NCBI GenBank assembly: GCA_003696105.1
Contig: RFGE01000209.1
Location: 1-39,336, forward strand
Source: Deltaproteobacteria bacterium
GTDB taxonomy: Bacteria > Myxococcota_A > Polyangia > Haliangiales > J016
Length of the DNA stretch: 39,336 bases
Reading direction: 5' to 3'
Both the position numbers and the translations under genes were made by a program. The first letter of the stretch is position 1. Each line of letters begins with the position of its first letter. The notes below the pieces were generated by a model. The model saw nothing but the letters and a program-made list of their open reading frames with translations, did not search any database and was not told where the DNA came from. Shown here piece after piece: positions 1-39,336 of this stretch.

Positions 1-512
1 ACGTGCGCCGTGATCTGCCGGTCGACGCCGGCATCGGCCTCGTCGACGAGGTCGTGCTGCATGCCGGAGACGGATCCGCAGTCGACCGCCGGCCGCACGT
101 CTCCGCCGCCCCGCGTCCCCCCGGACTGCGCGCGCGCCTCCGCCAACAGCGCGTCCACCTCCTGGCTGCGATACGCCGTCGGAATCTCAATGGTGGGATC
201 GATGGACACCGCGTCGATGAACTGGACCAACGCCGCATCGCGGTCCCCGAACCCGCTGAACTCGACGATGCCGAGAAACATGTGGGTCTGCGCGACGACC
301 TTGTGGCGATCCAGCTTGCTCCGTTTCGCGAGTGCGAGCGCCTCGGTGAGGCCCTTTTTCGCGGCCTCGTAGTCGAGCAGGTCGTAGTTCTCCATCGCCT
401 CGCGGTTCTTGCGCTCGATCGCCTTGACCGCGCGGCTGTCGGCGCGAGCGACCGCCGGCGCGGCGAGGGCGCCGACCACGGCGCATACCACTGTCCATCG
501 TCCGTGCTTCAT
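1..512 (-). CDS. Secreted helical (TPR-like) protein, 3' end outside window
   Basis: The reading frame opens at the ATG at 512 and runs off the left edge without a stop, so the C-terminus is missing. A GGAG Shine-Dalgarno motif lies five bases before the ATG. The first 25 residues form a signal peptide (hydrophobic VVCAVVGALAAPAVARA). The following part is helical and resembles a TPR-like solute-free scaffold: repeated Ala/Leu/Lys-rich helices with a motif LDYEAAKKGLTEAL and later AALVQFIDAVSIDP. It is the last gene of a three-gene operon, 16 bases after the OmpA gene, which suggests a periplasmic or outer-membrane accessory role. I do not recognise a specific family; the function is unknown. 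Confidence 0.75.
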   Translation of the reverse strand, partial: MKHGRWTVVCAVVGALAAPAVARADSRAVKAIERKNREAMENYDLLDYEAAKKGLTEALALAKRSKLDRHKVVAQTHMFLGIVEFSGFGDRDAALVQFIDAVSIDPTIEIPTAYRSQEVDALLAEARAQSGGTRGGGDVRPAVDCGSVSGMQHDLVDEADAGVDRQITAH

Positions 513-528
513 CGTGACTCCATCGCCG

Positions 529-1652
<1,124 letters not shown>

Positions 1653-1656
<4 letters not shown>

Positions 1657-2066
1657 GGTTCCTCGCGTTTCGGAGGCGGCGGCTCCTCGACGTCGATGTC
1701 GCTGAAGCCGTCGCCGCCGTCGGGCGCCGCGGCATCCAGCGGTGGCACGCGCTTCGAGGGGTCCTTGGCGACCTGCAGCGCCGCCTCCCGCGCCTTGTGC
1801 GCCGCGAACGCCGCCTTGCGCCCGAACCGGTTGGCAGCCTGGAAGTCGGCGAACGCGGCCTCCCTCCGCGCCTGGTGCAGATACTCGCGCGCCAGCGTCG
1901 ACCAATAGATGTAGCGCGCGTCGTCGTCGGTACTTACGGCGTCGGCCGCGGCGACTGCCCGGCCGGCCTTGCGCGTGACTTGATTGACGTACTCGATCGG
2001 ACCGCACGCGGCCGCGAACGCCGCGATCGCCACCACCGCCCCGACGTATTTCCCGGCCGTGCCCAT
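1653..2066 (-). CDS. DUF4398-like lipoprotein
   Basis: A 137-residue lipoprotein heading the OmpA operon. The signal peptide ends in a lipobox (AFAAACGP), and the mature part is helical with the Ala/Arg/Tyr pattern of DUF4398 (ARYIYWSTLAREYLHQARR, then FADFQAANRFGRKAAFAAH). The C-terminus is acidic and proline-rich. I take the ATG at 2066 because a GAGGG motif sits about six bases upstream; a GTG at 2072 would add two residues. A box reading TAGACC lies 10 bases before the ATG and could be the operon promoter. Its stop overlaps the OmpA start by four bases, so the two are probably translated together and act in the same envelope structure. Function beyond that is unknown. Confidence 0.8.
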
Positions 2067-2154
2067 CGCCACCCTCGGTCTATCACTGGTCCGCCCCCCG
2101 GATCAAGGATTCCAGGGGCTTGGGATCGAGCGCGGGCCAGCTCCCCGCGAACCG

Positions 2155-2700
2155 CTACCGGGCGCGAACGCGGCGCGAGTCGCGAAACAGTTCGAGTCCC
2201 ACGTACACCGCCGCCGCCCCGACCCCGAGCGCGACGACCACGAGGACGTAGCCGAGCTTGACGTCCATGAGATCGAGCGCGACGCCGTCGCGGTAGTCGC
2301 GAAAGCTGCCGTAGTGCAGCAGCCGGTCGCGGGCGGCGATCGCGACTGCGCCCGCCGCCACACCCGCGCCGATCGCCGCGTAGCGCGCCGCCCGCGCGCG
2401 GTCGGCGCGCACGAGCCGCGCCCCGAGGTAATAGCCGCCGATGAGCGCGCCCGCGGTGGCCGCGACCACGGGGACGACCGCCAGCGACGGGACGTCGGCC
2501 GGATCGATCCAATACATCCACAGCCACGCCGGGTGCGCCAGATACAGGTACAGGACGACCGGCACCATGACGACGCCGCAAAACGACAGCACGAGCAGGA
2601 ACGCGGGGGCGGCGAACGGCCCGTCCGCGCGCACGCGATCGCGCGCGCACAGGGAAAATGCGAGGCCGAACAGCGCGTTGAGCAGCAGGACGATCGGAAT
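2155..2700 (-). CDS. Small multi-pass membrane protein, probable ATT start
   Basis: The 181-residue product has about four hydrophobic segments: an N-terminal one (IVLLLNALFGLAFSLC), a second near FLLVLSFCGVVMVPVVLYLYL, a third near VVPVVAATAGALIGGYYLGA, and a C-terminal one near LGYVLVVVALGVGAAAVYVGL. It has a short basic C-terminus. No ATG or GTG lies in frame near the start. An ATT at 2700 is preceded by GAGGAG with a seven-base gap, which is the best ribosome site here; a TTG at 2766 lacks one. The gene follows a glycosyltransferase on the same strand after 130 non-coding bases. I do not recognise the family; it may be a membrane partner of the glycosyltransferase, but this is only a positional inference. 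Confidence 0.65.
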   Translation of the reverse strand: MPIVLLLNALFGLAFSLCARDRVRADGPFAAPAFLLVLSFCGVVMVPVVLYLYLAHPAWLWMYWIDPADVPSLAVVPVVAATAGALIGGYYLGARLVRADRARAARYAAIGAGVAAGAVAIAARDRLLHYGSFRDYRDGVALDLMDVKLGYVLVVVALGVGAAAVYVGLELFRDSRRVRAR

Positions 2701-2830
2701 GGCGCGACTCCTCGGACGGCTACGTGGCTCCCAGCGTGCCGCGCGCCCCGGGCGACGAGCGTGCAAGGGCGGCGGCGATGTGCATCGGGTTCCCAGGCTA
2801 CCACGGTCGCGCGAGCCCGCGCGCCGCGCG

Positions 2831-4489
2831 TCACTCCGGGTCGGGCGCGGGCGCCGCCTCGCCCGTGTCGTCCGGTGCGTCGTCGCCGAGCAGCGGCGCC
2901 GCCGCCGCGAACATGCCGATGACCGGCTCGTCCTCGTCGGGCGCGGCGCCCTGTGGTACCCGCTCGCTGGCCGGACTCGGCACCTCGAGTTCCCCCGCGA
3001 CGAACCGATTTTCGCGCAGCGCGGTGGCGGTCCGCGTGCGCGGGATGTCGATCGGCACGGCGCCGGACGCGGTGCCCGGCGGTGCGACGACCCACTCGGA
3101 CGCACCGGCGACCGGGCTCTCGTCGGTCCGTTCGGCCAGCGGCATCGACACCTCGACGTTGGTGGGGTCGTCCGCCGCTTCCGGCGCAAACGGCGCGGGC
3201 GCCGCGAACAGCGATTCCGCGTCCGTGTCGGCCGACCGGACGGGCGGGCGCGCGTCGTCGTCGACCGGCTCGAGCTGCGAGTCGGTGACCTCGGCGGTCT
3301 CGTCGCGCTCGTGCAGCGGGCCGAACACGCGCGGGCCGGTGTCGGTCGTCTCGGGCAAGTCCGCGACCAACGGTTCGTACGCCGCCAGCAGCTCGCGGCG
3401 CGTCGCGGCGGCGGTGTAGCCGGCGCGAACCCGGTCGTACGCGGCCCGCGCGAGCCGGTCGCGCAGCGCCGGATCCGCGAGCAGCCGCAGGATCTGGGCG
3501 GCGAGATCGGTCGGATCGCCCGGCTCGAACAGGACCCCGTGCTGGCCGTCGTCCACCACAAGCCGGACGGTGCCGCAGCGCGGCGCGACGAGCACCCGGC
3601 GGCAGGCCATGTACTCGAGCAGTTTGGTCGGGTACAGCGCCGTCGGTTGGCGCGCCAGTTCCAGCGCCATCGGCGCGACGCAGATCGTCGCGGCTGCGAG
3701 CTCCTCGGGCACGCGCTCGTTGTCCACCGCGCCCGGTACCCACACGCGCTGGCTCAACCCGTACTTGGCGATGTCGCGCCGCAGCACGTCGACGAAGCCG
3801 GGATCGACCGGGCCGATCAGCGCGAGATGCGCGTCGGTGCGGGTGACGACCTCGACCATCGCGCGCAGCAGCGCACGGATGCCGCGGCCGCGCCGGATCA
3901 TGCCCGCGTAGACGATGCGCGCCGGCCCCGGGCGGGCGTGATCCCAGTCGAAGCGATCGACGTCCACCCCCGGCGGCACGAGGCGCACGCGGTCGCCGGC
4001 GCCGCGCGACGACAGATACCGCGCCGCCGGCTCCGTCGGCGCCAGCACGAGATCCGCAGCGGCCAGACACGCCTGCTCGTCGCGCGCGAGCGCCGCCTGC
4101 AGCGCCTCGTCGGGGATCGGCGCCTGCGCCATCGGACCGCGGGCGACGTCGAACACCGTGCGAAGCTTGAGCCGATCGCGCAGCTCCATGACCGGCACGC
4201 CCGCCCAACCGTCGCGAAAGTGGACGACGTCGTACTCGGCCCCCTCGAGCTGGCGGCGCAGCGCGCGACGGAAGGCGTCGATCTGTTTGGTGACCGGCGC
4301 CTCCGGGACCGGCACGCGAAGCATCCGCGTCCGCCGGTACTGCTCCACGTAGGCCTGCTCGCCGCGACGGATCGTGAGCACTTCGACCTGGTGGCGGCCC
4401 GACAGCGCGCGCAACACGTGCGGAATCTGCACCCCGACCCGGTGAGGGCCCGGGACGGCGCAAAACCCGGTGACGAGGATGCGAGCCAT
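2831..4489 (-). CDS. GT4-type glycosyltransferase with long acidic C-terminal tail
   Basis: A 552-residue protein. Residues 1-375 form a GT-B fold glycosyltransferase: N-terminal glycine-containing loop (GPHRVGVQIPHVLRAL, residues 14-29), acceptor-side Rossmann fold, then the donor domain beginning at RIVYAGMIRRGRG (about 191-203). The GT4 acidic region is seen as PTKLLEYMACR (287-297), with Glu292 in the conserved position, followed by GVLFEPGDPTDLA. Residues from about 380 to the end are low-complexity, acidic and proline-rich with no domain I recognise, probably disordered and cytoplasmic. It likely transfers a sugar from a nucleotide donor in surface polysaccharide or glycolipid synthesis; donor and acceptor cannot be told. 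The start ATG at 4489 gives a standard GT-B N-terminus. Confidence 0.88.
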   Translation of the reverse strand: MARILVTGFCAVPGPHRVGVQIPHVLRALSGRHQVEVLTIRRGEQAYVEQYRRTRMLRVPVPEAPVTKQIDAFRRALRRQLEGAEYDVVHFRDGWAGVPVMELRDRLKLRTVFDVARGPMAQAPIPDEALQAALARDEQACLAAADLVLAPTEPAARYLSSRGAGDRVRLVPPGVDVDRFDWDHARPGPARIVYAGMIRRGRGIRALLRAMVEVVTRTDAHLALIGPVDPGFVDVLRRDIAKYGLSQRVWVPGAVDNERVPEELAAATICVAPMALELARQPTALYPTKLLEYMACRRVLVAPRCGTVRLVVDDGQHGVLFEPGDPTDLAAQILRLLADPALRDRLARAAYDRVRAGYTAAATRRELLAAYEPLVADLPETTDTGPRVFGPLHERDETAEVTDSQLEPVDDDARPPVRSADTDAESLFAAPAPFAPEAADDPTNVEVSMPLAERTDESPVAGASEWVVAPPGTASGAVPIDIPRTRTATALRENRFVAGELEVPSPASERVPQGAAPDEDEPVIGMFAAAAPLLGDDAPDDTGEAAPAPDPE

Positions 4490-4592
4490 CGCGGTTCCGA
4501 ATTCAACTGTGCAGCACGACAGCTTGAAACTGCTGCGCCATTAGGATACTACGGCTCCGGCAACGGCGCTCGACGACGACGAGGAGTCACCG

Positions 4593-4847
4593 GTGAACAG
4601 ACTCATAGCCTACCTGCGCGACAACCTGATCATCGATTTCCAGGGCGACCTGACGCTGGAGATGGTCCGCGACTTCTTGCGCGACGACGACTCGCGCGAG
4701 TCGCGCCAGCTGCTGGCGAAGCTCGTCGAGGAGCGCGGGGTCAACGACATGCTCATCGCGATCGCCGACTGCCTGATCGACGACATTCGCGCGAAGTTGT
4801 CCGACGACCTGTTGCGCGAGCAGCTGCGCGCGTACGCCGAGAGCTGA
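4593..4847 (+). CDS. Small helical protein of unknown function
   Basis: An 84-residue product beginning at GTG 4593, preceded by a clear GAGGAG ribosome site seven bases upstream. The sequence is amphipathic and highly charged (FLRDDDSRESRQLLAKLVEE), predicted all-helical, with one Cys and no signal peptide or membrane segment, so probably cytosolic. It is transcribed divergently from the glycosyltransferase and converges on the M28 peptidase. A TTGAAA box at 4524 with GATACT at 4545-4550 upstream could be its promoter, though the 15-base spacing is short. I recognise no family. Confidence 0.7.
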   Translation: MNRLIAYLRDNLIIDFQGDLTLEMVRDFLRDDDSRESRQLLAKLVEERGVNDMLIAIADCLIDDIRAKLSDDLLREQLRAYAES

Positions 4848-4878
4848 GCCGGCCGCGCCCGCGCCGCGCGCCCGGCGT

Positions 4879-5841
4879 TCACCGCACGCCCGCGACGTCG
4901 GCGACGACCCGCGTCGCCAGGCGCGCAATCCGCACCATCTGGTCGGGGCGCAGCCGGTCCGGCGTATCGGTCGGCTCGTGGTAGTCGCGGTGCAGGCCGG
5001 TGGACAGATGGATCGTCGCCACGCCGCGCTGGCGAAACCACCAGTCGTCGGTGCGGCGATCCATGCCGAGCCACGCCAGCATCCGCGCGGTGCCGGCGAC
5101 GACCTGCAGCCGTTCGGCGCGCGCCGCCGCCATCACGAGGCGCCGCGCCCTCGCGTCGGCCTCGATGCCGACCACGCCGACTGCGCGGGGCCGCCCGCTA
5201 CCGAGCCACTCGAACAGATTGCGTCCGACCATGTCGAAGTTGACGACCAGTTCGGTCGCGTCGAGCGGCCACACCGGGTCGTCGACGTAGGCGCGGGACC
5301 CGCGCAGGCCGGGCTCCTCGGCGCCGAACGCGATGAACACCAACGTCCGTCGCGACGGCCGATCCGCCACCGCGCGCATCACCGCGAGCATCACCGCGAC
5401 GCCCGACGCGTTGTCGTCGGCGCCGGGGTAGACCGTGCCGTCGGGGCCGACGCCGAGGTGGTCGTAGTGCGCCGACACGACGACTGCGCGCGGGCCGGCG
5501 CGCCGCACACCGACGACGTTGATCGCGCCGTCTCCGATCGGTTGGCGCACGACGTCGAGCCCCGCCTCGGCAAACCGCGCGGCGACCCACTCGGCCGCGG
5601 CGCGGCCGCCCGGCTGGTACGAACCGCGCCCGGCAAACTCCGGGGCGCACAGGCGCGCCACGTCCGCGACGATCGCGCCGGGGTCGATGCGGGCGTGCGG
5701 CGCCACCGAGGCGGCGCGGCGGGGGGCCGCGGCGGCCGGCGCGCCGAGGGGGCGCCCCGCGGCAGTGCGCGGCGCCGACGGCGAGCTGCACGTGGCCGCC
5801 GCGACGGCCGCAGCCGCAGTGACGCCGGCGAGCGCACCCAT
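4879..5841 (-). CDS. M28-family zinc peptidase, putative lipoprotein
   Basis: A 320-residue M28 (aminopeptidase Y/Q-like) metallopeptidase. All expected two-zinc ligands are visible: His125 and Asp127 in SAHYDHLG, Asp142 in GADDNASG, catalytic Glu175 with ligand Glu176 in AEEPGLRGS, Asp203 in NFDMVGR, and His288 near [11 protein letters not shown] start at ATG 5841 because it yields a lipoprotein signal ending in AAATC (Cys18); the frame remains open 30 codons further upstream but without a sensible signal sequence. The exported enzyme probably trims N-terminal residues from peptides at the cell surface or periplasm. It is divergent from the small membrane protein at 5916. Specificity cannot be read from sequence. 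Confidence 0.92.
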
Positions 5842-5915
5842 ACCGACAGGATATCGCGCGGCCGCGAGCGTGCTACTCTGCGTAGCGCGGTCACAACGGC
5901 CGCTCAGGAGGATCC

Positions 5916-6188
5916 ATGTCGGAATCACCATCGAGAATGGCGACCTACGTGGGCGCTGCGCTGGTCGTGGCGGCGTTGATCATCGCCGCCGCCGGAGGGT
6001 TTTCGAGCGGGTCGCTCGTCGGCGCGCTCGTCGCCGTCGCGGCCGTCGTCCCCGCCGGGGTCGGCATGTGGAAGGGGATGCAGGAAAAGACGCAGACGGG
6101 CCTCGGCCTGGCGCTGCTCGTGTTCCTCGCAGCGCTCGCGACGGCGGGCATCCTCGTGGTCCTCAAGGTCATCGACTGGCTGCGGTAG
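5916..6188 (+). CDS. Small membrane protein, three hydrophobic segments
   Basis: A 90-residue inner-membrane protein. Hydrophobic segments are near residues 9-27, 34-50 and 63-86, separated by short loops; a basic/amphipathic stretch ([12 protein letters not shown]) lies before the last one. The ATG at 5916 has a strong AGGAGG ribosome site. A TGCTACTCT box at 5871-5879 is a plausible extended -10 promoter, giving a short leader. No family is recognised. It precedes the ApbE gene by about 150 bases but a functional link is not shown. Confidence 0.75.
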
Positions 6189-6344
6189 TGGCTGCGACAC
6201 GTCGACCGACCGCGGCGGCGACCGCCGCGCTTGCGATGAACGATGACGGCGCCGCGCAGCGCGACGGCCGCGCGGCGTGACGCGGGGGATGGACCGCCGA
6301 TGCGTTGCACCGGTGACGCGAGCACACCGAGGACGCGGCGGCCG

Positions 6345-7397
<1,053 letters not shown>

Positions 7398-7482
7398 CGA
7401 CGTTTCCCCGCCGCACGCCCGCGGGCCCCGAGTTTCGGGTGGGCCGTTCGCGCCGCCCGCCAGCCCAATCGCGCCCCGTCGC

Positions 7483-8454
7483 ATGCCGCCCATCGAGCGC
7501 ATGATGCGCGTCGCGCACGGCGCGGTGCGGGCGCGGCGCGCGCTGCGCGGCCCGATGCGCCCGACCTGGTCGTCGGAAACCGAAACGCTCGCGACGTTCC
7601 TGCACGTCTACGCACGCCAGTCGATCCGGTTGCCGATCCGCTGGCAGCGGCGCGCCGCCGAGACCGCGCTGCTGCGCACGGACGCGGTCGCCCGCGTGGC
7701 ATGCGAGCGCGTCGATGCCTGCGGCGTACCCGCCGAGTGGCTGTACGCGCCCGGCTGCGATCGGTCTCGCACTCTGTTGTACCTGCACGGAGGCGGCTAC
7801 GTGATCGGCTCGCCCGAATCCCACCGCGACTTCCTGTCGCGGCTGGCCGAGGCTGCCGGCATCGCGGTGCTCGCGCCCGACTACCGGCTCGCGCCCGAGT
7901 ACCGCTATCCGGCGCAGCTCGACGACGCTCTCGCCGTCTACCGCTGGCTCCTCGACCGCGGGGTGTCGCCGGAATCGATCGCCGTCGCCGGCGAGTCGGC
8001 CGGCGGCAACCTCGCGGCCGCGCTGCTCATTGCGCTGCGCGACGGCGCGGGCCCCCTGCCGGCCGCGTGGGCCCTGCTGTCGCCGTGGGTCGACCTCGCC
8101 GGCCGGTCCGCGTCGATCCGCGACCACGCCCGCTACGACTACCTGTCCCGCGCCACCCTCGAATTTGCCGCGCGCGCGTTCTGCCCGGCGGACATGTCGC
8201 GCGAGGACCCGCGCGTGTCCCCCGTGCATGCCGACCTCACCGGCCTGCCGCCGCTGCTCGTCCACGTCGGCGGCGCAGAGTGCTTACTCGACGAGGGGCT
8301 GCGGTTCGCGCGGCGCGCGCGCGACGCCGGCGTCTCGGTCGACCTCGACGTATGGCCCGACATGATCCACGCCTGGCACCTGTACTCGCTGTTGCCCGAG
8401 GCGCACGCCGCGACGGCTCGCGTCGGCGCGTTCGCCGCGCACCACACGCGCTAG
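7483..8454 (+). CDS. Alpha/beta hydrolase, hormone-sensitive-lipase type (family IV esterase)
   Basis: A 323-residue esterase or lipase acting on short acyl esters. The oxyanion-hole motif HGGG is at residues 102-105, the nucleophile Ser172 in GESAGG, the acid Asp270 in LLDEGLRF and the base His296 in PDMIHAWH; spacing and the DYRLAPEYRYPAQLDD segment match the HSL family. There is no signal peptide, so it is probably cytosolic. ATG 7483 is used; ATGs at 7501 and 7504 are also possible, and no clear ribosome site decides. The stop codon TAG is part of the CTAG duplicated by the adjacent 174-bp mobile element, so the insertion lies exactly at the end of the gene and may have shortened or replaced the native terminus. 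Confidence 0.93.
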   Translation: MPPIERMMRVAHGAVRARRALRGPMRPTWSSETETLATFLHVYARQSIRLPIRWQRRAAETALLRTDAVARVACERVDACGVPAEWLYAPGCDRSRTLLYLHGGGYVIGSPESHRDFLSRLAEAAGIAVLAPDYRLAPEYRYPAQLDDALAVYRWLLDRGVSPESIAVAGESAGGNLAAALLIALRDGAGPLPAAWALLSPWVDLAGRSASIRDHARYDYLSRATLEFAARAFCPADMSREDPRVSPVHADLTGLPPLLVHVGGAECLLDEGLRFARRARDAGVSVDLDVWPDMIHAWHLYSLLPEAHAATARVGAFAAHHTR

Positions 8455-8632
8455 GAGGCTGTTGCGCATAGCCGCTGGCTGCGGTCGCGATCTGCGGGCG
8501 ATCGTCGGCGTACGTCCTCGCGCCCTTCGGTACCGTATGTTGATACGCGCCCTCGTGCGCTACGGGCGTGCGCCGAACCTCGCCTCGCATCTCGCAACCT
8601 CGCGGGCGCGCCTATGCGCGACAGCCTGCTAG
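8451..8632 (+). mobile_element. MITE-like element copy A with CTAG target duplication
   Basis: A 174-bp core (8455-8628) flanked by CTAG on both sides. Its ends are inverted repeats: left GAGGCTGTTGCGC, right reading CAGGCTGTCGCGC on the other strand. It aligns without gaps to copies at 20608 and 26480 (about 87-90% identity by eye). It has no room for a transposase. The 4-bp CTAG duplication and TGTTGC-type ends fit a non-autonomous relative of an IS5-type DDE element, which is an inference. It sits between two converging genes, and its left CTAG contributes the hydrolase stop codon. Confidence 0.8.
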
Positions 8633-8640
8633 CCGCCGGG

Positions 8641-8937
8641 TCACGGGCGAAACGGCTGGTCGTCCTCGCCGCGCGCCGGCGTCGCCAGTCTACGCGCGAC
8701 GGCGGCCTGCTCGTCTTCCGTGAGGCGGCGAACGTAGACCCCGGCCGCCTCGATCGTGCGCGCGCCGAAAAATCCCTCCGACACGGCGTACTCGACCTCG
8801 ACGACCGTATACGGGTCCTCGCCGAGCCACAACAGCTCGTGCTTGCGCGGAATGCCGACCCACGAACTGAGCGTGAACTTCTCGCGCTTGCCGTCGTCGC
8901 GGAGTACCACGAGCGTGATTCGATCGGTCGTCGTCAT
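8641..8937 (-). CDS. Small conserved-looking protein coupled to the double-GNAT gene
   Basis: A 98-residue product starting at ATG 8937, which overlaps the upstream GNAT stop as ATGA, so translation is probably coupled. The N-terminal half looks like beta strands (ITLVVLRDDGKREKFTLSSW, then PYTVVEVEYAVSEG), and the C-terminal half is helical and charged. There is no signal peptide or membrane segment. I do not recognise the family. The genetic linkage suggests a role alongside the acetyltransferase. The stop lies just eight bases beyond the mobile element copy A. Confidence 0.75.
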   Translation of the reverse strand: MTTTDRITLVVLRDDGKREKFTLSSWVGIPRKHELLWLGEDPYTVVEVEYAVSEGFFGARTIEAAGVYVRRLTEDEQAAVARRLATPARGEDDQPFRP

Positions 8938-10640
8938 GCCAATCCCAACAGCTGTTTCGCCTGCGGATCCGGCGGGCGGACGGTGACCCGCTCGACGCCG
9001 GCCATGCGAGCATAGACGATGTCGGCGACGGCCGTGTACGCCGCTTTTTCGAACGCGCGCACGCTCGCGACATTGTTCGGCTCGATCAGCGCCCACGACC
9101 GGTACACGTCGCGGGCGCGCAGTTGTTTGGCCAAAAACTCGAGCATGGCGGGCGCCACGTTGCGGCCGCGCGCCGCGGGCGCGACGAATACGTCGTGGAT
9201 GTAGCACTCGTGCGGGCCGGGACGGACCGCGCGCTCGAGTTCGGGCACCTCCACCGCGCTGCGCGCGCACCAGGCGATGCCAGCCGGCCGGCGATCGAGT
9301 CGCGCGAGCACGACCAGGTCGCCCCGGCCCCACTTGTGGCGGCCATAGGCCTCGTCGAGTTCGAGCGCAGACACCAGGTCGTCGCGGTCGGCATCCGACA
9401 GGGCGTCGAACGCGTCTTGCGACAACAAGCTCAACTCGAGTCCCGGCACCTCGGGGATACCGCGCGTCCACAATTCGCCCCGGTACAGGTGGAAGCGGCC
9501 GTACTTGGCGACCGACGCCGCGGCCGTACGGATGCGCGTCCACGCCGCGCGGGCGCCGGCCGCGGCTGCGGCGGGCGCCTCGCGGGCCGCGTCGACGCGG
9601 CGGCGCAGCGCGCCGTAGGTGCGCACGAGCGCCGCGGACGCCGACGCGTTGAAGATGCGCAGGCGCAGCGCTCGACGCCGTTGTACCGGCAACGGAGGCG
9701 GCGCGTATTCCGCCGCGCCGACGACGACGTCCATCGCCGTCAGGCCGCGCTCGATCGCCGCGCGGGCTTCCGCCGCGAGCAGTCGCGTGGCGGCGCCGCC
9801 GCTGGCTCGCTCGGGATCGACGGCGAGCGCGAGCACGACTGCACGATCGCCGTCGTCCACCACCAGGGCGCCCGCCATCGCCTCGCCCGCGTCGTCGTCG
9901 AGCCGCGCGAACCGCGCGTGGCCCGCCGCTCCCCACTGCCGAACCGCGTCCTCCAGCAGGCGCGTCGCCTCGGCGTCGGCCAGCGGACTCGGCTCGTCCC
10001 GATCCGCCCATTCGAGTCGCGACAGCCGGCGCAGCGCCGCGAGCCCCTTGCGCAGCGCCGCCGAATCTTCCACGTAGGCGCGCGCCCGGGGGTCAGGCGG
10101 CAACACCTCGTCGAGGTCGAACCCTCCCAGCGACAGGCTCACCCGCAACCAGGTCCCGCCCTCCGACGTGCGCACCCGCTTGCCGCTCGGGTCCATCCGC
10201 TGGACGAACAGCGCACGCAGGCGCGATACGTCGGGGATCGGTTGCAGGTCGACCACGTCCCACGGCGGGTCGACCGAGCGCAAAGCGTCGGCCATGGCGA
10301 CCGCACACGCCTGCTCGTAGCCCGGCTCGACCACGACCGACAGGTAGGGCGGATGGGGCCCGGCGTCGCCCATCATGCGCACCTCGCGCACACGGATGCC
10401 GCCCTCGGTCGCGGCGCGCCGGTAAAACGGCGCCACGCCGACGAGCCGGCCGCCGTCGCGCGCGGCGAGCACGAGCGGATCGGCGCCGAGCGCGTCGCGA
10501 TAGGCGCTCCACCACGCGAGCAGCCACGTCGGCCCGCGCAGCAGCGGCCCGTCCCCCACGCGATCCGCGAGCGCCTGCCAGTCGTCGCGCAGCGCGACGA
10601 CCTCGTCCGTTCGAGTCACCACGTCGAGGCCGATGGGCAC
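8934..10640 (-). CDS. Two-domain acetyltransferase: CelD/BcsL-like plus C-terminal GNAT
   Basis: A 568-residue protein starting at GTG 10640. Residues 1 to about 335 resemble CelD/BcsL (FemAB-like GNAT) proteins: DDWQALADRVGDGPLLRGPTW-like start, LLAWWSAY, GGRLVGVAPFYRR, and a later LALAVDPE strand. After a basic, alanine-rich linker (about 335-375), residues 380-550 form a second GNAT fold with YIHDVFVAPAARGRNVA, an acetyl-CoA pyrophosphate-loop region (RGRNVAPAMLEFLAK), and the terminal ALIEPNNVASVRAFEKAAY motif. Only the second domain has the full classical N-acetyltransferase signature. CelD-type domains are often found with exopolysaccharide genes, so an envelope polysaccharide or aminoacyl substrate is possible. 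It is divergent from the surface lipoprotein gene 29 bases away. Confidence 0.82.
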   Translation of the reverse strand: MPIGLDVVTRTDEVVALRDDWQALADRVGDGPLLRGPTWLLAWWSAYRDALGADPLVLAARDGGRLVGVAPFYRRAATEGGIRVREVRMMGDAGPHPPYLSVVVEPGYEQACAVAMADALRSVDPPWDVVDLQPIPDVSRLRALFVQRMDPSGKRVRTSEGGTWLRVSLSLGGFDLDEVLPPDPRARAYVEDSAALRKGLAALRRLSRLEWADRDEPSPLADAEATRLLEDAVRQWGAAGHARFARLDDDAGEAMAGALVVDDGDRAVVLALAVDPERASGGAATRLLAAEARAAIERGLTAMDVVVGAAEYAPPPLPVQRRRALRLRIFNASASAALVRTYGALRRRVDAAREAPAAAAAGARAAWTRIRTAAASVAKYGRFHLYRGELWTRGIPEVPGLELSLLSQDAFDALSDADRDDLVSALELDEAYGRHKWGRGDLVVLARLDRRPAGIAWCARSAVEVPELERAVRPGPHECYIHDVFVAPAARGRNVAPAMLEFLAKQLRARDVYRSWALIEPNNVASVRAFEKAAYTAVADIVYARMAGVERVTVRPPDPQAKQLLGLA

Positions 10641-10655
10641 GCTGCCACCTTACGG

Positions 10656-10661
10656 TACAAT
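10656..10661 (+). promoter_or_regulatory. Candidate -10 box, leaderless spacing
   Basis: TACAAT lies eight bases before the ATG at 10670 in a region of only 29 bases between divergent starts. Transcription would begin at or beside the start codon. No good -35 box is seen. Confidence 0.45.
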
Positions 10662-10669
10662 TCTGCCGG

Positions 10670-13600
10670 ATGGCTAGAGCGCCGATCGGGTTCCCCTCGA
10701 TCGTGGCATCGCCGGTCTGCGCCACGCTGGCGGTCGCCGCGGCCGCCGCGGCGTGCAGCGACCGCGTACCGGCGCCGCGATTGTCGGCGGTCGAACCGGC
10801 GCGCGTGTCCGCGTGGGCCGACGCGCCGATCGCCGTGCGCGGCGCCGACCTGTACGCGGCGGTGTCGACCCGCCTCGACGACCCGTCGGCGCCGGCCGTC
10901 CAAAACGACTGGGCCGTGCGCGCCGGCGACGTGGCACTGATCGACGTCCGCTGGCGCGATCCGACCCGGTTGGACGCCGTCGTCCCCGCGGGGCTGCCGC
11001 CGGGGATCTACGACGTGACCGTCACGACGCCGCGCGGCGAGCGGCTCGCGCTGCCGCGCGCGCTCGCGGTCGAAGACACACCGGTGGGCTTGCCGCTGTC
11101 GATCGAAGACGCGCCCGGCGGCGCCGGCGAGCCGATCGGCGACCGCGCGCTCGCCGCCGGCGACGAGCTGGTCGCGTACGCCGTGGTGCGGACGGCCGGT
11201 GGCGCGTTCGTCGCCGACGTGCCGGCGCACTGGTCGCTCGACGGCGCGATCGGCGAACTCGTCCCCGCCGACCCGCCGGTGTCGGCGGTATTGCGCGCCC
11301 GAGCGATCGGCACCGGCGCGATCGCCGCCACCCATCCCGACGCCGGCGACGCGCGGACCGGCGAGATCGCCGTCGCGGCGGGCCCGCCGGCCAGCCTGAC
11401 GATCGAGGACGCCCCCGGCGGCGCCGGCGCACCGATCGGCGACCGCGCGCTCACCACCGACGACAGCCTCGCCGTGTACGCCGTGAGCCGGGACGCGTTC
11501 GGCAACTTCGTCGCCGACGAGTGGGTCGACTGGGCCGTCGCGGGCGGGATCGGCGCGATCGCGCCCGCCGCCGGCGACCGCGCCACGTTCGACCCCACCC
11601 GGCCGGGCAGCGGTGCGATCACCGCCGCGCACGCCGCGCTGCCGGCAGCCGCGACCGGGACGCTGTCCGTGTCGCCCGGCCGCGTCGCGCGGTTCGATGT
11701 CGTGCCGGACACCCTGTCGCTCGCCGTCGGCGATCCGCCGGTGACGTTCTCGATCGCCGGCGCGGTCGACGCCGACGGCAACCCGACCGCCGACGTCGGC
11801 ACCGTCACCTGGTCGATCGCGTCCGGCACGCTCGACACGTTCGACGCCGCGACCGCGCAGCTCACGCCGGCCGCGGAAGGGACCGGCACCGTGCGCGCGG
11901 AGTCGTCGTACGGCCCGGCCGACGAGTCCGGCCCGATCGCGATCGCCGCCGCGCGCGCGTTCGTCGTCACCGCCGTGCGCGCGCCGGCGACCGTGTCGCG
12001 CGGCGAGCGGTTCGCGATCGAAGTCGACGTGGAAAATCGCACCGCCCGCGACGCGCGCCTGGTGGATGTCGCCCTCGCCTACCGCCGCGGCGGCGGCGAT
12101 GCCGGCGGCGACTTCGCGACGGCCGCGACGTGGGACCGGCCCGACGCGGTGCCGGCCGGTGCCACCGCGACGGCGCGGTTCGACGTCGCGGTCGCCTCCG
12201 CCGCCGCGCTGGGCGCGGTCGACGTCACGGCTACCGCGCGCGGCTGGTTCTCGGACACCGGCGCGCTGGTGTCGGACAGCGAGACCGGCTCGTTCGCCGT
12301 GGCGGCGACCTCGCCGCCGACCGCGGTCATCTCCGCTCCGCTGCCGCCGGACAACAAGCTGTGCGCCGGGGGCACGATCGGGTTCGCCGGCAGCGATTCG
12401 ATCGGCGCGACGACGTGGGCGTGGTCGCTGCCGGGCGGCTCGCCGGCCGCGAGCGCAGCGCCCGACCCGCCGGCGATCGCGTACGCGGCGCCGGGCGCGT
12501 ACCCGTTTTGGCTCACGGTCGCCAACTCGATGGCCGCGCGCGACACGGTCGCCGGCCCGGCGCCCGTGTTCGTCGGCGCACCGGCCGCCCCGCCGTATCC
12601 GACCGGCGCCATCCAGTTCAACAAGCCGCGCGCCGGCGAGGCGATCGATCTCGCCGACGATCTGCCCGTACGCGTCGACATGGCCGGCGACGGCGACCCG
12701 ACGAACCTCACCGACTGCGCCGGAACGAAGCTCGCCGAGGGAAGCGCTCACGCCTACGTGACGGTGTTTGCCGATCGCGGCGCCCTCGACGCGACGCGCG
12801 ACGTGCGCCCATCGATCCCCGGCATTCAGGTCGACCTGCACAAGGGGACCCATTTCGACGACGTCGCGTGGGACGCCCTCGCGCCGATGACGGAGGGAGA
12901 CGCGATCGTCTACGCCGAGTTCCGCGACGAGACGACCGGCGCGGTCACCGCCGCCGGGCACACGCGGGTCGCGTTCGTCGACGACCGGGACCCGCCGGCG
13001 ATCGCCGCGATGGCGCCGGGCGCGTGCGACGCCGCCTGCTGGGGCAAGGGCGACGCCTTCGTCGTTCAGTTCGACGAGCCGATGGACGCAGCGAGCGTGC
13101 TGGCCGCCACGCGCGTCGAAGCGTCGGCGTCGCCCAATTGCTCCGGCCCGTGGACGGACATTACCGGCGCGTCGGTGCTCACCTACGACGACGAGGCCGA
13201 CGCGCTGCGGATCGTGCCGGCGGCGCAGGCGCAGGCCAGCTACGGCGTGCGCGTCAAGCTGCGCGGCCGCGACGCATCGTCCAACGGCAACGCGCTCGGC
13301 ACCCCCAACGTGTGCGCGGTGGTCGACGACCGGCCACCGCCGGCCATCCCCGAGCCGCCGGCCGTGGTCGCCACCCCCGGCGCGCCCGTGTCGCCCGACG
13401 GCGACGGCGTCGACGACGTGATGGCGTTCGAGGTCGCGGTCGACGCGGCCACCGCGTTCGTGCGGCTCGACATCGAGCGCGCCGGCCGCAGCGTCTACGC
13501 GGTCTACGCTCCCGTTGTTCCCGGAACGACCGCGTCCATTCCGTGGGCGGGGCGGGACCGCGGCGGCCGCGCGCTGCCGAATGGGCTGTACGTCTACCGC

Positions 13601-13702
13601 CTCGTCGCGTACAACCGGCGCCTCGAGCCGAGCGAGCCCGCGGTCGGCGCGGTCGAGGTGCGCAGCGCCGTCGCGCTCGTCGGCGTGCCGCCGTGGTTGT
13701 GA
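10670..13702 (+). CDS. Large surface lipoprotein with Ig-like, PKD-like and FlgD-like domains
   Basis: A 1010-residue exported protein. The N-terminus is a lipoprotein signal (lipobox AAAAC, Cys29). An IPT/Ig-like region follows (about 35-135), then two 100-residue invasin/Big-type repeats whose related motifs IEDAPGGAGxPIGDRAL begin near residues 144 and 244, exactly 300 bp apart in DNA. Further Ig-like strands lead to a PKD-like domain (TWAWSLPGGSP, about residue 585), then a Big_5-type domain (QFDEPMDAASV, near 800), and a C-terminal FlgD/CHU_C-like domain with SPDGDGVDD and LPNGLYVYRLVAYN. It probably sits on the outer membrane as an adhesion or structural protein. No enzyme motif is visible. 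The long opposite-strand frame across the gene is a GC-codon shadow. Confidence 0.87.
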   Translation: MARAPIGFPSIVASPVCATLAVAAAAAACSDRVPAPRLSAVEPARVSAWADAPIAVRGADLYAAVSTRLDDPSAPAVQNDWAVRAGDVALIDVRWRDPTRLDAVVPAGLPPGIYDVTVTTPRGERLALPRALAVEDTPVGLPLSIEDAPGGAGEPIGDRALAAGDELVAYAVVRTAGGAFVADVPAHWSLDGAIGELVPADPPVSAVLRARAIGTGAIAATHPDAGDARTGEIAVAAGPPASLTIEDAPGGAGAPIGDRALTTDDSLAVYAVSRDAFGNFVADEWVDWAVAGGIGAIAPAAGDRATFDPTRPGSGAITAAHAALPAAATGTLSVSPGRVARFDVVPDTLSLAVGDPPVTFSIAGAVDADGNPTADVGTVTWSIASGTLDTFDAATAQLTPAAEGTGTVRAESSYGPADESGPIAIAAARAFVVTAVRAPATVSRGERFAIEVDVENRTARDARLVDVALAYRRGGGDAGGDFATAATWDRPDAVPAGATATARFDVAVASAAALGAVDVTATARGWFSDTGALVSDSETGSFAVAATSPPTAVISAPLPPDNKLCAGGTIGFAGSDSIGATTWAWSLPGGSPAASAAPDPPAIAYAAPGAYPFWLTVANSMAARDTVAGPAPVFVGAPAAPPYPTGAIQFNKPRAGEAIDLADDLPVRVDMAGDGDPTNLTDCAGTKLAEGSAHAYVTVFADRGALDATRDVRPSIPGIQVDLHKGTHFDDVAWDALAPMTEGDAIVYAEFRDETTGAVTAAGHTRVAFVDDRDPPAIAAMAPGACDAACWGKGDAFVVQFDEPMDAASVLAATRVEASASPNCSGPWTDITGASVLTYDDEADALRIVPAAQAQASYGVRVKLRGRDASSNGNALGTPNVCAVVDDRPPPAIPEPPAVVATPGAPVSPDGDGVDDVMAFEVAVDAATAFVRLDIERAGRSVYAVYAPVVPGTTASIPWAGRDRGGRALPNGLYVYRLVAYNRRLEPSEPAVGAVEVRSAVALVGVPPWL

Positions 13703-13709
13703 TCCGCCG

Positions 13710-15050
13710 TCAGCGCGCGCGCCGCACCACCGCCGCAAAGAACCCGTCGGTGCCGTGGTCCGCCGGGTTGACCGCGAGGTAGCGGCCGCCGGCGCCGGTG
13801 ATGCCCGCCGCCCGGTCGCGTCCCCACACCGCCTTCGCGGGCATCGGCTCGAACTCGGGCGACTCGGCGAGGAGCGCGGCGACCACCGCCTCGTTCTCGG
13901 CGCGCAGCAGCGTGCAGGTCGCGTAGATCAGGCGGCCGCCCGGGGCGACCAGCTCCCGCGCCCGCCGCGCGATCGCGAGCTGCAGCCGCGGCAGCCGGTC
14001 CAGGTCCGCCTCCGACAGGCGCCAGCGCGCCTCGGGGTTGCGGCGCAGCGCGCCGATCCCGGAACACGGCGCGTCGACGAGCACGCGCGCGGCGCGCCCC
14101 GCCAGCCGTGCCAGCGGCGCGGGGTATTCGCCGTCGGGCTCGAGCGCGACCGTCTGGATGTTGGTCGCGCCGGCCCGGCGCGCGCGCCGGCGCAGTTCGG
14201 CGAGCTTGCGCCGGTCGACGTCGGCCGCGACGACGCGGCCGCGGCCGCCGAGCGCCGCCGCGAGCGCGAGCGCCTTGCCTCCCGCCCCCGCGCACACGTC
14301 CACGACCCGCCCGCGGGGCGGTGGCGCGACGAGATCGGCGATGAGCTGGCTGCCCTCGTCCTGCGCCTCGAACGCGCCGCGGCGAAACGCGGCCAGCGCG
14401 AACAAGTTGGTTCGCGTGGTCACGTGCAGCGCGGTCGGCGACCAGCGCCCGGGTTCGCTGGCGATGCCGTCGCGGCCGAGCTCCGCGGCGAGCGCGTCGC
14501 GGTCCGCGACGAGCGTGTTGGCGCGGACGGTCATCGGCGCGCGCCGGTTGAGCGCGGCGGCCAGCGCCTCGGCTCGGTCGCCCCAGTCGCTGCGCAGTCG
14601 CGCCGCAAGCCAGTCGGGCAGCGACCACCGCAACGCCAACCGGCGGGCCGGGTCGCGCTCGCGCGCGATGCGCGCGTCGACGTCGGCCACGGCGCGCCAG
14701 TCGACCGCCGGCGCCGCCCGCGCCGCGACGCCGACCGGCAGCCCGGCCTCGAGCACCAGATAGGCGAGCAGCCGCTCGCGGTCCGGCGCGCGTGACGCGG
14801 CGCGCAAACCGCCGGCCGCGAGGGCCGCGTCCACGCGCCGCAGGTTGCGGATGAGCCCGTAGACCGTCTCGGCGACGAATTGGCGCTCGCGGTGGGCCAG
14901 CGCCGGGCGCGCGCGCAGCTCGCGCGCGATCGCGTCGCTGGCGAAACTCCAGTCGATTCGTGTACGTTCCCAGGGCCTCAGCACCCGGTCGGCGAGCGAT
15001 CCGCCGCCGGCCACCGCTTGCGCCAGGTCCATGTCGGGAAACTCGTTCAT
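13710..15050 (-). CDS. RsmB/NOP2-family RNA (cytosine-5) methyltransferase
   Basis: A 446-residue SAM-dependent enzyme that likely makes 5-methylcytosine in rRNA. The N-terminal region (about 15-165) looks like the NusB-like RNA-binding domain (RQFVAETVYGLIRNLRRVD). The catalytic domain contains the SAM loop DVCAGAGGKALALAAAL (from 251), the motif IV DAPCSGIGALRRNPEARW with Cys329, and motif VI YATCTLL with the catalytic Cys379. ATG 15050 gives the usual N-terminus; an ATG at 15035 is an alternative. It converges on the surface lipoprotein gene with only seven bases between stops. Whether it modifies C967 or another site cannot be told. Confidence 0.9.
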   Translation of the reverse strand: MNEFPDMDLAQAVAGGGSLADRVLRPWERTRIDWSFASDAIARELRARPALAHRERQFVAETVYGLIRNLRRVDAALAAGGLRAASRAPDRERLLAYLVLEAGLPVGVAARAAPAVDWRAVADVDARIARERDPARRLALRWSLPDWLAARLRSDWGDRAEALAAALNRRAPMTVRANTLVADRDALAAELGRDGIASEPGRWSPTALHVTTRTNLFALAAFRRGAFEAQDEGSQLIADLVAPPPRGRVVDVCAGAGGKALALAAALGGRGRVVAADVDRRKLAELRRRARRAGATNIQTVALEPDGEYPAPLARLAGRAARVLVDAPCSGIGALRRNPEARWRLSEADLDRLPRLQLAIARRARELVAPGGRLIYATCTLLRAENEAVVAALLAESPEFEPMPAKAVWGRDRAAGITGAGGRYLAVNPADHGTDGFFAAVVRRAR

Positions 15051-15096
15051 GCGCGCTTGACCAAAACCTCGCCCGGCAGTAGCAACGCCCCATCCT

Positions 15097-16377
<1,281 letters not shown>

Positions 16378-16388
16378 CGACGGACGCG

Positions 16389-17504
16389 GTGGCTCCGATC
16401 GTCGTCGTCGCCGGCGCGCGCCCGAACTTCATGAAGGTCGCGCCGATCTTGCGCGCACTCGCGCGGCGTCCCGGCGCGCCCGCCACCGTCCTCGTGCACA
16501 CCGGGCAGCACTACGACGACGCGATGTCGGACGTGTTCTTTCGCCAGCTCGACATCCGCCCCCCCGACGTGTCGCTCGAGGTGGGCTCGGGATCGCACGG
16601 CGCGCAGACGGCGCGCATCATGCTCGCGTTCGAAGACTATCTCCTCGGCTGCGCGGAGCCGCCCGCCGGCGTGGTCGTGGTCGGCGACGTGAACTCGACG
16701 ATGGCGTGCGCGCTCGTCGCCACGAAGCTGCACATTCCGGTCGCGCACGTCGAGGCTGGCCTGCGGTCGTTCGACCGGACGATGCCCGAGGAGATCAACC
16801 GGGTGGTCACCGACGCCGTCTCCGACCTGCTCCTCGTGAGCGAACCGGCCGGCATCGACAATCTCCGGGCCGAGGGGGTCGCGCCGTCGCGGATCCGCTA
16901 CGTCGGCAACGTCATGATCGACACGCTCGTCCACCAGCTGGACGCGGCGCGCGCCGTCGCGGTCGACGACGTGCCGGACGCGTTCGCGCTCGTGACGCTG
17001 CACCGCCCGTCAAACGTCGATCGACGCGAGCGCCTGGCCGCCGTCGTGGACTTCCTCGCGGGCGTCGCGGCCGCCATCCCGATCGTGTTTCCGGTGCACC
17101 CGCGGACGGACCGCGCGCTGCGCGAGTTCGGCCTGCGCGACCGACTCGCCGCCGCCCCGGGCGTTCACCTCCGCGAGCCGCTCGGCTACCGCGAACTCCT
17201 TCACCTGCTCGACCGCGCGCGGCTGGTCATCAGCGACTCCGGCGGCATCCAGGAGGAGTCGACCTATCTCGGCGTGCCGTGCGTGACGTTGCGGCCGAAC
17301 ACCGAGCGGCCGATCACCGTGGCCGCCGGGACCAACACGGTGGTCGACGACCTCGACACCGCGCGCGCGGTCGTCGCGGACGTGCTGGCCAGGCCGCGGC
17401 CGGCGCCCCCGGCGATCGACGGCTGGGACGGCCGCGCCGCCGAGCGCGTGGCCGACGCGCTGCTCGCCGCGTGGTGTCCGCCCGCCGTCGCCGTCCCGCC
17501 GTGA
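16389..17504 (+). CDS. wecB: UDP-N-acetylglucosamine 2-epimerase (non-hydrolysing)
   Basis: A 371-residue enzyme that converts UDP-GlcNAc to UDP-ManNAc, supplying surface polysaccharide synthesis. It begins at GTG 16389 with the family N-terminus VVVAGARPNFMKVAPI. Residues matching the known catalytic set are visible: Asp100 in VVGDVNST, Glu122 in HVEAGLRS, Glu135 in MPEEINR and His205 in TLHRPSNVD, plus the UDP-binding SDSGGIQEES. A longer open frame upstream lies over gdhA and is not real. Its stop overlaps the next start as GTGA, so it is coupled with the CgeB-like glycosyltransferase. Confidence 0.95.
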   Translation: MAPIVVVAGARPNFMKVAPILRALARRPGAPATVLVHTGQHYDDAMSDVFFRQLDIRPPDVSLEVGSGSHGAQTARIMLAFEDYLLGCAEPPAGVVVVGDVNSTMACALVATKLHIPVAHVEAGLRSFDRTMPEEINRVVTDAVSDLLLVSEPAGIDNLRAEGVAPSRIRYVGNVMIDTLVHQLDAARAVAVDDVPDAFALVTLHRPSNVDRRERLAAVVDFLAGVAAAIPIVFPVHPRTDRALREFGLRDRLAAAPGVHLREPLGYRELLHLLDRARLVISDSGGIQEESTYLGVPCVTLRPNTERPITVAAGTNTVVDDLDTARAVVADVLARPRPAPPAIDGWDGRAAERVADALLAAWCPPAVAVPP

Positions 17505-18493
17505 CCCGGCCGGCGCGCAATCTTCGCGTCGCCGCCGTCGTCGATGCGTTCACCGCGGCGTGCCTCGCACCCGAGGTGCGGCTGCTGTCCGTCGATGCGC
17601 GCATCTGGCGGCTGCAGCTCGCCGCGTTCCGCCCGCACCTTCTGTTCGTCGAGTCCGCGTGGCGCGGGCGCGCCGGCTCGTGGACCGGCAAGGTCGCCCG
17701 CTACCCCGGACGGCCGCGCAGCCGCACGCTGGACCGCGTCGTCGACTACTGCCGCGCGCGCGGTATCCCGACGGTGTTCTGGGGCAAGGAAGATCCCGTG
17801 TTGTTCGATCGCTTCGTCGACGCGGCGCGCCTGTTCGACGTCGTGTTCACCACCGACGCCGACTGCGTCGACGCGTACGTCGCGCGATGCGGTCTGCCGC
17901 CCGACCGCGTCCACCCCCTGCCGTTCGCAGCGCAGCCGGCGCTGCACTACCCGCCGCGCGGGCCGCGCACCGACACGGTGTGTTTCGCCGGCTCGTACGG
18001 GGAGCCCGAGTTTGCGGACCGGCGGCGCCACCTCGACATGCTGCTGGACGCCGCGGCCGACTTCGACCTGGTCATCTACGATCGCAACTCGGCGGCGAAG
18101 ACCGCGCACAAGGCATTCCCTCCGCGGTTCGCCCGCTACCTGCGCCCCGCGATCGACTACCGTCGGCTGGCCGACGAGTACCGCCGCCACAAGGTGTTCC
18201 TCAACGTCAACTCCGTCGCGACCTCGCCGACCATGTTCGCGCGCCGCGTGTTCGAGCTGCTCGCCTGCGGCACCGCCGTCGTGAGCACGCCGAGCGTCGG
18301 GATGGAGCGGCTGTTCGGCGGCGTCGTCGCGGTGGCGCGGTCCACCGACGAAGCGCGGCGGGCGATCCGCCGGTTCCTGAGCGACGACGACTACCGCGAC
18401 GCGGTGGCCGCCGAGGGCATCGAGCGCGTACGGTCCGCCCACACCTACGCCCACCGCGTCGACGCGATCTGCCGCGCGGTCGGGCTGGCGTGA
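17501..18493 (+). CDS. CgeB-like glycosyltransferase
   Basis: A 330-residue protein of the CgeB/DUF3880 type. The N-terminal half contains FRPHLLFVESAWRG and the run RGIPTVFWGKEDPVLFDRF, followed by FTTDADCVDAY, all typical of the family; the C-terminal GT1/GT4-like half has VFLNVNSVATSPTMFARRVFELLACGTAVVSTPS, where Glu in RRVFELLACG is the likely donor-binding acid. The GTG start at 17501 overlaps the wecB stop. It probably adds a sugar during surface glycan or glycoprotein assembly, possibly using the epimerase product, which is a neighbourhood inference. No signal or membrane segment is seen. Confidence 0.85.
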   Translation: MTRPARNLRVAAVVDAFTAACLAPEVRLLSVDARIWRLQLAAFRPHLLFVESAWRGRAGSWTGKVARYPGRPRSRTLDRVVDYCRARGIPTVFWGKEDPVLFDRFVDAARLFDVVFTTDADCVDAYVARCGLPPDRVHPLPFAAQPALHYPPRGPRTDTVCFAGSYGEPEFADRRRHLDMLLDAAADFDLVIYDRNSAAKTAHKAFPPRFARYLRPAIDYRRLADEYRRHKVFLNVNSVATSPTMFARRVFELLACGTAVVSTPSVGMERLFGGVVAVARSTDEARRAIRRFLSDDDYRDAVAAEGIERVRSAHTYAHRVDAICRAVGLA

Positions 18494-18530
18494 ACCCGCG
18501 GCGGCGGCGCCCGGCGACCCGGCAAGCGGC

Positions 18531-20561
18531 TCACTCGCCGGCGCGCGGCGGCGGCAAGCGCGCGAGGTTGTCGCGCGCATCGGCGTGGTTCGGGTCCAGT
18601 TGCAACGCGCGGACGAGCCGGCGCCGCGCGCGGTCGAACCGGCCCGCGCGCGCGTCGAGGATGCCCGCGATCGCGAGCGCGTCCGCGGTCGGCTCGGTCG
18701 CCACCGCCCGCTCGGCGTGGTATCGCGCTCGCGCGTCGTCGCCCGCGCGCAGCCAGAACCGCGCGGCGTTGACGCGGGCGACCGCGTGGTCCGGCGCGAG
18801 CGCGAGCGCCCGCTCGGTGAGTTCGGCCGCCTCGCGGTACCGGCCGAGTCGGTCGGCGACGACGCCGAGATTGACCCACGCCGCCACGTGGTCGGGCCGT
18901 ACCGCGGCCGCCGCGCGAAACAGCGCACCGGCGGCCTCGAACTCCCCGCGCGCGTACGCGAGGCGCCCGAGCGACACGAGCGCCGCCGCGTGCGCGCGCG
19001 CCGCGTTCGGATCGGCGCCGTCGGGGCCCGCCAGCACGCGCGCGAGCCGGCGGGCGGCCGCGCGCACGTCGGCCACACCGGACACGGGACCGCGCTGCCA
19101 CGTCGCGACCACCGGCCCGGCGCGCAGCGCGATGCCCGGCGGCGGGCGGTCGGCGCCGAGTTCCCATCCCACCGGCCGCGCCTGCGCCGCCAGCGCGGCG
19201 ACCGGATGGACCGGATCGACCGGCGCGCGCGCGCGAGCGAGCACCGCGCGGTTGCGGTCGACGTCCCACAGGTGCTGCCGCACCAACACCGCGACGTCCG
19301 GGCGGGCCATCTCGGCCAGCGACAGAAAGAACAGGGCGGACGCCGTGTCGTCCGAGCGCGCGAGCACGACCCCGCGCGGACCGACGTCGGCCAGTGCCGC
19401 CTCGCCCCACCGGCGCGGCGCGTCGCCGGCCGCCGCCGCCCAGCGCGCGCTGCCGCCGACCAGCGCGATCGGCACCGCGATCCACACCGCGACCGCCGCG
19501 CCGGCAAAGGGGGCGGCCCTGCCCGTCGCGCGGGCGAACCACGCGACGCCGAGCGCGGTCGCGATCGCGACGGCGACCGCGAGCGGCACGCCGTTTTGCA
19601 AGTCCACCAGCCCCCGCGGGTTGAGCCACGCCGAATAGGCGAGATCGCCGGCGCCGACCGCCGCGAGCGCCGCCGCGAGCCAGCGCTCGCGCCGCTGGGC
19701 GAACGCCCACACCAACCCGCCGACCGCCGCCAACAGCGCCAGCGGACCGAGGTGGTCGGCCGCCTGCGCGGCCGCGCGCCGCAGTCCGCTCATCCGCACG
19801 CCGATCTCGTCCGCGTACGCGACGCGGATGCGCCGGGCGGTGACCGCGTGGTCCACGAACGCCGCCGCGGTGCGCGGGTGGCCCCAATCGAGCGCCGCGG
19901 CCCGGCCGGAGGCCGACCGCACCGGCAGGTAGGCGTGCACCGCGGCGGCCGCCGCCACGGCGAGCGCCGGCGTCCACAGCGGCCAGCGCGCGCCGCGGCG
20001 GAGGCGTACGAACAACAGCGCGGCGATCGGCACGGCCAGCAGCAGCCGGTAGCTCGCGTGGAGCCCCGCGCCGAGCCCGGCGAGCCACGCCAGCGCCAGG
20101 CCGGTGCGCGGCCCGCCGCCGCGCGCCACCCGCGCGTACCACCGCAGCGTCAGCGCCAGCGCCGCTCCGGTCGGCGCGTACACCTCGGTGGTCGTGGCGT
20201 GCCGGAACCACACGAGCGACAGCGCCAGCGCGAGCTGGCCCGCGCACGCGCCCGCCACCGCCGCCGCGTCGTCGCGCACGTCGAGTGCGATGCGCCCGAC
20301 GCACCACACGCCGGCCGCCGCGCAGATCGCCGACAGCAGATGCACGCGGTACGCCAACTCGCCCAGCGGGATCAGCGACGCGAGCTTGGCGAGCGCCATG
20401 TAGAGGGGAAACCCGGTCGGGTGCGGACTGCCCAGCCCGATGGCCGCGGCGCCCAGCTCGCCCGCGTCCCGCCAGTACAGCGACGGCGGTGCGGCCAGCG
20501 CGTACATCGCGAACGCCGCGACGGCGATCGCGCGCGGCAGCCATACGCGGGCGCGGTCCAC
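18531..20561 (-). CDS. DUF2723 (GT-C-like) membrane protein with C-terminal TPR
   Basis: A 676-residue protein. The N-terminal part is multi-pass membrane (about ten or more hydrophobic segments to residue 400) and has the DUF2723 signature with an early acidic loop: YWRDAGELGAAAIGLG, then HPTGFPLYMALAKL. This family is related to GT-C glycosyltransferases. From about 420 it is soluble, and from about 515 there are TPR repeats (LGRLAYARGEFEAAGALFRAA, AWVNLGVVADRLGRYREAAEL). The GTG at 20561 is the only sensible start before the first membrane helix, and a TACAGT box lies seven bases upstream. It probably glycosylates a periplasmic target; the acceptor is unknown. It converges on the CgeB-like gene. 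Confidence 0.83.
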   Translation of the reverse strand: MDRARVWLPRAIAVAAFAMYALAAPPSLYWRDAGELGAAAIGLGSPHPTGFPLYMALAKLASLIPLGELAYRVHLLSAICAAAGVWCVGRIALDVRDDAAAVAGACAGQLALALSLVWFRHATTTEVYAPTGAALALTLRWYARVARGGGPRTGLALAWLAGLGAGLHASYRLLLAVPIAALLFVRLRRGARWPLWTPALAVAAAAAVHAYLPVRSASGRAAALDWGHPRTAAAFVDHAVTARRIRVAYADEIGVRMSGLRRAAAQAADHLGPLALLAAVGGLVWAFAQRRERWLAAALAAVGAGDLAYSAWLNPRGLVDLQNGVPLAVAVAIATALGVAWFARATGRAAPFAGAAVAVWIAVPIALVGGSARWAAAAGDAPRRWGEAALADVGPRGVVLARSDDTASALFFLSLAEMARPDVAVLVRQHLWDVDRNRAVLARARAPVDPVHPVAALAAQARPVGWELGADRPPPGIALRAGPVVATWQRGPVSGVADVRAAARRLARVLAGPDGADPNAARAHAAALVSLGRLAYARGEFEAAGALFRAAAAVRPDHVAAWVNLGVVADRLGRYREAAELTERALALAPDHAVARVNAARFWLRAGDDARARYHAERAVATEPTADALAIAGILDARAGRFDRARRRLVRALQLDPNHADARDNLARLPPPRAGE

Positions 20562-20568
20562 GCACGCG

Positions 20569-20574
20569 ACTGTA
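20569..20574 (-). promoter_or_regulatory. Candidate -10 box, leaderless spacing
   Basis: TACAGT on the minus strand, seven bases before the GTG at 20561. The same kind of GGTACA(A/G)T box precedes the gene at 10670. Confidence 0.4.
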
Positions 20575-20607
20575 CCGCCGCGGCGGCCGCGCGCGAAACC
20601 ACCGGCG

Positions 20608-20789
20608 CTAGGAGGCTGTTGCGTATCGGCGCGCCAGCGAGGTTGCGAGCTGCGAGGCGTGGTTCGGCGCACGCCCGCAGCGCACGAGCGCGCGTATATC
20701 CATACGGTACCGAAGGGCGCGAGGACGTCCGCCGACGATCGCCCGCCGATCGCGCCCGCAGCCACCGGCCAGGCGCAACAGCCTCCGAG
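20608..20789 (-). mobile_element. MITE-like element copy B
   Basis: Same 174-bp core (20612-20785), in the opposite orientation to copies A and C. Ends: GAGGCTGTTGCGT and, on the other strand, GAGGCTGTTGCGC. Flanks are CTAG and CGAG, a 4-bp duplication with one mismatch. It occupies the space between two divergent genes and ends only eight bases before the TATGCT box of ribF, so it supplies the region where a -35 or activator site would be. Confidence 0.8.
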
Positions 20790-20796
20790 ATCGGGC

Positions 20797-20802
20797 TATG
20801 CT
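20797..20802 (+). promoter_or_regulatory. Candidate -10 box of ribF
   Basis: TATGCT lies ten bases before the ATG at 20813. The ATG inside this box (20798) is in frame with ribF and could be mistaken for the start. Confidence 0.4.
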
Positions 20803-20812
20803 GCACGCGCCC

Positions 20813-21754
20813 ATGGAGGTATTCGAGGGTCACCGCGCGCTGTTCCGACCGCTGGCGAGTCCGGCCGTGTGCCTGGGCAACTTCGACGGCGTGCACGTCG
20901 GCCACCGGCGCCTGATCGACGCGACGGTCGCGGCAGCGCGCGCCCACCGCGGCGATGCGGTGGCGTTCACGTTCGACCCCCACCCGGCGACGGTGCTCGC
21001 CGCCGATCTGGCGCCCCCGCTCATCACGTCGCGCGAGCGCAAGCTCGAGCTTCTGGCCGACGCGGGGGTCGACGTGTGCATCCTCGAACCGTTCACCCCG
21101 GACCTCGCGAGGATGCCGCCGTCGGCGTTCGTGGACCTGCTGGCCGACGTGATCGGCGCGCGCCACGTCGTCGTCGGCTACGATTTCACATTCGGCCGCG
21201 ACCGCGCCGGCACGCCCGACACCCTGCGCGCCGCCGGCGCCGCGCGCGGCTTCGACGTCACGGTCGTCCCGCAGGTGACCGTCGACGGACTCGTCGCGTC
21301 GAGCACCAAGATCCGCGACTTCGCCCTGCTCGGCAAGCTCGACGGCGTCCGCCGGCTGCTCGGCCGCGACCTCGACGTCGACGGCGTCGTCGTGCGCGGC
21401 GATCGCCGCGGCCGCACGCTCGGATTTCCGACCGCGAACGTGGCGGTCCCCGCCGGGCTGTTGCTGCCCCCGCCGGGCGTATACGCCGTGCGCGCCGTCG
21501 TCCTCGACGATCGACGGGCGTTCGGCGGCGTCGCAAACCTCGGCACGCGGCCGACGTTCCGCGAGGGAGACAACCTCGCGCTCGAGGTCCATCTGTTCGA
21601 TTTCGACGGCGACCTGTACGGGCGACGCATCCGGGTCGCATTCGTCGACCGCATCCGCGGCGAGCGCCGGTTCGACGGCGTCGACGCCCTCGTCGCGCAA
21701 ATCCGCGCGGACGCCGACCGCGCCCGCGCCATTCTCACAGGAGACAACACGTGA
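20813..21754 (+). CDS. ribF: Bifunctional riboflavin kinase / FAD synthetase
   Basis: A 313-residue cytosolic enzyme making FMN and FAD from riboflavin. The N-terminal adenylyltransferase domain shows LGNFDGVHVGH (21-31) with the nucleotide-binding HxGH-type motif, TFDPHPATVL, GYDFTFGRDRAG and ASSTKIRD. The C-terminal riboflavin kinase domain has GRTLGFPTANV (about 200), VANLGTRPTF and the catalytic Glu in ALEVHLFDFDGDLYG. I prefer ATG 20813 because the protein then begins as usual for the family; ATG 20798 would add five residues and overlaps a -10-like box. Its stop overlaps the dapA start. Confidence 0.95.
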   Translation: MEVFEGHRALFRPLASPAVCLGNFDGVHVGHRRLIDATVAAARAHRGDAVAFTFDPHPATVLAADLAPPLITSRERKLELLADAGVDVCILEPFTPDLARMPPSAFVDLLADVIGARHVVVGYDFTFGRDRAGTPDTLRAAGAARGFDVTVVPQVTVDGLVASSTKIRDFALLGKLDGVRRLLGRDLDVDGVVVRGDRRGRTLGFPTANVAVPAGLLLPPPGVYAVRAVVLDDRRAFGGVANLGTRPTFREGDNLALEVHLFDFDGDLYGRRIRVAFVDRIRGERRFDGVDALVAQIRADADRARAILTGDNT

Positions 21755-22626
21755 AGCTCGAAGGTGCGATGACCGCGCTCGTCACCCCGATGCGCGACGG
21801 CGCGGTCGACTTTCCCGCGCTCGATGCACTCGTCGAGCGCCAACTCGAGGCCGGCATCGACGGCTTGGTTGCCGTGGGAACTACTGGCGAGTCGGCGACG
21901 CTCGCTCCGCCGGAGCACGTCGCCGTCGTGCGGCGCGTCGTCGAGGTCGCGCGCGGGCGCGTGCCGGTCGTCGCGGGCGCGGGGGCCAACTCGACGGCGG
22001 AGGCGGTGGAGTTGTCGATCGCCTGCCGCGAGGCCGGCGCGGACGCCCTGTTGCACGTCACCCCCTACTACAACAAGCCGACGCAGCAGGGGCTGTACGT
22101 CCACTTCGAGGCGGTTGCACGCGCGGGCCGCCTGCCGGTCGTGCTGTACAACGTGCCGGGCCGCACGAGCTGCGATCTGCTGCCGGAGACGGTCGAGCGG
22201 CTCGCCGCGGTCGACTACATCGTCGCGATCAAGGAAGCGACCGGGTCGGTCGCACGCGCGACCGAGATCATCGAACGCTGCGGCGATCGGATTGCCGTGT
22301 TGTCCGGCGACGACTTCACCGCGTTTGCGCTGTACGCGGTCGGCGCGCGCGGCGTCATCTCCGTCGTGTCGAACGTCGCGCCGGCGTGGATGGCCGACAT
22401 GTGGGATGCAGCCCGCGATGGCGACTGGGACCGGGCGCGGCAACTGCACTACCGCATTCAACCGCTCACGCGCCTGCTGTTCGCCGAACCCAATCCGATC
22501 CCGGTCAAGGCGGCGCTCGCGCTGCTCGGCCACATCGGCCCCGAGATTCGCCCGCCGCTGGTCGAGTGCTCGCCGGCGCTGCGCGACCGTCTGCGCGACC
22601 GGCTCGCCGAGGACGGGCTGGCGTGA
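21751..22626 (+). CDS. dapA: 4-hydroxy-tetrahydrodipicolinate synthase
   Basis: A 291-residue aldolase joining pyruvate and aspartate semialdehyde in lysine and meso-diaminopimelate synthesis. The Schiff-base Lys161 is in VAIKEATG; Thr44-Thr45 in VGTTGES, Tyr133 and Arg138 in LYNVPGRTS complete the active site; TPYYNKPTQQG is also present. The GTG start at 21751 overlaps the ribF stop and has an AGGAG ribosome site seven bases upstream. It lies directly before dapB with a GTGA overlap, so consecutive pathway steps are co-translated. Confidence 0.96.
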   Translation: MKLEGAMTALVTPMRDGAVDFPALDALVERQLEAGIDGLVAVGTTGESATLAPPEHVAVVRRVVEVARGRVPVVAGAGANSTAEAVELSIACREAGADALLHVTPYYNKPTQQGLYVHFEAVARAGRLPVVLYNVPGRTSCDLLPETVERLAAVDYIVAIKEATGSVARATEIIERCGDRIAVLSGDDFTAFALYAVGARGVISVVSNVAPAWMADMWDAARDGDWDRARQLHYRIQPLTRLLFAEPNPIPVKAALALLGHIGPEIRPPLVECSPALRDRLRDRLAEDGLA

Positions 22627-23402
22627 TCCGGCTGGCCGTACCCGGCGCGGGCGGGCGCATGGGCCGCCACGTGGTGGCCGAAGCCCTCGCCCGGCCCGAC
22701 GCGTTCGCGATCGCGGCGGCGATCGAAGCCGAGGACAGCCCGGCCGTCGGCGCGGAGGTCGCGCCCGGCATCGTCGCCACCTCCGACCGGTCGGCGCTCG
22801 CCGGCGCCGACGTCTACGTCGACTTCACCACGCCCGAGGCGACGCGCGCGCTCGCCGAAGCGGCCGCCGAGTGCGGCACGGCCGCGGTCGTCGGCACGAC
22901 CGGCCTCGACGACGCGGCCCGCGCGGCGCTCGACGCCCTCGCCCGGCGCGCGCCGGTCGTCGTCGCCGCCAACTTCTCGATGGGCGTGACGCTGATGCTC
23001 GCGCTGGTCGAGCAGGCCGCGCGCGCGCTCGGTCCGGAGTTCGACCTCGAGGTCGTCGAGATCCACCACCGCCACAAGCGCGATGCGCCGTCGGGGACCG
23101 CCCTGGCGATCGCCGAGGCCCTCGCGCGCGGGCGCGGCGTCGACCTGCGCGCCGTCGGCCGCTTCGCGCGCGAGGGCGACATCGGCCCGCGGCCGGCCGG
23201 CGAGATCGGCGTGTCGACCGTGCGCGGCGGCGACGTGCCGGGCGACCACACCGCGTTGTTCCTGGGCCCCGAGGAGCGGCTCGAACTCGTGCATCGCGCC
23301 GGTTCGCGGGCGATCTTCGCCCGGGGCGCGCTGCGCGCCGCGGAGTGGGTCGTCGGCCGACCGGCCGGCCTGTATTCGATGCGCGACGTACTCGGGTTGT
23401 AA
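22623..23402 (+). CDS. dapB: 4-hydroxy-tetrahydrodipicolinate reductase
   Basis: A 259-residue NAD(P)H-dependent reductase for the step after DapA. The dinucleotide loop GAGGRMG is at 8-14, the GTTG loop at 91-94, and the catalytic/substrate region HHRHKRDAPSGTA starts at His148 with Lys152 in place. GTG 22623 overlaps the dapA stop. The gene ends at a hairpin shared with the converging methyltransferase gene. Confidence 0.96.
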   Translation: MIRLAVPGAGGRMGRHVVAEALARPDAFAIAAAIEAEDSPAVGAEVAPGIVATSDRSALAGADVYVDFTTPEATRALAEAAAECGTAAVVGTTGLDDAARAALDALARRAPVVVAANFSMGVTLMLALVEQAARALGPEFDLEVVEIHHRHKRDAPSGTALAIAEALARGRGVDLRAVGRFAREGDIGPRPAGEIGVSTVRGGDVPGDHTALFLGPEERLELVHRAGSRAIFARGALRAAEWVVGRPAGLYSMRDVLGL

Positions 23403-23440
23403 GTTCAACGGATCATCGTTCGCCGGACGATCCGCTGAAC
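23403..23440. terminator. Imperfect hairpin between converging genes
   Basis: GTTCAACGGATC at the left pairs with GATCCGCTGAAC at the right, giving a long stem with two small irregularities. It starts directly after the dapB stop and overlaps the last codons of the methyltransferase gene. There is no run of T after it, so it may slow transcription in both directions rather than act as a classical terminator. Confidence 0.45.
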
Positions 23441-24915
23441 TCGACGACCACCGGCGCCGCCTCGGGCGCCGCGGTCGGCAGTGCGCGGCGCAGCTTGACC
23501 AGCTCGCCCTCGGCCAGTGACGCGCGCGTGCGCCACCGGCGCAGCTCGGCGTCCTTTTCCGCGAGCGCGCGGCGCACGCGGGCGACCTCGGCCGCGAGCT
23601 CGTCGGCGCGCGCGGCGGCAGCGTCGCGCTCGGCGCGCAGTTCCTCGGCGAACTCGGTGCGCTCGGCCAGCTCGCGCTCGATCGCGCGCATCGCGGCGGC
23701 GTGCGCGGCCAGCGCCTCGGCGATCCGCTCCGTCTCCGCGCGCCCGTCGGGCGTCTCGCCGACCCCGGTGAGCGGGGCCATCCGCTGCGTCGCGCGCTCG
23801 CTGGTCGGCGCGCCGTCGCCGGCCGCGGCGACTGCGCGTAGCCGCGCCGTCGTCGGCTCGGCGCCGGCGGCGTCGCCCTCCGCCGCCCCGGCGGCGTGCC
23901 CGTCCTCTGCGACGGCACCGATTCGCTCGGGCGCCGGCGGCCCGGCCGGCGCACCCGCGGCCTCCTCGGCGGCGGCGACCTTCGCCTCGAGTTCGAGCAC
24001 TCGCTTGCGCATGGCGGACAGCTCGCGACGCGCGCGATTCAGCTCGATACCCGCCTCCGCGGCGACGCGACCGGTCTCCTGCTGGGCATCCTCCACCTGC
24101 GCCTTGAGCGCCTCGACCCGCTTGGCGTGCTCGGCGCGCTCCGCCAACAGTTCGTGCAGCCGCGCGCGCAGTTGCCGCACGTCCGCCGCGTCCGCCGGCC
24201 CGCGGCGGCCGGCGATGCCGAGGTCCGCAGCGGCAGCCGCCACGCCGGCCAACGTCGGCAACTGCACGATCGCGAACCGCCCCGCGACCGCGGCGCCGCC
24301 CGGGCCGCACACGGCGACGTAGCCGGCCACATCGTCGTCGTCGTCGCTCGCCAGCGCGCGCAGCGCCGTGTCGAGTTCGACCTCCGCCGGCGCGTCGTCG
24401 CCGGCAAACTCGACGATCGACGCGGCGACGAACGGCGCGTCGGCCAGCAGGCGTACCGGCGAAAACGCCGGCTCGAGCCGTTCGCCCAGTTCGAAGTAGG
24501 ACATGCCGCCGCTGGTGCCGGGGCGATCGGCGTTATCGACGATCGCGATCAGACACCCGTCGGCGGCCAGCACTCGGCGCAGCTCGTCGACGACGGGGCG
24601 CCGGCGCAACACCGGCGCGCCATCCGGCACGATCACCACGTCGAACGCTCCGTCGTCGAACTCGAGCGATCCGTAGCGGCCGGCCCGCAGGTCGACGCCG
24701 TCCCGCGCAGCCGCCGGCGTCGGCGCGGCCACCGCGGAGCGGTCTTCGTCGACGCCGACGACGCGGCTCGCGCCCAGGTCAGCCAGGAACGCGGCGCCGC
24801 GCCCGGCGCCGCAGCTCAGTTCGAGCACGCGCTTGCCGTCGATCGCCGCCGCCGCATAGCGGTAGACCGCGAGCCGGCGCAGCCACGGCGCGAGATCCTT
24901 GCCGTGCGCCGTCAT
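23413..24915 (-). CDS. SAM-dependent methyltransferase domain with long coiled coil
   Basis: A 500-residue cytosolic protein. Residues 25-130 form a class I methyltransferase core: RVLELSCGAGRGAAFLADLG (SAM loop), GVDEDRSAV, then FDVVIVPDG and LRRVLAADGCLIAIVDN. Residues of about 255-345 and 400-480 are alanine/glutamate/arginine-rich coiled coil (RARLHELLAERAEHAKRVEA). Similar methyltransferase-coiled-coil proteins occur near polysaccharide genes, but no substrate can be named. ATG 24915 overlaps the acylphosphatase stop as ATGA, so the two are coupled. Upstream frame continuation lies over the acylphosphatase gene and is not used. Confidence 0.8.
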   Translation of the reverse strand: MTAHGKDLAPWLRRLAVYRYAAAAIDGKRVLELSCGAGRGAAFLADLGASRVVGVDEDRSAVAAPTPAAARDGVDLRAGRYGSLEFDDGAFDVVIVPDGAPVLRRRPVVDELRRVLAADGCLIAIVDNADRPGTSGGMSYFELGERLEPAFSPVRLLADAPFVAASIVEFAGDDAPAEVELDTALRALASDDDDDVAGYVAVCGPGGAAVAGRFAIVQLPTLAGVAAAAADLGIAGRRGPADAADVRQLRARLHELLAERAEHAKRVEALKAQVEDAQQETGRVAAEAGIELNRARRELSAMRKRVLELEAKVAAAEEAAGAPAGPPAPERIGAVAEDGHAAGAAEGDAAGAEPTTARLRAVAAAGDGAPTSERATQRMAPLTGVGETPDGRAETERIAEALAAHAAAMRAIERELAERTEFAEELRAERDAAAARADELAAEVARVRRALAEKDAELRRWRTRASLAEGELVKLRRALPTAAPEAAPVVVEFSGSSGER

Positions 24916-25187
24916 CGCCGCACCTCGAAGCCGCGATCGCCAATCGGCGCGATGCGCTCGACCTCCACCGAGTCGACGCGCGCCGCGGGCGGTCCCTGCC
25001 GGCACCAGTCGACGAGCGCATCGACCGCCTCGGGCGGCCCCTCTGCTTCCAGCTCGACGCTGCCGTCGGGCAGGTTGCGCACCCACCCGGACACACCTAC
25101 TCGCATCGCGCGCTCCCGGGTCGAGCCGCGAAACCACACGCCCTGCACGCGACCGCGCACGCGAACTCGAACGCGAATGGTCTCCAT
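24912..25187 (-). CDS. acyP: Acylphosphatase
   Basis: A 91-residue enzyme that hydrolyses acyl phosphates. The family signature is complete: GRVQGVWFRGSTRERA with catalytic Arg20, and GVSGWVRNLPDGSVE with catalytic Asn38. Length is normal. ATG 25187 starts the protein at the expected strand; an open frame further upstream crosses the rho promoter region and is not used. It is the first gene of a pair with the methyltransferase/coiled-coil gene. Confidence 0.95.
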   Translation of the reverse strand: METIRVRVRVRGRVQGVWFRGSTRERAMRVGVSGWVRNLPDGSVELEAEGPPEAVDALVDWCRQGPPAARVDSVEVERIAPIGDRGFEVRR

Positions 25188-25197
25188 GGACGATGCC

Positions 25198-25231
25198 TTG
25201 ACAGTTTGGGCTGCACGATTTTTGCTAGACT
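25198..25231 (+). promoter_or_regulatory. Candidate promoter of the rho-like gene
   Basis: An extended -10 box TGCTAGACT at 25223-25231 is preceded by TTGACA at 25198-25203. The 22-base spacing is too long for a standard pair, so the extended -10 probably acts alone. It would give a leader of about 45 bases. Confidence 0.4.
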
Positions 25232-25284
25232 GACGTTCTGCTCTGCTGCCCGCCGTTCGCCCCACCCCGCCGCGCCGGAGCCCG

Positions 25285-26454
25285 ATGCGCCTCTCCGAGC
25301 TCAAGCAGAAGACTATCAAGGATCTAATCGATCTGGCGACCGAGCATGCCATTGATGGCGCCAGCTCGATGCGCCGCCAGGATCTGGTGTTCGCGATCTT
25401 GCGGGAGCAGTCGCGGCGCGGCGGCGACCTCCACGCCGAGGGCGTACTCGAGATCTTGCCGGACGGTTTCGGCTTCTTGCGCGCACCCGACCATAACTAT
25501 CTGCCGGGAGCGGACGACATCTACGTCTCGCCGTCGCAGATCCGCCGGTTCGACCTGCGCACGGGCGACCGCGTCGCCGGCCTGGTCCGCCCGCCCAAGG
25601 AGTCCGAGCGCTACTTCGCGCTGCTTCGAGTCGAGGCGGTAAATGGCGCCGATCCCGACGCGCGCCCCCCCAAGCTGCTGTTCGACAACCTCACACCGAC
25701 CTACCCCGTCGACCGCTGGCGGCTCGCGCCCGGCGGCACCGCGTGGACGCGCGTGGTCGACTGTCTCGTGCCGATCGGCAAAGGCCAGCGATGCCTGATC
25801 GAAGCGCCACCGCGGGCCGGGCGCACCCGGCTGATCACCGACCTGGCCGCCGCGATCGAGCGCAACCACCCGGACGCCGCGCTCACCGTGTTGCTCGTCG
25901 ACGAGCGGCCCGAAGACGTGACCGAGTTGAAGCGCGCGATCGCGGCAGAGGTCGTCGCGTCCACGTTCGACGAACCCGCCGCGCGACACGTCCAGGTCGC
26001 CGACGTCGTGCTGGAGAAAGCCAAGCGGCTGGCGGAGAGCGGCCGCGACGCCGTCATCGTCGTGGACTCCCTGTCCCGCTTGGTGCGAGCGTACGCCGCA
26101 ACCGATCCGTCGGCGCCCCACCGGCCGATGCGGTTCTTCGGCGCGGCGCGAAACCTCGAGGAGGCCGGGTCGCTCACCATCGTCGCCACCGCGCAGGTGG
26201 GGACGGGCGACCCGCGCGACGACGCGATCGCGCGCGAGCTGCGCGCCGCGGCGACGTGCGAGATCGTGTTGTCGAGCGAGCTGGCAGCGCGCGGCATCGA
26301 GCCGTCGATCGACCTGTCGCGGTCGGCCACCCGCAAGGCGGAGCGACTGCTGTCGGACGACGAGCAGCGCCGAGCCGCCGCCCTGCGCGACGAGCTGCAC
26401 GTACTGTCGCCGGACCGCGCCGTCGAGGTCGCGCTCGCCCGCCTCGGCGCGTAA
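25285..26454 (+). CDS. Rho homologue with degenerate P-loop and shortened Q-loop
   Basis: A 389-residue Rho-family protein (E. coli Rho is 419). The N-terminal helical and OB parts look normal, including DGFGFLR (60-66), DDIYVSPSQIRRF and RPPKESERYFALL. In the motor domain the P-loop is APPRAGRT (174-181), where both lysines of the usual APPKAGKT are arginine (codons CGG and CGC). DERPEDVTEL, STFDEPAARHVQVA and RFFGAARN are conserved, as is the arginine in SRSATRK. The segment between RAYA and HRPMRFF is about 12 residues shorter than in E. coli, removing most of the Q-loop GGVDANAL, and the R-loop GTGN is AAAT. It lies upstream of rpmE and prfA, the usual rho locus. Whether it still hydrolyses ATP is open; I leave the symbol blank for that reason. 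Confidence 0.9.
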   Translation: MRLSELKQKTIKDLIDLATEHAIDGASSMRRQDLVFAILREQSRRGGDLHAEGVLEILPDGFGFLRAPDHNYLPGADDIYVSPSQIRRFDLRTGDRVAGLVRPPKESERYFALLRVEAVNGADPDARPPKLLFDNLTPTYPVDRWRLAPGGTAWTRVVDCLVPIGKGQRCLIEAPPRAGRTRLITDLAAAIERNHPDAALTVLLVDERPEDVTELKRAIAAEVVASTFDEPAARHVQVADVVLEKAKRLAESGRDAVIVVDSLSRLVRAYAATDPSAPHRPMRFFGAARNLEEAGSLTIVATAQVGTGDPRDDAIARELRAAATCEIVLSSELAARGIEPSIDLSRSATRKAERLLSDDEQRRAAALRDELHVLSPDRAVEVALARLGA

Positions 26455-26479
26455 CCGCGTCGCGAGCCGGTGGTCGGAT

Positions 26480-26661
26480 CGGGGAGGCCGTTGCGCCTAG
26501 GCGCTGGCTGCGGTCGCGATCTGCGGGCGATCTTCGGCGTACGTCCTCGCGCCCTTCGGTACCGTATGGGGATACGTGCCCTCGTGCGCTGCGGGCGTGC
26601 GCCGAACCTCGCCGCGCATCGCCCAACCTCCCTGGCGCGCCCGGACGCAACAGCCTCCGGG
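26480..26661 (+). mobile_element. MITE-like element copy C with CGGG target duplication
   Basis: 174-bp core at 26484-26657 flanked by CGGG on both sides. Ends: GAGGCCGTTGCGC and, on the other strand, GAGGCTGTTGCGT. It has the same orientation and no gaps relative to copy A. It lies between the converging rho-like and lipoprotein genes and ends eight bases before the lipoprotein stop codon. Confidence 0.8.
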
Positions 26662-26668
26662 AGCGCCG

Positions 26669-27229
26669 TCACCGGCACGGCATGATGGCCTCGGCGCGCT
26701 CGGTTTCGTCGCACGAAAACAGCCCGGCCTCGCACCGGTGCCAGGTGCCGACCTGGCCGCACGAAGGCACGGCGTCGAGCCAGCCGGTTCCACCGCACGG
26801 ACCGAACACCGGCTGTTCGCACGGCCCCCCGAGCGTCGTGTCGACGACCGGCTCCTCGACGCCGTCGCAGTTGTAGTCGAAGTCGCCCGACCGCTTCGGC
26901 GACGTGAACGCGCCGGTCTGCCCCGGATGGACGCGGGCGTCCTCGTCGTCGCAATCGACCGGATCGCACACCTCGCCCGGCCGCGACGGGGCCAAGAATC
27001 CGTCGCCGTCGCCGTCGCGGCACGGCGGTTCGGCGTCGGCATCCGGGCCGGACGCATCCGGGTCCGCGCCCGACGCATCGGGCGGTGCGGCGTCGACCGC
27101 ATCCGAACGCGACGCGTCTGCGGGATCGGCGGCGCCCGACGGGTCGAACGCGCACGCGGCCGCGGCGACGGCGATCGCGCACACGGCCGCGGACCGTAGG
27201 GCGGCAGCCCATGCCGACGGAAACCGCAT
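26669..27229 (-). CDS. Lipoprotein with MopE-type metal-binding motif
   Basis: A 186-residue lipoprotein: ATG 27229, signal peptide ending at VAAAACAF, then a long Asp/Ala-rich spacer, and a MopE-like putative metal-binding unit with [23 protein letters not shown] and DYNCDG. Several cysteines downstream ([20 protein letters not shown]) suggest disulfides in the exported protein. Such motifs are common in myxobacterial surface lipoproteins and are thought to bind copper or calcium; no enzyme motif is present. A TATGAT box lies seven bases before the ATG. It separates the rho-like gene from rpmE. Confidence 0.83.
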
Positions 27230-27236
27230 CGCGGCG

Positions 27237-27242
27237 ATCATA
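27237..27242 (-). promoter_or_regulatory. Candidate -10 box, leaderless spacing
   Basis: TATGAT on the minus strand, seven bases before ATG 27229. It lies back to back with the box for the divergent phosphoesterase gene. Confidence 0.45.
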
Positions 27243-27256
27243 CCCGCGTCAGGTTT

Positions 27257-27265
27257 TGTTACGCT
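27257..27265 (+). promoter_or_regulatory. Candidate extended -10 box
   Basis: TGTTACGCT, nine bases before ATG 27275. The same TACGCT hexamer precedes the DUF58 gene. Confidence 0.4.
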
Positions 27266-27274
27266 GCCGATTCC

Positions 27275-28138
27275 ATGGCCCGCGTGCTTCGCCTGCCCGA
27301 CCACGGACGGCTGCTCGTGTGTACGGACCTGCAGGGCTGTTTGCGGGACTACTATAAAATCGTCGATTGGTTCATGAAGACCCGCGCGGAGACGGGGGGC
27401 GACGCGCACCTGCTGTTTACGGGCGACCTGGTGCACGGCCCCCGCATCCCGCGCGACGACTGGCCCGATTTCCTCGGGGAATACTACTGGGACCAGTCCG
27501 GCGAGCTCGTCGAGGAGTTCGTCCGGCTCAAACGGCGCTACCCCGACCACGTCCACGCGCTGCTCGGCAACCACGAGCACGGCCACATCGGGGGACCGCA
27601 CACCGCCAAGTTCGCGGCGGACGAGGTCGCCCTGCTCGAGTACCACCTCGGCCCGGAGCGATCCGAGCGCCTGCGCGAGGTGTTCAACACCTTCGCCCTG
27701 GTCGCGGTGGCGCCGTGCGGCGCCGTGTTCACCCACGGCGCGCCCGCGGCGGAGGTCGCGGACGTGCGCGACATCGAGGCCATCGATGTCAACCACTTCG
27801 ACTGCGACAGCCCGCTGGACATCCTCGGCGTGCCGGTGCTCGGCCCGATCCTGTGGGCGCGGTCGGCGCCGGCCGACCGCGCACGGGCGTTCGTGCGCGC
27901 CCTCGGGGGCACGATTGCCATCTACGGCCACGACGTGATCCCCGACGGATTCGAGCGCGTCGGCGACGAGCAGATCGTGGTCTCGACCAGTTTCGGGGTG
28001 TACGACTCGCACAAGGTCTACCTCGAGCTCGACCTCGGCGCGCGCTACGAGACCGTCCACGACCTGCGCGTCGGGCGCGAGATACGGCCGCTGTATCCGG
28101 AAAAATCGATATATTTCAAGGACAAAGGAGGCAAGTGA
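27275..28138 (+). CDS. Metallophosphoesterase (PPP-type fold)
   Basis: A 287-residue cytosolic phosphatase-like protein. The metal-binding series is visible: [11 protein letters not shown] (17-27), [18 protein letters not shown], the later FTHGAP and [10 protein letters not shown]. In the first motif the usual DxHG is D18-L-Q-G, so the histidine metal ligand is replaced by Gln20; the other motifs look intact. It could dephosphorylate proteins or nucleotides. ATG 27275 is supported by the family-like start. It lies between the lipoprotein and rpmE and has its own probable promoter. Confidence 0.85.
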
Positions 28139-28166
28139 CGCCTCCGTAGACGCGCCGGGGGCGATT

Positions 28167-28175
28167 TGCTATACA
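28167..28175 (+). promoter_or_regulatory. Candidate extended -10 box of rpmE
   Basis: TGCTATACA ends 11 bases before ATG 28187, leaving almost no leader. Confidence 0.45.
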
Positions 28176-28186
28176 CCCGCGTTCCC

Positions 28187-28399
28187 ATGAAAGCGTCGCC
28201 GATTCATCCCGATTACAAACCATCGACCATCACCTGCGCCTGCGGGGCCGTGTACGAGACGTTCTCCACCCGCGGGGACTTCGCGATCGACATCTGCTCG
28301 AAGTGCCACCCGTTTTACACGGGCAAGCAGAAGCTGGTGGACTCCGCCGGCCGCGTCGAGCGGTTCCAGAGGAAGTACGGCCGCACCAAGAAGAAGTAA
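28187..28399 (+). CDS. rpmE: 50S ribosomal protein L31, zinc form
   Basis: A 70-residue ribosomal protein. The four zinc cysteines Cys17, Cys19, Cys37 and Cys40 are present in TCACG and [15 protein letters not shown], so this is the C+ form. I start at ATG 28187 ([10 protein letters not shown]); a frame opening at 28166 would run through the -10 box. It is followed by the DUF1385 gene after six bases, and then prfA, the conserved order. Confidence 0.96.
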
Positions 28400-28405
28400 A
28401 CTCGG

Positions 28406-29461
28406 GTGTCGATGGACACCGAATCGGTCGGTACGCCGAAGTTCGACGTAGGCGGGCAGGCCGTCATCGAAGGCGTCATGATGCGCTCGCCGCGGTCCTT
28501 CACCGTGGTGTGCCGCCGCCCGGACGGCACCATCGTGATCAAGGAACAGGAGTGGCAGCCGCTGTGGGCGGGCGCCAAGGTGTTGCGCTGGCCGTTCCTA
28601 CGGGGCGCGGTCGTGCTGCTCGAGTCCCTGTGGAACGGATTGTCGGCGCTCGCGTTCTCTGCCGACCAGCAACTGGCCGAGCAGGACGCGCACCGCAAGC
28701 CGCGGTCGCTCGGCGCGGCGTCGGCCGGCGGCCGCGAGCGCACCTCCTGGTCGACCTACGGGATGGTCGCGGTGTCGCTGGTGTTCGGCCTCGCGCTGTT
28801 CGTCGGGGTGCCTCACCTGGCCGCGTGGGGACTCGGCGAGCTGTTCGGGTTCGGTGCGTCGTCCGTGGTGTTCCACCTCGTCGACGGCGCCGTCAAGCTC
28901 TCGCTCCTCATCGGCTACATGGCCGCCATCTCGCTCATGGACGATGTCCGGCGCGTGTTCATGTACCACGGCGCCGAACACAAGGCGATCTTCACGTACG
29001 AAAAGGGACTGCCGCTCACCGTGGACAACGCGCGCGCGCAGAGCCGCTTCCACCCGCGCTGCGGGACGTCCTTCTTGCTCATCGTCATCGGCGTGTCGAT
29101 CGTGCTGTTCAGCGCGGTGCTCCAGTTCCCGCTGTCGTCTCACGTCGCAGCGGACCACGCGCTCAAGATCCTGATCAAGCTCCCGCTGATGTTCCCGGTC
29201 GCCGGCCTGTCGTACGAACTCATCAAGCTGTCCGGCCGAAAGTGCGACACCAGTCGCGTCGCGCGCGCGCTGGCCGCCCCCGGCATGTGGCTGCAAAAGA
29301 TCACCACGCGCGAGCCCACCGACGATCAGCTCGAGATCGCGCTGCTGTCCATCCGCAAGACGCTGTGGCGCGAAGCCCAGCGCGGCGGCGACGCGCCTCC
29401 GATCGGCCGCGTCGAAGTCTATCCGAGCGCCGACGCCATCGACCTGCCGCTCGCGGCCTGA
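28406..29461 (+). CDS. DUF1385 membrane protein
   Basis: A 351-residue protein of the DUF1385 family, of unknown function, almost always beside rpmE and prfA. The signature [14 protein letters not shown] is at residues 16-29, [14 protein letters not shown] lies in the middle, and [11 protein letters not shown] follows. About four membrane helices are seen near 117-137, 148-172, 220-242 and 255-275. GTG 28406 is used; ATG 28412 is equally possible. Confidence 0.92.
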
Positions 29462-29467
29462 GTCACC

Positions 29468-30559
29468 ATGTTCGACTCGCCTCAGTTCGCGGAGAAGATG
29501 GACGCCCTCGCCCGCCGGCTCGGCGACGTCGAAGCCCGACTCGGCGATCCGGCGGTCATTGCCAACCGCGCCGAGTTTGCCAAGCTGTCGAAGGAGCACG
29601 CGGAACTGTCCGAGCTGCTCGGCGCGTGGACCGCGTACCGCAAGGCAATCACGGAGATCGACGAGGCCAAAGCGCTCGCGCGCGACGCCGACGACCCGGA
29701 CATGAAGGCGCTCGCGCGCGACGAGCTGTCGCGGCTGGAAGCGGCGCTGCCGGACCTCGAGCACCGGCTCAAGCTGTTGCTGTTGCCCAAGGATCCGAAC
29801 GACGACAAGAACACGATGCTCGAGATCCGCGCCGGCACGGGCGGTGACGAAGCGGCGCTGTTCGCCGGCGACCTGTACCGGATGTACATGCGGTACGCCG
29901 AGCGGCAGGGGTGGAAGACCGAGTTGATGGAGATGAGCGAAGGCCCGGCTGGCGGGGTGAGCAAGGTGATCGTGCTCATCTCGGGCGACGGTGTCTATTC
30001 CAAGCTCAAATACGAGTCGGGCGTGCATCGCGTGCAGCGCGTACCCGCGACCGAGTCGCAGGGGCGCATTCACACGTCCGCAGCGACGGTCGCGGTGCTG
30101 CCCGAAGCCGAAGAGATCGACATCAAGATCGACCCGAAGGACCTCGAGATCGACGTGATGCGCGCCGGGGGTCCGGGCGGCCAATCGGTCAACACGACCG
30201 ACTCCGCCGTGCGCATTCACCACATTCCGACCGGGTTGATCCAGATCTGCCAGGACGAAAAGTCGCAACACAAGAACAAGGCCAAGGCGCTGCGCATCCT
30301 GCGCGCGCGCTTGCTCGACCTCGAGCGACAAAAACGCGAGGCCGAGGAGCGTGACGCGCGCCGGTCGATGGTCGGAAGCGGCGATCGGTCCGAAAAGATC
30401 CGCACCTACAACTTCCCGCAAGATCGGATGACCGACCATCGAATCGGCCATACGCGGCACAACCTGCCGGCCATACTCGACGGCGATCTCGACGAGACGA
30501 TCGAGGCGCTGCGCGCGCACTACCAGGCGGAAGCCCTGCGCGCACAGCAGGATGCGTGA
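29468..30559 (+). CDS. prfA: Peptide chain release factor 1
   Basis: A 363-residue class I release factor reading UAA and UAG. The stop-codon recognition motif Pro-Ala-Thr is at 193-195 ([10 protein letters not shown]), and the catalytic GGQ at 237-239 in [11 protein letters not shown]. Length is normal. It starts six bases after the DUF1385 stop. The last 11 codons and stop lie in the first of three 58-bp tandem units. The usual downstream prmC is absent. UAG and UAA recognition by this factor leaves UGA to RF2, which is relevant because a nearby gene appears to use UGA for selenocysteine. Confidence 0.96.
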
Positions 30560-30699
30560 GCCGCCGCGCCGCCGGCGCTACCTGGCGGAAGCCCTGCGCG
30601 CACAGCAGGATGCGTGAGCCGCCGCGCCGCCGGCACTACCCGGCGGAAGCCCTGCGCGCACAGCAGGATGCGTGAGCCGCCGCGCCGCCGGCGCTACCT
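30526..30699. repeat. Three 58-bp tandem repeat units at the end of prfA
   Basis: Units at 30526-30583, 30584-30641 and 30642-30699. The first and third are identical; the second differs at two positions near its end. Unit 1 includes the last codons and stop of prfA, so its end is copied twice downstream. Each unit contains a small hairpin, CCTGC-loop-GCAGG. The last unit supplies the stop codon of the converging thioredoxin gene. Confidence 0.93.
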
Positions 30700-31221
30700 G
30701 GAAAGCAGCGCCTGGACCTTGGCCTCGACGTCGCGCTCGTCCCCCGACTCGTAGCCGGCGTGGACGTGCCGCACGATGCCCTTCGGCCCGATGATGTACG
30801 TCGTCGGCATCGTGTCCGGCGCGTACGTCTCGACCGCGTTGCCGTTGGGGTCGTAGCCGACGCGGACCGCAGACAGCCCGGACGCCTTGATGAACGCGTC
30901 GGCATTGTGGCGGTCCTTGTCGATGTTGACCGCGACGAACGCGACGTTGGCGCCGCGCTTTTTGAACTTGCGCGCCAGCTTCTCGTAGGCGGGCAGCTCC
31001 TTGCCGCACGGCTTGCACCAACTCGCGCCGAACGTGAGGACCACGACCTTGCCGCGATAGTCGCGCAGGCGGATCTTGCGGTTCTTTCGATCGCGAACGC
31101 CGCCGAGTTCGGCCGCGCGATCGCCCTTGGAAACCTTGGCAACGGCCGGCGGTGCCATCCACGTCGTCGCGATCAGCCCCAGCGCGGCAGCGAAGACAGC
31201 GGTGCGTACAACATGTGCCAT
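30694..31221 (-). CDS. TlpA/ResA-like periplasmic thioredoxin
   Basis: A 175-residue exported thiol-disulfide oxidoreductase. ATG 31221 follows an AGGAGG ribosome site nine bases away and opens a Sec signal peptide (AAALGLIATTWMAPPAVAKV). The active site is WCKPC, Cys69 and Cys72, and the cis-proline loop MPTTYIIGPKG is present. It probably reduces or isomerises disulfides, for instance in cytochrome maturation. It lies 37 bases after the DsbA-like gene, likely in one operon. Its last residues and stop run into the tandem repeat next to prfA. Confidence 0.92.
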   Translation of the reverse strand: MAHVVRTAVFAAALGLIATTWMAPPAVAKVSKGDRAAELGGVRDRKNRKIRLRDYRGKVVVLTFGASWCKPCGKELPAYEKLARKFKKRGANVAFVAVNIDKDRHNADAFIKASGLSAVRVGYDPNGNAVETYAPDTMPTTYIIGPKGIVRHVHAGYESGDERDVEAKVQALLSR

Positions 31222-31258
31222 TGGCGTCGACCTCCTGCGGTGTGACGGCGGTGTCCGG

Positions 31259-32179
31259 TCAGCCATTCACGGACAAGATCTCCTCGATCCAATCCTTCAG
31301 GAACGGCAGCGCCGGCGGATCCGAGTACAGGGCCCCGTTGATGAACAACGTCGGAGTGCCCTCCACGTGGGCGGCGAGCCCCTCCTCCTTGTCCTTGCGC
31401 ACGAGAGCCGCGACGTCCGGGTCGGCCCAATCGCGCTTGAACCGCTCCATGTCGAGGCCGAGCCGCTCGGCGTACTGAAGGATGTCCTGGTCCGTCTGCG
31501 CCGTCTGGTTTTCGAGCAAGGTCCGGTGCATGTCCGCGAACCGCCCCTGGCGATGCGCGGCGACCGCCGCGCGCGCCGCCGCCTCCGAGTGCGGATGCGT
31601 CGACAGCGGAAAGTGCTTGAAATACACGACCACGTCGTTGGGATACGCCTCGACGACCTCGTCGAGCACCGGCCGAACGGCCGCACAGTGAGGTCAACCG
31701 TAGTCCAGAAACTCGACGATCGCGATCGGCGCGCCCGGCTGCCCGAGATGCGGGGCCGACGACGTGTCGAACGTGTATCGCTTGTCGGTGCGGTAGCGCG
31801 CGTCGTAGTAGTCGCGCACGGTCAGGTCGTCGTCGGTTTCGTGAACGAGCATCGCGACGTACCGGGCGGCGAAGCGCGCGCGCTTGCACGATGGGTCGTC
31901 GGTGAGGCTCTTGCGCAGGCTGTGGGCCTTGCCGCACGGGGATTGCAGCCGGTCGAGGAGTTTGGCGAACCGCGCTTTCTCGGCCGCCGACAACTTCGAC
32001 GTGTCGACGCCCGGCACGTCGGCAGCCGCCGGCGCCGCCGCGGCAGCCGCCGGCGGCTCGGCCACGTCGAGCGCGCGGACGACGCCTTCGTAGTCGTCCC
32101 GCGCGGTGCCGTTCTTCTTCTGGCACGCGGCGCCAGCGACGAGCGGCACAGCGGCCGCGAGAGCAACAATCCTTAGCAC
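31259..32179 (-). CDS. DsbA-family lipoprotein, probable selenoprotein with UGA at codon 162
   Basis: Read through the in-frame TGA at 31696-31694, the gene encodes 306 residues. GTG 32179 opens a lipoprotein signal with lipobox AGAAC. A linker and a conserved-looking segment (SPCGKAHSLRKSL) precede a DsbA-like thioredoxin fold: IVEFLDYG, then UGA, then PHC, VVVYFKHFPLSTHP, and EGTPTLFINGALYSD with the cis-proline. The UGA falls exactly on the first cysteine of the expected CPHC, giving Sec162-Pro-His-Cys165. The reading frame continues cleanly for 144 codons beyond it. Taken as a stop, it would leave a 161-residue fragment lacking the catalytic cysteine. A hairpin follows the UGA at SECIS distance. 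It is likely a periplasmic thiol oxidoreductase. Nonsense mutation or sequencing error remain alternatives. Confidence 0.85.
31655..31696 (-). promoter_or_regulatory. Candidate bacterial SECIS element
   Basis: Downstream of the UGA, CGGCC and GGCCG form a 5-bp stem (31683-31679 with 31674-31670) closed by a GUUC loop whose first base is G, 16 bases after UGA. An outer stem pairs GACCUC (31695-31690, including two bases of UGA) with GAGGUC (31660-31655). Placement, loop size and guanine match the general bacterial SECIS model. Confidence 0.65.
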
Positions 32180-32185
32180 TTCGAG

Positions 32186-32214
32186 GTTTTAGCCCCCGCG
32201 AGACGCGAATGCAA
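32186..32214 (-). promoter_or_regulatory. Candidate promoter of the DsbA-like gene
   Basis: On the minus strand, TTGCAT (32214-32209), 17 bases, then TAAAAC (32191-32186), six bases before GTG 32179. Nearly leaderless. Confidence 0.45.
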
Positions 32215-32218
32215 GCCA

Positions 32219-32247
32219 TTGACACCATGCGTCAAGGTTGGTATGAG
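32219..32247 (+). promoter_or_regulatory. Promoter of the TetR gene with overlapping palindrome
   Basis: TTGACA (32219-32224), 17 bases, TATGAG (32242-32247): the best sigma-70-type pair in the window. The -35 lies inside the imperfect palindrome TTGACACCATGCGTCAA (32219-32235), with six of eight arm pairs matching, a likely operator for the adjacent TetR protein. The -10 ends eight bases before ATG 32256. Confidence 0.55.
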
Positions 32248-32255
32248 GTGCCTGA

Positions 32256-32900
<645 letters not shown>

Positions 32901-33014
32901 CGCCGCCACGGCCCACAGACTCTGCAATCGACTCGCCGCGCGCCGCACCTCGCCGCCGCGCGGACAACGACTGCACAACGGTCCCGCTGGGACCCCGCTG
33001 ACAAGGAGGACCCC

Positions 33015-33833
33015 GTGAAAATCCTCGTTCCGATCAAGCGCGTTCCCGATCCCGAGATGAAGATCAAGCTCGTGGACGGGAAGCCCGACCTCAGCAACGC
33101 CAACTGGGTCGTCAACACGTTCGACGAGTACGCCGTCGAGGCCGCGCTGCGCCTGACGGAGAACGCGGACACGGGCGACCGCATCGGCGAAGTCGTCGTC
33201 GTGACCCTCGGCCCCGAGGACGCGGCGCAACAGCTGCGCAGCGCGCTCGCGATGGGCGCCGACCGCGCGATTCACGTGACAACCGACGACGCCGCGATCG
33301 ACGCCGGCGTGGTGTCGCGCGCGCTCGCCAAGATCGTCGCCGACGAGAAGCCCGATCTCGTCCTCATGGGCAAGCAAGCGGTCGACGGAGACGCCGGCCA
33401 GGTGGGCCCGATGCTCGCGGCGCGCCTGACCTGGCCGCAGGCGACCTTTGCCGCGTTTCTCGACCTGGCGGAAGACAAGTCGTCGATCACCGTCGGGCGC
33501 GAAGTCGACGCCGGTGTCGAATACAAGAAGCTCAAACTGCCCGGCGTGGTCACGGTCGACCTGCGCATCGTGCAGCCCAAGAGCGTCACGAACCACGTGA
33601 CGCCGGACAGCCATGAGTACCAGGACGGTCCGCGCTACGCGTCGCTCAAGGGCATCATGAAGGCGAAGAAGAAACCGATGGACACGAAAGCGCTCGCCGA
33701 TCTCGGCATCGACACGACGGTCACGGTGGTCGACGGCGCGTATGAACTGCCCCCGCCGCGGGCGGCCGGCGAGATCGTCCCGGACGTCCAGACGCTGGTC
33801 AAGAAGCTGCACGAAGAAGCCAAGGTCATCTGA
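33015..33833 (+). CDS. etfB: Electron transfer flavoprotein beta subunit
   Basis: A 272-residue subunit of the ETF that takes electrons from acyl-CoA dehydrogenases. GTG 33015 has an AAGGAGG ribosome site. The family N-terminus MKILVPIKRVPDPEMKIK, AMGADRAIHV, the AMP-binding region VLMGKQAVDGDAGQVGPMLA and SVTNHVTP are clear. It precedes etfA by 12 bases, and 114 bases after the TetR gene; that gap shows no other gene. Confidence 0.96.
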   Translation: MKILVPIKRVPDPEMKIKLVDGKPDLSNANWVVNTFDEYAVEAALRLTENADTGDRIGEVVVVTLGPEDAAQQLRSALAMGADRAIHVTTDDAAIDAGVVSRALAKIVADEKPDLVLMGKQAVDGDAGQVGPMLAARLTWPQATFAAFLDLAEDKSSITVGREVDAGVEYKKLKLPGVVTVDLRIVQPKSVTNHVTPDSHEYQDGPRYASLKGIMKAKKKPMDTKALADLGIDTTVTVVDGAYELPPPRAAGEIVPDVQTLVKKLHEEAKVI

Positions 33834-33845
33834 GGAGGCACGACA

Positions 33846-34814
33846 ATGGGCAACGTTCTGACGTTTTGTGAGACGACCGGATCCAGCCTCCGCTCGAGCG
33901 CGCTCGCGGCGCTGGGCGTCGCGCGCCAGGTCGCCGGGCATCACGGCGGCGAGGTGATCGCGATCCTCATCGGCAAGGGCGTGGCGGACGCCGGTGCCGA
34001 CGCCGCCCGCTATGCGAACAAGGTCGTCGTCGTCGACGATGCGGCGCTCGAACACGCGCTCGCCGAAACCTACGCGCCGATCCTCGCCAAAGCGGCCCAG
34101 GACAACGGCTGCGATGTGATCGTGGCGACGGCGACGTCGACCGGTAAGGACGTCGTGCCGCGCGTCGCCGGCCTGCTCGACTGCGGGATGGCTTCGGAGA
34201 TCTCCGCGGTGTTGTCGGGGAACACGTACCGGCGCCCCGTTCTCGCTGGCAACGCGTACGTCACGGTCGAGTTGCGGTCCCCTCTGCAGTGCCTCACGGT
34301 GCGCCAGTCCGAGGTCGAGCCGGCCACGCCGCTGGATTCCCCCGGCACGGTCGCGACGGCCGATCCCGGTCCGATCGACCCGCTCGGCGCCGAGTTCGTG
34401 CGCCTCGAGACGTCCAAGAGCGAGCGACCGGACCTCAACGACGCCGACATCGTCGTCGCCGGCGGCCGCGGGATGAAAAACGGCGAGAACTTCAAGGTGC
34501 TCGAGCAACTGTGTGACCTCCTCGGTGCGGCACTGGGAGCCTCCCGTGCGGCGACGGACGCCGGCTTCGTCCCCGCCGACCTCCAGGTCGGCCAGACCGG
34601 CAAGGTCGTGGCGCCGAAGCTGTACATCGCGGTCGGCATTTCCGGCGCGATCCAGCACCTGGCCGGCATGAAGAACTCGAAGGTCATCGTCGCGATCAAC
34701 AAGGATCCCGAGGCCCCGATCTTCCAGGTGGCCGACTACGGGCTCGTGTCGACCTGGGAAAAGGCGATCCCCGAGCTGATCGGGGAGATCAAGAAGCTCA
34801 AGGCCGCGGCGTAA
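33846..34814 (+). CDS. etfA: Electron transfer flavoprotein alpha subunit
   Basis: A 322-residue FAD-binding partner of EtfB. ATG 33846 follows GAGGAGG. The C-terminal FAD domain shows the usual [53 protein letters not shown] and [17 protein letters not shown]. The gene ends just before a strong intrinsic terminator, closing the etf operon. Confidence 0.97.
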
Positions 34815-34842
34815 CCGGCGAACCAACACCGGCGGCGGCCGG

Positions 34843-34885
34843 CGCGGAGGCGGGGCGCGACGCGCGCGTCCCGCCTCCGCGTTTT
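34843..34885 (+). terminator. Intrinsic terminator after etfA
   Basis: A perfect 12-bp stem, CGCGGAGGCGGG with CCCGCCTCCGCG (34843-34854 and 34870-34881), followed by TTTT. It is the only classical Rho-independent terminator I can see in the window. Confidence 0.88.
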
Positions 34886-34914
34886 CGGCCGCGAGCCGGC
34901 GCGCGGTTCACGGC

Positions 34915-34920
34915 TATACT
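34915..34920 (+). promoter_or_regulatory. Candidate -10 box of moxR
   Basis: TATACT in the context GGCTATACT, eight bases before GTG 34929 and after the etf terminator. Confidence 0.5.
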
Positions 34921-34928
34921 GACGGCTC

Positions 34929-35909
34929 GTGCCGGACTCCTCCGCAGCCAAGCCCCTGCCCGTGCCCGAGGGAGCGCCCGAGGCGCTCCGCGCGATCGTC
35001 GCCAACGTCAGCCGAGCGATCCGCGGCAAGCCCGAGGCGATCCGGCTCGCGCTCACCGCCCTGCTCGCGCGCGGCCACCTGCTCATCGAGGACATTCCTG
35101 GCGTCGGCAAGACCACCCTTGCCCGCGCGCTCGCGCGGTCGCTCGGCGGCACATTCCGGCGCATCCAGTTCACGTCCGACCTGCTGCCGTCCGACATCGT
35201 CGGCGTGTCCATCTACGACCCGGACGAGCACACCTTCGAGTTCCGCAAGGGGCCGATCTTCGCGAACGTCGTACTCGCGGACGAGATCAACCGGACGACA
35301 CCGCGAACGCAATCCGCGCTGCTCGAGGCGATGAGCGACGGCCACGTGTCCGTCGACGACCGCACCCACCCGCTGGAACAACCGTTTCTCGTGCTCGCGA
35401 CGCAAAACCCGGCCGAGCAGTTCGGCACCTATCCGCTGCCGGAATCGCAAATGGACCGGTTCCTGTTGCGCATCCGCATCGGCTACCCCGACGCCGCCAC
35501 GGAGCGCGAGATTCTCAAGACCCGTCGCGCCGTCGATCCGGTCGAGGAGCTCGAGCCCGTGATCGATCACGCCACGATCCTCGCACTGCAGGCCAGCGTC
35601 GAACACGTGTCGGTCGACGACAAGCTGATCGACTACGCGCTGCGCGTCGTGCACGAGACCCGATCGTCGCCGGCTCTCGCGATCGGCGTGTCCACGCGCG
35701 GCGCGATCGCGTGGCACCGGGCGGCGCAAGCCTTTGCCCTGGTCGAAGGCCGCCACTACTGCATACCCGACGACTTCAAGCAGCTCGCGCTGCCCGCCCT
35801 CGCCCACCGCGTCGTGCTCGCGGCGGCGCAAGAGTCGATCGGACGCGCGCGAGACGAAGCCGAAGCGGCGATCGCCGAGATCCTCGCGCGCATTCCGGTG
35901 CCGCTGTGA
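34929..35909 (+). CDS. MoxR-family AAA+ ATPase
   Basis: A 326-residue chaperone-like ATPase. Walker A is IPGVGKTT (56-63), Walker B LADEINRT with Asp118-Glu119, and the sensor region [26 protein letters not shown] is typical of MoxR. GTG 34929 is the only start consistent with the promoter. It forms, with DUF58 and transglutaminase genes, the common MoxR operon; such sets are thought to help assembly or maturation of protein complexes at the membrane. Confidence 0.95.
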
Positions 35910-35966
35910 CGGGAGGGTGTTCGCCGCGCACGCCGCGCGCGCACCGCCGGTGCGCGGCCGGCTATC

Positions 35967-35975
35967 TGCTACGCT
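35967..35975 (+). promoter_or_regulatory. Candidate extended -10 box of the DUF58 gene
   Basis: TGCTACGCT, seven bases before GTG 35983, in the 73-base gap after moxR. It could start an internal, leaderless transcript. Confidence 0.4.
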
Positions 35976-35982
35976 CATCGCC

Positions 35983-37061
<1,079 letters not shown>

Positions 37062-37065
<4 letters not shown>

Positions 37066-39284
37066 GGTTCGCGGCCGCCCACAAAGTGACGACCTATCTC
37101 TCGGTCGGTGCGGCGTTCGCCGCGCTGGCGTTGTCCGGTGAGCTGTTTGCGCCCGTCGTCACCGCGGCCGCCGCGGCGATCGTCGCAAGTTGGTGGTGGG
37201 AGCCGCCGCGAGTCGATTTCGACCAATGGTCCCGCGCCTGGACGATCACGTCGGTCGGGGCGTTCGCCGTGAGCACCGCGGTGTGGTTCACGGGCTGGGA
37301 CATTCTGATCGTCGGCGCACATTTCTTGCTGTACTTGCTCGTCGCCAAGCTATTCAACCGGCGGGCCGCGAAGGACTACCAGCAGATCTACGTACTGTCG
37401 TTTCTCATGCTGGTGGCCGGTACGGTGCTGAACCCCGGCGTGAGCTTCGGCGCGCTGTTTCTGGCGTTCGTCGTCACATCGACCTGGGCGCTCACGCTGT
37501 TTCACCTGCGGCGGGAAATCGAGGACAACTTCCTCGTCAAGCACGCCGGCGACGCATCGGCGCGCGTGCCCGTCGCGCGGATTCTCGAGTCGCGGCGCAT
37601 CGTGGGACCGCGGTTCTTCGCCGGCACGGCGGTGATCTCGTTGCTGGTGTTCGTCGGCGCGACAGTGTTGTTCCTCGCGATCCCCCGCATCGGACTCGGA
37701 CTCTTCTTTCCCGCGAAGCGCAGCGGCGTGCAGCTCGCCGGGTTCGAAGACGACGTCCAACTCGGCCGCCATGGCACGATCAAAGACGACCCGACCGTCG
37801 TGATGCGCGCCTACGTCGACGCGCCATTCCGCGGCCGTGGCGCGCCGGAGTTGCACTGGCGCGGCGTCGCCTTCGACCGCTACGAGCGCGGGCGCTGGCG
37901 GCGGTCCGCGCGCGCGCCGCGCGCGCGAGTGACGCCCGAACTGGCCCCGAACTCGGGACGCTTCCGCCTACACCTCCGCTACGACCGCGCGCGCGAACTG
38001 ACTGTCGAGGAGCTGCGCGCCCACGTCGGGGCGCTCCGCCAGGAGATCTACCTGGAGCCGATGGGCAGCGACGTCGTGTTCGGCGCGTCGATGCCGCTGG
38101 CGTTCGAGTTCGACGCCGGTTCACGCCGTCCGCGCGGCGGCCGCAACGACGAGATCCGCTATCCGCACGGCGCGGGCGTCAAGTACATCGTGTACTCGGA
38201 CCCGGAGCCGCCGCCTGCGTCCCTGCTGCGCCAGGCGCCGACCGCGCTGCCGCCCGCCGGCTCCGACCACCCGCTCGCAGCCTATCGGGTGTATCTGCAG
38301 CTACCGGCGGACCTGTCGCCACGCGTGATCGACCTGGCGCGGACGATCACCCGCGATGCTCCAACCTGGTACGACAAGGCGCGCGCGATCGAGGCCTATC
38401 TGCGCAGCGAGTACAGCTACACGCTCGACATGCGCGCGCCGCCGGCGGGGATGGATCCGGTCGAGTTCTTCTTGTTCGAGCGCAAGAAGGGCCACTGCGA
38501 GTATTTCTCGTCGGCGATGGCGATCCTGCTGCGCGCCGTCGGCATCCCGGCGCGCAACGTCAACGGGTTTCTCGGCGGCGAGTGGAACGAGTACGGCAAC
38601 TACATCGCGGTACGCGGCGGCGACGCCCATTCCTGGGTCGAGGTCTACTTTCCGACGATCGGCTGGGTCACGTTCGACCCGACGCCGGCCGACGACGCCA
38701 GTCGGCTCGGTCCCGGTGGGACCGGCTTCCTCGACAAGATCAACCGCATGATGGACACCGTGCGGCTGCGCTGGTTCCAATGGGTGATCGAATACGACCT
38801 CGCGCGACAGCTGTCGGTGTTTCGATCGCTCGGCCGCGCGTTCCGCGGCGGCGGCGCCGGCGGCCGCGTGTCGGCCGCGCGCGACTGGGCCCGCAGGCAC
38901 CGCGGCGCCATCGGCGCCAGTGCCGCCATCGCCACCGCGATCGCCGGGCTATTGTTGTGGCTGCGCCGGCGCAACGCCGCGGCGCTCGGGGGCGGGCCGC
39001 GGCCGGGCCGGCCGGCCGCGCTCGCACGCGTGTGGCTGGCTGCGGCGCGCCGCTACGAGCGGAGGGGCATCCCCCGGCAGCCGGCCGCGACGCCGCGCGA
39101 ATTCGCCCGCGCGGTCGCGGCGGCCGGCGCCCCGGGGGCGGACCCGTTCACCGCCCTCACCGAGCTGTACTACGCGGCGAGCTACGGAGGCGCCGATGCG
39201 AGCGCCGCGCTCGAGCGCGCACGGTCGCTCCGCGACGCGATCAAGCGCGCGACCGCCGGCCGCGCCGCTGCCGGGCGGCCGTGA
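37062..39284 (+). CDS. Membrane transglutaminase-like protein (TgpA type)
   Basis: A 740-residue protein beginning at GTG 37062. About five or six N-terminal membrane helices (residues 10-220) are followed by a large extracytoplasmic region with a transglutaminase core: Cys479 in [17 protein letters not shown], His523 in [12 protein letters not shown] and Asp539 in WVTFDPTP form the triad. A further helix near 626-645 and a C-terminal DUF4129-like segment ([12 protein letters not shown]) end the protein. This is the TgpA/DUF3488 architecture found with MoxR-DUF58. Substrates are unknown. Confidence 0.94.
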
Positions 39285-39336
39285 AGCGGCCGGCCCACAC
39301 GGGTTGAGGGTGCGCGCCGGAGCCGAGGCCGAGACG

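Follow-up and report, generated by a model that had tools for sequence, protein, structure and literature searches.

The window, i.e., the whole stretch of 39,336 nucleotides that was analysed, comes from contig 209 of a draft genome (5.34 Mb, 98% complete, 381 contigs). The genes and features considered are the following:

31259..32179, minus strand: predicted dsbA-like selenoprotein gene, with GTG start and terminal TGA, 306 aa, active site U162-P-H-C165
32120..32179, minus strand: signal peptide and probable lipobox (...LVAGAAC19), Cys19 being invariant in the alignment
31694..31696, minus strand: in-frame TGA (codon 162), in place of the first, nucleophilic Cys of CPHC
31655..31696, minus strand: candidate SECIS A, a 42-nt stem-loop with the UGA at its base and apical loop GUUC
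31649..31666, minus strand: candidate SECIS B, CUCGACG-AGGU-CGUCGAG, spacing 34 nt, -9.8 kcal/mol
30694..31221, minus strand: downstream TlpA/ResA-like thioredoxin gene (WCKPC), with AGGAGG at 31236-31231 before its ATG at 31221
32256..32900, plus strand: divergent TetR-family regulator, whose nearest NCBIfam model is FadR (fatty acid metabolism), below cut-off

With the TGA at codon 162 translated as selenocysteine (Sec, U), the minus-strand frame 31259-32179 yields 306 residues up to its terminal TGA, and the active site reads ...VEFLDYG-U-PHC-AAVRPVLDEVVEAY... The initial annotation had placed this TGA at the first Cys of CPHC, which both the translation and the orthologue alignment confirm. 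The DsbA-like character claimed for the frame beyond the TGA, including the cis-proline region, holds as well: all 144 codons 3' of codon 162 are open, the DsbA features are kept, the cis-Pro motif GTPTLFING among them, and the Pfam search gives 85 bits for Thioredoxin_4 and 80.1 bits for DSBA (cut-off 25.6), both above cut-off. No second lesion is found anywhere in the frame. Of the two marks of a DsbA-like selenoprotein, a PF01323 match above the gathering score and a UxxC motif, the window protein presents both, the motif being UPHC.

Simple gene calling fragments the gene, as had been predicted. A translation table 11 call gives a 161-aa fragment (31694-32179), and a second ORF can be written from an internal GTG at 31669. 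These two ORFs favor an explanation in which the halves are separate genes, or in which UGA162 is read as some other residue (Trp or near-cognate). However, neither half would contain UPHC, UGA is the ordinary stop of the window gene and of several relatives and is thus not reassigned genome-wide, and a dedicated Sec system is present, which makes this explanation hardly credible. GC content at codon positions 1 and 3 is 0.71 and 0.88 before codon 162, and 0.72 and 0.89 after it, as expected of one continuous gene; at the second position it is 0.51 before and 0.40 after. An excess of A/T-ending codons around UGA162 (4/10 vs 32/296, p 0.02) disappeared in a wider window and was post hoc, and was discarded.

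A part of approximately 140 residues lies between the signal sequence and the DsbA domain. The AlphaFold2 model of the protein (mean pLDDT 83.7, pTM 0.77, confident from about residue 55 on) matches 3gyk, BdbD and ScsC, indicating a predicted DsbA/BdbD/ScsC fold. The solved structures 3gyk (Silicibacter), BdbD 3eu3/3eu4 and ScsC 4gxz are alike in fold and catalytic domain, with TM-scores by target length of 0.76-0.85, and 3gyk also matches the window protein by sequence (80 bits); unlike the window protein, they have Cys instead of Sec and lack such an N-terminal extension. Within this extension, the helical region of residues ~60-135 (31775-32000), which has no Pfam match, carries a Cys pair conserved among orthologues (SPCGKAHSLR...CKRAPFA), possibly an additional site for redox chemistry or metal binding. 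The TlpA/ResA-like gene directly follows in 31 of the 34 orthologous loci, as it does in the window, and is a probable operon partner.

The initial annotation had proposed looking for selA, selB, selC and selD in the rest of the genome, and all four were found. The tRNA-Sec gene (selC, 72.9 bits) has anticodon UCA; selB (307.6 bits) encodes the GTPase, the beta-barrel and two SelB winged-helix (mRNA-binding) domains; selA and selD score 556 and 368 bits, respectively. Judged by its genes, the set being complete, the organism decodes Sec. The selD gene carries an in-frame UGA of its own, in the active-site stretch SHGAGUACKIPK (L022, on contig 219 of the same genome, near L022:1531), and the RNA 3' of this UGA has a weak fold with loop AGGA, 19 nt after the UGA. 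Among 56 relatives, in which the best matches to the window gene have no stop, selA was detected in 40. One member of the same family (G001, 1.6 Mb, listed at 98% complete) has a much smaller genome, in which selA is kept and the DsbA most like that of contig 206 described below has Cys (L082).

With a threshold of E <= 1e-28, the window gene has a match in 266 of the 290 class genomes, and the organism's own genome holds a single full-length copy. The codon equivalent to codon 162 is TGC or TGT in all 34 orthologous loci inspected. No UGA was found at this site among the orthologues listed, which are the best matches in the 290 class genomes and in 379 phylum genomes; the window gene itself is known from one draft genome only, with no second isolate. 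Three further orthologues with a single TGA were considered as selenoproteins and rejected, all three TGAs being terminal stops. The relatives agree with the expectation of either Cys or UGA at this residue: Cys is found throughout the orthologues, and UGA is found at the family level, at the equivalent residue of the 28 related genes described below, but not within the strict orthologue group.

Of all the orthologues found, this copy alone has the UGA, which is compatible with a recent nonsense mutation, i.e., TGC or TGT changed to TGA in a fresh pseudogene or a gene for a truncated protein without active site, and a young pseudogene would likewise appear intact downstream. On the other hand, a single random nonsense change would land on codon 162 with a chance of about 1/306, the frame has no other lesion, the gene is kept in 266/290 class genomes, its own genome has no other full-length copy, and this genome, by its genes, decodes UGA as Sec elsewhere. 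We consider such a mutation unlikely.

A second DsbA-like gene was found in the same genome by the Thioredoxin_4 family search, on contig 206 (G000; L002 1285-2088, plus strand). Its sole in-frame TGA falls on the same active-site residue, ...EGFEFA-U-PFC-QRVGPT..., U94 as counted from L002:1285, and its product and the window protein share 33% identity across the catalytic domain. Many homologues of this type with exactly one TGA exist among the 290 class genomes. In 28 of the 28 distinct UGA-DsbA genes inspected, i.e., the contig 206 gene and 27 in other genomes, the TGA is the first active-site residue. The class family is located as follows:

L002, L076-L084 and L099-L120: members of the class UGA-DsbA family, at least 28 genes

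Several genomes have a Cys copy adjoining the Sec copy. In three genomes of one genus (L079, L081 and L084), the active site is the variant UGYC (TUGYCEKVGST), with Gly replacing the Pro of UPxC. In L103/L118 (G113 contig 212), Sec and Cys DsbA genes stand in tandem, and about ten residues of the Sec copy, corresponding to a predicted strand, are missing immediately after the active-site helix.

These genes also bear on whether the true codon is TGC or TGT and the TGA a base error of a metagenome-style draft assembly. With 381 contigs, one wrong base would suffice. Yet it is very unlikely that an isolated error would fall on the sole codon at which Sec is expected, and the same replacement occurs in the contig 206 gene and its 27 counterparts in other genomes; we rate an error as less probable still than a nonsense mutation.

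In a maximum-likelihood tree of 88 domains, the window gene lies within a clade (100/97) made up of 30 Cys proteins, and all 28 other UGA proteins are placed in another clade. The tree requires at least eight Cys/Sec changes, so such switches recur in the family. Given that the window gene stands alone inside an all-Cys clade, an independent Cys-to-Sec change is indicated, and no other orthologue found in the class and phylum genomes sampled has this predicted change. Changes from Cys to Sec in UxxC redox proteins have been described as a general trend (PMC1794560).

The UGA-DsbA family shares a stem-loop, GAGGGUC-GGUCC-GACCCUC, which starts about 11 nt after the UGA and has its loop 18-19 nt after it. 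Over 26 aligned rows, 94.5% of cells are paired and five present double changes, whereas a control with slid partners reached at most 52% paired cells and one double change. Judged by this covariation, the stem-loop is a good candidate for a class-wide SECIS. A whole-genome search with its covariance model (R1) returned the contig 206 gene only. At the window UGA, the model scores 14.1 bits, compared with 67.3 at the contig 206 gene, and leaves the hairpin part unaligned; the attempt to assign the window site to the class-wide SECIS by this model was therefore abandoned. The absence of this conserved element is a further point in favor of a nonsense mutation, and it is why, with two candidate hairpins only, we grade Sec insertion as likely and no higher.

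Published rules for bacterial SECIS (bSECIS) elements call for a loop of 3-9 nt with G in the first two positions, a stem of 4-16 bp, a distance of 16-37 nt from the UGA and an energy <= -7.5 kcal/mol, and the same review mentions putative elements outside the model (PMC13188914). No work on a myxobacterial SECIS was found in the literature available for the search. The upper part of hairpin A, CGGCC-GUUC-GGCCG (31670-31683), has its loop 15 nt after the UGA, which is one nt short of the published range and 4 nt nearer than in the UGA homologues; the whole 42-nt stem-loop has an energy of -18.7 kcal/mol. Its loop is of the GU-C class, as in the UGA homologues, five members of the class family having AGUUC. 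Among the UGA genes, 27 of 28 have a GU loop at a distance of 13-22 nt from the codon on a stem of >=5 bp, and so does the window gene, compared with none of 32 Cys sites and 1.2% of random positions; since this range was set after hairpin A was seen, the counts lend support without amounting to a test.

Hairpin B satisfies all the published rules, as do 4.6% of random window positions to an equal degree, and a nearly identical hairpin exists in one Cys orthologue. In this GC-rich DNA, 9.5% of random positions pass the rules with a GG or GU loop. Folding energies also differ little from those obtained after shuffling (z = -0.67 over 50 nt and -1.60 over 42 nt), and are uninformative as a test because the DNA is GC-rich. 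We regard hairpin A as more likely than hairpin B to be the SECIS, with low certainty.

Taken together, the sequence evidence suggests, with a probability of roughly 0.87, that UGA162 is read as Sec in a probably lipid-anchored DsbA-like protein. Sec is favored because a fresh nonsense mutation or a base error would have to strike, out of 306 codons, the very one at which Sec is chemically sensible, and because a paralogue in this genome, whose genes indicate Sec use, has Sec at the corresponding residue. The Sec reading put forward in the initial annotation is accordingly supported by the sel genes, by Cys in the orthologues and by UGA in the related genes; it is weakened by the lack of UGA in relatives of the exact subfamily and of the class-typical SECIS, the RNA signal at the window being a candidate.

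DsbA-like selenoproteins (PF01323, UxxC) were reported from the Sargasso Sea in 2005 (PMC1088965) and from Anaeromyxobacter dehalogenans in 2006 (PMC1794560). The GOS ocean metagenomes include a selenoprotein "DsbA 1" (PMC2398784), and a 2026 review lists a "DsbA-like protein form 1" (PMC13188914). The window protein resembles them in that DSBA is above the Pfam cut-off, Sec is first in UxxC and Cys homologues are widespread. Compared by description, its subfamily differs in the N-terminal extension of ~140 residues, the probable lipoprotein nature and the TlpA pairing, and in that all orthologues found use Cys.

The best NCBIfam match is NF041057 (Rcas_1661 family thioredoxin-like (seleno)lipoprotein), which is the "DsbG-like" family of PMC13188914. 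Although the Thioredoxin_4 fold, the lipoprotein nature and UxxC are shared, the window protein scores 58.2 bits against a curated cut-off of 190 and aligns over the catalytic domain only, which places it outside this family. With genes of the contig 206 type, one of which is in the same genome, it shares Sec at the same residue, the fold, the selenium machinery and the GU-C apical loop, but these form a separate clade (100/97) and have the stem-loop that the window gene lacks, so that it is not one of them either. DsbA-like UxxC selenoproteins are thus already known; the window gene adds one whose own subfamily was otherwise found only with Cys.

In the proposed mechanism, SelB would bring Sec-tRNA(Sec) to the ribosome at UGA162. 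A hairpin in the RNA shortly after this codon would guide it, the stem-loop with loop GUUC (31655-31696) being the most probable one. The U162 selenol would attack substrate disulfides or thiols, the redox cycle would pass through a U162-C165 selenenyl-sulfide, and the TlpA/ResA-like thioredoxin encoded alongside would be the partner of the protein. The fold, the motif and the pairing of the two genes point to a lipid-anchored periplasmic thiol:disulfide oxidoreductase acting with TlpA; we infer the direction of its redox reaction and, from the probable lipobox, its lipidation. As to origin, a very young switch from Cys to Sec in a single lineage is possible, though less likely than not. One base change would have occurred in an otherwise all-Cys, near-universal DsbA lipoprotein, its rudimentary SECIS (GUUC loop, 15 nt) being tolerated by a SelB that already serves the related UGA-DsbA gene. 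This possibility is considerably less secure than the reading of UGA162 as Sec.

Gene callers split or discard genes of this kind, and active-site selenoproteins are consequently missed in the annotation of the clade. Since the window gene and the contig 206 gene present the same catalytic change with different RNA signals in one genome, they offer a test of the minimal SECIS for a Cys-to-Sec switch. From the class-wide UGA-DsbA family, with its one conserved predicted SECIS, it would seem that periplasmic thiol chemistry commonly employs Sec in this group.
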